Source: Nitrospira sp. (lineage in GTDB: Bacteria; Nitrospirota; Nitrospiria; Nitrospirales; Nitrospiraceae). Taken from it: 64,000 nt of DNA. A program made the translations under genes and the position numbers. Positions 1-64,000 of this stretch are shown piece by piece (the stretch's first letter is position 1; each line of letters starts with the position of its first letter). The notes beneath the pieces were generated by a model. That model was not told the DNA's origin. It worked only from the letters and a program-made list of their open reading frames with translations, and searched no databases. The stretch covers positions 1 through 64,000 of the forward strand of contig JAJONL010000011.1 of NCBI GenBank assembly GCA_021323395.1, written 5' to 3'.

Positions 1-1
1 G

Positions 2-70
2 GCGATCTTCTGGCTCGGCGGGTTTGCCGTGGGCCTGATCATCAAACTGATTCTGCCTCAGAATCACTGA
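2..70 (+). CDS. C-terminal end of a small membrane protein (partial)
   Basis: The window opens inside a reading frame that ends with TGA at 68-70. The 22 visible residues are strongly hydrophobic (AIFWLGGFAVGLIIKLILPQNH broken at P19) and would form one membrane helix followed by a short polar tail. It lies 73 bases upstream of the phage-type coat gene in the same direction, so it may be another small virion or assembly protein of the same element. The N-terminus is outside the window and the family cannot be identified from this tail. Confidence 0.45.
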   Translation, partial: AIFWLGGFAVGLIIKLILPQNH

Positions 71-143
71 GGCGCTCGTCCGTCGGCGAGGGTTCCGGCG
101 GCGCGGGTGGACGAGTCCACCAGATAGCACAAGGAGGTGCTCT

Positions 144-359
144 ATGAAGGGTGCGGGATGGGTGAAGGGACTCACGGGGTTCCTGACGGCGTTGGTCTTC
201 GCCTTGGGCGTGCCGGCGCTGTCGTTTGCACAGTTGTTTCCGGTCTCAGCAGATGTGGCCACGGTGCGGGCCGATCTGCTTTTGTGGGCAGCGGCCCTGA
301 TTGGGGTGGCGTTGGCCATCTATGCGTTTAAACGCGTGAAGGCGATTGTGGGCGGGTAA
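144..359 (+). CDS. Putative major coat protein of a filamentous phage (inovirus pVIII-like)
   Basis: This 71-residue protein has the layout of inovirus major coat proteins. Residues 1-29 form a signal peptide with a basic start, a hydrophobic core and a cleavage site after SFA (A29). The mature 42 residues have an acidic, amphipathic start (D37, D44), one membrane helix (about 45-62) and a basic end (K63, R64, K66). Mature coat proteins of Ff, Pf1 and Pf3 have this acid-hydrophobic-basic plan and similar size. The start is set by AAGGAGG at 130-136. A strong hairpin terminator follows directly, as after gene VIII in Ff phages. Another frame (137-331) is a shadow. The assignment rests on architecture, not on a database match; a small secreted pilin-like or unrelated membrane peptide remains possible. 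Confidence 0.6.
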   Translation: MKGAGWVKGLTGFLTALVFALGVPALSFAQLFPVSADVATVRADLLLWAAALIGVALAIYAFKRVKAIVGG

Positions 360-368
360 GGCCCAGCG

Positions 369-398
369 AGGCAGGCTGGCAGCAGCCTGCCTCCTTTT
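369..398 (+). terminator. Rho-independent-type terminator after the coat gene
   Basis: A perfect 10-bp stem (AGGCAGGCTG at 369-378, CAGCCTGCCT at 383-392) with a GCAG loop is followed by CCTTTT. It starts 10 bases after the coat stop codon. In filamentous phages a strong central terminator follows the major coat gene, which fits the reading of the upstream gene. Confidence 0.7.
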
Positions 399-415
399 CC
401 GAAACACATCACAAA

Positions 416-529
416 ATGAGAGTGGCAGAGGATGCGTTAGCGACCGACCTCGTCGCCTGGGGGACGGCCGCGATCGGGCTCGCGCTCGTGGCCGCAGGGG
501 CGGCTTGGGTGTTGCGGCTGCTGCGCTAA
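416..529 (+). CDS. Tiny single-helix membrane protein (37 aa)
   Basis: ATG at 416 opens 37 codons ending with TAA at 527-529. The product has a short acidic start (residues E5, D6, D11), a continuous alanine/leucine/glycine-rich helix (about 13-34) and a basic end (R34, R37). Size and charge plan resemble minor coat proteins such as pVII or pIX of inoviruses, and it follows the coat gene and its terminator in the same direction. No clear Shine-Dalgarno sequence is seen (only CACAAA before the ATG). Its stop overlaps the stop of the convergent radC-like gene by four bases. The function is inferred from size, topology and position only. Confidence 0.4.
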   Translation: MRVAEDALATDLVAWGTAAIGLALVAAGAAWVLRLLR

Positions 530-1029
530 GCGCCGGGCCAGCCCTGATCGGCGAAGCTGTAGTAGCGTTCTTCGGCGAGGATGAGATGATCCAGCAACGG
601 AATGCCGAACAGATCTCCAGCGTCGCGCAGTCGCTTGGTCAGGACGCGATCTTCGGGACTCGGCGTAATATCGCCGGATGGATGGTTGTGGCCGCAAATC
701 CAGGCGCCGGCATTCATGAGGATGAGGGGTTTGAAGACCTCACGGGGATGCACAATGGCCAAGGTGAGCGAGCCAGTCGAGACCACATTGATGCCGATGA
801 GCCCATGCTTCGCGTCCAGGCCGCAGACCAGGAACTGTTCCCGGTCCAACCCGGCAAACAGCGGCCGGAAAATCGCGGCAGCGGCGTCCGACGTGTGTAC
901 GGATTCCGCAGCCGGAATGGCACGGCCCTCGCGCACAAGCGTGACGCGGTACCGAGGGACACCGTATTTCCGAACCGGGTTCATTGGCCGTACACCGTTC
1001 GAGGAACCGAGAGAGCTGTCAACGGACAT
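526..1029 (-). CDS. RadC-type JAB domain protein
   Basis: This 167-residue protein carries the JAMM metal-binding signature of the RadC family: H114-N-H116 followed by S124 and D127 (HxHx7Sx2D), with the surrounding CGHNHPSGD typical of RadC. It covers only the JAB domain and lacks the N-terminal helix-hairpin-helix part of chromosomal RadC, as usual for copies carried by integrative elements and prophages. The biochemical role of these short versions is not settled; they are annotated as putative DNA-repair or metallo-isopeptidase-like proteins. The start at 1029 is supported by AAGGAGG six to seven bases upstream. It is convergent with the tiny membrane gene and divergent from the HTH gene, and probably belongs to the element integrated at the tRNA-Lys gene. 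Confidence 0.8.
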   Translation of the reverse strand: MSVDSSLGSSNGVRPMNPVRKYGVPRYRVTLVREGRAIPAAESVHTSDAAAAIFRPLFAGLDREQFLVCGLDAKHGLIGINVVSTGSLTLAIVHPREVFKPLILMNAGAWICGHNHPSGDITPSPEDRVLTKRLRDAGDLFGIPLLDHLILAEERYYSFADQGWPGA

Positions 1030-1057
1030 GTCCGCCTCCTTCTGAAATTATGTTCTA

Positions 1058-1087
1058 GCCCCACCCTTCACAAACCAAGGGTGGGGC
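1058..1087. repeat. Perfect 11-bp inverted repeat between divergent element genes
   Basis: GCCCCACCCTT (1058-1068) and AAGGGTGGGGC (1077-1087) form a perfect stem with an 8-base loop, 28 bases upstream of the radC-like start. No T-run follows on either strand, so it is not a typical terminator. It could be an operator, a transcript leader structure or a replication/packaging hairpin of the element. Confidence 0.55.
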
Positions 1088-1269
1088 GTAGAAGAAGAGG
1101 CGGCACGGGGCTCTCGCAGCGGGCAGGCCTGGAGGGGGCGGAGACCGGCACGGAGGGGACCGGGAAGGCCTGGCCCACTGCTCTCCAGCCACGGGTCGTA
1201 CCCACTGGGGGCTCACTCTTCGACCCAAGCCGGACAGCACAGAGGCGTTTCAGTGAGAGCGGGAAAAGA

Positions 1270-1551
1270 ATGAATCAAGAAGAGCAAGCGAACGCGACTC
1301 TAGAGATCATGACCCTGGCCGAAGCGGCGATCTATCTGCGCGTGTCGAAATCCACGCTGTATCAGCGGAAGGATATTCCGAGGCATCGCATGCCAGGATC
1401 ACGAGAAGTCAGATTTCTCAAAGACGAGCTGATCGCATGGTTGAAAAGTGGTGAGGGAGCAGCGCTGCCGGCCGCGTCTCGCGGGCTGGTTTTCCCACTA
1501 GACAGCGCCCCTGCCACTGTTTACCATCGGAACCCAAAATATCGGGGATGA
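1270..1551 (+). CDS. AlpA/excisionase-like helix-turn-helix protein
   Basis: The 93-residue product begins at ATG 1270 and contains a MerR/excisionase-type winged HTH near residues 11-60: a TLAEAAIYLRVSKSTLY helix pair, then basic residues and FLKDELIAWL. Such proteins act as recombination directionality factors or as transcription regulators of prophages and integrative elements. The reading frame is open far upstream (to 346), but those 300 codons lie over the antisense of the radC-like gene and are not credible. The gene ends three bases before the recombinase start, so the two are almost certainly cotranscribed, as is usual for excisionase-integrase pairs. No good Shine-Dalgarno sequence is visible (GGGAAAAGA directly before the ATG may serve). 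Confidence 0.75.
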   Translation: MNQEEQANATLEIMTLAEAAIYLRVSKSTLYQRKDIPRHRMPGSREVRFLKDELIAWLKSGEGAALPAASRGLVFPLDSAPATVYHRNPKYRG

Positions 1552-1554
1552 CTC

Positions 1555-2868
1555 ATGGCCTATACGATCACCAAGCGACGCACGAACAAAGGTCTCGCCT
1601 TTGATCTCTATTTCCGGTGGAAGGGTCAACGCTATCGCCCCTTGTTGGGCTATGACCTCTCACCCGACCAAGCACAACAGTCTGCCATCGAACTCATTCA
1701 CAAAATTCAAACGCAAGAGGTCGAGAAACCCCGTTCGCTCATGACCCTCCACGATGTCCTCCCCTTGTATTGGCAGGCGTTCGAAGTCAAAAAGCGGATC
1801 GATCGCACGCGGCCTGAAGGGATTCTCGAAAATCACATTCTTTCCTGCCATACATGCGTGAAGAGTGATCTCTCCTGTAGTCATCGGTTTGGGCATCAGC
1901 CGCTCGCTTCACTTCGACCAGAAGATGGGCTCAGATATGTGAAGGCCCGGCTAGACGAAGGAGCGACCGCCGGCACGGTCCGTCGTGAATGGCAGGTCCT
2001 CAATCGAATTCTCAATGTGGCCGTGCGCTACGAGAAACTGGACAGAAACCCGCTGAAGCATGTCGAACTGCCCGATGCAGATAAACGAACCAGAATCGCA
2101 GAGCCAGGAGAACTGTCTCTCATTAGCACGATGCGAGAGAACGATCCCACTAAGCTCGAATGCCGGCAAGAGCTCTGGCGGATTATTCAGGTGGCGGTCT
2201 CGGTGGGCCTGCGAGAAGGGAAAATTCTGGAGATCGAACGTTCGTGGGTGAAGAAGCGAGAGGATGGATACTGGTTGTGTCTCCCGCCCGCCGCAAGCCG
2301 TATCAAAGGAACCCCGCAAGAAGTGCCGCTGAACCGAACGGCCATGCTTGCGCTAGGGGCTGAGGTCCCTTCGCTCGCCGATGGTCGGGTGTTTCGCCGT
2401 TGGACTCACCAGCGGGCATTTAAGGAATACTGGAGTGAGACCTGTCGCCGGGTGGGGATTCACGATCTGCATTTTCACGACCTGCGACATACCTTCGCGA
2501 CCAGATTGCAGCGTATTGGTGTGGATTACGAAGTCCGTCAGGCACTCCTTGGCCATCGCATGCCCGGCATGACCGCGAACTATTCCCATGGGGGCCCGGA
2601 GTGGGATCGAAAGCTGAGATTAGCTGTGGAAGGACTCGAAAGAGCCTATCCGTTGTCCTATGGATTGTCCTATGAGGCTAAGGCGGCAGTGGGGCAAACT
2701 GCAGAAGTCATTGATTTGAATGGTGAGTCGGCTGGGATTCGAACCCAGGACCCTCGCCTTAAAAGGGCGATGCTCTACCAGCTGAGCTACCGACTCTCCC
2801 GCACACAGGGCCAATACATTCTCACATACTCACATGGGGATCGTGACGGAGGGGGATCATACCACTGA
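1555..2868 (+). CDS. int: Tyrosine recombinase (integrase) running into tRNA-Lys
   Basis: This 437-residue phage-type tyrosine recombinase would catalyse integration and excision of the element. The catalytic set is visible: R220 in GLREGK, K251, H308-x-L-R311, H334 in LLGH and Y343 in NYSHG. An Arm-type N-terminus and core-binding domain precede it. The core-binding part contains an unusual cluster C98-x2-C101-x6-C108-x-H110 that could bind zinc. Everything after residue about 388 is encoded by the antisense strand of the tRNA-Lys gene and the flanking chromosome, so the present C-terminus was created by integration. The gene starts three bases after the HTH gene. Base composition appears slightly lower in GC than the host genes to the right. 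Confidence 0.9.
   Translation: MAYTITKRRTNKGLAFDLYFRWKGQRYRPLLGYDLSPDQAQQSAIELIHKIQTQEVEKPRSLMTLHDVLPLYWQAFEVKKRIDRTRPEGILENHILSCHTCVKSDLSCSHRFGHQPLASLRPEDGLRYVKARLDEGATAGTVRREWQVLNRILNVAVRYEKLDRNPLKHVELPDADKRTRIAEPGELSLISTMRENDPTKLECRQELWRIIQVAVSVGLREGKILEIERSWVKKREDGYWLCLPPAASRIKGTPQEVPLNRTAMLALGAEVPSLADGRVFRRWTHQRAFKEYWSETCRRVGIHDLHFHDLRHTFATRLQRIGVDYEVRQALLGHRMPGMTANYSHGGPEWDRKLRLAVEGLERAYPLSYGLSYEAKAAVGQTAEVIDLNGESAGIRTQDPRLKRAMLYQLSYRLSRTQGQYILTYSHGDRDGGGSYH
2721..2796 (-). tRNA. tRNA-Lys (UUU), integration target
   Basis: The minus strand folds into a complete tRNA: acceptor GAGTCGG (2790-2796) pairs with CCGACTC (2725-2731), discriminator A at 2724 and encoded CCA at 2721-2723. The anticodon loop CTTTTAA gives anticodon TTT, for lysine. 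The T loop is the standard TTCGAAT. The 3' end faces the integrase, the usual arrangement when an element has inserted in the 3' part of a tRNA gene and restored it. It overlaps the end of the integrase frame in antisense. Confidence 0.95.
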
Positions 2869-2918
2869 CACGTGATGATTCGCTACGGCAAGCGATACGT
2901 TCCATGGACAACCGGCGC

Positions 2919-4322
<1,404 letters not shown>

Positions 4323-4412
4323 TCATGGTAGGATCCGCCTCGCTGTTTGTCAAGCAAGGTTTTGCAGGTGCCGTCCCTCACTGCGCCTACCTGGTACCCA
4401 CTCCCTTCTCCC

Positions 4413-4453
4413 AAGGCGGGATCCTATGTGGCCTTCACTGCGCGCATCGAGCG
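4413..4453. repeat. 41-bp intergenic direct repeat, copy 1
   Basis: The segment beginning AAGGCGGGATCCTATGTGG and ending GCATCGAGCG recurs at 4611-4651 with one difference (T for C). The two copies are 198 bases apart in the same orientation. Confidence 0.8.
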
Positions 4454-4610
4454 GAACACATTCCGATCGTGCTCGCTCGATTGGATTCGCCCTCCCTTTC
4501 CCCTAGAGGCGATGCCCTCGTCACCCTTTCCCTGCGCGCGTCCAACGAGGGGCTTCCTTACAACCTTACGCTTGAGGTGTAGGCCCTTCGTCCCTCAGTA
4601 CTCTCCTCCG

Positions 4611-4651
4611 AAGGCGGGATCCCATGTGGCCTTCACTGCGCGCATCGAGCG
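4611..4651. repeat. 41-bp intergenic direct repeat, copy 2
   Basis: This copy matches 4413-4453 at 40 of 41 positions. It is followed by a GC-rich stretch before the tRNA-Ala gene. The repeat is unrelated to the palindromic family found elsewhere in the window. Confidence 0.8.
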
Positions 4652-4817
4652 AGCACGTGTCCTCTGCGCGCTCTGCGAGCAAGAAGGACGCATGGGCTCC
4701 CGCCTCTCCCTCACCTTTTCTTGACTGGCAAAATCCGGCCATGCTAGATTGCAGAGTTACATCTGCAACGGTTTTCTTTTTTCCCGTGCCTGTGCACATG
4801 TACATACAAGCTTACGT

Positions 4818-4893
4818 GGGGCTGTGGCGCAGTTGGGAGCGCGCGTGAATGGCATTCACGAGGTCGCCGGTTCAATCCCGGCCAGCTCCACCA
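4818..4893 (+). tRNA. tRNA-Ala (GGC)
   Basis: Acceptor GGGGCTG (4818-4824) pairs with CAGCTCC (4883-4889) with one G-U pair; discriminator A and an encoded CCA follow (4890-4893). The anticodon stem CGTGA/TCACG encloses loop ATGGCAT, giving anticodon GGC for alanine. The T arm GCCGG-TTCAATC-CCGGC is canonical. Confidence 0.96.
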
Positions 4894-5044
4894 AACAACG
4901 CTTGTTTCGATGAATACTCCGAATGTGTGCGAGGATGCCTACAATAAGAACCCCTGGTTGCTCGCCTCTATAATGAGGGTGTTTGACAGGCCATTGCGCA
5001 TCCTCGCCGCACGCTTCACCTCTTACCCTTGATATTCGTGATCC

Positions 5045-6886
5045 ATGCTGCAGCTTGAGTCGGTCCATAAACAATTTGCCACCAAAGTCCTGCTCGATGG
5101 AGCGACCGCGCACTTGCGCCCCGGCGCGCGCGTCGGTCTCGTCGGCCCGAACGGGGTCGGGAAAACCACTCTCTTCCGAATGATTCTTGGCGAGGAGTCT
5201 CCCGACGAGGGGTCTATCCGCAAGCGCCCCCGGCTGCGAATCGGCTATCTTCCGCAGGAACTGGAAACCATTGTCGGAAAGACGGTGCTGGATGCCGCCC
5301 ACCGAGACTTGTACCCCGAGCATGAAGCCGAACGCATTCTCTCCGGATTAGGTTTCTCTGAAGCCGATTTCTCGCGGCCGATTGAGAACCTCTCCGGCGG
5401 ATACCGCATGCGGGTCGCGTTGGCGCACTTGTTGCTGTCGAATCCCGACGTGCTCATGCTGGACGAGCCGACGAACCACCTGGACAAGCCGACACAACGC
5501 TGGTTCGAGCGATTTCTTCTCGATTCCAATCTCACCCTCCTGGTCATCAGTCACGACACAAAGTTTCTGGATGGGATCGCCACTCATATCTGGGAACTTC
5601 GCGATCGAACCATTCAGGAGTTCCGAGGCAACTATACGAAGTTTCGGGAACTACGAGCGGCTAGGGATGCCCAAATCGAATCCGCCGCCAACCGGCAGAG
5701 CAAAGAAGTAGCCCGGGTCCAGAACTTCATCGATCGTTTCCGGTATCAGGCCAACAAAGCCAAACAGGTCCAATCTCGCATCAAGCAGTTGGATAAGGTG
5801 AAACTGATCGAGCGGCAGCGCGATACGAAACGTGTGCGCTTCAAGTTTCCACTCCCGGCGGCGAGCGGCCGGCATGTCCTGGAACTGAAGGGTGTAGCCA
5901 AGAGTTACGGAGAGAAGGTGATCTACCGCTCTTTGGATTTTACGGCGGAACGCGGCCAACGAGTGGCCTTGGTCGGGGAGAACGGGGCGGGCAAGAGCAC
6001 GCTGCTCAAAATTCTCGCCGGCGTGCTGCCCTTTGAAAAAGGATCACGCCACGTGGGGCATGGAGCCACGATCCATTATTTTGCGCAGCATCAGGCAGAA
6101 TCGCTGAACCCGGAAGATACGATTCTGGAATCCTTGGCGGAGGTGTCGGCGCGTGCTGAAATGAATTTTTTACGCGGGATTGCCGGCGCGTTTCTATTCT
6201 CGGGGGACGATCAAAAGAAACCGATCAAGGCATTGAGCGGCGGCGAACGCAATCGCGTGGCCTTGGCGCGCATGCTCGTGGAACCGGCCAATACCCTCCT
6301 GCTCGACGAGCCGACCAATCATTTGGATCCTGCCTCCGTGGACATGCTGACCGACGCTCTGACCGATTTCCCCGGCACGATCGTCTTCATTTCTCACGAT
6401 CCGACCTTCCTCACCAGAGTCGCCACCCTGGTCGTCGAAGTCGACGAGGGTCAGGCAAAAAACTATTTCGGAGACTACGAGTACTTTCTGTGGAAGAAAG
6501 CGCAGGAATTCGAATCGATCAAAGAATCGAGCGCAGAACTCAGCGCGGCGCGGTCCAACAAGTCGTCCGGTCCAACCAAGGCAATGGCGTCACAGGTTCA
6601 TCCGAAGGTGGACGGCGGGGAACGGCGAGACCTGACTAAGACTCAGGCACGCCTCGAAAAGCAAGTGTCCCGTGCAGAAGCCGAAATCGCGACCATGGAA
6701 ACCAAAGTGAAGGCTCGTGAACAGGAACTGACCGATCCCGCCCTGTACCAAGAGTTCAGCCGATGGGGTGATTTGCAGCGCGAACAGGAGGGTTGGAAGA
6801 AGGAACTCAAGCGACTCACGGCACGCTGGGAATCATTGTCGGAGGAATTGCAGGGAGTGCGGGAGAAACTGACAGCGGCCGGTTAA
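5045..6886 (+). CDS. ABC-F family ATPase (Uup/YheS-like)
   Basis: This 613-residue protein has two ABC ATPase domains and no membrane segments, the mark of the ABC-F family, whose members act on ribosomes (translation factors such as EttA, YheS, Uup). Domain 1 has Walker A GPNGVGKTT (residues 34-42), signature LSGGYRMRVALA and DEPTNHLD. Domain 2 has GENGAGKST (about 311-319), signature LSGGERNRVALA and DEPTNHLD. A charged linker sits between them and a C-terminal coiled coil (about 510-610) resembles the Uup/YheS tail. A TATAAT hexamer at 4969-4974 could be part of its promoter. The stop overlaps the stop of the convergent PilZ-like gene by four bases. Which subfamily it belongs to cannot be fixed here. 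Confidence 0.9.
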   Translation: MLQLESVHKQFATKVLLDGATAHLRPGARVGLVGPNGVGKTTLFRMILGEESPDEGSIRKRPRLRIGYLPQELETIVGKTVLDAAHRDLYPEHEAERILSGLGFSEADFSRPIENLSGGYRMRVALAHLLLSNPDVLMLDEPTNHLDKPTQRWFERFLLDSNLTLLVISHDTKFLDGIATHIWELRDRTIQEFRGNYTKFRELRAARDAQIESAANRQSKEVARVQNFIDRFRYQANKAKQVQSRIKQLDKVKLIERQRDTKRVRFKFPLPAASGRHVLELKGVAKSYGEKVIYRSLDFTAERGQRVALVGENGAGKSTLLKILAGVLPFEKGSRHVGHGATIHYFAQHQAESLNPEDTILESLAEVSARAEMNFLRGIAGAFLFSGDDQKKPIKALSGGERNRVALARMLVEPANTLLLDEPTNHLDPASVDMLTDALTDFPGTIVFISHDPTFLTRVATLVVEVDEGQAKNYFGDYEYFLWKKAQEFESIKESSAELSAARSNKSSGPTKAMASQVHPKVDGGERRDLTKTQARLEKQVSRAEAEIATMETKVKAREQELTDPALYQEFSRWGDLQREQEGWKKELKRLTARWESLSEELQGVREKLTAAG

Positions 6887-7254
6887 TCCGTCGATTTCAG
6901 CGTCTCTTCCAGATAGTAGTACAACCAGCGGTTCTTCTCCTTCGTCACCAAATCATCCCAGACCACCCCGATCAACATTCCCTTTTCCCAGGATTTCACC
7001 CAGGCGACCGTCGCGCCCAATTTCTCTTGCTGCTCCACGCGATCAGGATCGAGGAATGCCAATGAAACGGTAATCTTGGCGCCGATCGGCAAGGTCTCCT
7101 TCGAATGAAGTCCGGCCCCGATCTTATTGACATTGTTCAATACTGCGGTGAATCCCTTCGCGCCGTTCTGGGGGGAGACCAAGGCAGACCCAACCAAGGA
7201 GAGGGCCTGGGAGATGGCCTTGATCGGTTTGAGCCCCGGGATCGTCATGCACAT
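6883..7254 (-). CDS. PilZ-like domain protein
   Basis: The 123-residue product resembles PilZ proteins, which often bind cyclic di-GMP: a beta strand, an NxxxxGAGLHS turn (around residues 42-51, where PilZ proteins have the D/NxSxxG motif), then LPIGAKITVSLAF and a final strand pair before a helix. The usual upstream RxxxR motif is not evident, so c-di-GMP binding is doubtful. The start at 7254 would overlap the end of rarA by 131 bases in another frame; no shorter start preserves the domain. The overlap suggests translational coupling, or that the 3' end of rarA has been extended. Confidence 0.55.
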   Translation of the reverse strand: MCMTIPGLKPIKAISQALSLVGSALVSPQNGAKGFTAVLNNVNKIGAGLHSKETLPIGAKITVSLAFLDPDRVEQQEKLGATVAWVKSWEKGMLIGVVWDDLVTKEKNRWLYYYLEETLKSTD

Positions 7255-8455
7255 ACCGATAGCCCTTACCGTAGCCGATCTCTTTCATGAGCGAGGTGAC
7301 CGCGTTGCGCAAGTGCAACGGCACTCCAAGGTTGCCGTGCTGCCTGGCATCTTGAACGGCTTCTTTCAGTCCTACGTAGGAAGCATTGTCCTTCGGCCGA
7401 GAGGCCAAATAGGTGGTTCCGTGGGCCAGGTTGATCTGAGCTTCGGGAAGACCTACGAACTCTACCGCCTGCGCAACCGCATTGACTACGACCAGAGCAA
7501 GGGGATCGGCATTGCCGATATCTTCCGACGCAAAAATGACCATACGCCGGGCAATGAACCGCGGGTTCTCCCCTCCCTCCAGCATACGCGCCAACCAGTA
7601 GAGTGCTCCGTCTGCATCGGAGTCGCGCAGGCTCTTGATGTAGGCCGATACCAGATTGTAATGCTCCTCGCCTGACTTGTCGTACCGCAGCGACTTTTTG
7701 AGCAACGCCGCTTCCAGGACCTGCTCATCAATGGTCCGTGACCCGTCCAGACCGACCGAGGTCTGGACGGCGACGAACTCCAGCGCGGTCAAGAGGCTCC
7801 TGGCATCGCCGTTGCCGAAGGCGATGAGCCGTTCGCGCGCGAGTGGACGCAAATCAATTCGAAGAGAACCAAGGCCCCGCTCCCTATCCACAATGGCGCG
7901 ATCCAGAATCAAGCCGAGCGCCTCTTCGGTCAGAGGCTTGAGGATCACGACGAGTGAGCGAGACAGCAACGGCGCGATCAATTCAAATGAAGGATTTTCC
8001 GTCGTCGCCCCGATGAGCACCACTGTCCCCCGCTCGACATGCGGAAGAAACGCATCCTGCTGGGCTTTATTAAAACGGTGAATTTCGTCGACGAAGAGTG
8101 TCGTCGCTTGTCCCATGGCTCGCCGCCGTTCGGCGGCCTTGATGATGTCCCGCAGCTCGGGTATGCCGCCGGTGACCGCGGAAAAAGGAACGAACTGCGA
8201 GTGCGTATAGCCCGCCACCAACCCTGCCAACGTCGTTTTCCCGCACCCGGGCGGCCCCCAGAAGATGACAGAGGACAGCTCATCCTGCTCGATGGCCTTC
8301 CTCAACGGACGGCCCGGTCCCACCACCTCGTCCTGCCCCACGAGATCATCGAAGTCTCGGGGGCGCATCCGTTCCGCAAGCGGAACCTTGCCGGGACGAG
8401 CCTCAGCCTGAGGTGCCTGAAACAGATCTCCGGTCGAATCCTGAGGTGACATCAT
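7124..8455 (-). CDS. rarA: Replication-associated recombination protein A (AAA+)
   Basis: RarA/MgsA (Mgs1/WRNIP1 family) is a cytoplasmic AAA+ ATPase of the clamp-loader clade that acts at stalled replication forks. The 443-residue sequence has Walker A GPPGCGKT (67-74), Walker B LFVDEIHRFNKAQQD, sensor 1 GATTENPSFE and the C-terminal MgsA region with YGKGYRYVHDDP. After that motif the family normally has a GRxFYxPxxRG ending; here the last 25 residues differ and overlap the PilZ-like gene in another frame. The start may be at either of the first two methionines. It diverges from the hydrolase gene, with the two coding starts close together. Confidence 0.93.
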   Translation of the reverse strand: MMSPQDSTGDLFQAPQAEARPGKVPLAERMRPRDFDDLVGQDEVVGPGRPLRKAIEQDELSSVIFWGPPGCGKTTLAGLVAGYTHSQFVPFSAVTGGIPELRDIIKAAERRRAMGQATTLFVDEIHRFNKAQQDAFLPHVERGTVVLIGATTENPSFELIAPLLSRSLVVILKPLTEEALGLILDRAIVDRERGLGSLRIDLRPLARERLIAFGNGDARSLLTALEFVAVQTSVGLDGSRTIDEQVLEAALLKKSLRYDKSGEEHYNLVSAYIKSLRDSDADGALYWLARMLEGGENPRFIARRMVIFASEDIGNADPLALVVVNAVAQAVEFVGLPEAQINLAHGTTYLASRPKDNASYVGLKEAVQDARQHGNLGVPLHLRNAVTSLMKEIGYGKGYRYVHDDPGAQTDQGHLPGPLLGWVCLGLPPERREGIHRSIEQCQ

Positions 8456-8600
8456 GGCTGCTCTGGGTGAAGCTCTTCCTTTATTCTATCCGTCACGTAC
8501 GAACCGCCGCAATCCGCCGGCGCTTTCGTTGCTTTTCTCTGCTCTTGATTCTCTGTTCGAGCAATGGTACCACCCCAGTATCATCCGAACGGACTCGAAA

Positions 8601-9392
8601 ATGTTCTTTAAGGCAAATGACATTCGAGTGGCGTATGACGATCACGGCACCGGTCTGCCTCTCGTCTTCCTTCACGCCTTTCCCCTGAATCGGTCGATGT
8701 GGGCGCCACAAATCGCCGAGCTATCGCAACAATTCCGAACGATCACAATCGATTTGCGCGGCCATGGCGAGTCGGATGCCGCTCTGTGGAACTTTTCGCT
8801 CGAACTTTATGCCGACGATGTGTGCGCGCTGCTCGACCACCTCGGCATTCCGCAGACAGTGTTAGTGGGATTGTCGATGGGGGGCTACATTAGCCTGGCA
8901 TTCTCGCAGAAGTATGGAAACAGGCTCAAAGCATTGGTGCTGGCTGATACTCGAGCCCAGGCGGACAGCGCGGATAGTCGAACTGGGCGGTTCAATTTAG
9001 CCCAAACCGCCATTAGTCAAGGGCCGGGAGCCGTGGCCGACATCATGCTTCCGAAATTGCTTGGCCCCACGTCTCTGCAAACGAAACCGGAACTGGTCGA
9101 ATATGTTCGGAAGACGATCATGACCGCATCGGTCAGCGGGCTCATTACCGATTTGATGGCGATGGCTCAGCGGCCAGACTCCGTCCATCAGCTTCGTACC
9201 ATCACCGCTCCCGCTCTCATCGTGATCGGCGAGGAAGACAGGACCACACCCCTCGCCGACGCGCAATTGATGGCAGAACGAATCCCGCGCGGACGACTGG
9301 CGGTCATTCCTTTTGCCGGGCACCTGAGCAATCTAGAACAACCGGATATGTTCAATGACCTGGTGAGTCGTTTCGTCGAAGAGTTGCGGTAG
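8601..9392 (+). CDS. Alpha/beta-fold hydrolase
   Basis: This 263-residue protein belongs to the alpha/beta hydrolase superfamily (BioH/3-oxoadipate enol-lactone hydrolase-like group). The nucleophile elbow is GLSMGG with S92, the acid is likely D213 in GEEDRTTP and the base H241 in FAGHLS, the expected order and spacing. HAFPLN at 25-30 supplies the oxyanion HG-type loop. The frame is open back to 8454, but ATG 8601 fits the conserved family start and leaves room for the divergent rarA promoter. The substrate cannot be told from sequence; no neighbouring pathway genes give a hint. Confidence 0.85.
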   Translation: MFFKANDIRVAYDDHGTGLPLVFLHAFPLNRSMWAPQIAELSQQFRTITIDLRGHGESDAALWNFSLELYADDVCALLDHLGIPQTVLVGLSMGGYISLAFSQKYGNRLKALVLADTRAQADSADSRTGRFNLAQTAISQGPGAVADIMLPKLLGPTSLQTKPELVEYVRKTIMTASVSGLITDLMAMAQRPDSVHQLRTITAPALIVIGEEDRTTPLADAQLMAERIPRGRLAVIPFAGHLSNLEQPDMFNDLVSRFVEELR

Positions 9393-9408
9393 GGGCTGAA
9401 ACAAACTT

Positions 9409-10053
9409 CTAACTTCCATCTCTCACGCTGCTGCCACGAATCAGTTTCAGAAACTCCTCACGGGTCTGCTGTTGTGTGCGGAAGACGCCTAACATCGAAC
9501 TACTCACCGCAACCGTATTTTGTTTTTCCACGCCCCGCATCATCATGCACAGGTGTCGCGCTTCCATCACCACGCCCACCCCATGCGCGTTCAATTTCTT
9601 TTTGAGTGTTTCTGCGATCTGCACGGTCAACCGTTCCTGCACTTGAAGGCGCCGGCTGAATGCATCCACCACCCGCGGGATCTTGCTGAGCCCCACCACC
9701 TTCTTGTTCGGGAGATAACCCACATGACATTTCCCAAAGAACGGCAAGAGGTGATGCTCACACATGCTGAAGAAATCGATGTCCTTCACGATGACCATTT
9801 CATCGTATTCGATCGGAAAGAGGGCGCCGTTGAGCAGATGATCAATGTCCTGACGGTAGCCCTGTGTCATGAACCGCATAGCCTTCGCAACGCGCTTCGG
9901 GGTATTCAGTAACCCGTTGCGCTCTGGTGCTTCCCCCACGTGCAGCAAGAGTTGCGTGACCAACGCCTCAACCGGATCCTGATCGGTTGAAGTTTCCTCC
10001 CGCGATGACGCGCGTAGCCTCCTCGCACGCGACCCGAGAACCACTTTAGCCAT
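9409..10053 (-). CDS. folE: GTP cyclohydrolase I
   Basis: The enzyme converts GTP to 7,8-dihydroneopterin triphosphate, the entry to folate, biopterin and queuosine-type pathways. The 214-residue product shows the zinc site (Cys and His in [18 protein letters not shown], and the later LCMMMRGV Cys) and the QERLT segment. ATG 10053 is preferred over the longer open frame because it overlaps the upstream queD-like stop in ATGGCTAA, a translational-coupling arrangement. The N-terminal basic stretch (residues 8-20) is an extension beyond the core enzyme. Pairing with the next enzyme of pterin synthesis upstream supports the assignment. Confidence 0.95.
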
Positions 10054-10495
10054 GCCTGACCTCATATTCTTTCTGCACACCCTCCGCGGAACCGGAATAT
10101 TCGAAGTAGTTGTCCCGGGTCTCAATCACGCCCACTTTGGCTAACCGTCCCTCCGGGATCGCCTTTACGAGCAGATTCCAGATAAGCAGCACCAAATTTT
10201 CGCCGGTTGTGGTCTGGTTCGCGAATTCTACGTCCTCGTTCAGGTCTCGATGATCGAAGCGCTGAACCACGATTCGCTCCACCATGTGATCGAGCCGCTG
10301 GCCGTCTAGGACCTGATGGGTAGTCGGGTCGATATCGCCGGTGACGGACACAAACACCACATAGTTATGGCCATGTCCGTTGGGATTATTACACTTGCCG
10401 AAGGTGGCGCAGTTCTCTTCGGGTGAAAGTAGATCCGTATGCAGGCGGTGTGCTGCGCAGAATCGATAACGGCGAGTGACGGTGGCCTGCGCCAT
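10046..10495 (-). CDS. 6-pyruvoyl-tetrahydropterin synthase family protein (PTPS/QueD)
   Basis: This 149-residue enzyme acts on dihydroneopterin triphosphate. Zinc ligands H16, H41 and H43 and the likely catalytic C35 are present in [13 protein letters not shown]. That segment matches the animal-type 6-pyruvoyl-tetrahydropterin synthase pattern, with the six-residue Cys-to-His spacing, more closely than E. coli QueD. The reaction could be 6-pyruvoyl-tetrahydropterin formation (biopterin-like cofactor) or 6-carboxy-tetrahydropterin formation (queuosine). No queC/queE lies nearby, while folE follows directly with an 8-base overlap. The start at 10495 lies downstream of the erpA terminator, giving a separate two-gene unit. 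Confidence 0.88.
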
Positions 10496-10530
10496 TGAGG
10501 AACTCTCCTAAGAATAGTCAGAACGAACAA

Positions 10531-10570
10531 GCCGGGAGGACTCCCGCATGGATTAGGAGTCACTCCCGGC
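10531..10570 (-). terminator. Terminator after erpA
   Basis: On the minus strand a 14-bp stem with one bulged base (arms 10556-10570 and 10531-10544) is followed by TTGTTCGTTCT. It lies 59 bases after the erpA stop and 36 bases before the start of the PTPS gene, so it separates the two transcription units. Confidence 0.75.
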
Positions 10571-10628
10571 TCGCTGCTTCACTTAATGAGAAATCGGCAC
10601 GTCGGTTGTACGACAACCCGGAAATGTC

Positions 10629-10949
10629 TTATGCACTGAAGGAACTGCCGCAACCACACGTCGTCTTCGCTTGCGGATTCTTAATCGAAAATCCGGATCC
10701 CTGCAGGCTGTCGACATAATCGACTTCTGCGCCCTGGAGCAAAGGAGCGCTTTGGGAATCCATAATGACTTTCACGTCACCCTTCTCGATGACCGTGTCG
10801 TCGTCGGCCATTTTCGACTCAAAGGCCATTCCGTATTGATAGCCGTGGCAGCCTCCTCCACGAACATACACGCGTAGGCCGACCACATCTTTTTCCTCAG
10901 CCATGAGTTCTTTTATTTTTTGCTCCGCCAGTTGCGTAATCGTCACCAT
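10629..10949 (-). CDS. erpA: Iron-sulfur cluster insertion protein ErpA-like (A-type carrier)
   Basis: The 106-residue protein is an A-type carrier (HesB/IscA/ErpA family) that delivers Fe-S clusters to apoproteins in the cytoplasm. The three conserved cysteines are seen in GGGCHGYQYG (about residue 34) and in the C-terminal CGCGSSF. The spacing and the ending match the family. AGGAGG lies directly before the start. It sits 63 bases downstream of an adrenodoxin-type ferredoxin and the nuoF-like gene, so it probably helps supply their clusters. A terminator follows. Distinguishing ErpA from IscA by sequence alone is tentative. Confidence 0.92.
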   Translation of the reverse strand: MVTITQLAEQKIKELMAEEKDVVGLRVYVRGGGCHGYQYGMAFESKMADDDTVIEKGDVKVIMDSQSAPLLQGAEVDYVDSLQGSGFSIKNPQAKTTCGCGSSFSA

Positions 10950-11012
10950 AATGGATCCTCCTTGTGAGCTACCTGTTCAGCACGTTGTGTCAGTTTACCA
11001 TCTCTCGGACGC

Positions 11013-11369
11013 TTACGGAAGGCCGTGGCCCCTTTTCCCTGCATCAAGAGCGCCCGCCGATGTGGGTTGCACCCATTTGGTTTCCGGAACTCGAACTACG
11101 ACATCGCCTAAGACCTTTGCCTGACAACCGAGCCGATGCCACGGCTCAGAGAGGGCTTCGCGATCCAGCAAATCTTGCTCATCAAAATCAATTTCGGACA
11201 GGTTATCTTCACCCAATTGCACTTCCACACGGCACGTCGTGCAGGACGCATTCCCGCCGCAATCGTGGTTCAGCTCGAAGCCAAGCGCTTTCGCTGCTTC
11301 CAATAGCGTGAGGTTGGCCTCAACTTCCCCACTCCTGCCCTGCGGATGGAGGAAACTCACACGCGGCAT
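11013..11369 (-). CDS. [2Fe-2S] ferredoxin, adrenodoxin/Isc type
   Basis: This 118-residue soluble electron carrier has cysteines C37, C43, C46 and C82, i.e. C-x5-C-x2-C-x35-C. That is the adrenodoxin/Isc ferredoxin pattern and not the plant type (C-x4-C-x2-C). It continues about 20 residues past the usual end. Its start follows the nuoF-like stop by 12 bases, so the two are cotranscribed and may exchange electrons, or the ferredoxin may serve Fe-S assembly with the downstream erpA. Confidence 0.92.
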   Translation of the reverse strand: MPRVSFLHPQGRSGEVEANLTLLEAAKALGFELNHDCGGNASCTTCRVEVQLGEDNLSEIDFDEQDLLDREALSEPWHRLGCQAKVLGDVVVRVPETKWVQPTSAGALDAGKRGHGLP

Positions 11370-11381
11370 GCGACCTCTCCC

Positions 11382-12683
11382 CTACGCACTGGCCCCCACC
11401 CCAGCCCTGACCGGCTGAAATGGACAGCGCTGCAAACGAATGTGTTCTTCAAACTCGTGCTGAAACAATCTGAGGCTGCTCTGCACCAATACCGCCGCTC
11501 CAGTGATGAGTGTGCAATATCCGGTGCCTTTCACAAACCCACAGAGCTGGAGTAACGAGTCGAGATCCTTCTGGCTACCTTCACCCCGCTCGATTTTTTC
11601 CACCAAGGTCGCCAAGTTGATCGTGCCCATTCGGCACGGAGGGCACTGCCCACAACTTTCACCCTTAAAGAAGTTGGAATACTTAAGAGTGGCCGCAACC
11701 ATGCAGGTGGCATCATCAATGACGATCGTCCCAGCGGAGCCGAGGCCGGTCCCAGCCTTCTTCAGCGAGTCGAAATCCATTGGAAGATCGAGTTGGTCCG
11801 CCGTCACCATTGAAAATGCCGGGCCTCCGGGAAAGACCGCCTTGATCTTGCGGCCGTTTGGAACGCCACCGCCGCAGGTCTCGATGAGGTCTCGAATCGT
11901 AATGCCCATCGGCATTTCATAGACGCCCGGTCTGTTCACAGCTCCACTGAGGGAAAACAGCATGGTCCCGGGACATTTCTCCGTGCCCACCTGTCCAAAC
12001 CAGGCGGCGCCGTTTCTCAAAATCTGTGGAATATTGCAGAGCGTCTCGACATTGTTCACCAAGGTCGGCTTGCCGTAGAGCCCAAAATCAGTCGGGTAGA
12101 ACGGCGGCTTTTGACGTGGCATCGCCGGACGCCCTTGCATCGACTCCAACATCGCTGTTTCTTCCCCCGCTACATAGCTGCCGTGACCGGAAAACACTTC
12201 GAGTTCAAGATCGATTCCCGTCCCCAGAATGTTCTTTCCCAACAACCCACGTTCCCGAGCCTGGGTGATTGCCTTCCTCAGATTCGCTTCTTCTTCTTCA
12301 TACTCATGATTCACATAAATATAGGAGGCTTTGGCATTCACGGTCCGGGAAGCAATCAAGCAGCCTTCGATCAGCTGATGAGGAATATGCTTCAGGAGGT
12401 GGCGATCCTTGAAGGTGCCGGGTTCATGTTCTCCCGCGTTGCAGACAAAGTATCGCTCCTTCACCCGATGGTTGAGGACCTTGTCCCATTTCGTGCCGGT
12501 GGGAAAACCAGCCCCTCCACGCCCGCGTAGGCCGGCCTTCTTGATCTCTCCAACGATATCGTCAGGCGTGAGTTCTTTCAAACACTTCCGCCACGCTTCA
12601 TACCCGCCGGTGTGGAGATAGGGATCAATTTCCCAGGGAGCGCCTTCGAGCTTCTGCAACACCCTTGATTGAGGTAGGGTCAC
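11382..12683 (-). CDS. NuoF-like NADH-binding flavoprotein
   Basis: The 433-residue product matches the NADH/FMN/[4Fe-4S] subunit of complex I and of related NAD-reducing enzymes. The glycine-rich NADH/FMN site is GLRGRGGAGFPTGTKW (51-66). The N3-type [4Fe-4S] ligands are C344, C347, C350 and C390 (C-x2-C-x2-C-x39-C). A GTG start at 12683 with AAAGGG six bases upstream is preferred to the GTG 24 bases earlier. No nuoE or other complex I gene is adjacent; an adrenodoxin-type ferredoxin follows instead. It could be a free-standing NADH:ferredoxin-type module or part of a complex I encoded elsewhere. No quinone partner is visible, so the electron acceptor is an inference. Confidence 0.88.
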   Translation of the reverse strand: MTLPQSRVLQKLEGAPWEIDPYLHTGGYEAWRKCLKELTPDDIVGEIKKAGLRGRGGAGFPTGTKWDKVLNHRVKERYFVCNAGEHEPGTFKDRHLLKHIPHQLIEGCLIASRTVNAKASYIYVNHEYEEEEANLRKAITQARERGLLGKNILGTGIDLELEVFSGHGSYVAGEETAMLESMQGRPAMPRQKPPFYPTDFGLYGKPTLVNNVETLCNIPQILRNGAAWFGQVGTEKCPGTMLFSLSGAVNRPGVYEMPMGITIRDLIETCGGGVPNGRKIKAVFPGGPAFSMVTADQLDLPMDFDSLKKAGTGLGSAGTIVIDDATCMVAATLKYSNFFKGESCGQCPPCRMGTINLATLVEKIERGEGSQKDLDSLLQLCGFVKGTGYCTLITGAAVLVQSSLRLFQHEFEEHIRLQRCPFQPVRAGVGASA

Positions 12684-12810
12684 GTTATTCCCTTTCGGGG
12701 GTAACACCCCCAGGTTAGCAGGAACGTACTATACGGCTGCTCTCCCGGAGCCGTCAAGCCAAGTGGGCCTGATTAGGCCTGAATCTCAATTGGTTAGGGC
12801 TGATAGGCCT

Positions 12811-12943
12811 AGCAGGATGCGGAAAAAGACCGCCAGCGGCGTTCTCGCGTCGTTCAGCAGCTCACCGTACGGCAAGAGTACGATTCGCCGCTTCGCTCGC
12901 TGCGGCCTCCGTCCAAAGACTCGCCCGCTTGAGGATGCGAGGA
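12811..12943. repeat. Long imperfect palindromic repeat, copy A
   Basis: The element runs from AGCAGGATGCGGAAAAAGACC to GAGGATGCGAGG between two convergent-free minus-strand genes. It has the family features shared with copies at 29068, 34157, 51272 and 54226: a GCAGG..TG..GAAAAA start, GCCAGC, GTTCTCGC, a central GTAC pair, CGCTTCGCTCGCTGCGGCC and a complementary end. The arms are degenerate here. See the findings for the family. Confidence 0.65.
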
Positions 12944-12964
12944 CCAGCAATCGATGGAGGCAAG

Positions 12965-13003
12965 AAAAAGGGGATTGGCCATCCTCTCGAATGCCCAACC
13001 CCC
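12965..13003 (-). terminator. Terminator of the Urate_ox_N gene
   Basis: On the minus strand GGGGTTGG (12995-13002) pairs with CCAATCCCC (12970-12978, one bulge), followed by TTTTTCTT. It lies 25 bases beyond the stop of the membrane protein gene at 13028. Confidence 0.75.
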
Positions 13004-13027
13004 AGTGACGCTCCTGGCAGTGCCTAC

Positions 13028-13615
13028 TTACTTGAAGTGACTCCCTGCCCCCATGAAAAACAACATGGGAATGGATAACAAGAAATTGATGCGCGACGCG
13101 ATCAAGGCCGTTCTTCCCCATTGAGCCATCTCCGGCGGAGCAGGAGTGCCCTGGGCAGCAGCAGCCACCGCCGCAATGACCTTCTTTTGGTTCGGCCAGA
13201 TGACCCCATGAACATTTCCCATCATGATAATTCCAAGCAGACCGCCGATTCCTAACGCAATAGCCCCCGTCCCCCCCTTCGAATAGAGGTAGCCGTAAAG
13301 CACAACACCCGCAAGGACGGTGACCGTAGCGCCGTGGCGAAACCAATTCAAGGCAGCCGGCATCAGCTTGGGAATCACGATGTTTTTCGTCGGTCCATCC
13401 AGGCTCTTCAGAAAGCCTGCGTTAATCAGGTTAAAGAAGTACAACAGCCCGATCCAGGTGATGCCGGCCAGGAAATGGATCCAGCGCACGATCAGACCGA
13501 ACCAGTCGGCATCACCCGCTCCCACCCCAGCCATGCCTAAATACAGAACTATCAATCCGACAGAAAGCGCAAACCCTGCGCCCAATGTCTGATACGGGTC
13601 TTCGAGAAATTTCAT
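13028..13615 (-). CDS. Integral membrane protein, urate-oxidase N-terminal-like (PuuD/Urate_ox_N) domain
   Basis: The 195-residue protein has about five membrane helices (around 12-32, 40-62, 92-112, 115-135, 170-190). WIHFLAGITWIGLLYFFN and the following segment match the membrane domain found at the N-terminus of PuuD urate oxidases. The cytochrome c domain that PuuD carries is absent, so urate oxidation is unlikely. Conserved histidines H47 and H137 in or near helices could bind haem, but this is a guess. A terminator follows; upstream lies mdh in the same direction, 100 bases away, so cotranscription is possible. The role is unknown. Confidence 0.75.
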   Translation of the reverse strand: MKFLEDPYQTLGAGFALSVGLIVLYLGMAGVGAGDADWFGLIVRWIHFLAGITWIGLLYFFNLINAGFLKSLDGPTKNIVIPKLMPAALNWFRHGATVTVLAGVVLYGYLYSKGGTGAIALGIGGLLGIIMMGNVHGVIWPNQKKVIAAVAAAAQGTPAPPEMAQWGRTALIASRINFLLSIPMLFFMGAGSHFK

Positions 13616-13718
13616 AGGTCCCCCAACTGAAACGGTTTAGTGCAAGCCACGTTCTCTACTGTAGGCTGTGGAGCCTTGTCAAGCAGCCTGCTGTCCCAAC
13701 ATGTGGAACGTCGTCGGT

Positions 13719-14663
13719 TTATGCGGTCAGCAAACGATCGACGACCAAGCACAATTCCCGCACTGCCTCGGCCGAGGCTTGCAGCGCAGCCCGCTCTTCG
13801 GCAGTCAGGTCATATTCAACAATTGATTCGCCTCCGTTGCGACCCAGCGTGACAGGCACCCCGACAATGACGTCCTTCAATCCATACTCCCCCTCGCAAA
13901 GCATGGCACAGGGCACCACGCGCTTCTCGTCCTTGATAATCGCCTCCACCATATCGACTGCGGAAGCGGATGGGGCGTAAAATGCGCTGCCCGTCTTGAG
14001 TAATCCCACAATTTCCGCGCCGCCGTCTTGCGTGCGCTTGATCAGTTGTGCGAGCCGATCCGGCGCCAGCCGTTCAGTAATTGGCTTCCCCGCGACGGTG
14101 GTTTGCCGAACCAGCGGCACCATCGTGTCTCCGTGCCCGCCCAGCACCATCGCCTGCACGTCGGTTCCCGGCACCTTCAATTCTTCTGCAACGAAGGACC
14201 GCAACCGCGCCGTATCGAGCACGCCCGCCATACCGAGCACCCGCGATTTCGAGAGACCACTCACTTGCCGCGCGACATGCACCATCGCGTCTAACGGATT
14301 CGTCACCAGAATGAGGATGATGTTCGGTGAACGCGCCACCAGTTCCCTCACCACTGTCTGCACGATTTTCGCATTCGTCACCAACAGCTCGTCCCGGCTC
14401 ATCCCCGGCTTCCTGGGCATGCCCGACGTGATAACGGCGATGGATGACCCTGCCGTCTCTTCATACCCGTTGGTGCCGACAACGCGGGTGCTGTAGCCGC
14501 ACACAGGCCCGGCCTGGGTAATATCCAATGCCTTGCCTTGCGGGATCCCCGGCACGATGTCCACGAGTACGACATCGTACGCGTTTTTCTCCGCCAGCCG
14601 TTGCGCGACGGTCCCGCCGACATTGCCCGCGCCCACTACGGTAATTTTCGGTCGCCCCATCAT
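13719..14663 (-). CDS. mdh: Malate dehydrogenase
   Basis: The 314-residue enzyme interconverts malate and oxaloacetate with NAD(H), serving the oxidative or reductive TCA cycle. The NAD site is GAGNVGG (11-17) with acidic D35 favouring NAD. Substrate residues R84 and R90 in [11 protein letters not shown] identify malate over lactate specificity; N122, R154 and catalytic H177 in GGHGDTMVP complete the site. ATG 14663 follows GAGGTGG by five bases; the longer open frame upstream is not needed. It is of the LDH-like prokaryotic MDH type. It follows an unrecognised gene by 52 bases in the same direction. Confidence 0.95.
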
Positions 14664-14715
14664 GCCACCTCGTGAAGCGTGAAGCGCAAGGGTCCCCTTA
14701 CATTTCACCCTACCT

Positions 14716-15126
14716 TTACGCATGGTCATGTCCCGTCCATCCTCCGACTTTGAAATTTATCGTGCAGACAAAATTATCACCGTCATAAAAATTCACTTTG
14801 ATTTTCTTTTTGCCGTAATGGGCCGCGAGAAACTCTTCGGGCGTCTCCACCAAACCCTGATAGCCACCGGCAGGATACTCCCCCAACTCGTGGAACACCA
14901 CGATCATGCCGGCTTTGACTTCCTCGAGGATTTTGGCGGTACAGCGCGGATAGATCTCCCAAAACTTGGCGTCGATCTGATCTCGCGTCGGCTCCGCCCG
15001 CTCCTCGCCCGGCTTGAAATCTCGATTCGCAAACTTGGCCTGCCGCCGAATATAGGGATATTGGTGACCGGTAAATAGTTTATACAACCAGGGTGGCACT
15101 GTTGGTCTTGTGGGTTGTTCAATCAT
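14716..15126 (-). CDS. Uncharacterised protein (136 aa)
   Basis: I do not recognise this family. The product is a soluble, mixed alpha/beta protein with no signal peptide or membrane segment, many aromatic and charged residues, and no cysteine cluster apart from single cysteines C63 and C121. Distinctive segments are [17 protein letters not shown] and [17 protein letters not shown]. It sits between a NorD-type gene (43 bases upstream) and mdh (52 bases downstream) on the same strand and may be cotranscribed with both. The compact, conserved-looking C-terminal beta region suggests a real gene. Confidence 0.65.
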
Positions 15127-15169
15127 CGCGGGTATGCTCCAATGCTGAGAAGGCCTCGTGCACGACCCT

Positions 15170-18100
15170 TCAGGCCGTCAGCCGATGGTAGATCCTCGGA
15201 AGCTTCTCCGGCAACCCCTCCACACGATCAATCACCACATATCGAACATCTCCGTACATTCGTCGCAGGTAGGAATCCGCTTGTTTGTCGATCGTGATAC
15301 AGACCGGTTCAATGCCGCGGGCGCGGGCTTCCCGCAAGGCCATACGCGTATCTTCCAAGGAATAGTCCTCTTTATAACCGTCATCCAAAGGACGGCCGTC
15401 GCTGAGGATCACCAGAATTCGCGTCTTTGCCTGACGGGCCAGGAGCTTGCTGGTAACGTGGCGAATGGCCGCACCGTCGCGATTCTGTTGTAACGGCACC
15501 AGGCCGCCCAGCTTGGACCCGGCACGTCCGGTCACGAGATCGTCGAACGATTTCATGATGACAAAATCCACATGATGCCGACCCTGCCCTGAATAGCCAT
15601 ACACAGCAAACTGGTCGCCGATCGCCGAGAGCGCCTCGCACAGGAGTACCAATCCTTGCTTTTCGATATCGATGATCCGTCGTCCTTGATCGACCTGCCG
15701 GCTGGTCGATCCGCTGAGATCCACTAAAAACGCCGCGGCCACATCCCGTTCCCGCTTTTCACGTCGTATATAAATCCGTTCCGAGGGTTCGATGCCGGCC
15801 GCCAGATCGGCTAGCCGGCCGATCACCGCATCCATATCCAGATCTTCCCCGTCGAGTTGACCAGCGAGTCGGCGCAGGCCGGGAGGGCGCAGGCTTTCAA
15901 AATAGCGCCGCAGCAGCCTTACGGTTCCTCCCTGCGCTTGCAGGGTGGCCTCTACAAAGCCCGACGATCCGTCAGGCGCCTCGCGCTCCACCACCCGGCA
16001 CCAGTTCATTCGATAATCCTGAATGGCGGCATCCCATTCGTGGTAACGAACGGCCTTCAGGGTTCCGATCTTTTCATCCTCAGGCCGCAAGCCCTCGCCT
16101 TCCACCGCCAATACTTCCTCCACAACCGATGGCTGACGACGGCCAGGCGCCAGCACCTCTTCCGACGTCTGTTGCGAGCGAGCCGTTCCCGCTCCTGACG
16201 AGCCTCCGGAATCACCGGCCAAACCGGCGCCGCCTTCACTGTCGCCTCGTCCGGAAGCACTTGTCCGTTCAGGGGAGGATTCACTTCGCGCCCGCACCAA
16301 ATTAGGGTCCATCGCTCCGCGATAGTCCCAATTGTCCATCGAGCGGTAGGTATCCGAGAGATCCTCCGAAGATTGTGGCGCCGGGATCGATTGCTCCTGG
16401 GCTTCCGATTCATCCTGCGGCGGGACAGCTTCTCTCCTGATGGCGAGTAGCTCGCCCATGCGCACATAAAGGCGGTCAGCCAATCGCACGGCTTCTTCGG
16501 CCGTAGCAGACGAGCGGAAGATTGTCTGGCAGAGCGTCCAGAGCTCATCGACTTCATCCTGCACGGCAGTAGGAACCATAACGGATCCGGCGTCGGCGGT
16601 TGAGAGCAGGAGGAGCTGATCGACGATCAGTTCGCGCACCGTCATGCCATGGGCAAGACTGCGAAGGTTCACCGCATCTTTAGCCAACAATGCCAAGTCG
16701 CGGCTCAAGCCGGGATATTCGGCCCGCAGCAAATACTCGACCCGGGCATCTTCGACAAGTGCCCAGAGATCGCGAATCAGACCGGGCTGCGGGTATCGCA
16801 CGAACACATCGCCTAAAGTGCGAGCTTTCTGCGAGGCAGGTCGCCCATAACGCTGCCCGAGATCCTCGACCAGGTCCTGCAATTGGGCAATCGGCCACTC
16901 GAACGTGCCGAATTCCAGATGTCCGGCCTCATGCGCCGCCATCACCATGTACAGACGCGCGTTTTCGTCACCTGTCGGATAACGTCGGACGATCGAGGGC
17001 AGCCCAATGCTTCGCCCATCGTCGCTCACCGTCGCGCGAGCCATCGGCTGGCCGGACTCAAGAGAATCCGGCAGGCCATAAATACGCAGATCGCGACCGC
17101 ACAGCGCTTGCGCAAACAATTTGACGCGCCGGGCAATCTGCCGCAAGGGCACACCGCTCAAAGCTTGCGACACGGCGCCCAACGCCTTCTCGGTCTCCAT
17201 GGCAAAGTAGGCCCTGCCCCCGTCGAGGCTATACTCCAGCACCTCCATACCGGAGGCAAACCAGGCCTGGAACTTTTCCCGGGCACCTTCGCCACCCCCA
17301 ATCAATGCGACCACTTCAGGACATCGTCGAACGTAAGCCAGCGCCGTCTCGGCATCGCGCTCTGCAACCAGAAGCCCATATCGAAGCACTTGTATCCGCC
17401 AATCCTCGGTGGGAAGCCGCCGCAAAATCGCCGGAGCCTCCGACAGGGCAGCAATCCCGGCCGCCGGAGAACGCTCCGCCATTTGCGCGCCGAATCGGAT
17501 CACATCATTCCGCTGAGACTGCTCCGGAATATCGTCCAAAATGGCGGGACTCGTTCTGAAGAATTCCAACGCGCCCAGATAATCCGGTTTGCCGAGGCTA
17601 TTCTCAACAATGAGTTTAGTTCCAAACTGCACCCACGGACGGATCCCCTCAAGCGACAGGACGCGTGCGACCGACGGGATCTGCCTGATATATTCCACCG
17701 CCAAGGCAAAATCGGTCTCCGCCAGGTCACAGGACAATTCCATCCATCTAGACCAATCGGCCGGGGGCAACACTCCAGCCGCCTCCGGCGCAATTCGGAT
17801 GAATTCCACCGCCACATTCGCATTGCGATCAGCCAATTCCAATCCGGTTTCCAGCACCACCTTCCGCATCGAAGGCTCCAGAAGGCCCAGCACCAGCGGA
17901 CTTTCTTTGAAAAATCTCAATGCCAAGGCGCCGGAATCCGCCGCGATGGCCACCCCGAGGTCGAGCCAGAGCAGGACTTCCGCCAGCGTCTCACGGCGTT
18001 GCATCTCCATCAGGGCGTCAATGGCGCTTCTCGCAGCTTTGGGCGCCTGCTCCGTCAGTTCTTCCAGCAAGACCAGCACGCCGTCCACCGCGTCATGTCG

Positions 18101-18202
18101 GGCCATCCGCTCCATGATGGCATTGATCACAACGGCCTGATCCGCTCCGAGTTGAACGGCTAACCGATCGGAAAGTTGTTGCTGGGAGCGCCCCGACGTC
18201 AT
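15170..18202 (-). CDS. NorD/CbbO-type VWA-domain protein with HEXXH motif
   Basis: This protein of about 1010 residues is a von Willebrand A domain partner of MoxR-type AAA+ ATPases, as in NorQ-NorD and CbbQ-CbbO, which remodel or activate metalloenzymes. The C-terminal VWA domain has the MIDAS motif DLSGST starting at D828 and a later SDGRP. The first 330 residues form helical repeats with recurring 'SP..L..L' units. The middle has H424-E-A-G-H428 with a following E484 in LVEDARVE, which resembles a zincin-type metal site. A low-complexity acidic/serine linker (about 590-680) separates the parts. The start at 18202 (MTSGRS) has AAGGGA upstream; the longer frame is less likely. The probable ATPase partner lies at 21361-22200. 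The actual client enzyme is not visible. Confidence 0.82.
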   Translation of the reverse strand: MTSGRSQQQLSDRLAVQLGADQAVVINAIMERMARHDAVDGVLVLLEELTEQAPKAARSAIDALMEMQRRETLAEVLLWLDLGVAIAADSGALALRFFKESPLVLGLLEPSMRKVVLETGLELADRNANVAVEFIRIAPEAAGVLPPADWSRWMELSCDLAETDFALAVEYIRQIPSVARVLSLEGIRPWVQFGTKLIVENSLGKPDYLGALEFFRTSPAILDDIPEQSQRNDVIRFGAQMAERSPAAGIAALSEAPAILRRLPTEDWRIQVLRYGLLVAERDAETALAYVRRCPEVVALIGGGEGAREKFQAWFASGMEVLEYSLDGGRAYFAMETEKALGAVSQALSGVPLRQIARRVKLFAQALCGRDLRIYGLPDSLESGQPMARATVSDDGRSIGLPSIVRRYPTGDENARLYMVMAAHEAGHLEFGTFEWPIAQLQDLVEDLGQRYGRPASQKARTLGDVFVRYPQPGLIRDLWALVEDARVEYLLRAEYPGLSRDLALLAKDAVNLRSLAHGMTVRELIVDQLLLLSTADAGSVMVPTAVQDEVDELWTLCQTIFRSSATAEEAVRLADRLYVRMGELLAIRREAVPPQDESEAQEQSIPAPQSSEDLSDTYRSMDNWDYRGAMDPNLVRARSESSPERTSASGRGDSEGGAGLAGDSGGSSGAGTARSQQTSEEVLAPGRRQPSVVEEVLAVEGEGLRPEDEKIGTLKAVRYHEWDAAIQDYRMNWCRVVEREAPDGSSGFVEATLQAQGGTVRLLRRYFESLRPPGLRRLAGQLDGEDLDMDAVIGRLADLAAGIEPSERIYIRREKRERDVAAAFLVDLSGSTSRQVDQGRRIIDIEKQGLVLLCEALSAIGDQFAVYGYSGQGRHHVDFVIMKSFDDLVTGRAGSKLGGLVPLQQNRDGAAIRHVTSKLLARQAKTRILVILSDGRPLDDGYKEDYSLEDTRMALREARARGIEPVCITIDKQADSYLRRMYGDVRYVVIDRVEGLPEKLPRIYHRLTA

Positions 18203-18331
18203 AGCTAACCCGTCCCTTCGAAGAAGTTGTGGATTGTAAAGCACACAATTTCGCTTGTAAACTATGCCTCGCGAGCAGATGGTCTCCGGGATGCAGCAAC
18301 ATCACGATGCGCATAGAATACGAGGGATGGG

Positions 18332-18778
18332 ATGGCTGAGCCGAGCAAAGAAAGCCTCGACAAAATGTGGAAGTATGTAAAAGGTTTTGCCGAGAAGAGC
18401 GGCACGACCATGCACCCGAATGCGGCCGTCACCAACGCGGTGGTACTCGGCTTGGCCGCTCATGTCGACGAACTGGGCAAACCCCTGTGCCCGTGCAATT
18501 TCTATCCGGACAAGCAGGCCGAAGCCAAATTGCGACGCTGGATGTGCGCCTGCGACGAAATGCAGATCTACAAATATTGCCATTGTCTGCTGTTTGTCCG
18601 CGAGGACGGCATGCCCATCACGGAGTATTTGCCGGAAGATCACGAGGGCCGTCAATGTTACGGCCTCATCACGGATCCCACGCCAGAGAAGGGCCGTGCG
18701 CTGCGGCATAGGGCCCTTCCGATGGCGCCAGAAGAATCCATTCCTCCCGCGCCTTCAGAATCCACCTCACAACCGTGA
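18332..18778 (+). CDS. Ferredoxin:thioredoxin reductase, catalytic (beta) subunit
   Basis: FTR passes electrons from ferredoxin to a thioredoxin disulfide through a [4Fe-4S] cluster. The 148-residue product has the full cysteine set C53-P-C55, C72-x-C74 and C83-H-C85. This is the same spacing as in cyanobacterial FTR catalytic chains. An unstructured tail follows residue 125. No variable (alpha) chain gene lies nearby, which is usual outside plants and cyanobacteria. Ferredoxin genes are present at 11.0 kb. The stop overlaps the GTG start of the M28 peptidase gene (GTGA), so the two are cotranscribed. Confidence 0.93.
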   Translation: MAEPSKESLDKMWKYVKGFAEKSGTTMHPNAAVTNAVVLGLAAHVDELGKPLCPCNFYPDKQAEAKLRRWMCACDEMQIYKYCHCLLFVREDGMPITEYLPEDHEGRQCYGLITDPTPEKGRALRHRALPMAPEESIPPAPSESTSQP

Positions 18779-20022
18779 ACGCCCATGCTCGATCGGATCG
18801 GAGTCGTCGGGTCGTTCTGATCGCCTCCTCCCTGTTCGCCCTGCTCTCTCTGAACGCGACCGGCTGCCTACATACGATGGACGCAATCGACCCACGAATG
18901 TTACCGGTCGGGACGGCCTCCGCGCAGCGGCTGCAGAGTCATGTGGCATTCCTGGCCGGCCCTGAGCAAACCGGCCGCCAACCGGGATCGTCTGGTAATC
19001 GGCAGGCCGCCCAATACATCGAAGGCCAGTTTCGAGCAGTCGGCCTCCAGCCCTTGCCCTCGCTGGGCGGCTATCGCCAGGTCATTTCGCCCCGGATCGG
19101 CGATAACCTCATCGGCATCATCCCGCCGGCTGCCGACAGCGGCGCCGCGCGCTGGATCGTGATCGGCGCACATTTCGACCATCTCGGCTACCCATTTCTC
19201 GGCGCAGACGACAATGCGTCCTCCGTTGCCATCCTCATTGAAACAGCGCGGCACCTGACGCATCCCTCACAGCATGGCATCATCGTCGCAGCTTTCAACA
19301 GCGAAGAATCCCCCTACTTCGGCACCACTGAAATGGGATCACAGTTTTGGTTTCACCATCTACCGGAAGAAGTCGGCGCTGCGGAGAATATTCAGGCGGT
19401 CATCATCATGGACCTGATGGGAGGGGTACAGTGGACACCGCTGAAGGATGCGATTTTTGCCACCGGCGCAGAGAAGAGTCCCGAGCTGTACCAACGAATC
19501 AAAGACACGGCCACGTCACCGCTCACGGTCTTACCCGTCGGCATTCACCTCGTCGAAGAAATTCCCGACTACGGTCATAAAGCCTTCAGCGACTACGACG
19601 TGTTTCGCAACCATGCCGTGCCGTTTCTTTTTCTCTCGGCCGGGCGCACGCCCCGGTACCACACCGCAGGGGATGTCACCAGCACCCTGCATTACGAACG
19701 CATGGCGGCCACCGTTGACTGGCTTCGCCGGCTCATTGCTCTGATCAATCAGGACAAGGCGCCCTATCGATTCCACGCCGATCGTGTGGAGTTTGCCGAT
19801 GAGATCGCGGCATTTCGAAGCATTGTCGACCAGGCGTCACATGACGACACGGTCATCCCCGGCACTTCGTGGTGGTCGCTGTACAAATTGAAAAAGGATG
19901 CGGAATGGCTGCGGGCCGTCGACAGTTCGGCGCCGACGCCCGAAAAACTGGAGCGGTTGGAACGAATCTCGATACGCGTGCAATGTCTGTTGGCCGATTA
20001 CTCAGGCTGTTTTATGTTGTGA
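18775..20022 (+). CDS. M28-family metallopeptidase lipoprotein
   Basis: This protein of 415 residues is a predicted lipoprotein: basic start, hydrophobic stretch and lipobox NATGC with C31. The body is a zinc aminopeptidase of family M28: metal ligands in GAHFDHLG (H), GADDNASS (D), NSEESPYFG (E) and the later LMGG (D) region and an H near the end (PRYHTAGDV). It would act in the periplasm or at the outer membrane on peptides, or as a glutaminyl-cyclase-like enzyme. The GTG start overlaps the FTR stop; an alternative start at a later codon cannot be excluded. No downstream gene is on this strand. Confidence 0.88.
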   Translation: MNAHARSDRSRRVVLIASSLFALLSLNATGCLHTMDAIDPRMLPVGTASAQRLQSHVAFLAGPEQTGRQPGSSGNRQAAQYIEGQFRAVGLQPLPSLGGYRQVISPRIGDNLIGIIPPAADSGAARWIVIGAHFDHLGYPFLGADDNASSVAILIETARHLTHPSQHGIIVAAFNSEESPYFGTTEMGSQFWFHHLPEEVGAAENIQAVIIMDLMGGVQWTPLKDAIFATGAEKSPELYQRIKDTATSPLTVLPVGIHLVEEIPDYGHKAFSDYDVFRNHAVPFLFLSAGRTPRYHTAGDVTSTLHYERMAATVDWLRRLIALINQDKAPYRFHADRVEFADEIAAFRSIVDQASHDDTVIPGTSWWSLYKLKKDAEWLRAVDSSAPTPEKLERLERISIRVQCLLADYSGCFML

Positions 20023-20062
20023 ACCGTCGCGCCATGAGGCCCGCATTACGGTGGAGACTCAG

Positions 20063-20497
20063 TCACTGCCAGCCGTCAGTCTCATACCCCTTTTCTCTCA
20101 AGCACCGTTCGACGAAGGCGGCGTACTCTGGCTGAGGCTCCAGCGGCTTGTAGATGCCGGCCAGCAAACCGAGCACCCCGCCCACCGCGCCTCCCGCCGC
20201 CGCACCAATGGCAATCCCCGACGGACCTCCGATCAGTCCGGTTGACGCCCCGATCGCTGCCCCACCTACCACCCCCAATGCGACTCCCGCCCCGACATTT
20301 CCGCTGCGGTTCGTCCCATGTTGCAATCCGGCTCGCTCGGCTTTCACTCGACATACGGCCGCTTCACGCTCAGCCGCCTCTTTGCCATAGAGTTGCAAGT
20401 GCATGTTGGATCTGAGCACCGGTTCAGGAGCGGCACAGGCCACCAGGTTCGTGATCGCGAGGAGGACCAACAGGCCCACGACCGGAGATCGCTTCAT
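20063..20497 (-). CDS. Glycine-zipper lipoprotein, copy 1
   Basis: The 144-residue product has a signal peptide with lipobox-like VACAA (C21) and a central glycine-zipper segment (about 67-112, alternating G/A/V) that could insert in a membrane. The ending CLREKGYETDGWQ closely matches the upstream neighbour at 20556-20993 (CLEEKGYEVAGWQ). The two are tandem paralogues, 58 bases apart. Glycine-zipper lipoproteins of this kind are found in the outer envelope, but their role is not known. Confidence 0.75.
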   Translation of the reverse strand: MKRSPVVGLLVLLAITNLVACAAPEPVLRSNMHLQLYGKEAAEREAAVCRVKAERAGLQHGTNRSGNVGAGVALGVVGGAAIGASTGLIGGPSGIAIGAAAGGAVGGVLGLLAGIYKPLEPQPEYAAFVERCLREKGYETDGWQ

Positions 20498-20555
20498 CCC
20501 TGCGGTTCCCTACGTAAGCCGCTCCTGAATCGCCTCTGTCCATCCACCTGCGCGG

Positions 20556-20993
20556 TCATTGCCATCCGGCTACCTCATACCCCTTCTCTTCCAGGCAGCG
20601 ATTCACTAAATGTACATACGCTTCGCTCGGTTGAGCCTGGCCGGAGGTGAACAGTCCGCTGAGCAAGCCCCAGAGCGCGCCACTGGCGGCGCCCACGGCC
20701 GCCCCGATCCCCGCGCTGCCCGTGATCGCGCCTCCCACCGCACCGCTCGCGGCTCCCGCTCCTGCGCCGACCGCGGTGCCGGTGGCAACTTGCGTCCCCT
20801 TTCCCGATCCTTCTCTGGCCCCGGCCGCTTCAGCCTTGTCCCGGCAGAGGGTGATGTCGGTTTCAACCTGTTGCGGCCCCGCTTGTTGTGACTGTTGGTT
20901 CGGATGGAGAATCGGCTGCGGTCCCGCGCACCCGGAAAGGACCATTATGAGGCAGACCGTGATGGTTCGGAATACTATCTCGCACCCAGGCAT
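20556..20993 (-). CDS. Glycine-zipper lipoprotein, copy 2
   Basis: The 145-residue product has lipobox LSGC (C22), a polar Q-rich stretch, a cysteine at about 50, a glycine-zipper segment (about 67-115) and a conserved C-terminal tail ending GWQ. It is the tandem paralogue of 20063-20497: both share the order lipobox, conserved Cys, glycine zipper, second Cys and GYE..GWQ. It follows the DUF167 gene by 16 bases in the same direction. Confidence 0.75.
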   Translation of the reverse strand: MPGCEIVFRTITVCLIMVLSGCAGPQPILHPNQQSQQAGPQQVETDITLCRDKAEAAGAREGSGKGTQVATGTAVGAGAGAASGAVGGAITGSAGIGAAVGAASGALWGLLSGLFTSGQAQPSEAYVHLVNRCLEEKGYEVAGWQ

Positions 20994-21009
20994 CGCCGCC
21001 TCTTTCCTT

Positions 21010-21327
21010 TCATCGGATTTCGAACCGGTCTCGCACCTGCCGAACAGATCGCCCCCTCACGAACACGCGTTTCTGTCTGGTACTTGCTCCACTCAGGATC
21101 TGTACGGCGCTGAGCGGCACGTCACAGTGGCGGGCAATGAATCGGCGCACTTCGGCATTCGCGGCTCCGTCGGACGGGGGAGCCGCCACACGAATCTTCA
21201 GAGCCTGGCCGTAGATGCCGGCAGCCTCGGTCCGGGAGGCACGAGGCTGGACATGTATCGCAATCGTCACTCCCTCAGGTCTGGCGCGAACGATCTGCCC
21301 CTCTGTCGACCTCTGGCTCTCCCGCAT
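21010..21327 (-). CDS. DUF167 (YggU) family protein
   Basis: The 105-residue product contains the YggU/DUF167 core: VQPRASRTEAAG (about 27-38), LKIRVAAPPSDGAANAEV and a final LSGASTRQKRV. These are conserved landmarks of this small family of unknown function. It lies between the AAA+ gene and two glycine-zipper lipoprotein genes on the same strand and is probably cotranscribed with them. Nothing in the sequence suggests a specific substrate. Confidence 0.88.
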   Translation of the reverse strand: MRESQRSTEGQIVRARPEGVTIAIHVQPRASRTEAAGIYGQALKIRVAAPPSDGAANAEVRRFIARHCDVPLSAVQILSGASTRQKRVFVRGRSVRQVRDRFEIR

Positions 21328-21360
21328 AGAATTGGAAGCCTGTCACAAACAGACGCGGCG

Positions 21361-22200
21361 TCAGAAGATGGCCTTCACGACTTCGATGATGCTGCGCAGC
21401 ATATCCGAATCGTCGGTAATCGGACGGGCGATGGCGACCTCACAGGCTCGATCGGCAGGCACCCCCTGCCTGATCAATGTGGCCGCATAGATCAAGAGTC
21501 TGGTACTCACGCCTTCCTCCAACCCGTGGTTCTTGAGGTTTCTGACCTTCTCGGCGATCTTGACGAGGCGCTGCGCAATCTCGGCGCTCACCCCGGCTTC
21601 ATGAGCCACGACCCGGCTCTCAATATCCGGGTGCGGGTAGTCGAACTCAATGGCCATAAATCGTTGTTTGGTGCTCTGCTTGAGATCTTTGAGAATACTT
21701 TGATAGCCGGGGTTGTAGGAAATGACCAGCATGAAGTCATCCACGGCTTCCACCACCTGCCCTTTTTTTTCAATGGGCAGGAGACGCCGGTCATCGCTCA
21801 GCGGATGGATGATAACCGTAGTGTCCTTGCGCGCCTCGACGATTTCATCCAAATAGACGATGGCGCCCTGTTTCACGCCAAGGGTGAGGGGTCCATCCAT
21901 CCACAACGTCTCTTGTCCCTTCAGCAAATAACGCCCCACGAGGTCGGATGCAGTGAGATCTTCATGGCAGGCCACCGTGATGAGCGGTCGTCCCAAGCGA
22001 TGGGCCATGTGTTGAACGAACCGCGTTTTGCCGCAGCCTGTCGGCCCTTTGAGCATCACCGGCATGCGGCTCTGGGCCGCAATGGTAAAGAGGCCGATCT
22101 CGCCCCGTACCTCGGCATAAAACGGTTCACGCGCGATTCGATACCGGTCGATGTCGAGTTCCTGCCCTTTTGAAACCGAAGCCGCGCGCTCCTCGTTCAT
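21361..22200 (-). CDS. MoxR-type AAA+ ATPase (CbbQ/NorQ/NirQ family)
   Basis: This 279-residue ATPase has Walker A GPTGCGKT (52-59), Walker B YLDE (D118, E119) and the CbbQ/NorQ-type features [23 protein letters not shown] and a C-terminal lid. Members form hexamers that work with a VWA protein to activate enzymes such as NO reductase or RuBisCO. The likely partner is the NorD/CbbO-type protein at 15170-18202. The start at ATG 22200 has AGGAG nine bases upstream; the longer frame runs into a terminator. Neither NO reductase nor RuBisCO genes are in the window, so the client is unknown. Confidence 0.9.
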
Positions 22201-22244
22201 TCCCACACTCCTGCGTTGCGTGACATCACTGGCACGGTCGTCAC

Positions 22245-22284
22245 GATAAACGGAAACGAGCCGGAAGTTCAAGCCGCCGGCTCG
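22245..22284 (-). terminator. Terminator after the hybrid kinase gene
   Basis: On the minus strand CGAGCCGG (22277-22284) and CCGGCTCG (22257-22264) form a perfect 8-bp stem, followed by TTTCCGTTTA. It lies 37 bases after the kinase stop at 22321 and 45 bases before the start of the AAA+ gene. Confidence 0.7.
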
Positions 22285-22320
22285 TGAAGAAAATGAGCGA
22301 CGTCTCCGGCGACACCTCGG

Positions 22321-25300
22321 TCAGGCGACGGCTGACCCGTCGAGCACTTCACGAACTTTTTGGGCGAGGGTGCTGGGAGTGAAAGGCTTCTGCAAAAAGG
22401 AATGCTCGGTATCGATGCCTCCCTTGGAGAAGGCAGGGTGATCCGGATACCCCGACATATACAGCACCTTGACCTCCGGACGAACCGTGGCCAGTTTTTC
22501 GGCGACCTCAGGACCGCTCATCTGGGGCATCACCACATCGGTCAGGAGTAAATGAATCGGACCCGCGTGTTTAGCGCCCGTCAGGAGCGCTTCGATTCCA
22601 TGCCGCGCTTCCAGCACCGTATAGCCGTGCAATCGAAGCGTTTCATTCACGAGCCGGCGCACGCCTGGCTCATCTTCGACCAAGAGAACGGTTTCTCGCC
22701 CCTTGACCGATTCACCGCCGACGGTGGCCGCCTCGGCGCCTTGGCTGACGCCCTCGACCCGCGGGAAAAAGATCTTAAACGTCGCGCCGCGTCCCGGCTT
22801 ACTCTCCACCTCGATACAGCCGCCGCTCTGTTTGACGATCCCGTAGACCGTCGACAGTCCGAGTCCCGTGCCCTTGCCTTTTTCCTTGGTGGTAAAAAAA
22901 GGTTCGAAGACATGTGACTGCGTGTCTTCGTCCATCCCGTGGCCTGTATCGCGCACGATCAGCGCGATGTAGGAGCCTGGCTCAGCCCCCATCGGCGGAC
23001 GGTTCCGCCGCTGCCCAAATTGCACATTGCTGGTTTCCACCGTCAGGCGTCCGCCGCTCGGCATGGCATCACGGGCGTTCACCGCCAGGTTCATGATGAC
23101 CTGCTCGACCTGGCCGGGATCGGCCTTCAACTGGCCCAAATTGGGTTCCAGGACCGTGCACAGTTCGACAATATCTTCTCCCAAGAGGCGCCGAAGCATG
23201 CCTTCCATGTTATGGATGACCGCATTCAGATCCAACACTTTGGGAGCGATGAATTGCCGGCGGCTGAACGCCAGCAATTGTCCGGTGAGGCCGGACGCGC
23301 GATCAGCGGCCTTCTTGACCTCCTCCAGTTCTTTGCGGAACCCATCGCTGGGGCTCAGGCGACTCAGCACCAATTCGCTGTATCCACGAATGACGGTGAG
23401 CATGTTGTTGAAATCGTGCGCCACTCCACCGGCCAGCCGTCCGACGGCTTCCATCTTCTGGGACTGCTGCAGCTGCGCCTCCGTGCGCCTGAGCGCGTCC
23501 TCGGCCCTCGCGCGCTCGCCGAATTGACCGATCTTGAGTCCCACGTCGGCGACCATTTTCAACAGCTGCTCATCCGGCTCCTTGATTTCGCGCCGGAACA
23601 ATTCGATGACGCCCTCGACTTCGGTACCGACACGAATCGGGAACCCGAATGCGCCGTGCAATCCCACTCGCGCGGCGGCGCTGCCGCGGGGGAAGTTGGC
23701 CTCCTGCACGACGTCGATAATCCACGTCGGCTGGCCCGCCTGCCAAATCCGTCCCGGCAACCCCTTGCCGATCGCAAACACGTGCTGCCAGGTCGAGAGG
23801 ACAAACTCTTCCGCGTTCAAACCGGGCGATTGCCAGACATCCAGACAACGGAGAATACTGCCCTGCCGATCAAGCCGCCAGAACACGCCGAGTTCCCACT
23901 CCAGACTTTCGCAGATGGCCTGAAGGATCTTCGGCCCCGCCTCCTCCAAGGTTCGAGACTCCGCCAGCACCCGCGTGACGGCATATTGTGACGCCAACTG
24001 GCGTTCAGTGCGTTTCCGAGCCGTGATATCCCGGATGAACGCGCTAAAGATATACGCGTCGCCCAGCCTGGCCGGAGAAATGGTGATTTCCACGGGAAAC
24101 TCACGACCGTCACGATGACCGCCCAGCATCTCGATCCGTCGATTGAGAATGGCCCCTTCTCCCGTGTCCAGGAAATGCTGCAGTCCGCGTTCATGCGCCT
24201 CGCGAGCTCGCGGCGGAACCACCGTCTCCGAAACGCGACGCCCCAAGGCCTCCTCCCGCTGCCACCCGAATATGTTGACCGCCTGGGCGTTCCAATCCGT
24301 GATAATACCGGCCGCATCCATAGAAATGACGGCGTCGAGCGCCGTATCGACGATGACACGGTTACGTTCCTGACTTTGCAGCAGCGCAGCCTCGGCCGCA
24401 CGTGCCCATTCGCTCTCTTGCTGCGCCTGCCGATGTTGATCCCGCAACCGTCCCGTGGCCCACAATAACAATCCCACCATGGGAAACCAGACGACGACTC
24501 CGGCGATGCCCAGCTTCCACATCATGGCCCTGATGGGCAGCAGGATCACGTCCCGGTCCAGCCGCAAGAGAATCGTCCATTGCAGGCCGGAGTAGTCGCT
24601 ATACCCGTGAGTCTGGGCATAACCTGTCACCACCGAGACGTGCCGTCGTGCATGTTCTTCTTCGACATATCCGGCCTTGCCCGATCCGCTGAGCACCGCC
24701 GAAGGCAGACCCACCTGCTTCAAATTGATACGATCGGCACCGGAGAAGGCTGAGTCCACGAAAACGAGGCCATCGGTAGTCACGAACTGGTATTCGAAGG
24801 GGCCTGAAGCTCCATCAGTCTGCTGAATCTCCCGCACGGTTTCCAGAAGCACGTCCTCGAGCCTGGCCAGACCGACTCGCGACGTGACCACTCCGAGGAA
24901 CTCTCCCTTTGCGTCCACGATGGGAGCCGTAAAGGCGACCGATTCGATTTTATGGTTGGATTCATGGATCTCGACCTCATCGATGCGCACAGCCCCCGTC
25001 TGTCGCACCCCTTCAAACCATGCACTCCGTGCAGAATTCTGGCCGACCATCCCGGGCTCCGTGGCCGCGATCATCTGACCCTGAGCATCCGCCACGCCCA
25101 ACCAAAGATAGACCGGCGTATAGGTCTCTTTCGTCCATCGCAGGTACTCATTGAGATATTTTTTGTCGAGAGGACGGCCTGAAAAGGCGCGAGCCATCAT
25201 ACGGATGTCGCCATGACGCTCAAAGAGCAAACGATCCAGCTTGTCCGCGATTTCAGCCGAGGCAAGCGTGAGGTTCTCACCAGTGGCTTCAACCATTCGC

Positions 25301-25422
25301 ACTTCGATCGATCGCAGCATGACCATGCCAATGACAAAGGCCACGATCGTCATCCCCACGATCAATACAGGCAACCAGGGGTAGGACCGTCGAGATGACA
25401 CAGGCGGAGAGGAAGGGGACAT
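22321..25422 (-). CDS. Membrane hybrid histidine kinase (Cache-PAS-GAF-HisKA-HATPase-REC)
   Basis: The protein of 1033 residues has a membrane helix (about 16-37), a periplasmic dCache-type sensor region (about 45-295) and a second helix (about 300-325). A PAS domain with PAC-like end (about 350-470), a GAF domain (about 490-640) and HisKA with H in GGVAHDFNN (about 668) follow. HATPase (G boxes DTGHGMDE and GKGTGLGLSTVYG) and a C-terminal receiver with D in LLLTDVVMP (about 963) end the protein. It would sense a periplasmic small molecule and an internal signal. The start at 25422 has GGAG eight bases upstream and lies three bases after the stop of the CxxCxxCC/DUF2156 gene, so the two are cotranscribed. 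A terminator follows. Its HisKA-REC half resembles that of the kinase at 46720. Confidence 0.93.
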   Translation of the reverse strand: MSPSSPPVSSRRSYPWLPVLIVGMTIVAFVIGMVMLRSIEVRMVEATGENLTLASAEIADKLDRLLFERHGDIRMMARAFSGRPLDKKYLNEYLRWTKETYTPVYLWLGVADAQGQMIAATEPGMVGQNSARSAWFEGVRQTGAVRIDEVEIHESNHKIESVAFTAPIVDAKGEFLGVVTSRVGLARLEDVLLETVREIQQTDGASGPFEYQFVTTDGLVFVDSAFSGADRINLKQVGLPSAVLSGSGKAGYVEEEHARRHVSVVTGYAQTHGYSDYSGLQWTILLRLDRDVILLPIRAMMWKLGIAGVVVWFPMVGLLLWATGRLRDQHRQAQQESEWARAAEAALLQSQERNRVIVDTALDAVISMDAAGIITDWNAQAVNIFGWQREEALGRRVSETVVPPRAREAHERGLQHFLDTGEGAILNRRIEMLGGHRDGREFPVEITISPARLGDAYIFSAFIRDITARKRTERQLASQYAVTRVLAESRTLEEAGPKILQAICESLEWELGVFWRLDRQGSILRCLDVWQSPGLNAEEFVLSTWQHVFAIGKGLPGRIWQAGQPTWIIDVVQEANFPRGSAAARVGLHGAFGFPIRVGTEVEGVIELFRREIKEPDEQLLKMVADVGLKIGQFGERARAEDALRRTEAQLQQSQKMEAVGRLAGGVAHDFNNMLTVIRGYSELVLSRLSPSDGFRKELEEVKKAADRASGLTGQLLAFSRRQFIAPKVLDLNAVIHNMEGMLRRLLGEDIVELCTVLEPNLGQLKADPGQVEQVIMNLAVNARDAMPSGGRLTVETSNVQFGQRRNRPPMGAEPGSYIALIVRDTGHGMDEDTQSHVFEPFFTTKEKGKGTGLGLSTVYGIVKQSGGCIEVESKPGRGATFKIFFPRVEGVSQGAEAATVGGESVKGRETVLLVEDEPGVRRLVNETLRLHGYTVLEARHGIEALLTGAKHAGPIHLLLTDVVMPQMSGPEVAEKLATVRPEVKVLYMSGYPDHPAFSKGGIDTEHSFLQKPFTPSTLAQKVREVLDGSAVA

Positions 25423-25424
25423 AG

Positions 25425-26924
25425 TCAGGACTCCATCACAATATAATTCGGCAAGTGACGCGCAGGGTGATACCAATGTTTTGAACGCGCAAGGCCGGGC
25501 AGCCCTGAATCGTCCATCGTATTGATCCAACATGCCCCGTTGCCACGAGCTTGGCGACAGAATTCACGAAAGAGAAACGGGGCCAGTCCGACGATAGTTC
25601 GGTCAGCCACTTCCAAAAGCACGCAGAACACCACCGGGCTGAGCCAGAGTCCCATCGTGTAGGCCCGAATGCGGCCTCCGACCCGAACGACCGCACCGAG
25701 AAGTCCCAGTTCTTCAGTCGAGGACAAGGCCGTCTCATGCGCTCCGGCGGCATCCCGTAGCAGCGCCCCTCCCCAGTCATCAGCGCCGGCGCGGGCTTTC
25801 TGCTCGCTCCATTCGTGAAACAGACTCAAACAGGCGGCTCGATCCCGAGGGTCGTAGGGCTCAAGCACCGCCTCATGTTCCCGCGCGAAGCGATTGCAAG
25901 CCGCGCGCGGCGATCTGTAAGAGTCGCCTATGAGCGCTGCGAGATTTTCTGCGTCATAGAGATAGTCCGGTTCCTTCGCGATCACCCTGTAGCCCAATCT
26001 GCGAACCTCCGCCAGACAAACCTCCGGCACATTTTCCACGCGGGTCACTGATGAATCGCCGTTCCGTTCGCGCATGAACCGGAAAGCGGCGCTGAGTGGT
26101 GGTGCGATGGAGCCGATCCCCAACGGCGGTAGTGCCATGAAGAGGCCGTCCGGCGATTCCGCAAACAGGCACAGATGGTCGTGCAGGTCGACCCAAACAT
26201 AGGTCAAGAGATGCCGCCAGATGTAATGAAAGGCGAAGGAGGCCGCCGCCAAGGGCATGTCGTGGCCGGCGCTGGTCACAAGCGCCGTTTCCATGCGCGG
26301 TCGGTCCGAGAGTGTAAGCGGCTGCGTCCTCGCCTCCATTGTGCCCTGCTGGAGCCGCTCGGTGATACGCTGGAGGGGCCGTACCACCATCACATCGTCC
26401 TGAAAACGTCCGACCAGCCGTGGATAACGCCCCAGGATCTCGACCGTGTCATCCGCCTCGATCCATGGAGCGATCTCTTGCGCCGTCTGGCTGATGACGG
26501 CAGAGGAGAGGTCGCGCACGTAAGGACACTTCGTGTCCCAGCCGAGTACGACCTGCGTATGCGTGGCATCCCACATCAACGCAAACGGGTACAGCCGACA
26601 GTCCAGTGGGCGCACATCATAGATTCGACAGTGTGAGGTCGCGGTGTCGAATGCCGGGCAGATGTATCCTTCGCCCACCGGATTCGACGCGAGAGCGATT
26701 TGCGATCCCGCGACATTCGAAAAGTATGCAGCAGAAAGACCGGCGGAAGTGGCGGCCTGTATTTCTTCGGCCGTGAAGAACGGGCGCAAGAAACTGTCTC
26801 GCTCGGGAAATCGACAACAGACCTCACAGTGCAGACAGGTCTGACTGGGAACGATTTGTAAGGGAGAGCCGGCCATGGGTCGCGAGCAACTCGTCAGGGA
26901 GACTGGAGCGAAAGGGCTCGTCAT
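25425..26924 (-). CDS. Fusion of a YkgJ-type CxxCxxCC domain and a DUF2156 (lysyltransferase-like GNAT) domain
   Basis: The N-terminal part has C30-x2-C33-x2-C36-C37, the YkgJ family signature for zinc/iron chelation, with later cysteines in YICPAFD and HCRIYDVRPLDCRLYPF. The C-terminal half (about 280-499) resembles DUF2156, the GNAT-fold domain of phosphatidylglycerol lysyltransferases: SPRAACNRF, a hydrophobic strand with RAYTMGLWL and a closing HLPNYIVME. It lacks the membrane part of MprF, so it is probably a cytosolic aminoacyl-transferase-like protein. The start is uncertain (26924 chosen; 26876 and 26942 region also possible). It is coupled to the hybrid kinase downstream and divergent from an ATP-grasp-like gene. 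Confidence 0.72.
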   Translation of the reverse strand: MTSPFAPVSLTSCSRPMAGSPLQIVPSQTCLHCEVCCRFPERDSFLRPFFTAEEIQAATSAGLSAAYFSNVAGSQIALASNPVGEGYICPAFDTATSHCRIYDVRPLDCRLYPFALMWDATHTQVVLGWDTKCPYVRDLSSAVISQTAQEIAPWIEADDTVEILGRYPRLVGRFQDDVMVVRPLQRITERLQQGTMEARTQPLTLSDRPRMETALVTSAGHDMPLAAASFAFHYIWRHLLTYVWVDLHDHLCLFAESPDGLFMALPPLGIGSIAPPLSAAFRFMRERNGDSSVTRVENVPEVCLAEVRRLGYRVIAKEPDYLYDAENLAALIGDSYRSPRAACNRFAREHEAVLEPYDPRDRAACLSLFHEWSEQKARAGADDWGGALLRDAAGAHETALSSTEELGLLGAVVRVGGRIRAYTMGLWLSPVVFCVLLEVADRTIVGLAPFLFREFCRQARGNGACWINTMDDSGLPGLARSKHWYHPARHLPNYIVMES

Positions 26925-27137
26925 GAGCTGGCCGCATTGTAGCATTAACCCGCAGCAGGTCCTACTGTTCGAATCTTTCCTCACCGGTTCAACGTCTATA
27001 TCTTCGCCGCAGGAGCCGGCAATCGTGGACCGTCCCGCCGACTTGTACCAACGCAAGACGCCATGGTACGATTTGCTCCACCTCGAATCCAAATCCGCGC
27101 GTGCGATGCAGGCGATTGCGCTGTGAGCATCGAGGAC

Positions 27138-28679
27138 ATGGCATTGGCACTGGCACAACATTCACCTCAACCGTTGAACACTGACGAAGCCCGCCGACGT
27201 TGTCTCGCAATCCGTGACGATTTGGTTCATGCCGGGGTCTACGGCTCCGCCGAGTCGCCGGACGGAGGGGAATCGACCGGCTCTTCGATGCTGCCGCCCA
27301 GGTTTCGTGTGGCCCCGTCTCCTTTCCTGCTTTCCCCTTCCGAGGTGGCCTTGTTTCAACACTTGGGACAGGATCTCCTGGCCTTCTACCGGGCCCTCAA
27401 CCGGCTCTATCAGGAGAGCGCGCGCGGCCTGCAGCCTGCCTGGGTCGCGGGGTATCTCGACCAGGGCAAGCCGGAATCGTTAGTGGCATATGGCAGGATG
27501 AACCGGTTCCGAAATCTCATTCCCAGCATTATTCGGCCCGATATCATCCCGACGACGGACGGCATGGTGATCACGGAACTCGATTCCGTTCCCGGCGGGA
27601 TCGGCCTGACCGGATGTTTGACGCGGGCGTATGACAATCTCACCGCGGGATGTCCAACACCTGTTCCCCCATCCGAGCGCTCTCCCTTGATCGCCGGACG
27701 GGACGGAATGCTGCAGGGATTTGCCGCCATGTCGCGCGCTCAGCAAGGCGACCAGGAGGGATGTCTGGCGATCGTCGTCTCGGACGAAGCGAAGGAATAC
27801 CGGCCGGAAATGGACTGGCTGGCCCAGCGACTGCGCGAAATAGGATGCCAGGCCTTCTGCGTCGAACCTCGGGCGGTTCAATTTTCAGAAGAGGGGCTCT
27901 TCCTCCAAGACCCAGACGGCCCCCGACGCATCGGCCTGCTGTATCGGTTTTTTGAACTCTTCGATTTGAAAAACATCCCGAAGGCTGAACTGGTGATGTA
28001 TGCGGCCAAGAAGGGGCAGGTCGCCGTGACGCCGCCTTACAAGGCCGCCCTGGAAGAAAAACTCGCCTTTGCCCTCTTTCACCATCCGGAGTTGACGCCG
28101 TTTTGGAACCAGGCGTTGACCACCGAAACCTGTGAGAATTTGCGACGGCTGCTACCCAAAACCTGGATCCTTGATCCACAGCCGGTGCCGCCCACAGCCA
28201 TCATCCCAAATCTGGCGGTCGGGGGACGAGCCCTGTCGGATTTTCGCCGCTTGGCCCACTCCAGCCAAAAGGAACGCCAACTCGTGCTCAAACCGTCTGG
28301 ATTCTCCGAGCTGGCCTGGGGCAGCCGGGGCGTGTCCATCGGCCACGATCTGCCGCAAGTCGAATGGGCGGCGGCGCTGGATCGAGCACTCCAGGCGTTT
28401 CCGACGACGCCCTACGTACTGCAGGAATTTCACAAAGGCCGCCTCTTCGAGTCCGCCTACCTCGATGAGCGAACAGAGACAGTGGTGCCGATGTCCGGCC
28501 GTGCCCGGTTATCTCCCTACTATTTCGTCGTGGGCGACAAGGCGGAACTCGGCGGGATCCTTGCCACTCTCTGTCCTGCGAACAAGAAAATCATTCACGG
28601 CATGGTCGATGCGGTCATGGCTCCCTGTGCCATGGGGCCAGGCGTTCCATCGAGTGACCTCGTGAGCGTCTCCACCTAA
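27138..28679 (+). CDS. ATP-grasp-like protein of unknown substrate
   Basis: The product of about 513 residues is not one I can name. Its C-terminal half has features of an ATP-grasp ligase: VLKPSGFSELAWGSRGV (glycine-rich loop after a Lys), a YVLQEF strand where the adenine-contacting motif lies, and SGRARLSPYYFV. The middle has a TELDSVPGGIGLTG segment resembling the substrate part of circularly permuted ATP-grasp (glutathionylspermidine-synthase-like) enzymes. Such enzymes form amide bonds. The start is uncertain: ATG 27138 is used, GTG 27123 is possible. It diverges from the CxxCxxCC/DUF2156 gene, and a glutaredoxin-like gene follows by 47 bases, hinting at a thiol or peptide-modification theme. 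Confidence 0.6.
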   Translation: MALALAQHSPQPLNTDEARRRCLAIRDDLVHAGVYGSAESPDGGESTGSSMLPPRFRVAPSPFLLSPSEVALFQHLGQDLLAFYRALNRLYQESARGLQPAWVAGYLDQGKPESLVAYGRMNRFRNLIPSIIRPDIIPTTDGMVITELDSVPGGIGLTGCLTRAYDNLTAGCPTPVPPSERSPLIAGRDGMLQGFAAMSRAQQGDQEGCLAIVVSDEAKEYRPEMDWLAQRLREIGCQAFCVEPRAVQFSEEGLFLQDPDGPRRIGLLYRFFELFDLKNIPKAELVMYAAKKGQVAVTPPYKAALEEKLAFALFHHPELTPFWNQALTTETCENLRRLLPKTWILDPQPVPPTAIIPNLAVGGRALSDFRRLAHSSQKERQLVLKPSGFSELAWGSRGVSIGHDLPQVEWAAALDRALQAFPTTPYVLQEFHKGRLFESAYLDERTETVVPMSGRARLSPYYFVVGDKAELGGILATLCPANKKIIHGMVDAVMAPCAMGPGVPSSDLVSVST

Positions 28680-28726
28680 CCGACCCAACCATGCATGCCT
28701 GTCGTTCAGAAGCACCGTAGCGATTT

Positions 28727-28972
28727 ATGGCAGTGACGCTTTATCATGTGCAATGGTGTCCGGACTGTGAAGTGGTTCGGAACCGGCTGAGCGAACTGAA
28801 CGTCTCCTACGAGGACATCGTGGTGCCAGACTTCCGCCCGATGCGCGCAGTGGTCTATGACGTGTCGGGTCAATATTATGTGCCGGTCTTAAAGGATGGA
28901 GACACCGTCCTGACGGAAACGGACGATATCCTTGCCCACCTCGACCAACACTACGACAAGGCCGACCAGTGA
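28727..28972 (+). CDS. Glutaredoxin-like protein
   Basis: The 81-residue protein has a thioredoxin fold with CPDC at 11-14, the cis-proline segment YVPVL (about 51-55) and a final helix with ETDDILAHL, as in glutaredoxins and the N-terminal domain of glutathione transferases. The dithiol CxxC motif suggests reduction of disulfides or mixed disulfides. It follows the ATP-grasp-like gene on the same strand. Confidence 0.88.
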   Translation: MAVTLYHVQWCPDCEVVRNRLSELNVSYEDIVVPDFRPMRAVVYDVSGQYYVPVLKDGDTVLTETDDILAHLDQHYDKADQ

Positions 28973-29067
28973 GGACCTGGCCCAAACCTCTTTATCGGCC
29001 GGCAATGATCACGACCAGCGGGCGGAACCACCATCAGGCGCCAATCTGCATGGCTCGACAGACTAAC

Positions 29068-29146
29068 AGGCCGTTGAAGAACGATCGTGAGGCGGCGGTG
29101 CCTTGTGAGACAAAACCGGCAGGCTTTTTTTACCATCCTGCCGGAG
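29068..29146. repeat. Palindromic repeat family, partial copy E
   Basis: This 79-bp piece resembles one arm of the repeat family in reverse: a GTGCCTTGTGAGACAAAACC stretch matches the reverse complement of the start of copy B, and CTTTTTTTACCATCCTGCCGG is the typical arm end. It includes CCGGCAGG (29116-29123) pairing with CCTGCCGG (29137-29144). It may act as a terminator for the glutaredoxin gene. The rest of the 198-bp gap holds nothing else recognisable. Confidence 0.5.
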
Positions 29147-29170
29147 CGGCATAAGTGAAAGGATACACAC

Positions 29171-30304
29171 GTGGAGGAATGGAGACGCATCCTGGCTCAA
29201 AGCGTGGTCAAGCCAAAGGATTTGGCCGATCGGCTTGGGGTCGATCCGAAGGAAGTCGAAGACATCGTCGGCGAATATCCCATGCGGATTACTCCGACGG
29301 TGTTGGCCACGATCAAAGAAAAAGGCGATGCGATCTGGAAACAAGTCGTTCCCGATCGGGCGGAGATGGCGGATGCCGACTCGGAAGACGATCCGCTCGA
29401 AGAAGACTTGATGAGTCCCGTGCCCCATTTGGTTCATCGATACCCCGACCGCGTGCTGTTGATGGTCACCAATCAATGCCCGATTTACTGTCGGTTTTGC
29501 ACCCGCAAGCGGCTGGTCGGAAAACCAGGGTTCCTGAAGAAAGGGGAATTGGACCGGGCCATCGCCTATTTGCGCGAACATCAGGAAGTGCGCGACGTGA
29601 TTCTCTCAGGAGGCGACCCCCTGTTGCTGCCCGACAATCTCTTGGAACGAGTCCTCAAATCGCTGCGGAGTATCCCGCACTTGGAACTGATCCGGATCGG
29701 CACCCGCGTGCCGGGTAGCCTTCCCGAGCGCATCACGCCGAAACTGTGCGAACTCGTCAAAAAGTATCACCCGCTCTATATGAACCTGCATTTCAACCAC
29801 CCCGACGAACTGACACCGGCGGTCAAACGCGCCTGCGGAATGTTGGCCGATGCCGGAGTGCCGCTCGGTGCCCAGACGGTGCTTCTGAAGGGCGTCAACG
29901 ACGACCCGGAGATCATGAAACGCCTGATGCATCAACTACTCCTGGCACGGGTGAAGCCGTATTATCTGTATCAGGCCGACTTGACCAAGGGGACAAATCA
30001 TTTCCGGACATCAGTGGAAACAGGGCTCAGGATCATCAAATCATTGCAAGGCCATACGAGCGGTATGGGGGTGCCGCACTTTGTGATCGATGCCCCTGGA
30101 GGCGGCGGCAAGATCCCATTGTTGCCTGCGGAATATCTGGTCAACCTCGACGAAGACGGCGCCCTGCTGAGAAACTACGAAAACAAGACTTACCACTATC
30201 CGCAGGCGGGATCCGGTCAGGGTCGCGAACTACCCATGGTCGGCGCCCATCCGTCCTGGGGGGCGACCAGCAACGGCTGCGACGGCGGGGGGGAGCATCT
30301 GTGA
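29171..30304 (+). CDS. KamA-family radical SAM aminomutase (lysine 2,3-aminomutase-like)
   Basis: This 377-residue enzyme family moves an amino group between adjacent carbons using SAM, a [4Fe-4S] cluster and PLP. The cluster ligands are C103-x3-C107-x2-C110 (CPIYCRFC) and the PLP lysine is K314 in PGGGGKIP. The length fits KamA rather than the shorter EpmB. L-lysine to beta-lysine is the classic reaction, useful as a compatible-solute precursor; substrate specificity here is inferred. The annotated GTG start is preceded by AAAGGA, and a start slightly upstream is possible. The stop overlaps the GTG start of the dCTP deaminase gene. Confidence 0.9.
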   Translation: MEEWRRILAQSVVKPKDLADRLGVDPKEVEDIVGEYPMRITPTVLATIKEKGDAIWKQVVPDRAEMADADSEDDPLEEDLMSPVPHLVHRYPDRVLLMVTNQCPIYCRFCTRKRLVGKPGFLKKGELDRAIAYLREHQEVRDVILSGGDPLLLPDNLLERVLKSLRSIPHLELIRIGTRVPGSLPERITPKLCELVKKYHPLYMNLHFNHPDELTPAVKRACGMLADAGVPLGAQTVLLKGVNDDPEIMKRLMHQLLLARVKPYYLYQADLTKGTNHFRTSVETGLRIIKSLQGHTSGMGVPHFVIDAPGGGGKIPLLPAEYLVNLDEDGALLRNYENKTYHYPQAGSGQGRELPMVGAHPSWGATSNGCDGGGEHL

Positions 30305-31452
30305 AACCTGTCGGCTCCTTGAAAGGCATTCTGCCCTACCAGCAGATCGCCGACCTCATCACCCGGGGTATCATCAAGGCCGACCGGCCGGTGGAAGACC
30401 GACAGATCCAACCTGCCAGCCTGGATTTACGCCTAGGGAAGAAGGCTTACCGGCTGATCAGCAGCTTCCTGCCCGAGCTGTCCCCCATCAGCAATCGCCT
30501 CAATGTCCTCGACTTCTATCAGTCCGACCTCGTGATGTATGAGATGGATCTCACGCAGGGCGCCATTCTCGAAAAGGGCCATGTCTATCTAGTGCCGCTC
30601 TTGGAGCATTTGGAACTGCCCGCGACGGTCCGCGCTCGTGCCAATCCCAAGAGCACGACAGGGCGGCTGGATGTCTTCACCCGAGTGGTCACAGACCTAA
30701 ATGCCGGCTTCGACGAGATCCGAGCCGGCTATAAAGGACCGCTTTATCTGGAAGTCGTTCCTCGTTCCTTCGCCGTCAAGGTGCGGACCGGAGACTCGCT
30801 CAATCAGATCCGGTTCGTGCGCAAAGACGCGACCGTGTCGGATGCTGCGCTCCAGAAATTGCATGCCACGGAACCGTTATTATTCCACAATTCACCGACC
30901 CCGAAACCGCTCCGTTCCAACGAGTTCCGGACCGAGAAGGGCCTGTTCCTGAGAATCGATCTGACAGGCAGCGACCGCGAGGACCAGGTGATCGGGTATC
31001 GCGCCAAAAAAAATAGTCATGTGATCGACCTGGCAAAAATCGGGCACTATGCAGCCTTGGACTTCTGGGAACCGCTGAAGCGTCACCGGCAGGACAGCCT
31101 GCTGCTTGAGCCGGAAGAGTTTTATATTCTCGCATCCAAAGAACGCATCCGAGTGCCGCCTGGTTACGCCGCCGAGATGGTAGCCTATGAAGCCGCCTGC
31201 GGCGAGCTTCGCACTCACTATGCGGGATTCTTCGACCCCGGTTTTGGATATGGCGATGGTCGGATGCGGGGAACACAGGTCGTCCTGGAGGTCCGCCCCC
31301 ATGATGTGCCGTTCCTCATTCACGACGGGCAAACCTTCTTCAAAGTAGTGTATGATCACATGTTAGCAGTGCCGACGCAGATGTACGGCACCACACTCGG
31401 CTCGTCATACCAACGGCAAGCCCTCACCCTGAGCAAACATTTTAAGGCCTAA
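30301..31452 (+). CDS. 2'-deoxycytidine 5'-triphosphate deaminase family protein (duplicated Dcd fold)
   Basis: The 383-residue product contains two dUTPase/Dcd-like beta folds. The first has IQPASLDLRLG (about 36-46) and PKSTTGRLDVFTRVVTD (about 117-133), the nucleotide-binding motif of dCTP deaminases; the second has a GFFDPGFGYGDG segment and the closing TQMYG...YQ. This longer variant is annotated in many bacteria as dCTP deaminase, giving dUTP for dTMP synthesis. The GTG start at 30301 overlaps the kamA stop in GTGA. The larger frame from 29746 is a shadow of kamA. A small membrane protein follows by two bases. Confidence 0.88.
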   Translation: MKPVGSLKGILPYQQIADLITRGIIKADRPVEDRQIQPASLDLRLGKKAYRLISSFLPELSPISNRLNVLDFYQSDLVMYEMDLTQGAILEKGHVYLVPLLEHLELPATVRARANPKSTTGRLDVFTRVVTDLNAGFDEIRAGYKGPLYLEVVPRSFAVKVRTGDSLNQIRFVRKDATVSDAALQKLHATEPLLFHNSPTPKPLRSNEFRTEKGLFLRIDLTGSDREDQVIGYRAKKNSHVIDLAKIGHYAALDFWEPLKRHRQDSLLLEPEEFYILASKERIRVPPGYAAEMVAYEAACGELRTHYAGFFDPGFGYGDGRMRGTQVVLEVRPHDVPFLIHDGQTFFKVVYDHMLAVPTQMYGTTLGSSYQRQALTLSKHFKA

Positions 31453-31454
31453 TC

Positions 31455-31856
31455 ATGGCACCCAGCGACCTTCCAGACCCCTCGATTCGGCCGCTCAGGC
31501 CCTCCCACCGGCCTGACGAGGAGAGTAATGCCGACCGCCAAGCTCATGTCATCGGGATGATGATCGGCACGGCCTTGATGTTCATCGGATTCCTCGACGT
31601 ATTTCTCTCAATCAGCGGCGGCTTTGAAATCAATGTCGTCCCCCTGTTGATCTACTTTGGCGGCATTGCCGTCTGGGCCAACGCAGTGGTCGAAAATCCG
31701 ACGATCCGCTACTCCTTGATGGCAGGCTCCGTCCTGATCAGCTTGGCGTTTTTTCATTACGGCGAAGTCCTGTTCTGGCACAAGCAGGTGGTCTTCTGGT
31801 CGACCATCGTCGTCGTCATGTACTTCATGTTCAATGAACCCAAACGGGCGGCGTGA
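31455..31856 (+). CDS. Small membrane protein of unknown function (133 aa)
   Basis: The protein begins with a polar, proline-rich stretch of 30 residues and then has three to four membrane helices (about 33-53, 58-78, 85-103, 107-124). I do not recognise a family. It starts two bases after the stop of the dCTP deaminase gene, so it is cotranscribed with kamA and the deaminase. Nothing indicates its substrate. Confidence 0.7.
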   Translation: MAPSDLPDPSIRPLRPSHRPDEESNADRQAHVIGMMIGTALMFIGFLDVFLSISGGFEINVVPLLIYFGGIAVWANAVVENPTIRYSLMAGSVLISLAFFHYGEVLFWHKQVVFWSTIVVVMYFMFNEPKRAA

Positions 31857-31925
31857 TTCTCCCCGTGCCGCACGACCTCCGAAGAGCGCGGCGCTGAGTA
31901 GGCCGATTACCCTCTTCCTACCCAG

Positions 31926-32654
31926 ATGAGGATCGCCGTCATCATTCCGGTCCTCAATGAAGCCAAGCTTATCGGCCAGACTCTCGCTCATACCATTACA
32001 CTTGGATTCGACGAGGTGATTGTCGTAGACGGCGGCAGTTCGGACCAGACCTGCTCAATTGTGGAAGGTTACGCGTTACGGAATCGACCCGCTTCCCTAG
32101 CCTCTCACGCTCCTCTGTCCAGTCCTGTTCGCCTTCTGTCGGCGTCGCAAGGGCGCTCTCGCCAATTGAATCGTGGATCTGCCGTCAGTCAATGTGATGT
32201 ATTCCTGTTTCTCCACGCCGATACCCTGCTGCCACCAAAGGCACGACAGGCCGTTTCCGATGCATTGCGTGGGGACGCCTGCGTCGGCGGACGATTCAAC
32301 GTTCGTTTCGATTCCTATCGCGGCGTAGCCCGCCTCATCGGAAACCTGATGAACTGGCGTTCCCGATGGAGCGGCATCGCTACAGGCGACCAGGCGATTT
32401 TCGTCCGCCGCAGGGTCTTCGAACGGATGGGTGGGTTCGCGGATATTCCGCTCATGGAAGATATCGACTTCACACGCCGCCTGAAACGGCTTGGGCGCTT
32501 CGTCTCGCTCACCGACTATGTCGTGACCGCCTTCCGTCGCTGGGAACAGAACGGTCCGCTTCGCACAATTCTATTGATGTGGGCCCTCCGCTTCCTGTAC
32601 TGGATCGGGGTGAGCCCGCATCGACTGCAACAGTATTACAGCATCGTGAGATGA
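31926..32654 (+). CDS. Glycosyltransferase, rSAM/selenodomain-associated type 2
   Basis: This 242-residue GT-A glycosyltransferase starts with IAVIIPVLNEAKLI and has the nucleotide-binding VVDGGSSDQT (about 35-44), the HADT metal-binding motif (about 98-101) and GDQAIFVRR near 158, with MEDIDFTRRL. The pattern matches the family named 'transferase 2, rSAM/selenodomain-associated' (TIGR04283), also linked to arsenosugar synthesis. It is cytoplasmic with a membrane-associating C-terminus. The gene starts at ATG 31926 and is followed four bases later by its usual partner transferase. Confidence 0.88.
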   Translation: MRIAVIIPVLNEAKLIGQTLAHTITLGFDEVIVVDGGSSDQTCSIVEGYALRNRPASLASHAPLSSPVRLLSASQGRSRQLNRGSAVSQCDVFLFLHADTLLPPKARQAVSDALRGDACVGGRFNVRFDSYRGVARLIGNLMNWRSRWSGIATGDQAIFVRRRVFERMGGFADIPLMEDIDFTRRLKRLGRFVSLTDYVVTAFRRWEQNGPLRTILLMWALRFLYWIGVSPHRLQQYYSIVR

Positions 32655-32658
32655 AGGC

Positions 32659-33411
32659 ATGACTGGTACGACACAAGAGCGACAGGGAAAGATGTCCGCC
32701 GCCTTGGTGATTTTCGCCAAGGCCCCGATACCCGGACAAGTAAAAACGCGGCTCAGTCCCGCTTTGACCGAAGACGAGGCCGCCACGCTCCACGGGAGCT
32801 TCGTCCTGGACACGCTCGAACGCAGCAGGGCCGCAGCAACCAAGTTCAAGTTGCCTCTCGATCGCTTTCTCGCCTGCGCGCCGTCGAGCAGCCATGTTTT
32901 TTTCCGCATCATGGAAGCACGCCATGGGGTCACCCTGCTCGACCAGCAAGGCGACGATCTCGGAGCACGGATGCATCACGCCTTGGCCGGCCTCTTTGCT
33001 CAGGGCTACCAGCGGATCTGCCTCGTGGGTACCGATGTGCCATCGCTTCCACTCACCCATTATCGCGACGCCGTGGAGGCGCTCACCCGTCATGATCTGG
33101 TGATCGGCCCGGCCAATGACGGAGGATACTATCTCATCGGCCTGACCCAGCCTCGCCCCGAACTATTCACCAACATTCCCTGGTCCACCGATCGTGTGAT
33201 GGCCCTCACGCAACAAAAGGCCGTCGCGGCAGGATTGAAGACAGCGCTCCTCCCAGCATGGAGCGATGTGGACACTATCGACGATCTCCATGCTTTGATC
33301 GATGAGAGCAGTGCGGATAAGAAACGCCCGAAGCAGGAGCGGGTGTTCTCGATGCGGACGGCAGGAACGCTGGAGCTGCTCGCGAAACGCCTCCGAACCC
33401 GCCAACCCTAG
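32659..33411 (+). CDS. Transferase 1, rSAM/selenodomain-associated (DUF2064)
   Basis: The 250-residue product belongs to the family TIGR04282/DUF2064: LVIFAKAPIPGQVKTRLSPAL (split near residue 27), GDDLGARM, VGTDVPSLP and GPANDGGYYLIGL are its landmarks. These are nucleotidyltransferase/glycosyltransferase-like enzymes normally encoded beside the type 2 transferase, as here, and tied to arsenosugar or selenium-related modification clusters. No radical SAM or selenoprotein gene of that cluster is adjacent, although kamA lies 2.3 kb upstream. The last 30 residues are an extra basic tail. It is followed by an SDR gene 10 bases later. Confidence 0.88.
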   Translation: MTGTTQERQGKMSAALVIFAKAPIPGQVKTRLSPALTEDEAATLHGSFVLDTLERSRAAATKFKLPLDRFLACAPSSSHVFFRIMEARHGVTLLDQQGDDLGARMHHALAGLFAQGYQRICLVGTDVPSLPLTHYRDAVEALTRHDLVIGPANDGGYYLIGLTQPRPELFTNIPWSTDRVMALTQQKAVAAGLKTALLPAWSDVDTIDDLHALIDESSADKKRPKQERVFSMRTAGTLELLAKRLRTRQP

Positions 33412-33421
33412 CGAGGAACAC

Positions 33422-34156
33422 ATGCCGAACAAGGTCGCTCTCATCACCGGCGGTGCAAAGGGGATCGGACGCGCCATTGCGCTGGATCTGGCGTCACAGC
33501 AGTGGTCCATTGCCATTTGCTATCGCACCAGCGCCGCCGCGGCGGAGGAGACCCATAAGGCGATTGTCGCGCGCGGAGGCCAGGCTCTCGCCGTGCAGTG
33601 CGACGTGTCTGTCCCGGAATCAGCTCAGCAATTGGCCGCGCAAGTCGAACGGCAATGGGGCACAATCGATGCGTTGATCAACGGGGCGGGCCCTTACCAT
33701 CGCGTAAACCTTTTCGACGAAACGACCGCGGGCTGGCACGAAATGTTCGACGGCAATTTGCATCCTATTTTCTATCTGGGGCAAGCGGTGGCACCGGGGA
33801 TGAAGGCAAGGAGGCAGGGACGAATCATCAACTTCAGCATGGCCAACGCAGACCAGATGGTCGCCCAGCCGGACGTCACGGGCCACTATATCGCCAAGGC
33901 TGGAGTGCTCATCCTGACACGCACACTGGCAAAAATGCTGGCCCCTTATGGCATCACGGTCAACGCCGTCTCTCCGGGTTTTATCGATTCAGGCAGCGCG
34001 CCGCCCGAAGAACTGGCCGGAGTCGTCAAACGGATTCCCGCGGGATATATCGGAAGCGTGACGGATACGGTCTCGGCCGTGCGATTCTTGCTGAGCGAGG
34101 AGGCGCGCTATGTGAACGGGGCCAATCTGCATGTCAGCGGTGGATGGGGAATCTGA
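33422..34156 (+). CDS. Short-chain dehydrogenase/reductase with altered active site
   Basis: This 244-residue SDR has the NAD(P) motif GGAKGIGRA (about 10-18), INGAGP in place of NNAG, and the closing NGANLHVSGGWG typical of FabG-like enzymes. R34 near CYRTS suggests NADPH. The usual YxxxK is missing: the sequence reads H155-Y-I-A-K159, so either histidine replaces the tyrosine or the tyrosine is shifted by one. The catalytic serine region is INFSMANA. A dihydropteridine- or enoyl-type substrate cannot be decided. Upstream genes for the two transferases are four to ten bases apart, so all three are probably one unit. The repeat copy B follows immediately after the stop. Confidence 0.82.
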   Translation: MPNKVALITGGAKGIGRAIALDLASQQWSIAICYRTSAAAAEETHKAIVARGGQALAVQCDVSVPESAQQLAAQVERQWGTIDALINGAGPYHRVNLFDETTAGWHEMFDGNLHPIFYLGQAVAPGMKARRQGRIINFSMANADQMVAQPDVTGHYIAKAGVLILTRTLAKMLAPYGITVNAVSPGFIDSGSAPPEELAGVVKRIPAGYIGSVTDTVSAVRFLLSEEARYVNGANLHVSGGWGI

Positions 34157-34463
34157 CAGGCTGCTGAAAAAGTCCGTCAGCTTTGTTCTCGCAAGACACT
34201 GCCGCCTCACCAACTCGGCGGCGTTCACAAGCGTGACGCTCCTTATTCGTCGCGTCGTGAACCTCAGAAGCTCCACGTACCGCCCACGGGAAAGGAGCCT
34301 GTCTTGGCAGGCTCGGGGTGGGTGGGTAAGAAGATGTGGCGTCGCCTCCAAGACACTGCCGGCTCACCGTCTCGCCGGCGTCCACAGACGTGGCGCTCAT
34401 TATTCTTCGCGCCGTGGACCTCGCTGCGGCCGCGCTGAACGGCCTTTTTGACCATCCTGCGGG
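34157..34463. repeat. Long palindromic repeat, compound copy B (307 bp)
   Basis: The element begins CAGGCTGCTGAAAAAGTCCG at 34157 and ends GGCCTTTTTGACCATCCTGC at 34460, and these ends are imperfect reverse complements. Inside are two 74-bp direct repeats (34192-34265 and 34349-34422) starting CAAGACACTGCCG. It fills almost all of the space between the SDR gene and the UbiA-family gene and may stop transcription from both sides. The remaining bases to 34551 show nothing. Confidence 0.7.
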
Positions 34464-34551
34464 CTATTCGGTCACCATTGCCATACATGAGAGCGCAACG
34501 CCATATTTCGCAAATACCGAGTTTTCCGCAACCTGCTAAACGCTCGCGTGA

Positions 34552-35988
34552 CTACTTCGCAAAAAACAGAATGGCACCAATCATGGCGGCCATCATATAA
34601 CTCTTGGGATCCCGAACGGCGAACACCACGGGATCGTCGTCCATCCGATTGCGATAGGCCAGCATCCACACTCGGCTGATCCAGTACAACATCACCGGAC
34701 AGATCAACCAGAGCACCTCTGAGTGCGAATACAGCAGGAGCACTTCCTTGCTGCTGATGTAGAGCGCCAAGACCAATACCGCCAGCAGGCCGCTCGCCGA
34801 ACCGATACTCGAAATATGCTCGATATCCGACACCCAATAGCCCCTCCCATGCAGCTCTTTGCCTTCCGCCTGGCTCATGAGCCGAAGTTCGGTAAACCGT
34901 TTCACGAGTGCGAGGCTGAGAAAGAGAAACAATGAAAAGGTCAACAACCAATGAGAAGGAGCCACCCCGGTTGCGGCTCCGCCGCCGTACACTCGGACCG
35001 TGTAAAGTTGGGCCAACACAATCACGTCCAACAGGACGAACTGCTTCAGGTAAAACGAATACCCTGTCGTCAGCGCTAAATACCCCGCCAAAACGAGCAA
35101 GAACAGCGAAGGCAGCAGGAGCGCCAGAAGGACTCCTGCGAGCAGACAGCCGAGGGCCAAGAGAATCCCGAACGGAATCGACAGACGGCCGGACGCGAAG
35201 GGACGATTCTTTTTCCGCGGGTGTCGTCGATCGGAAGCGAGATCCAGACAGTCATTGAGGATATAGACGGAAGAAGCCGAAAAGCTGAAGGACAAGAACG
35301 CCAACCCCGCCTGCAGCAGGAGCAGGCTGTCGGTGATTTGGTGAGAGGCGACGACCGGAATGAATACGAGCACGTTCTTGGCCCACTGGTGCACACGCAA
35401 GGCCTTGGCAAGCGGTTTGAGGCGGCTGACCGGCTCGCTGAAGACCTGGCTCACCGTGGTCAGCGCCTGCGCCCGGCCGACCAGCCCCGAGGACGCGTTG
35501 ACGACAATGCCCTCCTGTGCCTGAGCCCACACCGGCAAGTCAGCCGTGGAGTTTCCCGCATAGGCAAATCGGCGGACGCCATACCGCTCAACCAGGAGCG
35601 CCACCTTGCGGGCACCCTTCAGATTAATCCTGTCATCGCTGCCATAGACCCGCTCATCGAACAGTCCAAGGTGGGCGGCCACCGCCTGCGCCAAGCTCAC
35701 ATGACTGGCAGTCGCGAGCACCAACTCTCGGCCGGACTCCCGTTCCTTGGAGAGAAATTCAACCAGATCTTGCTGGTAGGGAAGCGTCGTGACATCCAAT
35801 GTCACGCGGCGGGCAATTTGGTGTTTGAGATGGGCTCTTCCCTTCAGCAACCAAAAGGGAAGCTGAAACAACGAAAGGGGACTCTGCTTGAGAAGCGCCA
35901 GCAGAGATTCCCACAGCAGGTCGGTCTTGATTAGAGTGCCATCAAGATCGACGCACAGCGGACTTTTGCCTTGAACATCCTCACCCAT
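34552..35988 (-). CDS. HAD phosphatase-UbiA prenyltransferase fusion
   Basis: The product of about 478 residues joins two domains. Residues 10-195 are a HAD-type phosphatase with DLDGT (D14, D16), a T/S motif in LATAS and a GNSTADLPVW motif. Residues 200-478 are a UbiA-type polyprenyltransferase with NDCLDLASDRRHP (about 243-255) and eight or so membrane helices. Its layout resembles decaprenyl-phosphate phosphoribosyltransferases, which act with a phosphatase on phosphoribosyl-polyprenol. The fusion would couple transfer and dephosphorylation at the inner membrane. ATG 35988 is chosen; a TTG at 36015 is possible. It stands alone on the minus strand. Confidence 0.87.
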   Translation of the reverse strand: MGEDVQGKSPLCVDLDGTLIKTDLLWESLLALLKQSPLSLFQLPFWLLKGRAHLKHQIARRVTLDVTTLPYQQDLVEFLSKERESGRELVLATASHVSLAQAVAAHLGLFDERVYGSDDRINLKGARKVALLVERYGVRRFAYAGNSTADLPVWAQAQEGIVVNASSGLVGRAQALTTVSQVFSEPVSRLKPLAKALRVHQWAKNVLVFIPVVASHQITDSLLLLQAGLAFLSFSFSASSVYILNDCLDLASDRRHPRKKNRPFASGRLSIPFGILLALGCLLAGVLLALLLPSLFLLVLAGYLALTTGYSFYLKQFVLLDVIVLAQLYTVRVYGGGAATGVAPSHWLLTFSLFLFLSLALVKRFTELRLMSQAEGKELHGRGYWVSDIEHISSIGSASGLLAVLVLALYISSKEVLLLYSHSEVLWLICPVMLYWISRVWMLAYRNRMDDDPVVFAVRDPKSYMMAAMIGAILFFAK

Positions 35989-36135
35989 ACTCAGCTGGGG
36001 GGATTCTATCGGCAAGGGAAAGATCGCGCAAGAACTTACAGGGAACTTTGTCTCATCGTCCCCTTTCTCCCAACTGTACAGCCAAAGTTCACCTCAGAGG
36101 CGTGCGTGTGAGGGTACGGCCGGGAGACATGTCCG

Positions 36136-36462
36136 CTATTCGGCCCCGAAGGCTTTCTTCAACAAGGGCACGACTTCACCCTTCGCTTCCATCGGATCCA
36201 GGATATCCGTATCTCCGTAGAACTGTCCGTCGATAAATACCTTGGGAAGAGTCGGCCAGTTCGTCAATTTGGTCAGCGCATCACGTTTAGCCGGTTGCGA
36301 CAACACGTCGATAAGTTCATAGGGATACCCGTACCTGTCGAAAAAGTGCATGGTCTCCCGCGTAAAACCGCACATCGGCATCGTCTTCGTGCCCTTGCCA
36401 TAGATCAAGATTTTATTCGCTTTGATCTCTTTCTGAATTTCTTCGTCGATTGGGTCAGCCAT
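36136..36462 (-). CDS. grxD: Monothiol glutaredoxin (Grx4/GrxD family)
   Basis: This 108-residue protein has the CGFT form (in PMCGFTRE) of the monothiol CGFS motif, KGTKTMP before it, the TLPKVFIDGQ cis-proline segment and GDTDILDPM. Such proteins carry [2Fe-2S] clusters and work with BolA proteins in iron regulation and Fe-S delivery. The Ser-to-Thr change in CGFS is conservative. It lies 7 bases after the bolA stop, so the pair is one operon. The first 18 codons of the longer frame overlap bolA and are not used. Confidence 0.92.
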   Translation of the reverse strand: MADPIDEEIQKEIKANKILIYGKGTKTMPMCGFTRETMHFFDRYGYPYELIDVLSQPAKRDALTKLTNWPTLPKVFIDGQFYGDTDILDPMEAKGEVVPLLKKAFGAE

Positions 36463-36469
36463 ATGTCTC

Positions 36470-36715
36470 CTATTCCTCGGCCTCAGCCTTGGTCCTGGCG
36501 GAGATCTCCAAGGCATGAATCCGTCCGTCTTTCATGGGAACCGCCAATGCCTGGTACACCATTCGATGCCGGTCCAAAAGATTTTTATCGACGAACCCGT
36601 CGGAAGTCACCCGCACGATCAAATGATCCTGCGTGCCGGTTTTGTCGATGACAGTCACGGCGGCGTCAGGAAATATCTGACGGATGAATGTGGTCACGGT
36701 TTCGGCGCTAATCAT
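36470..36715 (-). CDS. bolA: BolA family protein
   Basis: The 81-residue product fits the BolA core: a helix start, the DHLIVRVTSDGF strand, the L.RHRMVYQAL helix (H of RHR conserved) and HALEI. BolA proteins bind a [2Fe-2S] cluster together with monothiol glutaredoxins, and the Grx4 gene follows by seven bases. ATG 36715 is chosen; the longer frame upstream has no domain similarity. Confidence 0.9.
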   Translation of the reverse strand: MISAETVTTFIRQIFPDAAVTVIDKTGTQDHLIVRVTSDGFVDKNLLDRHRMVYQALAVPMKDGRIHALEISARTKAEAEE

Positions 36716-37056
36716 CTGTTCGAGAATAACGCATCGGTGAAGCTGAAGGCAATTCCGAATCGCGGAGATCAAAGCCGACAGACAGAGGCGCCTATTACCC
36801 AGCAGCATGAGCCTGGTCGAACTGGTGTTGTCTCTCGGAGCCAGGCGACCTGTCGGTGCGAACCGAGCCGCACCTGAATCCGATGTCAGATATTCAGGCC
36901 GAGTGCTGCGCCCAGACCTACAGCCTCTCCAGCTCCCTTTCTGGCGGTGGTGTATTTCACCCGACCTGGTGGATACCAGCCATGCCCTCTCCTCTCCCTA
37001 CACCGCACGCTTTCCACAACACGTCGTAATCAGGACCCTTTTCTCGAATCATCTGC

Positions 37057-37072
37057 TGGCATATCTGTTGCT
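37057..37072 (+). promoter_or_regulatory. Sigma-54 (RpoN) promoter
   Basis: TGGCATATCTGTTGCT matches the sigma-54 consensus TGGCACG-N4-TTGCW at all positions except C-to-T and G-to-A in the middle. The GG and GC dinucleotides are 11 bases apart, as required. The predicted transcript would start near 37084, about 50 bases before the response regulator start at 37134. The remaining gap 36716-37056 upstream is free of genes and could hold activator sites; no clear palindrome was found. Confidence 0.65.
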
Positions 37073-37133
37073 GTTACTCACGAACAAGCGTGACCTTGTA
37101 ACCAAGACCCCATCAACCATCAAGGAGGGCATC

Positions 37134-37568
37134 ATGGGAGAATTTAAATCGGGCTTCTTCATGAGTGAGTCAGCGTGCAATGGTCGTGTGCTCGTCGTGG
37201 ATGACGAACCGGACATCCGTAAAGTCGTTCGCATGACCTTGCAGAAAGCCGGCTACGAAGTCATCGAGGCAGAAAACGGCGAGAAGGCGATTGAAGCCAT
37301 TAACACCGGGGAAAACCGGCTGTTGCTGGACGTGCTCATATGTGACATCCGCATGCCCAAGATCAATGGGGTCGAAGCCATTGCCTATTTTCAGCAAGAA
37401 TGGCCCCGCGTGCCGATCATTGTCTTGACCGGTTTCCCCGATACCGACATGGCGACGTCATTTTTGCGCAGCGGTGTGGTCGACTACCTGGTGAAACCGG
37501 TCGAAGGGGAAAAGCTGCGCACCGCAGTGGCAAGAGCCATGGAACAACGCGAATTGGCCCGGCTCTAA
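37134..37568 (+). CDS. Single-domain response regulator (CheY-like)
   Basis: The 144-residue product is a receiver domain with acidic pair D/E in VVDDEPD (about 23-25), the phospho-acceptor D in ICDIRMPKINGVEA, T in VLTGFPD and K in YLVKP. No output domain follows, so it acts by protein contact or as a phosphate relay. ATG 37134 has AAGGAGG seven bases upstream; the longer frame from 36807 is not credible. It is the first gene behind a sigma-54-like promoter and precedes two histidine kinases and a haem protein on the same strand. Confidence 0.93.
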   Translation: MGEFKSGFFMSESACNGRVLVVDDEPDIRKVVRMTLQKAGYEVIEAENGEKAIEAINTGENRLLLDVLICDIRMPKINGVEAIAYFQQEWPRVPIIVLTGFPDTDMATSFLRSGVVDYLVKPVEGEKLRTAVARAMEQRELARL

Positions 37569-37604
37569 CCGTATGTCGATGCCGGCTCTGTTCCGGCCAT
37601 GACG

Positions 37605-37631
37605 CCGGGGAGGTCATACAGACCTCCCCGG
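37605..37631. terminator. Strong hairpin between response regulator and kinase
   Basis: A perfect 11-bp stem CCGGGGAGGTC/GACCTCCCCGG encloses the loop ATACA, 36 bases after the response regulator stop. No T-run follows, so it may be an attenuator or an mRNA-stabilising structure rather than a full terminator. A smaller hairpin (GCCGG/CCGGC, 37581-37598) precedes it. Confidence 0.5.
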
Positions 37632-37687
37632 AACAGCAGGCTGTCGAGAATGTCTGATCAGGCGGAACCGAACCCTGGACCTTCTTC

Positions 37688-38737
37688 ATGAATACTGCTC
37701 CGACTAAAGTGGCGATCGTCGGCGCCGGGAAAGGCGGCATCGCCCTCTTGGAGTTGTTGCATCAAATCCCGGATGTCGAGATTGTCGGCATTACCGACAA
37801 AGACCCCACCGCGTTGGGACTCAAGCGCGCGCGCGATCTGAACGTGCAGGTGACCGAACGGGTGCAGGATCTTGTTCAGAATCACGGTGTGAATCTTATT
37901 ATGGACGTCACCGGCGATCCCTCCATGGGATCCTTGATTCAGGCCATGAAGCGTCCCGGCTCAGAAGTCCTGAGCGGAGCGACCACTCGATTAGTCTGGA
38001 ATCTCGTGCAACACCAGTCGAAATTGGAAGCCGAACTGTTTCAGGCCGACAAACTGGCCGGACTGGGTTCCTTCGCGGCTGGCATTGCCCATGACATCAA
38101 CAATCCGCTGCAACTGATCCTTGGACTCGCAGAGAACCTGACAGATGAGCAGGATCTGGATATCGTCCACGAACAGGCCCGCGACATCACCGAAGCCGTC
38201 AAACGCACCAGCGCGCTCTGCCGCGATCTGACCAGCTATGCCCGGCGCGACGGCGCGGGCGAACCGGTCCCCGTCAATCTCAACCTGAAAATGGATGAGG
38301 CGCTCAAGATCGCCCGCTACGCCGTGACGCTGCAGGATATTACCGTCGTGAAACATTATGCCGAGGATGCCATGGTCATCGGCAACCCGGATGAACTGCT
38401 TCACGTATTCGTCAATCTGATCACCAACGCCGTCCAAGCTATCAAGGACCGAGGCACCTTGACGCTCCGCACAGGTGTCGGTCCTGAGGGAGGGGTCGTC
38501 GCGTCGGTCAGTGATACGGGATGCGGAATTCCCAAGGAAGCGTTCTCCAAGATTTTTGAACCGCTGTACACGACGAAACCACCGGGAAAAGGCACCGGGC
38601 TGGGATTGTACAATGTGATGTCGGTGATCTCGAAGATGGAAGGTCACATTTGCGTCGAAAGCGACGTCGGCGTCGGGTCGACCTTCCGTATCGAATTTCC
38701 ACAGGTTCAGCCGACGATGCCAGGCGCGGCCTTATGA
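37688..38737 (+). CDS. Histidine kinase with N-terminal Rossmann (NAD(P)-binding-like) domain
   Basis: The first 110 residues form a dinucleotide-binding-type Rossmann fold: KVAIVGAGKGG with GxGxxG at 12-17, an acidic D at the end of the second strand (GITDKDP) and DVTGDPSM, like the N-terminal part of homoserine or amino-acid dehydrogenases. HisKA follows with H135 in GIAHDINNP, then HATPase with N box, DTGCGIP and GKGTGLGLYN. There is no membrane segment, so it is cytoplasmic and could sense NAD(H) or a metabolite. The stop overlaps the start of the next kinase in ATGA. AACCCTGGACCTTCTTC before ATG 37688 offers no strong Shine-Dalgarno sequence. Confidence 0.9.
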   Translation: MNTAPTKVAIVGAGKGGIALLELLHQIPDVEIVGITDKDPTALGLKRARDLNVQVTERVQDLVQNHGVNLIMDVTGDPSMGSLIQAMKRPGSEVLSGATTRLVWNLVQHQSKLEAELFQADKLAGLGSFAAGIAHDINNPLQLILGLAENLTDEQDLDIVHEQARDITEAVKRTSALCRDLTSYARRDGAGEPVPVNLNLKMDEALKIARYAVTLQDITVVKHYAEDAMVIGNPDELLHVFVNLITNAVQAIKDRGTLTLRTGVGPEGGVVASVSDTGCGIPKEAFSKIFEPLYTTKPPGKGTGLGLYNVMSVISKMEGHICVESDVGVGSTFRIEFPQVQPTMPGAAL

Positions 38738-41214
38738 CGACCACCTCGCTCCCCATCTTAAAGGCCATGGGTTGGGGACTGAAGCGCAAATTGATCGTGT
38801 CCATGCTGTTGGTCGGCGTGGTCCCGCTCTTACTCGGGCTGGGCATGGCCTTCCTGCAGGGCTCCAAGGAAATCCAAGTGGTCAGCGGCGAGAGTTTTCA
38901 GGCCTTGGCCACCGAAGCCGCCCGCAAGCTGGACCTGCTGGTAGCGGAAGAAGTCGCGAGGACCTCTCGTATCGCCGTGCATCCAGACATCGTCCGTGAG
39001 TTGGAACGGCGACGCGATATCCTGCACGCGTCAGACCGGAACCCTGCGCGCATCTCGCTCGCTCAGCAGAAGACGCACTGGGAAGCACGGGACCCTGCGG
39101 CAGTAAAAGCGCTGACCGAAAATCCCACCGCCCTCCTGTTACAAGCGTTTTACGCCGGTTCACAGAATGAGTCCGACCTGCTGTTGCCCCAAGTTGTCCG
39201 CGCCGCCACGAAAAAGCTGTTCGTCACCGATGTCGAGGGGAATCTGTTTGCTGCCCTGACGACCAGACCGAGCTTCGCCCATGCCGACAGCCTCTGGTGG
39301 AAAGGCACGTTCAATAAAGGAGTGGGCCAACTCTATATTGAAGACCTCCATTTCGATGACCAGGCCAATGCCTATGTCGTCAGCGTGTCCCTTCCCATCA
39401 TGGACAGCCTCCGGTATGAGGTCGTCGGCGTGCTCCATCGCGTGATCGATGCCAAGGAATTCTTCAGCCCCGCCACCCACCCCATTCGATTCGGCAAGAC
39501 CGGCCACGTCATGCTGATCGACAGCCGCGGGACCGTCCTCAGTTGTCCCATCCTGCCCACGGGAGTGCGCTTGTCGGATCCGGCGCTGATCCCACAGGTC
39601 ACCACGCGCCAGCCCGGATGGGTGACGGCCGAGAGCGACGGACATGGCGGAACGGGCACCGCGATCATCGGGTTCGCCCCGCTTCCGGAAACCAGCCGCG
39701 CCACCAATGGAGCGCTGGAAATAGGCGCCTGGCACACCTTCGTCTGGCAATCATCCGACGAGCTGTTCGCGCCGATCCGACACCTCATGCTGTGGATGGT
39801 CATCCTGGCGCTGGTCGCGCTCAGCTTGCTCGCCACACTCGGATATTTCGCCGCGAGCCGCATTGTCACTCCGGTCCGCCGGCTCCAGGAAGCGGCGCGA
39901 CTCATCGGACGCGGCGAGTTGCGGGAACCCATCCAGATCCACACGGGCGATGAGTTGGAGGAGCTCGCGGTGGAGTTCAACCGTATGCATACACAGTTGG
40001 AAGCCGCCTTCGCGGGGTTGAACACACAGGTCGAAGAAAAAACGCAGGAAGTGCAATATTTACAAAAATCAACCGACCAGGTCCTGGACGCCGTGCCGAC
40101 TCCGATCATCATGATCGACCAGCAGGACCGCATCCAGTACATGAATCGGGCCTCGCGAGAAGCGCTCAATACAGGCGAGAACGGCTGGTCGGCCCGCCCG
40201 CTCTTCGACCTGCTGCCCCTGGACCAGGATCACCTCCAAGCCCTGCGGCAGAACCTGCGCTCGGTCGAGCGTGGCGTCCCCACCGCGTCCTCCCATTCAG
40301 ACAGGGAGCGTGCGCCACACGTCGCCCGCGATCCGCTGAATCCCACGGTCGTTCAAGACTCGCCGACGAGTCGCCGCGAGCTGACGATCGGCTCGCACCT
40401 CTATCACTACGAGTGGTTTCCGTTGGAAAGCCGCAGCGGCGCAGGAAAGCGATTCGGACTGGTGTTGCGCGATACCACCGACGAGAGCCGGTTGCAGGAT
40501 CAACTGATTCAGGCGGAGAAATCCGGAAGCCTCGACGTGCTGACCGCCGGCATCGGGCATGAACTCAACAATCCGCTGTTCGGGATTCTCGGCCTCGGAG
40601 AGGCGATTCAAGAAGAGGCTGATTTGGAGCGGGCCAAGGGATATGCGCAGGACATCGTCGGGCACGGCCGAAAGATGGCGGCCATTATTCGGGACTTCAC
40701 CGGAGTCGCCAGCCGGGAATCAAAAAACCAACGGGTCCCGGTGGACATCACAGCGCAATTGGAGCAGGCGCTGGCGATCGTGCAGACCTCGCACGATTGC
40801 CTGGGACTGAATGTGCAGAAACATTACGTGGCCCTCTCCGCTGTGACCGCCCTTCCGGACCAGCTTCGGCTGGCCTTTCTCAACATTCTCACCAACGCCA
40901 TCCAAGCCATGGGAGGCCGTGGAGACTTGTGGCTGAGCACGGAGGAGCATAACGGGATCATCACGGTCAAGATCCGGGACAATGGGCCGGGCATTCCCAA
41001 GCAACATTTAGGCAAGGTCTTCGACCCATTTTTTACGACGAAAGGGCAAGGAGAAGGTTCCGGCCTCGGCCTGACCGTGGCCCAACGGCTGGTCAAAAAA
41101 TTCGGTGGTGAGATCCGGCTGGAGAGTCCGGAGGGCAAAGGCACCACCTGTGTGATCATCCTGCCGGCGGATAAAGCAGCGGTGCGAAAGGAGGAGCCAT
41201 GCGTTCCATCCTGA
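38734..41214 (+). CDS. Membrane histidine kinase (Cache-HAMP-PAS-HisKA-HATPase)
   Basis: The protein of 826 residues has a membrane helix (about 17-36), a large periplasmic dCache-type region (about 40-340), a second helix (about 348-370), HAMP (about 370-425), a coiled coil, PAS (about 445-585), HisKA with H609 in GIGHELNNP and HATPase with DNGPGIPK and GEGSGLGLTVAQ. No receiver domain is attached, so it presumably uses the response regulator at 37134. ATG 38734 overlaps the previous stop (ATGA), and the last 16 bases overlap the start of the haem-protein gene, so all are translationally linked. The longer frame from 38650 is not needed. Confidence 0.93.
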   Translation: MTTTSLPILKAMGWGLKRKLIVSMLLVGVVPLLLGLGMAFLQGSKEIQVVSGESFQALATEAARKLDLLVAEEVARTSRIAVHPDIVRELERRRDILHASDRNPARISLAQQKTHWEARDPAAVKALTENPTALLLQAFYAGSQNESDLLLPQVVRAATKKLFVTDVEGNLFAALTTRPSFAHADSLWWKGTFNKGVGQLYIEDLHFDDQANAYVVSVSLPIMDSLRYEVVGVLHRVIDAKEFFSPATHPIRFGKTGHVMLIDSRGTVLSCPILPTGVRLSDPALIPQVTTRQPGWVTAESDGHGGTGTAIIGFAPLPETSRATNGALEIGAWHTFVWQSSDELFAPIRHLMLWMVILALVALSLLATLGYFAASRIVTPVRRLQEAARLIGRGELREPIQIHTGDELEELAVEFNRMHTQLEAAFAGLNTQVEEKTQEVQYLQKSTDQVLDAVPTPIIMIDQQDRIQYMNRASREALNTGENGWSARPLFDLLPLDQDHLQALRQNLRSVERGVPTASSHSDRERAPHVARDPLNPTVVQDSPTSRRELTIGSHLYHYEWFPLESRSGAGKRFGLVLRDTTDESRLQDQLIQAEKSGSLDVLTAGIGHELNNPLFGILGLGEAIQEEADLERAKGYAQDIVGHGRKMAAIIRDFTGVASRESKNQRVPVDITAQLEQALAIVQTSHDCLGLNVQKHYVALSAVTALPDQLRLAFLNILTNAIQAMGGRGDLWLSTEEHNGIITVKIRDNGPGIPKQHLGKVFDPFFTTKGQGEGSGLGLTVAQRLVKKFGGEIRLESPEGKGTTCVIILPADKAAVRKEEPCVPS

Positions 41215-41792
41215 CAACCATCCTGGCACGACCGGTCTGGTGCGCAGTGATTCTGGCCTGCGCCTCGGCCTATCAGCTGCAGGCGAAAGATATTTCTCCG
41301 CCGGCTGGTATTTCCCCGGAAAGAGTGGCGGACTACGTGCACGCCGTACTGGATGCCGACCGCACGATCTACACCAATCAAGTCGTCAACCGGATGCAGG
41401 CCAAAGGCATCGTGTCTGCCGTGGAACATTGGGAACATGAAAATGCCCTGCCCCTCCCGGCGCAATTTCTCCAACATTCAGGGAAACTCGTGGCCGAGTC
41501 CGGGCGAGGGATTCGTTATCGTCTCATCAGCCTCTGGCCGGTCTATCAGCGAAATGCACCCGCCACCGAATTAGAACGGCGCGCGCTGGAGAGTTTTGCG
41601 CAGACTCCCGATCGTCCCTTTACCGGCATTGTGTCGAGTGGCCGCAAACAATATTTCCAGGCCATCTATTCAGACCGTGCGATTTCCGACGCCTGCGTCA
41701 AATGCCATAACAGCCACCCGCTCAGCCCGAAACGCGACTTTAAGCTCAACGATGTCATGGGGGGGATGACGATCACAATTCCGTTGGACTGA
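41199..41792 (+). CDS. Periplasmic DUF3365 (Tll0287-like) protein with a c-type haem motif
   Basis: This 197-residue protein has a signal peptide (about 1-29) and a DUF3365 domain, the Tll0287-like sensor fold found in histidine kinases and single proteins. One CxxCH motif (C166-V-K-C169-H170) would attach haem c in the periplasm. The surrounding CVKCHNSHPLSP is typical of haem-binding DUF3365 proteins, which respond to redox state or NO/O2. It overlaps the end of the Cache kinase gene by 16 bases, which suggests that it supplies the redox signal to that kinase. Its start ATG follows GGAGG by four bases. Confidence 0.9.
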   Translation: MRSILTTILARPVWCAVILACASAYQLQAKDISPPAGISPERVADYVHAVLDADRTIYTNQVVNRMQAKGIVSAVEHWEHENALPLPAQFLQHSGKLVAESGRGIRYRLISLWPVYQRNAPATELERRALESFAQTPDRPFTGIVSSGRKQYFQAIYSDRAISDACVKCHNSHPLSPKRDFKLNDVMGGMTITIPLD

Positions 41793-42110
41793 CGCGGCAA
41801 CGAGGCCTCAAGACGATAAAACCAACGCGTGAGAGGCCGTCACCGGCGCTTATTCCAGCCAAGGCGGAGGATCCTTTGACTGCCGAGCAGTCTCTCGACT
41901 GTCCGCCGCAAATCTTTATCCAGTTTCCGCCCCTCGTGGTGGGCTCAGTACAACAACCGAATGTCGCCGCATGAGGCATGATGAGGATTGTATCGAAATG
42001 AGACCACCCGGTTGGCGTGGCGCCGAGAGCGGCGGCACCGACAACAACGGACATGATGGAACGGCGGATGGAAATCGACTCGCTGGGTCAGACGGAACCG
42101 GCCGGACGCA
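41793..42110. other. Gene-free 318-bp stretch
   Basis: The convergent genes for the haem protein and bactofilin leave this stretch. Small frames on both strands (for example 41773-42054 minus and 41971-42234 plus) lack family resemblance or a Shine-Dalgarno sequence. No palindromic repeat copy or clear terminator is seen. Confidence 0.5.
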
Positions 42111-42551
42111 TCAGGCATTTTCGCCCAACGCCGCCAGTGCCTTGGGACGCTGGGATGAAATCTCTCGCACATTGCCGGGAAGTTTCTGCGCGTCATCGCC
42201 CCACGAGGCCACGCCCATATCCGACAGGCCTTGAAACTTCGCCCCATCTTCCATGGAAAACGCCGGGGCATGGACCTCGCCGACGAGCATGCCTGTTTTC
42301 AACAGTTGCAGACGTTCGGTCACCATCACGGTCGCCTTGACTTTTCCACTGCAGATAATCGTCCCCGCATGGATCGTCCCCTGCACGACCCCGTCTTCGC
42401 CGATGACGACGGTCCCCGTGGTATGGAGATCTCCCTCCAGCCGGCCGTCGATACGGACCGTCCCCTCCACCCGCATCTCGCCCTTCAGCAACACGCCCTT
42501 GGCCAGTAAAGTAATGTTGTCGTTCTCCACAAAACCGGACTTCTTCATCAT
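42111..42551 (-). CDS. Bactofilin (polymer-forming cytoskeletal protein)
   Basis: The 146-residue product has the bactofilin core: a series of right-handed beta-helix rungs (GEMRVEGTVRIDGRLEGDL and GTVVIGEDGVVQGTI each broken at their midpoints) between short flexible ends. Bactofilins polymerise without nucleotides and localise envelope enzymes such as peptidoglycan synthases. ATG 42551 follows AAGGAG by seven bases; the longer frame is rejected. Its downstream end faces the haem-protein gene. The class A PBP gene lies just upstream on the same strand (gap 86 bases), which suits a shared role in wall growth. Confidence 0.93.
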   Translation of the reverse strand: MMKKSGFVENDNITLLAKGVLLKGEMRVEGTVRIDGRLEGDLHTTGTVVIGEDGVVQGTIHAGTIICSGKVKATVMVTERLQLLKTGMLVGEVHAPAFSMEDGAKFQGLSDMGVASWGDDAQKLPGNVREISSQRPKALAALGENA

Positions 42552-42637
42552 CACGAGCTCCTTGTCGCACACAGTGGCGGATGAACTGAAGGACCATCCC
42601 AACATGAAGCGAGCCTACACCAGCTTTTTGATCGGTT

Positions 42638-44977
42638 CTAGGAAAAACCAAAACTACGCCTCAACCGTTCCCAGAATCCGCTGCCATGCACCTCGCAATA
42701 GCCGGTAGGTTCCGTGCCTTCGATAAACAGTTCCGTCGTTCGCTGCGGACATTTGGAGGTGGCCAGTTGACCGGTCTTGGGATCGATGTCGCGCATGACC
42801 ACCGCCGAAGGCGTCGCAACCTGGCGCGGCGCGGCCGGCACGATCCGGCGCATGAATTCCACCCACATGGGCAGCGCTGCCTGCGCCCCCGTCAGGTTCA
42901 ACGCCTCTTCATCATCAAATCCCACCCACACCCCGAGGACGACGTCGGAGGTGTACCCGACGAACCAGGCATCGCGATACCCGTCCGTCGTGCCGGTCTT
43001 TCCCGCCACGCTGCTCCGGAGACCCATGGCCTTCGCTTTCGAGGCGGTCCCGCGTTCGACTACCCCCGTGAGCATCGAGGTCATAACAAACGTGGCTTGT
43101 GCCGATACCGCCTGATGCCGTTCCGGCGTATGACGCCAGGCCGGATCTCCTTCCGGCGTGATAAGAGCCTGGGCAGCCGTCGGAGCGACAAACACTCCCC
43201 CATAGGCCAGGGCGCCATATGCCGCTGTCATCTCCAGGAGCGACACGCCGGAGGTGCCGAGAGCGAGAGAGAGGTTGTCGCTCAATGGGCTGCGGATGCC
43301 CAAACTTCGGGCCAGCTGGAGGATGCGTTTCGTCCCCACCGTCTGCGCCACCTTCACTGCCGGGACATTCAACGATTGTTCCAGGGCGGTCCTGAGCGAC
43401 ACCGTGCCGTGAAACCGATGGTCGTAATTCTGCGGCGCCCACACACCGGCGCGGGATTCGAACGTCACCGGCTCATCGACAAGCAGCGTCGCCGGCGTAA
43501 TCGCCTGGCCACCGGTCAATTCGTGGCGAGCGTCCAGTGCCGCGAGATACACCAGCGGCTTGAACAACGAACCTGGTTGACGCTTCGCTTGTACGGCCCG
43601 ATTGAACTGACTGGTGCGATACTCGCGACTCCCCACCATCGCAAGGATGGCCCCGCTCATCGGATCGAGCGCGACCAGTGCGCCCTGTACCGGATCGGCG
43701 TGGCTCGTTAACGCAGGATAGGCCGTTTCCAGTTTCGTGAGTCCGCTTCCCAACGTCTCCACGGCCAGCCGCTGCAGAATCGGATCGAGCGTCGTATAGA
43801 CCCTGACGCCATCGGGAAGCGGCGCGCCGGTCGTCTCTTCCATTTGTCGCAACAGATAATCGACGAAGAAGGGCGCATCCGCCAGGGTATCTTGGGGCGG
43901 CAAGACTCGCACCGGCGACATCACCGCCAGTTTCCATTCATTGTCCGCCAACAGTTCCTGGCTATGCAGCCTTCCCAATACGACATCGCGACGGTGCTTC
44001 GCGAGGGTGGGATTTCTGATCGGCGAATAGGTATTGGGGCCCTTGATCATTCCCACCAGCAGAGCGGCTTCCTCCAGGCTGAGCGCACTCATGCGCTTCC
44101 CGAAATACCGGTGGGCCGCCTCCCCCACCCCATAGATAGAGACCGACCCCACCTGGCCGAGATAGATCTCGTTCACATAACTTTCGAGAATCGCTTTCTT
44201 CGGATACTTCGCCTCCAGCACGAGCGCCGCGATGGATTCCCTTAGCTTTCTGCCAAAGGTGCGTTGCGGAGAATAGAAGAGATTCTTGGCCAACTGTTGG
44301 GTAATGGTGCTCCCGCCCTGAATGACCGTTCCGCGGGCCAGATTCGTCCACACCGCTCGGGCCACGGCCACCGGATCGAGACCGGGATGGCTGAAAAACC
44401 GCCGATCCTCGATCGCCAGCAACACATCGATGAACCGGGCCGGCATCTCGTCATATGACACCCACTCCCGAACCTGCCGGGAGACCCCGCGTAATCCGCT
44501 GATCAGTTGCGGCTCAAGATAGGCAGGGAACAGCTCGTCGCCATGCTCGATCGAGAGCACTTTCGCAACCCTCCCCTGATCAAGGAGCAATCGCGCGGGA
44601 ACGGGCCGTAGATGAAGGTCCGTAAACTCATGCAGGTAAATATCGATTGCGGCAGCCGTGACGCGATAGTCCCCCGGTACGCGCACCGGCGACTCGACGG
44701 CGCGATAGCCGAGCTGATTGAGGCGCTCGAGGAGGTGCGATGAGGCGATGTCGAGATCGGGCTTGAGGAGAAACGGCGCGCCGTAAATAAGACGAGGAGG
44801 ATGGTCGTCGCCCGTAGGCAAGGCGAGGCTGGCCGATAAGTACAGGCCATAGGTCAACGCCATTCCCGCGGCCAGCGCGGCCATGCCAAGCAAGGCCAGC
44901 ACCCCGCGCAGGACCCAGCGTCTGCCGAACGTCACGTCCACATCCCCATTCCGGCGAGCATACGCGATCCCATGCAC
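42638..44977 (-). CDS. mrcB: Class A penicillin-binding protein (PBP1b type)
   Basis: This 779-residue inner-membrane enzyme both polymerises and cross-links peptidoglycan. It has a membrane anchor (about 22-48), a UB2H-like domain (about 62-150, as in PBP1b), a GT51 transglycosylase with E190 in AIEDRRFFSHPGLD and QLAKNLF, and a transpeptidase with S470 in GSLFKP, SLN and GKTGTTDG motifs. The UB2H-like domain distinguishes it from PBP1a. The start at 44977 is a GTG. A small bactofilin gene follows. Its promoter shares a 140-bp gap with the divergent porin gene. Confidence 0.95.
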   Translation of the reverse strand: MHGIAYARRNGDVDVTFGRRWVLRGVLALLGMAALAAGMALTYGLYLSASLALPTGDDHPPRLIYGAPFLLKPDLDIASSHLLERLNQLGYRAVESPVRVPGDYRVTAAAIDIYLHEFTDLHLRPVPARLLLDQGRVAKVLSIEHGDELFPAYLEPQLISGLRGVSRQVREWVSYDEMPARFIDVLLAIEDRRFFSHPGLDPVAVARAVWTNLARGTVIQGGSTITQQLAKNLFYSPQRTFGRKLRESIAALVLEAKYPKKAILESYVNEIYLGQVGSVSIYGVGEAAHRYFGKRMSALSLEEAALLVGMIKGPNTYSPIRNPTLAKHRRDVVLGRLHSQELLADNEWKLAVMSPVRVLPPQDTLADAPFFVDYLLRQMEETTGAPLPDGVRVYTTLDPILQRLAVETLGSGLTKLETAYPALTSHADPVQGALVALDPMSGAILAMVGSREYRTSQFNRAVQAKRQPGSLFKPLVYLAALDARHELTGGQAITPATLLVDEPVTFESRAGVWAPQNYDHRFHGTVSLRTALEQSLNVPAVKVAQTVGTKRILQLARSLGIRSPLSDNLSLALGTSGVSLLEMTAAYGALAYGGVFVAPTAAQALITPEGDPAWRHTPERHQAVSAQATFVMTSMLTGVVERGTASKAKAMGLRSSVAGKTGTTDGYRDAWFVGYTSDVVLGVWVGFDDEEALNLTGAQAALPMWVEFMRRIVPAAPRQVATPSAVVMRDIDPKTGQLATSKCPQRTTELFIEGTEPTGYCEVHGSGFWERLRRSFGFS

Positions 44978-45117
44978 GAAATCACATCCGCTCGATCGCT
45001 CGGCTCAGATCGGGTGTCGTTCCAAGCTTGACAAACACTCTTCGGTCCCCTTAGATGGGCGCCAATCTGAGAGCCTACGCCCTAGTACCTAGAACCGTTC
45101 TCGCGAGGAATGCGCCG

Positions 45118-46605
45118 ATGCATACAAATTATCCGCTCGATGGCAGGGAGACACGAACCTTGCGCATGCGTCATGCATTGCAGCCATGCGCCGCAGACGA
45201 TCTTCCCGTTCCATCCTGCTCGCGAAAGTGCGCCTCAGCCGGGCCCCGCTTCCTAGCCTGGGGGGTCCTCATGGCCACGATGCTGGCCATTGTTCCCCTG
45301 CCGGCCTTGGCGGGAAGTTTTCGCCTCTATGATCACAGCGCCTCGGCCACGGGTCAGGCGTCCGCCTTCACAGCCCAAGCCGACGATGCCTCCGCGGGGT
45401 ACTACAACCCGGCCGGCATGACCCAACTCCGCGGGGTGCAACTCTCGGCCGGCACGTCGCTCATCGGCGGCGCCCTGTCATTTCAAAATGCGGCCGGCGC
45501 TCAAACGAACGGCGATTTGCGTGGCAGCGTGGCGCTTCCGCCCCCCTCGAACTTCTACCTCACTGCCAACTTGAAAGATCTCGGGATCGGGTCGTTCGAC
45601 AGCACGACCGTCGGCCTGGCCGTCTTCAATCCCTTCGGCACGTTGACGCGCTGGCCTGACAGCGGCCCCTTCGCCACCGCCACCACGAAGGCGGCCCTCG
45701 AACTCATCGACATTCGCCCTTCCATCGCCTTCAGACCGCTTCCGGATGTGGCCATCGGTTTAGGAGCGGACATCTACACATTTTCAGGAGCCTTCGGCGA
45801 AGGACAGGTGGAACGACAGTTTCGGTGGCCTGGCGGCCTCGGCATCCCGGCGGGGACCGGCATGGAATTGAATGGACGTGACACGGCTGCGGGATTCAAT
45901 GCCAGCCTGCTCTATACCCCATTGCGAAATGAAGACGGACTTCCGCTGGTCAATATTGGGCTCCTCTATCGCAGCCAGGCCACGCTTCATCTTCATGGGC
46001 AGCTGCTCGCCGGCGGCGCCCCTGTTGCGGATGCCCGCACCACCGTCGTGCTCCCGCAAATCCTGACGGGAGGTATCGCCATATGGCCGGTTCGCGATCG
46101 GGATCGTGAATGGAAATTGGAATTGGATGTTGACTACACCGGCTGGAAATCGGTTCGTCATCTGGATACAACCCTTTCCAACGGGCTCACCATCCCGACC
46201 CCCGCCAATTGGACGAGCGGCTATACGGTCATGATCGGCACCGAATACAAATGGCTCAGGCCACAGCCGCTGCCCGATTGGGATATCGCGTTGCGCGCCG
46301 GCTACTGGCATGGTCAGAAAGCGATCCCGGACCAGACGTACAACCCTGCTATTCCCGATGGCGATCAACATGCCCTCTCCACCGGTATCGGGTTCATGTG
46401 CCGGGACAAGGGCAGGTTTTTCGGCGTGCTGCCCTGTGGCGGATCGGATAAGGCTTTCAGCCCCAAAGGGTTCGGCATCGATCTGGCGTACCAGGCGATC
46501 CTGTATGAAGCGCGCACCATTGCCGGCAATGTCAATCCGACCGTCAACGGAACCTACCGCAGCACGCTGCATGTGGGCTCGCTCAATCTGCGAGTGAATT
46601 TTTAG
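45118..46605 (+). CDS. FadL/OmpP1-type outer-membrane transporter
   Basis: The product of about 495 residues is a 14-stranded-type outer-membrane beta barrel of the FadL/TodX family, which takes up fatty acids or other hydrophobic compounds. The mature start GSFRLYDHSASATGQASAF contains the NPAG-like hatch motif AGYYNPAGMTQL typical of the family. The end is a strand with terminal F (LNLRVNF). The signal sequence lies near residues 40-62 (ALAG), so the first 40 residues may belong to a long N-region or the real start may be ATG 45271. The gene is divergent from the PBP1b gene. Confidence 0.88.
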   Translation: MHTNYPLDGRETRTLRMRHALQPCAADDLPVPSCSRKCASAGPRFLAWGVLMATMLAIVPLPALAGSFRLYDHSASATGQASAFTAQADDASAGYYNPAGMTQLRGVQLSAGTSLIGGALSFQNAAGAQTNGDLRGSVALPPPSNFYLTANLKDLGIGSFDSTTVGLAVFNPFGTLTRWPDSGPFATATTKAALELIDIRPSIAFRPLPDVAIGLGADIYTFSGAFGEGQVERQFRWPGGLGIPAGTGMELNGRDTAAGFNASLLYTPLRNEDGLPLVNIGLLYRSQATLHLHGQLLAGGAPVADARTTVVLPQILTGGIAIWPVRDRDREWKLELDVDYTGWKSVRHLDTTLSNGLTIPTPANWTSGYTVMIGTEYKWLRPQPLPDWDIALRAGYWHGQKAIPDQTYNPAIPDGDQHALSTGIGFMCRDKGRFFGVLPCGGSDKAFSPKGFGIDLAYQAILYEARTIAGNVNPTVNGTYRSTLHVGSLNLRVNF

Positions 46606-46719
46606 GGTTGGACCTGCCGCAATCATGGTACAGTACGTGAAATCACCTGGCGTTCCCCTGTCGTGACGAGGACGTTCCCGCCCGACGTCCCGTAATTTTT
46701 TGTCGAGCGAGGCCTGTGC

Positions 46720-49080
46720 ATGGATCGCCCCCCCCACACCGATCTCCTGTCGCCGCTACAAGCCGAACAAGTGCGGGTTCTGTATCGCACTATGCCCACA
46801 GGGGTGCTGGTGAGTGCCGTCAACGCCGCCATTCTTGCCGCAGTGGTCTGGCCGGTCGTTCCTCATCAATCTCTAGTTTTGTGGGTCCTCATCATGTGGA
46901 TCTCGGCGGGAGCCAGGGCCCTGTTGATCATGAATTACCGTCGGGGAGTCCCTTCATCCTGGCAAGCAGCCGACTGGCACCGCTGGATGCTGGTCAGTAC
47001 CACTCTCTCGGGCCTGGGATGGGGCAGCAGCGTCTATTTCTTTACGCCTGAAATTCCCTTTCCCTACGAAGTGGTGCAGATGTTCGTCTTAGGAGGCATG
47101 ACGGCCGGGGCGATTTCCCTCTTCTCGGTCTCTTTCACCCTGTTCCTTTCTTACGCCTTGGCCTTAGCCCTCCCTCTTCTCGCCCACTTGTTTCTCAGCG
47201 GCCACGAATTCCATTCGATCATGGGGCTCATGGGCACCCTCTTTCTCTTCGCCACGATCCTTTCAGCCTGGAACTTCCATCGCGTGATCCTCGCCTCCAT
47301 GAGCTTGCGACTTGAAAACCTCTCTCTCATTCAATCCCTGACGACCCGAACAGAGGCAGTGGAGCGATTGAATCAGGAGATCACCAAAGAAATCCACGAA
47401 CGACGAATGATGGAAGAGCAACTACGGACCACCCAAAGCGGGCTTGAACAACGGATCGCCGAACGCACCGTCGACCTGGCGCAAGCCAATGCTCGCCTGC
47501 AGGACGCCGTGCAGGAGCATCGGCGTACCGAAACCGCCCTCCTCTCCAGTGAACAGCGGTTCAACCACCTCACCGACAATCTCAACCAGGGCGTTTGGTT
47601 CGCCCGGGCGCAACCCCCCCAGGTTCTCTACGTCAACCGGGCGTTTGAACGAATTTGGGGTATTCCCGCCGAACGTTTTTACGAAGATCCGACACTCTGG
47701 CGGAATTGCATTCATCCGGATGACCACCGGCTCGTCACCCAAGCGTACGACGCAGAAATAGCCAATCCAACCGGACACGATCTGCAGCGTCTCTATCGCA
47801 TCGTGCGTCCCGACGGACAAATCCGGTGGATTCACGACCGGATGGTCATCCACCATACTCCCACCGGTGAAGTCGACAGTTTGAGCGGCATCACCGAAGA
47901 CATTACGGATGCCCGTGAACTGGAAGATCAGTTGCGGCAAGCGCAGAAGATGGAGGCCGTCGGACGGTTGGCAGGAGGGGTGGCGCACGACTTCAACAAT
48001 GTCATGACCGTCATCCTCGGGTATAGCGCAGTCCTGCTGCAGGAGCTGAATCAGAATTCGTCGGCCCGTCACTTCGTTCAGGAAATCCAGCGCGCCGGCG
48101 AACGTTGCGCGGCCCTCACCGGCCAATTGTTGGCCTTCAGCCGCAAGCAGATGCTTCACCCCGTCTCGCTGGACCTTCATCGGGTCATTCAGGACCTCGT
48201 GGCGCTGTTGAAAAGCCTCATCGGCGAACACATCACGATCGTGCTCCGGCTCGACTCCACCCCGCGCTGGGTCAAGGTCGACGCGGTCCAGCTCGAACAG
48301 GTCCTGCTCAATTTGGCGGTCAATGCCCGCGATGCGATGCCGCACGGGGGCACGTTAACCATCGACACGCGTCAGGTATTCCCCGACCAGGTGTGGGGGC
48401 AGGGACAGACCCCGCGCAACGCTCGCACCTATGTGCGATTGCGCGTGCACGACACGGGGGCCGGCATCGATCCGGCCGCCAAGACCAAGATCTTCGAGCC
48501 CTTCTTCACGACCAAACCCGTGGGACAAGGAACCGGGCTCGGCTTGTCGACGGTCTATGGCATCGTCCACCAGAGCGGCGGAACGATCAGAGTCGAGAGC
48601 GCCGTGGGACAGGGCACCACTATGACCGTATTTCTGCCGGAGGTGGCTGCCTCAGACGCTGTGCTTCTCCCCGCTTCGCCCGAGGTCAACAGCCGGCCGG
48701 GAACGGAAGTCATCCTTCTGGTTGAGGACGAACCGTCGGTGCGGCTGTTGACCCAGCACATTCTCCGAACGCATGGCTATACGGTGCATGAAGCGGAAGA
48801 CGGCTTCCGCGCGCTGGATCTGATTCGTCGAAGCAGCCTGCACATCGATTTGGTCGTGACTGATTTAGTGATGCCGGGCATGAATGGAAAAGAATTGGCC
48901 ATGCGCCTCCGAGGCCATTTCGGGGCCCTAAAAGTTCTCTATATGTCGGGCTATAGCGACAACACTCCGGTGACGGGTGACGAGTCGCAGGGCCAGGCCA
49001 CATTTCTACAGAAACCCTTCTCGCCCGAAGATCTGATTCACAAGGTGCACGAGATTCTTCACGCGAGTTCTCCTGCTTGA
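46720..49080 (+). CDS. Multi-spanning hybrid histidine kinase (PAS-HisKA-HATPase-REC)
   Basis: This 786-residue protein begins with about six membrane helices (about 28-190) without a large periplasmic domain, then a coiled coil (about 215-275), PAS with PAC (about 280-400), HisKA with H in GGVAHDFNN (about 424), HATPase with DTGAGIDP and GQGTGLGLSTVYG, and a receiver with D in VVTDLVMPG (about 713) ending QKPFSPEDLIHKV. The kinase-receiver half is close in sequence to that of 22321-25422. No separate response regulator is adjacent, so the target is unknown. ATG 46720 is favoured; no ideal Shine-Dalgarno sequence is seen. Confidence 0.93.
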   Translation: MDRPPHTDLLSPLQAEQVRVLYRTMPTGVLVSAVNAAILAAVVWPVVPHQSLVLWVLIMWISAGARALLIMNYRRGVPSSWQAADWHRWMLVSTTLSGLGWGSSVYFFTPEIPFPYEVVQMFVLGGMTAGAISLFSVSFTLFLSYALALALPLLAHLFLSGHEFHSIMGLMGTLFLFATILSAWNFHRVILASMSLRLENLSLIQSLTTRTEAVERLNQEITKEIHERRMMEEQLRTTQSGLEQRIAERTVDLAQANARLQDAVQEHRRTETALLSSEQRFNHLTDNLNQGVWFARAQPPQVLYVNRAFERIWGIPAERFYEDPTLWRNCIHPDDHRLVTQAYDAEIANPTGHDLQRLYRIVRPDGQIRWIHDRMVIHHTPTGEVDSLSGITEDITDARELEDQLRQAQKMEAVGRLAGGVAHDFNNVMTVILGYSAVLLQELNQNSSARHFVQEIQRAGERCAALTGQLLAFSRKQMLHPVSLDLHRVIQDLVALLKSLIGEHITIVLRLDSTPRWVKVDAVQLEQVLLNLAVNARDAMPHGGTLTIDTRQVFPDQVWGQGQTPRNARTYVRLRVHDTGAGIDPAAKTKIFEPFFTTKPVGQGTGLGLSTVYGIVHQSGGTIRVESAVGQGTTMTVFLPEVAASDAVLLPASPEVNSRPGTEVILLVEDEPSVRLLTQHILRTHGYTVHEAEDGFRALDLIRRSSLHIDLVVTDLVMPGMNGKELAMRLRGHFGALKVLYMSGYSDNTPVTGDESQGQATFLQKPFSPEDLIHKVHEILHASSPA

Positions 49081-49378
49081 TCTACTTGACAGGCCTAGCC
49101 CAGATTATTCATGAATGCCGTCGCGAGTCGTTCGAGACCGAAGCCGGGGCTTCTCGCACGTAAGGCCGACGTAGGCGTACGTGCAGTCCGGCGAGGAGGC
49201 CGAACGAGAAAGCTAGGAGCCTTCCGATTAATCCTTCGTCGCGAGGCGAAGGAGTGGCGGCAGATGTTAGGCCGCAGGCTTGAAAAAACCGGAAGCGTAT
49301 TCGCTGAATACGTTGAGGAATTTTTCGAGCCGAGAACGACGCAGATGCCCGGAGATCATTCGCCGTAGCAGAATGGCA
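49081..49378. repeat. Structured gene-free region with palindromes
   Basis: This 298-bp gap between convergent genes has no credible gene. It contains GCACGTA/TACGTGC (49156-49162, 49178-49184) and a long imperfect hairpin at 49277-49331 with a perfect inner stem CGTATTC/GAATACG around GCT. The beginning CCTAGCCCAGATTATTCATG looks like the end of a mobile element, but no transposase or target duplication is visible. It may be a decayed mobile-element remnant or a second repeat family. Confidence 0.45.
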
Positions 49379-50857
49379 TTAGTCGGACAGGCTCCTGGTG
49401 AGCGGCGGAGGTCGATCGACGCGGGCAATCTCAGCCCGGCGGTCGATGATCTGTGGCAGGAGTGATCCGGCGACCATGGCGGCAGCAGCCACCAAAAACC
49501 CGACGATTTGCGGCGGCCAAATCGCATCGGGGGCGCCGGCCAACTCTAACGTGATCCAGGTCCCAAGCCCTGTCGCGATCGCCAGCAAAGCGCCTTGCGT
49601 AGTGGCTCTGGCCCAATACAATCCGGCGAACAGCGGCACGAAGGCCGCCACGAGCGTCACTTTGTAGGCGCTTTCCACCATTCGAAAAATGGTGGCTTCC
49701 GAGCGAAGTGCGAACAGCAGGACGATAGCGGCAAACCCGATCAGGACCGTTCGCATGACGCGCAGCAACCCACGGTCGCCGATCCGTGGCATGAACCCTT
49801 TGACGATGTTCTCACTGAACGCGACCGACGGCGCAAGTAACGTGGCTGAGGAACAGCTCATGATGGCGGAGAGCAGGGCTCCGAAAAACACGATCTGCGC
49901 CACGATCGGCGTGTGTCGCACAATCAAGGTGGGCAACACGAGTTGGGAATCACGGTCCATGAGGTCCGCAACCTGGGCCGGATCGATCAGAGTTGCGCAG
50001 TAGGCCAGAAACATCGGCACGAAGGCAAAGAAAAAATAGAGCGATCCGCCCAACACCGATCCTCGCACGGCCGTCTGTTCATCCCGCGCCGACGTGATAC
50101 GCTGGAAGACATCCTGCTGAGGGATCGACCCGAACATCATCGTGATCCAGGCCCCGAGAAAGGGAATCCAGGATTCGAGCTCGGCGGGCGGAAAGAAATC
50201 CAACTTTCCCGCCGCCGCGGCATGGCTCACCACGGCTTCGACCCCACCGGCCAATCCGCTGACCACCGAACCGATATAGATCATCCCACCCATGATGATG
50301 GTGATCTGGACGAAATCCAGAATCGCCACGGAGAACATTCCGCCGAACGTCGTGTAGGTCAACACGATCAACGCTCCCGTCACCATACCGATCGGCTGGC
50401 TCATGGCGCCGTCCGTCACGATATTGAAGACCAACCCGAGCGCTTTGATCTGCGCCGAGACCCACCCGAGATACGACGCCACGATGCAGAGGGTACAGAG
50501 GACTTCGACGGCGCGATTGTACCGGAGGCGGTAATAGTCTCCGATCGTGAGAAGGTTCAACCGGTATAACCGACGGGCGAACAACAATCCGGCAAGGATC
50601 AGACAGAGGCTCGATCCAAACGGATCGGCGACCACGGCTCGCAGGCCGTCTTTGACAAAGGTCGCGGAAATGCCCAACACGGTTTCGGCGCCGAACCAGG
50701 TCGCGAAGACGGTGGCCGTGACCAAGGGGAGCGGCAAACGACGCCCTGCGACCGCAAAGTCTTGCGTGTTGTGGACCAGGGTCGCGGCATACAATCCGAT
50801 GCCGATCGAGCAGGTCAGATAGAGAATGACGAACGACAACAGCATGGAACCATTCAC
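49379..50857 (-). CDS. Sodium:solute symporter (SSS family)
   Basis: The 492-residue inner-membrane protein has about 13 membrane helices and SSS-family landmarks: FAVAGRRLPLPLV (about 32-44), ATWFGAETVLGI (about 51-62) and VSAQIKALGLVF with GALIVLTYTTFGGM. The family moves solutes such as proline, acetate, sugars or vitamins with sodium; the substrate cannot be told. A GTG at 50857 with AGGA six bases upstream is chosen over the ATG four codons on. The gene is convergent with the hybrid kinase, and the small gene at 51044 is divergent from it. Confidence 0.9.
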   Translation of the reverse strand: MNGSMLLSFVILYLTCSIGIGLYAATLVHNTQDFAVAGRRLPLPLVTATVFATWFGAETVLGISATFVKDGLRAVVADPFGSSLCLILAGLLFARRLYRLNLLTIGDYYRLRYNRAVEVLCTLCIVASYLGWVSAQIKALGLVFNIVTDGAMSQPIGMVTGALIVLTYTTFGGMFSVAILDFVQITIIMGGMIYIGSVVSGLAGGVEAVVSHAAAAGKLDFFPPAELESWIPFLGAWITMMFGSIPQQDVFQRITSARDEQTAVRGSVLGGSLYFFFAFVPMFLAYCATLIDPAQVADLMDRDSQLVLPTLIVRHTPIVAQIVFFGALLSAIMSCSSATLLAPSVAFSENIVKGFMPRIGDRGLLRVMRTVLIGFAAIVLLFALRSEATIFRMVESAYKVTLVAAFVPLFAGLYWARATTQGALLAIATGLGTWITLELAGAPDAIWPPQIVGFLVAAAAMVAGSLLPQIIDRRAEIARVDRPPPLTRSLSD

Positions 50858-51043
50858 GAAGTGTCCTGGAGAGAACCCCGCCCTATGACAGGCGGGGGGA
50901 TTGTACCGAGCGCGCGATAGGCGCGCAATGCGGGAGACGAACAGGACGTGAGCGCGCGTCACCACAATGAGACGAAGTGAAAATGTCGGCGCTGAGAAAA
51001 ACCGTTTCGTTGACTTCTCATCTCGCTGTGGTAGGAATAGTCC

Positions 51044-51274
51044 ATGCGGTACTCAATCTACATCGTCTGGTTCTTGACTGTGCTCTCGATCTGCGTCCTG
51101 ACGACGCTCGCCTCCCTCCCGGGATTCATGAACGGCGAGCCCTCGTCCGAGTCGAAAATCGTGATGGGGTCTCGCGGCTTCCGCGCGATCAAGATCCAAC
51201 GCGTACCATGCAACGCGCTCAAGCCATCCTGTCACGCTGCCAAGCGGAAGCTGCAACCAAAAGTTCCGGCCTAG
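51044..51274 (+). CDS. Small membrane or exported protein of unknown function (76 aa)
   Basis: The product has one hydrophobic segment (about 4-26) that may be a signal anchor, followed by a basic tail (pI clearly high) with C56 and C63. No family is recognised. ATG 51044 has AGGA seven bases upstream. It stands alone and its stop lies at the beginning of repeat copy C. The basic tail could hold the protein to nucleic acid or lipid, but that is speculation. An alternative is a non-coding frame. Confidence 0.4.
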   Translation: MRYSIYIVWFLTVLSICVLTTLASLPGFMNGEPSSESKIVMGSRGFRAIKIQRVPCNALKPSCHAAKRKLQPKVPA

Positions 51275-51402
51275 CAGGTGACTGAAAAATGCCGCCAGCT
51301 TTGTTCTCGCATCAATCAGCCCCTCAACGTACCCCCAAGGGTACGCCTCGGGGCTTCATTCGCTGCGGCCTCGCTGGACGCCCTTTTTGAGCCACCTGCG
51401 AG
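51272..51402. repeat. Long palindromic repeat, copy C
   Basis: About 131 bp from GCAGGTGACTGAAAAATGCC to GCCCTTTTTGAGCCACCTGC with imperfect complementary arms and a central GTACCCCCAAGGGTAC palindrome (51324-51339). Shared blocks with other copies are GCCAGCTTTGTTCTCGC and TCGCTGCGGCCTCGCTGGACG. Its left end begins in the stop codon of the small upstream gene. The following bases to 51526 show nothing. Confidence 0.75.
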
Positions 51403-51526
51403 AATGCTCTCATCTTGAGCTACATGTGCGCGGGATATTTTTTTCACGACCCGCTTGCCAAGGCTTCCACCATATAGTCCATGGGGCATTCCAGCCCTGT
51501 CGCCCACGCTACCAGTCGAACTCCCA

Positions 51527-52477
51527 CTAGGACAGTGGAATCTGCGCCTTGTTCCTCTCCAGCCACTGCGCAAAGGTCTGCAACTCGGGATTGAGGCTGC
51601 GCGCGAACGCCGGATCTCTGGCTCCGCAGAAGGCCGCGGTAAAATCACGTTTAAATTGAAACATGTTGCCCAAATCATCGGCGCCGGGAAACCCGAACGT
51701 CCGATAGACCTCCGGTGGGACTGAGTTGTAGCGCACCTCTTGACCGAGCGCCTTCGTTAACGCCGCGGCCATTTGAGGTCCTGTGAGATGCTCCCCCGCT
51801 ACACCCACCGTGGCACCACGATAGCGATCCGGCTTCTTGAACAATCCCCATGCGCACTTTCCAATATCCTCGGCCGCAATCCCGGGCAACTTGGCCTCGC
51901 CCATCGGCAGGGTAAACGCAAGCGTGCCGTCCGGTGCTTTTTTCGGGCCCATGCCGAAATGGATGAGATTGTCCCAATAAAAAGAGGTCAGCATACAGGT
52001 CGTCGGCACGCCAAGCTGCTTGAACAGCTGATCAGCCTCGCCCTTCACATCAAAATGCGGCACTTTATATTTCCCCATCAGCGTCGGCATGCGAGGGTCG
52101 CTCAGGGGCACCCACCGTCGAGTATCTTCCAGCGTCGACCAGACCACATGCTGCACTCCCGCTGCCTTGGCAGCAGTGGCCATCGCCTCCGCCTCGGCGT
52201 ATTCCTTCTCCGGCGACATGTGCGCCCAAAAAAAGGTCACGCAAAAGGCTCCGTAGGCTTCCGCGAAGGCACGCTTGAGACTGTCAACGTCGTGAACATC
52301 GGCCGAGACGACTTCCGCTCCCAGCCGCGCTAGTTCTTTCCCCTTGTCCGAATTCACATCCCTGGTCAAGGCACGCACCGTGAACCCACTGGCGCGATCG
52401 GCCAGGATTGCCCGCACTAATCCGCCTCCTTGCATACCCGTAGCTCCGACGACCGCAACCACCTGCTTGCCACCCAT
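51527..52477 (-). CDS. NmrA-like NAD(P)-binding protein
   Basis: The 316-residue protein belongs to the atypical SDR/NmrA group: glycine motif GATGMQGGG (about 11-19), no catalytic YxxxK, WSTLEDTR in its place and conserved DFxxxGxAE features. Such proteins bind NAD(P)(H) and act as redox sensors or NAD(P)-dependent reductases. ATG 52477 has AAAGGAGG eight bases upstream. It is divergent from the exported protein at 52636. No regulator it could control is adjacent. Confidence 0.88.
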   Translation of the reverse strand: MGGKQVVAVVGATGMQGGGLVRAILADRASGFTVRALTRDVNSDKGKELARLGAEVVSADVHDVDSLKRAFAEAYGAFCVTFFWAHMSPEKEYAEAEAMATAAKAAGVQHVVWSTLEDTRRWVPLSDPRMPTLMGKYKVPHFDVKGEADQLFKQLGVPTTCMLTSFYWDNLIHFGMGPKKAPDGTLAFTLPMGEAKLPGIAAEDIGKCAWGLFKKPDRYRGATVGVAGEHLTGPQMAAALTKALGQEVRYNSVPPEVYRTFGFPGADDLGNMFQFKRDFTAAFCGARDPAFARSLNPELQTFAQWLERNKAQIPLS

Positions 52478-52635
52478 TGACTGCCTCCTTTCTGAGTGTC
52501 TTGCCAACAGAAAAGACCATTCCCTTCGTCTTGCTGTCAACCCTTGAGATAGCGCTGCGTTTTTCCATGAGGGCGGATCTGGTCTTCGCTGACAGGGGCA
52601 TGATAGGCTGTTCTATCAGGTCCGGGAGGAAGATT

Positions 52636-53127
52636 ATGGCACCTCTACTGATCAGACCAAGGGGCTTTCCCCATCGACGGTGCATCCCGGTGATGTTAGG
52701 ACTCTGCGCGATCCTCTCCGTCGCTCCTGTCCGTGCCGACAGCTCCGGCCCATGGGAATGTTCCAACTATGCGGGCGACGCACACACTCGATGCCTCCAA
52801 GCGTTTATCGAAATCCAGCGTGAAAAAATTTCAAAGCTCGAAGCCGATGTGCAGCTCCAACAAAACACGGTCGGCCAGCTGAAAGAGCAGGCCGATCGGC
52901 AAAACGCCATGACGGCCGATCTCCAGCGCCGCATGTCCGAGCAATCGTCCTCCCTCCCCGCGTATGGGTATGTCGCTCCGGGACTCCTGTACGGATATCC
53001 ATCGGTCGGCTTCGGACTCTATCTCGGCCGCCCCTGGCCCTATGGATCACCGTTTTATGGCCGCCCCTATGCATGGGGGCCTCGCTACTATCGGCCCTAT
53101 TTCGGACGATGGCACCGGCGCTGGTAA
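52636..53127 (+). CDS. Exported protein with coiled coil and Gly/Tyr/Pro-rich tail
   Basis: The 163-residue product has a signal peptide (about 1-35, cleaved near VRA), a short Cys-containing segment (C42, C53), a coiled coil (about 60-105) and a C-terminal region rich in Tyr, Gly, Pro and Arg (about 108-163). The tail resembles low-complexity surface or cell-wall-associated segments. The family is not recognised. GGGAGGA eight bases before ATG 52636 supports the start. It could be an envelope-associated protein; no partner is visible. Confidence 0.7.
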   Translation: MAPLLIRPRGFPHRRCIPVMLGLCAILSVAPVRADSSGPWECSNYAGDAHTRCLQAFIEIQREKISKLEADVQLQQNTVGQLKEQADRQNAMTADLQRRMSEQSSSLPAYGYVAPGLLYGYPSVGFGLYLGRPWPYGSPFYGRPYAWGPRYYRPYFGRWHRRW

Positions 53128-53268
53128 TAAGGGCAGCGTCGTCCATGCACGCCGGAAAAGAACCGGCCGGCCCCTTCATCACAGATGCCAGACTTTCCCG
53201 GTGGATGGTCCCCAGCCCAAGCCGCCTCTTTGGGGCCAGAAGAAGCCTCCCGAATAAAAGGACGCTCA

Positions 53269-54213
53269 ATGTCGGCACAACCTCAATTCCCGAATGAGCA
53301 GACCGACGCGGGGGAGTTCGAACGGCAAGACGATGCCTTTCGCGACTGGGTCACCGCCGATGGCAGATCCGGCTATCCGGCGGCAGCCGGACGGTACCAT
53401 CTGTATGTCTCGCTCGCCTGCCCCTGGGCCCATCGCACGATCATTGTGCGCGCACTCAAACGATTGGAGCCGGTAATCGGCATGACCGTGGTCGACCCGA
53501 TTCGCGACGAACGCGGCTGGGCCTTTCGCAACGGTCCGGGTCATTCACTGGACTCCTTGAACGGCTTCCGCTTTCTCAGCGAAGCCTATCGCACGACCGA
53601 TCCCGCCTATCGCGGGCGGGTGACCGTACCGGTGCTGTGGGACAATCTGACCAAGCGGATTGTGAGCAATTCCGACGATGACCTCATGCGCATGTTCAAT
53701 GGAGAGTTCAATCGCTTTACAGACAGTACCCTCGACTTGTATCCACCGCCGCTGCGTGAACAGATCGACGCGCTCAACGTCGTGATTTACGAACGGATCA
53801 ATAACGGCGTCTACCGCGCCGGGTTTGCCACGTCGCAACAGGCCTACGAACAAGCGGCCCGCCGCCTGTTCGCCGAGCTGGATGAATTGGAATTCAGGCT
53901 CCGCGACCATCGCTACCTCTTTGGCTCACAGTTCCTCGAATCCGACTGGCGGTTGTTCGTCACGCTGCTCCGATTCGATGCCGTCTACCATGGCCATTTC
54001 AAATGCAACCTCCGGCGCATTGTCGACTATCCCCATCTTTCCGGCTACCTCAAGGATCTTTACCAGGTTCCGGGCATCGCCGAGACGGTCGATTTCGACC
54101 ATATCAAACGGCACTATTACATGACGCATGACGACATCAATCCCACCCGCATCGTCCCCATCGGTCCTCTGCTGGATCTCCTCAGCCCACATGGGCGGGA
54201 TCGGCTCTCCTGA
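53269..54213 (+). CDS. Glutathione S-transferase family protein, glutathionyl-hydroquinone reductase type
   Basis: The 314-residue product matches the YqjG/Xi-class GST family: the ACPWAHR motif with the catalytic cysteine near residue 51, the LGS-like SFFLSE part replaced by GFRFLSEAY, and the SNSDDDLMRMFN segment. C-terminal DFDHIKRHYYMTHDDINPTRIVP is a hallmark of these enzymes, which reduce glutathionyl-hydroquinones. The last residues IxPxGP suit the family. ATG 53269 is chosen with only a weak GGAC before it. It is on the plus strand after the exported protein gene. Confidence 0.92.
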   Translation: MSAQPQFPNEQTDAGEFERQDDAFRDWVTADGRSGYPAAAGRYHLYVSLACPWAHRTIIVRALKRLEPVIGMTVVDPIRDERGWAFRNGPGHSLDSLNGFRFLSEAYRTTDPAYRGRVTVPVLWDNLTKRIVSNSDDDLMRMFNGEFNRFTDSTLDLYPPPLREQIDALNVVIYERINNGVYRAGFATSQQAYEQAARRLFAELDELEFRLRDHRYLFGSQFLESDWRLFVTLLRFDAVYHGHFKCNLRRIVDYPHLSGYLKDLYQVPGIAETVDFDHIKRHYYMTHDDINPTRIVPIGPLLDLLSPHGRDRLS

Positions 54214-54225
54214 CTACTCCTCCCA

Positions 54226-54400
54226 GCGGGATGCTCAAAATGGTCGTCCAGCAAGGCCGCAAGGAGCGACGCGAGTGAGGCGTGCTGTTCTTACCCGCCC
54301 ACCCCCGAGTCTGTCGGCACAGCTCTCTCCCGCGCGGGGGTACGTTGCAACGAGAGTCGCAACTGAGAACGAAGCAGGCGGTCATTTTCAGCAGGCCGCC
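54226..54400. repeat. Long palindromic repeat, copy D (inverted)
   Basis: The 175-bp element begins GGGATGCTCAAAATGGTCGTC and ends GGTCATTTTCAGCAGGCCGCC; its reverse complement matches the orientation of copies B and C (CTGCTGAAAATGACCGCC, CTTCGTTCTCAG). A GGGGGTACGTTGCAACGAGAG stretch marks the centre. It lies directly after the GST stop and before the FKBP gene. Confidence 0.7.
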
Positions 54401-54476
54401 AAGAATTTTCTTGAGCCGCGAGGGTTGTCTGGCATATGGTGGGCAGAGGCTTGTTGTTCAGCAGAAAGGATCGTCC

Positions 54477-55154
54477 ATGCGTCATGTGATCGGTGCCGTC
54501 TCCTCAGTCGTGCTCCTCATGTCTTCACTCACTTGGGCCGCAGGGCCCGAACCGGCCAACGATGAACAGAAAACCCTGTATGCCCTTGGGGTGGCACTCA
54601 GCCAATCGTTGGAGCCCTTTACGTTGAACGAGACTGAACTTGAGTTCGTAAGGTCTGGCCTTGCTGATGGCGTGATGAAGCGCCAGCAGAAAGTCGATCT
54701 GCAGGTGTATGGTCCGAAAATTCAACAGATGCAGCAGGTGCGTTCGTCTGCGCTGGCCGATGTCGAGAAGAAGGCCGGCGTCGGGTTCATCGCCAAAGCC
54801 GCCGCCGAACCGGGCGCCAAGAAAACCGAGTCGGGCGCGATCATCACCACTCTCAAAGAGGGCAAGGGCGCGAATCCCAAAGCCACCGATACCGTCAAGG
54901 TCCATTACCACGGCACCCTGACCGATGGGACCGTCTTCGACAGTTCCGTCAAACGCGGCGAACCGGCAACCTTTCCGCTCAATCAAGTCATCAAGTGTTG
55001 GACTGAGGCGGTGCAGTTGATCAAAGTCGGCGGCAAGAGCCGGCTGGTCTGCCCGTCCGGGATCGCGTATGGCGACCGTGGGTCTCCTCCCGTCATTAAA
55101 CCGGGCGCCACCTTGGTATTCGAAGTAGAACTCTTGGATATCGTCAAGCAGTAG
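54477..55154 (+). CDS. FKBP-type peptidyl-prolyl isomerase, periplasmic
   Basis: The product of 225 residues has a signal peptide (about 1-22, LTWAAG), an N-terminal helical dimerisation segment (about 25-100) and a C-terminal FKBP domain (about 125-225) with VKVHYHGTLTDGTVFDSS and GKSRLVCPSGIAYGDRG, as in FkpA and Mip. These catalyse proline isomerisation of periplasmic proteins. ATG 54477 has AAAGGA eight bases upstream. The FKBP active-site aromatic set (Y, F, W region) is largely visible. A hairpin terminator-like structure lies at 55169-55204. Confidence 0.93.
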   Translation: MRHVIGAVSSVVLLMSSLTWAAGPEPANDEQKTLYALGVALSQSLEPFTLNETELEFVRSGLADGVMKRQQKVDLQVYGPKIQQMQQVRSSALADVEKKAGVGFIAKAAAEPGAKKTESGAIITTLKEGKGANPKATDTVKVHYHGTLTDGTVFDSSVKRGEPATFPLNQVIKCWTEAVQLIKVGGKSRLVCPSGIAYGDRGSPPVIKPGATLVFEVELLDIVKQ

Positions 55155-55168
55155 CTTCGTCCCAGGGC

Positions 55169-55204
55169 AGGACTCCGCCTGGCGAGAATGCCGAGCGGAG
55201 TCCT
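55169..55204. terminator. Hairpin between convergent genes
   Basis: AGGACTCCGC (55169-55178) and GCGGAGTCCT (55195-55204) form a perfect 10-bp stem with a 16-base loop between the FKBP and DUF4832 genes. No T-run follows, so it is only a possible bidirectional terminator. Confidence 0.5.
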
Positions 55205-55296
55205 CCTGGCGCCGTGACCGTCCCACCCAATCCACACACTCTCCAATGCCCGCGAGATGACCCGTCCATTCCGACGGGCGCTTCTCCTGAGACGAT

Positions 55297-56736
55297 CTAC
55301 TGAATCGTCACGCTGGACACCTGGTACCACCGGTCCATCCGTTTCCCTTCGATCGCCAAATCGACATGGGGGGAGCGGCCATCCTCGGAGAGAATCGCCA
55401 CATCGATCGAATAGGCCCCCGGCAGAACGGTCTCCGGTACCACCAGTTCATCGACGATCTGGGGACTGAGGCCCGGCAGCCATTGCTTCACATCGGCATG
55501 ACTGGTCCACTGCGCGACCACTCGATCGGCGCTCGATCGCAGACGATAGGCCAGCGGCCAGGCGTGATACATCGGCGCAACCCCGATATTATCCCAACGT
55601 GAACGGAGCATCAGCGGCTGGCGCACGTGAACTTCCGCGGCATGATTCATTTCGCGTAACACGACCCGATACCCGATTTTTTTCAAGAACCGTTCGAAGC
55701 GTGGGCGCCAGACCGCCGGCACGGGCTTCGACTTCGCGTTCAGCACCGAGAGGTGCCACTCCAAACCTTTCTCCAAAATACGATCGAGATCGAACCCGCG
55801 TTCATACCATTCGTGTATGTACCCGCAGACCTCCAGCTGCACCGGCCCTCGCTTCCAGGCCTCGCCCACAACGGGATTCCTGACAGCCGGCGCATAGACA
55901 TGCTCCATATGGTTCCACATTGGCTCAAAATACCCGTAATCGCCATAACAATCACCACGCCACCCTGCGCCGCGCGCGGTCGCATATTCCAACTGGCCGC
56001 CGACCAACATCACCAAGGGGGTCCCGGCAAAATATTTCAAATACCAGTCCGTAATCGCGACCTGGTTGGCTTCAGTCGGATACAACTCCTTGCACTGCGC
56101 TTCGACCCCTATGCAACAGGCCGTATTCCACTCCCCCCAACAACCCACCGACCCGATATCGACATGGTCGATGTCGACCGATCGACCATACCGTCCGCCG
56201 AAAGCGCGGATCAGCCGTTCGTGATAGTCGAGGAAGATGGGATTGTTGTAATCGGGAAAAATTCCATCCGATTCCTTCACGCTCGCCACGCCCTTGTCGA
56301 GCAGCCATTGCGGCGTGCCGGTTTTGTATTCAGACACGATCCGGATGGCGAGCGTTTCACCTTTGGCCTTGGCCTGCTCGATCACCCCATCGACGAGCGC
56401 GAAGTTGTATTGCCCTTCAGCCGGTTCAAGCTCTGCCCATGGCCAGCGAAAATAGGCCACCGTCGCGTGAGGATACTCCTCGACCGGGGGCGGATGGCCG
56501 AATCCAAAATGGAAATCAGTAAACCCCATGCCCGGGTTGTACAGAATGTCGTCGATTTCGCGAGGATGCACCGTCACCATGCTCCCAGATCGCTGCGCGG
56601 TTGAGACCGACGGCAGATTGTCGCCGATCGCAGAGGCGCCGCCAGGCGGCGTTGGACTGGGTATCCACCGGGCACAGCCGGTCAACACCAATACCCCCAG
56701 CAACAGCATGCCCTTCCCCCCTCTCCTCATTGTCAT
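55297..56736 (-). CDS. DUF4832-type lipoprotein (predicted glycoside-hydrolase-like)
   Basis: The product of about 479 residues is a lipoprotein (lipobox LTGC, C21). It has a DUF4832 pattern: GMGFTDFHFG, YFRWPWAELEPAEGQYNF (a GH-A TIM barrel strand motif with acidic E) and a C-terminal beta domain. Such proteins resemble bacterial carbohydrate-active enzymes acting on extracellular polysaccharide. Possible catalytic acids are in the WxxLEPxEGxYxF and GCWGEWN segments. ATG 56736 follows AAAGGAGG by five bases. It is on the minus strand, divergent from an SDR gene. Confidence 0.75.
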   Translation of the reverse strand: MTMRRGGKGMLLLGVLVLTGCARWIPSPTPPGGASAIGDNLPSVSTAQRSGSMVTVHPREIDDILYNPGMGFTDFHFGFGHPPPVEEYPHATVAYFRWPWAELEPAEGQYNFALVDGVIEQAKAKGETLAIRIVSEYKTGTPQWLLDKGVASVKESDGIFPDYNNPIFLDYHERLIRAFGGRYGRSVDIDHVDIGSVGCWGEWNTACCIGVEAQCKELYPTEANQVAITDWYLKYFAGTPLVMLVGGQLEYATARGAGWRGDCYGDYGYFEPMWNHMEHVYAPAVRNPVVGEAWKRGPVQLEVCGYIHEWYERGFDLDRILEKGLEWHLSVLNAKSKPVPAVWRPRFERFLKKIGYRVVLREMNHAAEVHVRQPLMLRSRWDNIGVAPMYHAWPLAYRLRSSADRVVAQWTSHADVKQWLPGLSPQIVDELVVPETVLPGAYSIDVAILSEDGRSPHVDLAIEGKRMDRWYQVSSVTIQ

Positions 56737-56940
56737 ATCGCCTCCTTTCTCGCCTGTCGTCCATACTTCTCTCCGCTGGATACCGTCGATCACCGGCCAA
56801 ACCAGTGCCGTTTTTTTCCTGTCATCAGTCGCTCACCTGCGCCGCAGCCTTCATGGTTCCCGGGATCCGATCCCTCCCTGTAGGGTCGCGACGTGAATTA
56901 TGGTAGGGTACGCGGCCAGACTGAAGGAACACGATTCGCC

Positions 56941-57825
56941 ATGCTCACTATGTTTTCGCAAACTCCGCGATCCGACGGGGTCGTCATCACCGGCGCCTCC
57001 AGCGGGATCGGCGCGGCCTGCGCCCTCGCCCTCGACAAACTCGGCTACCGGGTGTTCGCAGGCGTCCGCAATCCGGTGGACGGCGAACAGCTCCAGCGTC
57101 AAGCCGGTCCGCGGCTAATGCCGATTCGCCTCGACGTGACCGACCACGCCTCCATCGCCGCCGCGAACCATACCGTCTCGGCCATGGTGGGCGACCATGG
57201 TCTGGCTGGTCTGGTCAACAATGCCGGGATCGGCGTCGCCGGTCCCGTCGAAGTGCTGCCTCTCGCCGATTGGCAGCGGCAATTCGACGTGAACCTGTTC
57301 GGGCTCATCGCGACCACTCAAACGTTTCTGCCGTTGATCCGTCAAGGACGGGGACGCATCATCAACATAGGATCCATTGCCGGTCGCGCCAACATGCCCT
57401 TCATGGCTCCCTATGCGGCGTCGAAGCATGCCCTGGTTGCCGTGACCGATGCCCTTCGCATCGAACTGCAACCCTGGGGAATCCGCGTCGCGCTCATCGA
57501 GCCGGGCGCCATCGCCACCTCCATTTGGAAAAAAACCAGGAAAGAAGTGGACCGGTGGGATGCGTCCTGGAACCACGACCTGAAGGCCATGTATCAAGAG
57601 GGTTTTGCTCGTATTAAGGAAGCAGCGACTGCGGCAGGAGAACAGGCTCAGCCGGCCACCATCGTCGCCGACGCGGTGACCCATGCGCTGCGATCCCGAT
57701 GGCCGAAATCTCGTTATCTGCTGGGATCGGATGCCGCCATCCGCGCCTATCTGGCTTTGATCCTCCCCGCGCGCCTGAATGATTGGCTGATCACCACCAT
57801 CGTCAAACTTCCTCCCCGCCGTTGA
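56941..57825 (+). CDS. Short-chain dehydrogenase/reductase
   Basis: This SDR of about 294 residues has TGASSGIG (about 18-25), the NNAGIGVAG motif and the catalytic Ser/Tyr/Lys in IGSIAGRANMPFMAPYAASKHAL (quoted in parts: SIAGR, then YAASK), so it is catalytically complete. It resembles the 17-beta-hydroxysteroid/RDH group and acts on NAD(P). ATG 56941 is chosen; the longer frame runs upstream past the promoter. Its substrate is unknown. The neighbour on the other strand is the DUF4832 gene. Confidence 0.87.
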   Translation: MLTMFSQTPRSDGVVITGASSGIGAACALALDKLGYRVFAGVRNPVDGEQLQRQAGPRLMPIRLDVTDHASIAAANHTVSAMVGDHGLAGLVNNAGIGVAGPVEVLPLADWQRQFDVNLFGLIATTQTFLPLIRQGRGRIINIGSIAGRANMPFMAPYAASKHALVAVTDALRIELQPWGIRVALIEPGAIATSIWKKTRKEVDRWDASWNHDLKAMYQEGFARIKEAATAAGEQAQPATIVADAVTHALRSRWPKSRYLLGSDAAIRAYLALILPARLNDWLITTIVKLPPRR

Positions 57826-57829
57826 CTAT

Positions 57830-58618
57830 TCACCGCCGCAGTATTCGAACCATGTCGATCACTTGCCCTTGTCCGTCGAGATACACGGACACCAATTCGT
57901 TTGGAACCAGTTGTTCGATCGCCGGCTGCAGCAAGGGGCGCACAGGAAACGTCTGGATATGATCGATCTTCATCCGGAGACGCACCCGTCCGTCCCCGAT
58001 CGTGACGAACGCGCCTTCCAGGCGGCGCTGCGGAGCCTGGAGCGAGGAGCCGGCCGCCAAGTCACGAGGCTTCCCGAGTGAAAACACATCGACGAGGAGA
58101 TACGCTCGGTCCACGGCAAAATCGGCCGTTTCCCCGACCTCCAAGGCGGCCAGCTTCTCCATCGCCACGGCGCGCGCATAAAACCCGACATCCCGTCCTG
58201 TGTCGAGGCGAATCGTCACCCGTTCCTTCTCGGGGCTGAACGGCTTGCCCAGCGCGCCCCGAAACACTTTGGTGGGCGGATTTTCGGCCGGGCGCTGGTA
58301 CGAGACGACCTCATTCCGATCATTGACCATGATCTCCACGGCGCCACCAATTTGTAATCCCCGCGCCTCCTCTCCTCCCGCTTCAAGCGAGAGAAAGCGC
58401 GGGCTGCGTTCACCGGTCTGCACCTCCACGCGATCACCCGCAATATTGCTGATCGTGCCTTTCACCAGCTTCGCGCTCGGCAGGATCCCCGGCACCGGTT
58501 TCAATTCCTCGATGCTGAGACCATGCATGAGCTTCGCCGAGCTCCCGCAGCCGGCGACCGCACAGGCCATGACCATCGCGCTGGTCAGGACAACCAACTC
58601 CATTCGTTTCGCGCCCAT
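57830..58618 (-). CDS. Lipoprotein of unknown function (262 aa)
   Basis: This predicted lipoprotein has a basic start, hydrophobic stretch and lipobox AVAGC (C24). The mature part is mainly beta strands with charged loops, one strand pair with KGTISNIAGDRVEVQTGE and a C-terminal SVYLDGQGQVIDMVRI. No family is recognised. ATG 58618 is used; the frame is open upstream into a HAD-like remnant (58745-58789). It is convergent with the SDR gene, four bases between stops. Confidence 0.75.
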   Translation of the reverse strand: MGAKRMELVVLTSAMVMACAVAGCGSSAKLMHGLSIEELKPVPGILPSAKLVKGTISNIAGDRVEVQTGERSPRFLSLEAGGEEARGLQIGGAVEIMVNDRNEVVSYQRPAENPPTKVFRGALGKPFSPEKERVTIRLDTGRDVGFYARAVAMEKLAALEVGETADFAVDRAYLLVDVFSLGKPRDLAAGSSLQAPQRRLEGAFVTIGDGRVRLRMKIDHIQTFPVRPLLQPAIEQLVPNELVSVYLDGQGQVIDMVRILRR

Positions 58619-58744
58619 CGTGCCCCCAGTTTGCTTAGGTTCGATGATAAAACAAACCGGCCTCCCGACGCGAGGGGCTCCTTCAGACGAAAATTTTCTT
58701 GGAGATCTAAAACATGGAAAAAATGGAGTGGTTCCATGTCGAAC

Positions 58745-58789
58745 AAGCAAGCCATCGAAATCGAAGATGATTGATTTGATCACGGCCAT
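58745..58789 (-). pseudogene. Remnant of a HAD-family hydrolase start
   Basis: On the minus strand the 16 residues from 58789 read MAVIKSIIFDFDGLLV, the classic motif I start of HAD hydrolases. The normal continuation would be DxE; here a shift of one base (deleting one T near 58745) would give VDME. The reading frame then dissolves into the region upstream of the lipoprotein start. It is most simply a decayed 5' end of a HAD gene. Confidence 0.6.
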
Positions 58790-58841
58790 TGGCTTTGTCG
58801 TTCATCCCCCTTGCGCCGCTTCGCACAACCGGCCGGCGCAC

Positions 58842-58988
58842 GGTTCATATGACATTAACCGTCTCGAAGGCATCTATGGAAAGATGACCGACCGGGCCAC
58901 GACTCAGCGGATGGAAGTGCTCGAATGGATCATCGTGCTGATCACCATTTTCATCGCCGTCTCATTCCTCCCTATGGCCGGCCACTAG
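58842..58988 (+). pseudogene. C-terminal remnant of an RMD1/DUF155-family protein
   Basis: The frame ending at 58988 (TAG) gives DINRLEGIYGKMTD followed by MEVLEWIIVLITIFIAV. This matches the conserved C-terminus of RMD1/DUF155 membrane proteins (LxxLxxRR...LEWIIVxLI). The rest of the gene is missing; upstream it runs into non-coding sequence with stop-rich frames. A short ORF from ATG 58884 (34 codons) could still be translated. With the HAD remnant it marks a site of past rearrangement. Confidence 0.55.
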
Positions 58989-59107
58989 CCCCTCATCTTT
59001 CAGAAATAACGAATCGGGCGACCATCCACCATCTCAACGGCCTGCTAGGCATCCGTGGGTAACTGTGCTAGAACCGCCGCTGTTCACCACCTCCCCCTTG
59101 GAAGCCC

Positions 59108-60220
59108 ATGGCTGATCCGTCCATCGACCAATTCTTCCGCTGCTTGACTGGGTCACTAGCCCTCCTGACCCTGGCCGGCTGTCTGTCTCCTCCCACGTTG
59201 AACCGCGCCGTCCTTGCCTATGACGAGGCCATTACCGACGCCATCTCCAAACAATTATTGATCAATATCGCCCGCGCCCAGCATCACGAGCCGATTCACT
59301 TTACGGGCGTCTCCAACGTTGCGGCCACGTTCGATTTCCGAATCAGCGCCGGGGCGACTCCTGCGCTCACCGGCGAACATGGCCGCACGCTGGTGCCGCT
59401 CCTGGGGGGAGCGGTCGCCGAAAATCCCACCATCAGCATCACGCCGATCGAAGGCGAAGAATTTACCAAACGGCTCCTCACACCCTTTCAGGAAAACAAA
59501 CTCACGTTGCTGCTCCGGCAGGGGGTCGATATCGACCTCTTGCTGCGGCTGATGGCCAAAGAGCTCCGTTTGCAGAATGAGGGAGAAGAGGTGGCCTATC
59601 GCAACCACCCCATCGACCGAGACGGGTATGACATGTTTCGCAAAGTAGTCCTGCACCTGTCGGCGATTCAAGATGCCAATCATCTTTACGCGGAGGCCCT
59701 GACCTTTGAACGCACCTGGACGATCCCGGCGGAATCTGTCACCGCGGAAGGCTTCACCGCGCTGGAACAGCAATATCTCATCACCTACCAGCGCGACCAA
59801 CGCGCCTATACGTTACGCAAGCCCGTGTCCGGCCGCATCCTCATCACAAACTATGATCCTGCCACCCTTCCGGAACAGGAACGCATCCGCTTGCACGAGA
59901 CCGCGGATCAACGCCCCGTCAACGATGTCACCTTCGATATCCGTCCCGGGCACTACGGGGGCGACTGGCCCTTGCACGGCGACTTCAGGCTGCGCAGCTT
60001 TAATGCCATGCTCAACTTTTTGGGTCGATCCGTCGAGGAGGAGACAGAACACCACGTCGAGAAGGACCTCCGCACTCCCGCGGTGGCCGAAAATCCCGTC
60101 AAGACCATGGACCTGCTGGTCCTCGACAAGACGCCTGCCGATTCGGACCTGGCCGTGAAATCGCACGGGCAATACTATGCGCCCCGTACCGGCGTGCCCA
60201 GCATCACGATCGCGAAATAA
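59108..60220 (+). CDS. Lipoprotein of unknown function (370 aa)
   Basis: The product has a signal sequence with lipobox LAGC (C25) and a body that I do not recognise by name. Its start LNRAVLAYDEAITDAISKQ and the segment LLINIARAQHHEPIHFTGVSN look strongly conserved, as in a family of uncharacterised proteins of proteobacteria. It contains beta strands and a mid-protein acidic stretch, and it is followed by a DUF481 gene 158 bases away on the same strand. It is probably an envelope protein. ATG 59108 has only a weak GGAAG upstream. Confidence 0.75.
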   Translation: MADPSIDQFFRCLTGSLALLTLAGCLSPPTLNRAVLAYDEAITDAISKQLLINIARAQHHEPIHFTGVSNVAATFDFRISAGATPALTGEHGRTLVPLLGGAVAENPTISITPIEGEEFTKRLLTPFQENKLTLLLRQGVDIDLLLRLMAKELRLQNEGEEVAYRNHPIDRDGYDMFRKVVLHLSAIQDANHLYAEALTFERTWTIPAESVTAEGFTALEQQYLITYQRDQRAYTLRKPVSGRILITNYDPATLPEQERIRLHETADQRPVNDVTFDIRPGHYGGDWPLHGDFRLRSFNAMLNFLGRSVEEETEHHVEKDLRTPAVAENPVKTMDLLVLDKTPADSDLAVKSHGQYYAPRTGVPSITIAK

Positions 60221-60378
60221 CCCGCGCTCGCTGAGATCGCCCACCACGTCCCATTTTTCTGATTCCATCTCTTGCAACTCCGCGGCGCTCTCCATTAGGG
60301 TGGGCCAGGTCGAACAGAAGGGGGCATCACGCCTCACGTCCGAGTTGGCAGGCCCGTCTGTATTCCCAATTCACATCC

Positions 60379-61404
60379 ATGCGCCGTTATCGCCTCCACC
60401 AGTCTCTCCTCTGGCTGTGCGCCTTGCTCATCCTCAGCCTCCGGCTTCCAACGCCCGCTTGGTCAGACGAAGTGCACCTGCTGAACGGCGATCGGCTCAG
60501 CGGCACGATCGTGAAGATGGAGGATGACGTGCTCACCCTGCAGACGGATTACGCCGGCGAGATCAAGATCGAATGGGGCAGGGTGCAGCGCCTCTCCTCC
60601 GACGGCCCGTTAAAAATCCTGGTCCCCGGGGAATATCGCGACCCTGTTCGAAGTTTTTTTTACGGCGCCCAGGCCCTCCAGGAGGTCAGGGAACTGGGCC
60701 CGGACGGTTTGGTGCCCTTGACGGACATCACGGCCATCAATCTCGAACCCATCCGCTTGACCGGCACGGTCACGATCGGCGGGAACAGTACATCCGGAAA
60801 CAGCAGCACAAAAGCCTTTAACGGCGCCACCCGCTTCGTGCTGAGCGCATACCGGCAGCGCCTGCTGGTCGAGGGGAAATACAATTACGGACAGGCCGGC
60901 GATCAAGTGACGGCCAGGAATTCTATGGCCAGCCTCAAACACGATTATTTCATCAGCAAGCAGGTCTTCATCGAATCCTTCGGCATGCTCGAAAAAGACA
61001 CCCTGCAGAACTTGCAACTCCGGACCACCATCGGCAGCGGTTTGGGTTATCAATTCGTGGAGACGGCCCGCACGAAGCTGTCGTTGTCGATCGGCCTCGC
61101 CCACGTGAGCGAGCATTTCACGAATAGCCCCAACACGCAGACGCCGTCCGGACGCTGGAGCCTGCGATGGGAGCATGGCCTGTGGCCGGACCGCGTCAAG
61201 CTGTTCCACCGGCATGAAGGGTTCTATGACATCAATGCCGGCAACGCCTTCCGCTTCAATGCGGACCAGGGTGTGCGAATCACGGTCTATAAAAACCTGT
61301 TCTTCAATGTGGAATACGACCTCCGGCTGAACACTCAGCCGGCGCCGGGACGCAAAACGACCGATGAAGCCATTATTTTTGGTGTCGGATACGAGCTGAA
61401 ATGA
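60379..61404 (+). CDS. DUF481 outer-membrane protein
   Basis: The 341-residue product has a signal peptide (about 1-29), an N-terminal SH3-like stretch with LLNGDRLSGTIVKMEDDVLTL (shown in parts) and a beta-barrel region (about 125-341). DUF481 is a family of putative salt-induced outer-membrane proteins; repeated aromatic strands and the closing IIFGVGYELK support it. The role is unknown. ATG 60379 is used; no clear Shine-Dalgarno sequence lies before it. It follows the lipoprotein gene and is convergent with the flavoprotein gene. Confidence 0.85.
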   Translation: MRRYRLHQSLLWLCALLILSLRLPTPAWSDEVHLLNGDRLSGTIVKMEDDVLTLQTDYAGEIKIEWGRVQRLSSDGPLKILVPGEYRDPVRSFFYGAQALQEVRELGPDGLVPLTDITAINLEPIRLTGTVTIGGNSTSGNSSTKAFNGATRFVLSAYRQRLLVEGKYNYGQAGDQVTARNSMASLKHDYFISKQVFIESFGMLEKDTLQNLQLRTTIGSGLGYQFVETARTKLSLSIGLAHVSEHFTNSPNTQTPSGRWSLRWEHGLWPDRVKLFHRHEGFYDINAGNAFRFNADQGVRITVYKNLFFNVEYDLRLNTQPAPGRKTTDEAIIFGVGYELK

Positions 61405-61419
61405 GCGGCGCAGCTCCAC

Positions 61420-62751
61420 TCATGTCCGTCCATTTTTCAATGCGGTCGATTCCCCCTGCTCGTCGCTTGGCGCCTGGGCGAGGCTCGCTGCCGCAGCGCG
61501 GCCGGCTACGCGGCCCGTCGCCCAGGCCCATTGAAAATTGAACCCCCCGATCCGGCCGTCGCAGTCGAGCACCTCACCGATGAGATGCAGACCCGGCACG
61601 AGCTTGGACTCCATCGTGCGATAGTTGATCTCCTCCAGCGGAATTCCGCCCGCCGTGACTTCCGCAAAATTCCAGCCTCGGTCGCGCCGGACCGGAAAAT
61701 GAAACCTGGTGAGATTGGCGAGCAGGCGATCTCGAATCGTTCGTGGGACTTGCGCGCTCGGCCGCTGCGGGTCGCCGCCGGCTTGACGGCAGAGGGCTTC
61801 GGCCACCCGTTCGGGGATGGACGTCGCGAGCGTCTTGACGATCGACCGCCGCGGGGACTCGGCGCTCTGCGCCAGTACCCAGTCACGGGCCTGCTCGGAT
61901 GTTCGGCCAGGCAAAAAATTTCCGTACACCTCCGCAGTCTCGCCCCGCTCGCGGGCCAGACACCAAAATCGGCTCGCATCCATCACCACCGGCCCGCTGA
62001 TACCAACATGCGTCCACAGCAGGCTGCCGGTCCGCCGATCGACCGACCGGCCTCGCACGACCGTCCGCACCTCGACTTCATGGGAAAGCCCGGAGAGCCC
62101 ATGGTGAAAGCAGCTGTCTTCAAGCATCAGCGCCACCAAAGCAGGAACGGTCTGCGTGACCCGATGCCCCAACCGGCGCGCCAGCTCGTACCCCGAGCCG
62201 TCGCTTCCGGTGCGCGGCAGCGATCGCCCGCCCGTCGCCAGGATAAGGCGGCGAGAAATCACCTCCCCCTCCTGATGACGGATCAGAAAATGGGCCGATT
62301 CGTGGCCGCCTGATTCGTGGTGGCTGCACATGCGAACGATGTCCGTCACGCGATGGCCGGAACGCAAGACCACCCCCAATTCCCGGCAACGGCCAAGCAA
62401 CGCGTCGAGCACCGTCCTGGCCTTATCGGTCACAGGGAAGAGTTTGCCTGTGTCCTCGCGTTTGAGATCCACTCCGAGCGACGCAAACCAGGCGACGGTC
62501 TCGCGCACCGGAAACGCCGCCAGCACGTTGCGCACGAGGTGGCGAGTGCCGAAAAAGTCGTCCGGCGTCACGGCCTCGTGCGTGACGTTGCAGCGTCCCC
62601 CGCCGGAAACCAGGATTTTGGCTCCGATGGTTTTTGCCCCATCCAGCAATTCGATGGTGAGATCCGGATTCTGCTCTGCCGCAAAAATACTCGCTGCCAG
62701 TCCCGCCGCCCCCGCCCCGATCACACAGAGATCAACCGATGCCTCCGTCAT
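61420..62751 (-). CDS. BaiN/HI0933-type NAD(P)/FAD-dependent oxidoreductase
   Basis: The product of about 443 residues has the FAD-binding GAGAAGLAAS (about 12-21), the SGGGRCNVTH motif (about 49-58) typical of HI0933/BaiN flavoproteins, and a second nucleotide-binding segment near ATGGRSLPRTGSDGSGY. The C-terminal GWNFAEVTAGGIPLEEIN and FNFQWAWATGRVAG are conserved in the family, whose members act as flavoenzymes of unknown or reductase function. ATG 62751 follows GAGGGGT. It is convergent with the DUF481 gene. Confidence 0.92.
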   Translation of the reverse strand: MTEASVDLCVIGAGAAGLAASIFAAEQNPDLTIELLDGAKTIGAKILVSGGGRCNVTHEAVTPDDFFGTRHLVRNVLAAFPVRETVAWFASLGVDLKREDTGKLFPVTDKARTVLDALLGRCRELGVVLRSGHRVTDIVRMCSHHESGGHESAHFLIRHQEGEVISRRLILATGGRSLPRTGSDGSGYELARRLGHRVTQTVPALVALMLEDSCFHHGLSGLSHEVEVRTVVRGRSVDRRTGSLLWTHVGISGPVVMDASRFWCLARERGETAEVYGNFLPGRTSEQARDWVLAQSAESPRRSIVKTLATSIPERVAEALCRQAGGDPQRPSAQVPRTIRDRLLANLTRFHFPVRRDRGWNFAEVTAGGIPLEEINYRTMESKLVPGLHLIGEVLDCDGRIGGFNFQWAWATGRVAGRAAAASLAQAPSDEQGESTALKNGRT

Positions 62752-62899
62752 GACCCCTCGTTTCACTTCATCACCCCGCACCGACGCATCATGCCCCGGC
62801 GACGTGACGCCCGCCACCAACTCTCACATGGAAAAAGACCGTTTCACTGTGCAAAGATCGACGCACTTCACGCATCCATGACCGAACCTCGGGAGTTCC

Positions 62900-63217
62900 A
62901 TGCGTCCATTGCACCAGCTGCCTGCTGTGTTGTTCGTCCTGTGCCTTTCTGCCGGATGTCTGTTGCCGGCTAACAGCCGGCCGGCCGATACGCCGCGGGA
63001 CAGCGTCATTTCCGCGAACGTGGAAGCGCAACTGGCCGAGGACCGCTTCGGGGGGCTCTCCAACATCCTCGTGGCCACCGAAGAGGGAACGGTCACCCTG
63101 ACCGGCACGGTTGAACGGGCTGAACGCAAGGCAAAAGCAGCCGAATTGGCTCGGCAGGTGAAGGGGGTGAAGCGAGTCAAAAATGATCTCGAGATTCGCG
63201 CCGCCGTCTCTCCCTGA
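62900..63217 (+). CDS. BON-domain lipoprotein
   Basis: This 105-residue protein has a lipobox LSAGC (C20) and a BON domain (about 37-100): NVEAQLAED, VTLTGTVER and GVKRVKNDLEI are its landmarks. BON proteins bind phospholipid or polymers at the envelope, and single-domain lipoproteins like this (OsmY/DolP-like) sit in the periplasm. No operon partner is seen. The minus-strand AsmA-like gene converges with it, 20 bases between stops. Confidence 0.92.
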   Translation: MRPLHQLPAVLFVLCLSAGCLLPANSRPADTPRDSVISANVEAQLAEDRFGGLSNILVATEEGTVTLTGTVERAERKAKAAELARQVKGVKRVKNDLEIRAAVSP

Positions 63218-63237
63218 CCGCGCGCCGTCCCGCCGCG

Positions 63238-64000
63238 TCAAAACTCTTCGTCCTCGCTTCCCGTGATGCTCTCCTCAACCATCGAATAGGCCTTATGCGG
63301 CAAGGTGATGGCGTTGACCAGAATATCAAACGCCAATTGCGCCGTCCCTTTCACGCCCGTCATCAACGATTCCGTGGGCAAATAACGCAGCTCAGGATGA
63401 TTGGCCGAACCTTTCAGCTCGAAGACCGCGGTGTCGAATCCTTGCCGATCCCCGGCCAGCAGATGGCCGAACAGGGGAATTCGTTTCAGCATGGTCGAAT
63501 AGGAGCCGAGCGGACTGGTGGCCAGCACCATGTCGAAGTCGTCCGCCAGGATGTCGTACCGCCCCGTCCCGCTGATCTTGAGGATGGGACTGTCGAGCAA
63601 GAATTCCTTCGCATTGATAACGCCGTTGTTGATGGAAAAGACCACCTTGAGCCGGTCGAGCGGCAAGCCGTCCTTCTCCAGATCGACCTGTCCCTGAAGC
63701 AGCGCCGGCAGATTCATGACCGACAGCAAGGTGGAAATGACCGGCACATTATAGATTCTTCCGTCCTCGACCAAGATCTGAATCGGCCGGCGACTGGCCA
63801 CGGCGCCGATCGCGAACCCTGAGCGCTCAACCTCGGCCTGCAATTTCCCGGAGGTCGTGAGCCACCCCGACAGGACGGGTTTCTCCTGGACCAGGGACAA
63901 CACTCGCTCAACAGGAATGCCGCTCGCGCGGAATGTGCTTCGGGCCTGTTCAATCCGCCGGCCGGCCGCACGGATTTTGACCTGACCCGCCACATGTCCG
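63238..64000 (-). CDS. AsmA-like C-terminal-domain protein (5' end outside window)
   Basis: Only the C-terminal 254 residues or so are present; the frame is open at the window edge. The visible part has beta-strand repeats typical of AsmA/DUF3971-like envelope proteins: GNIxLSGxxxA-like strands, PVISTLLSVMNLPALLQG, VFSINNGVINAKEFLLDSP and LKISGTGRYDI (given in parts). AsmA-like proteins transport or support lipids between inner and outer membrane. A terminal region with DEEF ends the protein. The gene is on the minus strand, convergent with the BON gene. Confidence 0.75.
   Translation of the reverse strand, partial: GHVAGQVKIRAAGRRIEQARSTFRASGIPVERVLSLVQEKPVLSGWLTTSGKLQAEVERSGFAIGAVASRRPIQILVEDGRIYNVPVISTLLSVMNLPALLQGQVDLEKDGLPLDRLKVVFSINNGVINAKEFLLDSPILKISGTGRYDILADDFDMVLATSPLGSYSTMLKRIPLFGHLLAGDRQGFDTAVFELKGSANHPELRYLPTESLMTGVKGTAQLAFDILVNAITLPHKAYSMVEESITGSEDEEF

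What the first reader, a model, noticed from the sequence alone, without database searches (positions are those of the whole stretch)
1..529. Filamentous-phage (inovirus) coat module at a Nitrospira-like tRNA-Lys integration site
A 71-residue protein with a signal peptide, acidic start, one helix and basic tail is followed by a strong terminator, with tiny membrane proteins on both sides. This order (small coat proteins, major coat, central terminator) is known from inoviruses. Together with an HTH protein and tyrosine recombinase next to tRNA-Lys it suggests an inovirus prophage that continues to the left. Filamentous phages of this bacterial group are little described.
Basis: partly seen in the sequence, partly recalled or inferred. 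Interest (0 to 1): 0.75.

Follow-up and report, generated by a model that had tools for sequence, protein, structure and literature searches.

The report
Nitrospira filamentous-phage island end
The left edge of this Nitrospira contig is the right-hand end of a filamentous-phage (inovirus-type) element, and in related genomes these phage genes belong to roughly 12-33 kb mobile islands that sit at tRNA genes and carry unrelated cargo such as anti-phage systems or vitamin B12 genes, so a filamentous phage may be moving far more DNA than such phages are known to carry.

Summary
Window 1-529 encodes a 71-aa protein with a signal peptide, one helix and a basic tail, followed by a strong terminator, between two tiny membrane proteins. 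About 35 loci carry the same block: HTH, Rep (PF02486), OB-fold SSB, pIII-like and pVI-like proteins, Zot/pI ATPase (PF05707), a 27-aa membrane protein, the 71-aa protein, a terminator, a 42-aa membrane protein and RadC on the opposite strand. A folded intergenic region follows (window 1030-1200; its hairpin occurs once per element), then a swappable recombinase at a tRNA gene. The inovirus reading is supported. The element is larger than proposed: attachment ends mapped in 14 relatives enclose 11.7-33 kb, with variable cargo left of the phage block (restriction-modification, Lamassu-like and Hma-like genes, RHS proteins, a cobalamin cluster). One 29,260-bp island is 99.98% identical, end to end, in two genomes whose right flanks are 74% identical. 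Integrase arm repeats lie at both ends in four integrase types. Whether virions package the whole island is inferred. No described phage is close. I call it a new variant of inovirus-type integrative elements.

The parts
2..70 (+). C-terminal part of a 27-aa single-span membrane protein (s27), cut by the contig edge
   Evidence: 95% identical to L025 s27, conserved in all relatives between Zot and the 71-aa gene
131..137 (+). Shine-Dalgarno AAGGAGG of the 71-aa gene
   Evidence: sequence
144..359 (+). 71-aa candidate major coat protein; mature part about 42 aa from Q30
   Evidence: signal peptide varies while the mature part is almost invariant across 35 elements; hydropathy; no database family
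368..398 (+). strong intrinsic terminator
   Evidence: -26.5 kcal/mol, z -3.9, T-rich tail
416..529 (+). 37-aa membrane protein (homologue of the conserved 42-aa protein downstream of the terminator)
   Evidence: 76% identity to the L025 42-aa protein; single hydrophobic segment
526..1029 (-). RadC-like JAB-domain protein, 167 aa, convergent with the 37-aa gene
   Evidence: PF04002 1e-38; present in nearly all relatives that could be read, dN/dS 0.087
1030..1200 (.). conserved structured intergenic region, candidate replication origin / packaging signal; hairpin 1 at 1056-1089, imperfect hairpin 2 at about 1115-1182
   Evidence: alignment of 26 elements, DNA fold z -3.7, consensus pairs, one hairpin copy per element and no stand-alone copies
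1270..1551 (+). HTH_17 excisionase-like protein, part of the swappable integration cassette
   Evidence: PF12728 1.2e-9; PHROG 66 excisionase/regulator 3e-8
1555..2868 (+). tyrosine recombinase (IntK type); its ORF runs on through the tRNA gene
   Evidence: PF00589 3e-16, PHROG 1 integrase 6e-37; 91-93% identical integrases at the same tRNA-Lys in L032, L051, L052, L059
2721..2796 (-). tRNA-Lys(ttt); 2721-2768 is the attR core
   Evidence: ARAGORN; 45-51 bp copies of this 3' end lie 21-32 kb away in relatives and mark attL

Best explanation
The segment is the right end of an integrated inovirus-type element of Nitrospira. Shown by comparison with relatives: the unit is [attL + recombinase arm] - variable cargo - [HTH, Rep, SSB, minor coats, Zot/pI, small membrane protein, major-coat candidate, terminator, membrane protein, RadC(-)] - [structured intergenic region] - [recombinase] - [attR in a tRNA gene], 11.7-33 kb long, and at least one such unit moved between species as one piece. 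Inferred: the recombinase excises the whole unit as a circle; Rep nicks the intergenic region and makes single strands; SSB coats them; Zot/pI extrudes them with the 71-aa protein as the major coat; they infect another Nitrospira, where the recombinase inserts them at the same tRNA. The filamentous-phage genes would thus be the transfer module and the defence, RHS or B12 genes the cargo. I rate inovirus identity about 0.95, the single mobile unit about 0.85, and packaging of the full island about 0.4-0.45.
For: Same block in about 35 loci with Zot, Rep, SSB, pIII-like and pVI-like genes; SSB model pLDDT 93 with OB strand order and SSB folds as best matches; pVI-like protein hits DUF2523 just below its cut-off. 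Core genes under purifying selection, dN/dS 0.05-0.09. Both att ends mapped with copies of tRNA 3' (or 5') ends and empty sites found: G001 at tRNA-Lys, G008 at tRNA-Ala, two tRNA-Ser genes mostly 1.1-2.5 kb apart in empties against 34.6 kb in G015. A 29,260-bp island is 99.976% identical in G004 and G015 from attL to the end of tRNA-Lys, right flank 73.9%. Recombinase arm-type repeats at both ends in four integrase types, and left arms homologous among islands with the same recombinase before the cargo diverges. Middle att copies persist where two units are tandem, so their absence inside the islands argues for single units.
Against: No virion, excision or circle was observed. Packaging of 14-33 kb exceeds the ~5-15 kb given for inoviruses (PMC6813254). 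Units without any inovirus genes but with a related integrase sit at the same tRNA-Lys (L026 first unit), so islands of this type may exist independently of phage genes. Two recombinase types, including the window's, showed no arm repeats. The pIII-like model is uninformative (pLDDT 34). The left part of the window's own element is missing from the assembly.
Confidence: 0.82

Rival explanations
1. The inovirus is a separate small phage that inserted into, or beside, older genomic islands at the same tRNA; cargo and phage do not normally travel together.
For: tRNA sites are hot spots with tandem units; cargo differs completely between islands that share core and flanks, for example L055 and L060; known inoviruses are 5-15 kb.
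Against: Site-specific insertion leaves an att copy at each junction; none lies between cargo and phage block in any mapped island, while such copies are visible in true tandems. The recombinase arm repeats are at the far left end. A 29 kb island moved intact between species.
Confidence: 0.13
2. The phage block is a domesticated or helper-dependent module that no longer makes infectious filaments on its own.
For: No own secretin (pIV) gene was recognised in the block (gene list); a conserved RadC gene of unknown role is present; three elements have RadC interrupted by a ~2.5 kb insert.
Against: Rep, SSB, coat and intergenic region are all conserved under purifying selection; multiple variants per genome at many tRNA genes and recent transfer point to activity; many inoviruses use the host secretin (general knowledge).
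Confidence: 0.1
3. Only the phage block replicates and is packaged, CTX-like, by nicking at two origins, and the island's cargo is moved only rarely or by other means.
For: Works for CTX-type phages (general knowledge); it would keep the virion within the known size range.
Against: No repeat of the intergenic region flanks the block on the left; the hairpin occurs once per element.
Confidence: 0.2

Closest known systems
Inoviruses (Inoviridae / order Tubulavirales) as delimited by Roux et al. 2019, PMC6813254
   Same: Zot/pI ATPase, Rep_trans initiator, ssDNA-binding protein, pIII/pVI-like minor coats (DUF2523), short coat protein with signal peptide, terminator, structured intergenic region, recombinase-mediated integration at tRNA
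   Different: Candidate major coat lies downstream of Zot rather than upstream of pIII; conserved RadC gene on the opposite strand; total integrated unit 11.7-33 kb against ~5-15 kb; best named phage Zot only 25-33% identical, Rep 20-28%, coat no match
Pf prophages of Pseudomonas aeruginosa (tRNA-integrated inoviruses with accessory modules such as KKP, PMC11341870)
   Same: Tyrosine integrase at one end next to a tRNA gene; accessory defence genes within the prophage (general knowledge and the abstract shown)
   Different: Pf prophages are much smaller (general knowledge); here the cargo is 4-26 kb, includes whole restriction-modification systems, RHS proteins or a cobalamin cluster, and recombinases of tyrosine and serine type alternate
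tRNA-integrated genomic islands / phage satellites
   Same: attL/attR copies of tRNA ends, swappable recombinase, defence cargo
   Different: These carry a complete-looking filamentous-phage gene set of their own

Membership tests
Inovirus (filamentous phage) | Zot/pI-type morphogenesis ATPase | tested here: met
   PF05707 7.9e-30 and PHROG 197 2.6e-45 in L025; same gene in the other relatives whose block is held. In the window's own genome it is missing, contig break
Inovirus (filamentous phage) | Rolling-circle or related replication initiator | tested here: met
   Rep_trans PF02486 1.2e-36; distant match to inovirus replication proteins
Inovirus (filamentous phage) | ssDNA-binding protein | tested here: met
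   AlphaFold model pLDDT 93, best PDB matches are SSB proteins, E about 1e-4; by sequence only a weak PHROG hit
Inovirus (filamentous phage) | Short major coat protein with signal peptide, one TM helix, acidic N-terminus and basic C-terminus | tested here: met
   71-aa pre-protein, 42-aa mature part nearly invariant; that it forms the virion is not testable here
Inovirus (filamentous phage) | pIII/pVI minor coat proteins | tested here: inconclusive
   pVI-like hit to DUF2523 20.5 bits against a cut-off of 22.1; pIII-like protein has signal sequence, Thr/Pro-rich linkers and C-terminal TM but no family, and its model is poor
Inovirus (filamentous phage) | Genome of about 5-15 kb (usual range, PMC6813254) | tested here: not met
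   Phage block plus integration cassette is ~7-8 kb, but of 14 units with both att ends mapped only L030 (11.7 kb) and L049 (14.4 kb) fall inside the range; the rest are 16.6-33.2 kb. Size is descriptive rather than strictly defining
Inovirus (filamentous phage) | Filamentous virion with circular ssDNA, released without lysis | not testable with these tools
   needs culture, microscopy or virion sequencing
tRNA-integrated mobile island | Direct repeats of a tRNA end, adjacent recombinase, empty sites in relatives | tested here: met

The most novel reading that the evidence does not exclude
Nitrospira filaments package the whole 14-33 kb island as single-stranded DNA, so a filamentous phage is a general vehicle for large defence, RHS and vitamin-B12 gene clusters, with virions several micrometres long.
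Probability: 0.4. Interest if true: 0.85.

Novelty: new variant of a known kind. Interest (0 to 1): 0.64.

Why it matters
Nitrospira are key nitrifiers, and I found no paper in the searched library that describes a filamentous phage of this group. The elements are common (22 of 101 related genomes by the coat gene, up to five copies per genome) and appear to move defence systems, RHS proteins and a cobalamin cluster between species. If virions carry the whole island, filamentous phages would be a route for large gene transfer, with a transferred size about twice the accepted range, and it can be tested directly in enrichment cultures.

Tried and rejected
Extension to the left in the window's own genome: impossible, since the contig starts at base 1 and neither Zot nor a complete Rep is on any other contig. 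Close relatives in IMG/VR viral contigs by the coat or Zot protein: none. A short left att within 2.5-5 kb of the phage block: not found, except one copy 4.3 kb away in L030, which led to the distal att sites. Second copy of the intergenic region left of the block (CTX-like two-origin model): not found. Stand-alone copies of the intergenic hairpin as a sign of satellites: none. Conjugation or pilin identity of the 71-aa protein: no family match. Structure of the pIII-like protein: model too poor to use, so no fold search was made.

Full report
Observation. The window begins at base 1 of contig C179 of its assembly. The 71-aa ORF at 144-359 has an AAGGAGG ribosome-binding site at 131-137, an N-terminal hydrophobic stretch and a likely signal cleavage at ...SFA|Q. 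A 42-aa mature part follows, with two acidic residues in its first 15, one hydrophobic segment and three basic residues in its last 12. The terminator at 368-398 is strong (-26.5 kcal/mol, z -3.9). Tiny membrane proteins lie on both sides (2-70 and 416-529). The HTH protein, the tyrosine recombinase and tRNA-Lys(ttt) are as described.

Test of the inovirus reading. Nothing to the left exists in this assembly, and Zot is absent from it. The 71-aa protein, however, has relatives in 22 of 101 related genomes, up to five per genome, and in 18 loci of the genome collection, nearly all labelled Nitrospira. In L025, a Nitrospira defluvii MAG, the gene order is HTH, Rep_trans initiator (PF02486, 1.2e-36), 87-aa protein, 24-aa membrane protein, 422-aa secreted protein, 91-aa pVI-like protein, 28-aa protein, Zot (PF05707, 7.9e-30; PHROG 197, 2.6e-45), 27-aa membrane protein, the 71-aa protein, terminator, 42-aa membrane protein, RadC on the minus strand, HTH and recombinase. 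The same order is found in about 35 loci, including other genera of the family (L063, L064). The 87-aa protein models as an OB fold with SSB proteins as best PDB matches. The 91-aa protein hits DUF2523, an annotation common for pVI-like proteins of inoviruses, slightly below the cut-off. All core genes except the left HTH have dN/dS of 0.05-0.09. In the 71-aa protein the signal peptide varies while the mature part is almost identical between genera, as expected of a major coat. The inovirus reading stands. The order is unusual: the coat candidate follows Zot.

Intergenic region. Between RadC and the integration cassette lies a region of about 170 bp (window 1030-1200) that is conserved in 26 aligned elements and then stops being alignable where the cassette starts. 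As single-stranded DNA it folds better than all 200 shuffles (z -3.7). It holds a nearly invariant 11-bp hairpin and a longer imperfect hairpin; only three pairs of the whole structure show compensatory changes, so the covariation support is weak. The hairpin sequence occurs 29 times in 61 genomes, in every case that could be compared next to an element, with no control matches and no stand-alone copy. I read it as the candidate origin and packaging signal; this is inference by position and structure.

The element is larger than a plain prophage. No left att was found near the phage block, except in L030, where a copy lies 4.3 kb upstream (unit 11.7 kb). Searching the tRNA-Lys site in relatives showed 45-51 bp copies of its 3' end some 22-37 kb away. 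Mapped units are: G018 tRNA-Phe 14.4 kb, G022 and G006 tRNA-Ala 16.6-16.7 kb (serine recombinase, 12-13 bp core), G042 tRNA-Arg 17.7 kb (42 bp of the 5' end), G018 tRNA-Ala 20.5 kb, G007 tRNA-Lys 21.5 kb, G040 tRNA-Arg 21.7 kb, G025 tRNA-Lys 24.4 kb, G004 and G015 tRNA-Lys 29.2 kb, G004 tRNA-Phe 29.9 kb, G006 tRNA-Lys 32.0 kb, G015 tRNA-Ser 33.2 kb. Empty sites confirm the borders at tRNA-Lys (G001), tRNA-Ala (G008) and tRNA-Ser, where the two tRNA-Ser genes lie mostly 1.1-2.5 kb apart in empties. The phage block and recombinase always sit at the right end, the cargo at the left.

One unit or several? Three results favour one unit. First, the island of G004 and that of G015 are 99.976% identical over 29,260 bp, from attL to the end of tRNA-Lys, while the right flank is only 73.9% identical: the whole piece moved recently. 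Second, arm-type repeats occur at both ends for four integrase types, for example TTTAGCACAAATTTAGCACA at attL+175 and attR-78, and left arms are homologous among islands with the same recombinase until the cargo begins. Two other tyrosine types (IntK, the window's type, and the G040 type) showed no such repeats. Third, where two units are tandem, the middle att copy is visible (L026, L060, L051), whereas none lies between cargo and phage block. A unit without phage genes but with a related integrase exists at the same tRNA, so integrase islands are not always linked to phage genes.

Cargo. L057: type IIG restriction-methylase, PLD-SNF2 helicase, AIPR/AbiU-like protein, two Tle1-like hydrolases. 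L034: type III restriction and methylase, HerA-like, DrmD-like. L051: LmuB-like, HmaA- and HmaC-like. L049: cytosine methylase and helicase. L055, L056, L063, L064: large RHS/YD proteins. L025: cobalamin cluster with CbiD, CbiG, three TP-methylase proteins, CbiA-type amidotransferase, CobO, NicO and a TonB receptor; this genome has a second CbiD elsewhere, and only 6 of 61 genomes have any. For L025 the left att is only 23 bp, so an older second insertion cannot be wholly excluded there.

Mechanism, shown and inferred. Shown by sequence comparison: module order, boundaries, transfer as a unit in one case, purifying selection. Inferred: excision by the recombinase, rolling-circle synthesis from the intergenic region, SSB coating, extrusion by Zot/pI with the 71-aa coat, infection and re-integration. 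No repeat of the intergenic region flanks the block on its left, so a CTX-like small product is not suggested; a whole-island circle is the simplest product. Virion packaging of 14-33 kb is unproven and exceeds the ~5-15 kb stated for inoviruses (PMC6813254).

Known relatives. The best named phage matches are distant: Zot 25-33%, Rep 20-28%, coat none. Searches found no paper on inoviruses or filamentous phages of Nitrospira in the held library; Roux et al. 2019 do not mention Nitrospira in the main text, though their supplementary tables were not available to me and may hold such sequences. I therefore rate it a new variant of a known kind.

The window's own element: only its right end (bases 1-2768) is present. 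Its recombinase type and tRNA site are those of L051 and L052, whose units are 24.4 and 21.5 kb long, so a similar size is likely but not shown.

Noticed in passing
window 1555-2868; L025, L049, L051-L053, L055, L056, L060: Recombinase ORFs of four types (at tRNA-Lys, tRNA-Ser, tRNA-Phe, and the serine recombinase at tRNA-Ala) run on into or through the tRNA attachment site, so their C-terminal tails differ between the integrated form and the predicted circle. Other types stop just before the att core.
   Followed up: partly
L025 5380-5664 and homologues: The left HTH protein diverges much faster (dN/dS 0.35) than its neighbours (0.05-0.09), as expected of an immunity repressor among co-resident elements.
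   Followed up: no
L052, L058, L039, inside the RadC gene: RadC is interrupted by a ~2.5 kb insert; in L052 it encodes a 503-aa protein that looks like a group II intron reverse transcriptase (family not tested).
   Followed up: no
G000:C25 17580-18112 (L046): Decayed second element in the window's own genome: a tRNA-Lys 3'-end copy, an integrase tail and a Rep fragment with three TGA stops.
   Followed up: partly
L029 8271, L035 14128, L050 1991: A second, divergent Rep (50% identity) with its own integrase lies next to an element at tRNA-Arg, suggesting a neighbouring second inovirus lineage.
   Followed up: no
G015:C4 about 9.5-27.3 kb (L144, L145, L025): A cobalamin biosynthesis cluster with TonB receptor and nickel/cobalt transporter sits between att sites of the tRNA-Ser island; patchy in the genus.
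   Followed up: partly
window base 1; G028:C431: Assemblies break inside the phage block, probably because it is multi-copy and nearly identical there; prophage surveys on MAGs may miss these elements for that reason.
   Followed up: no
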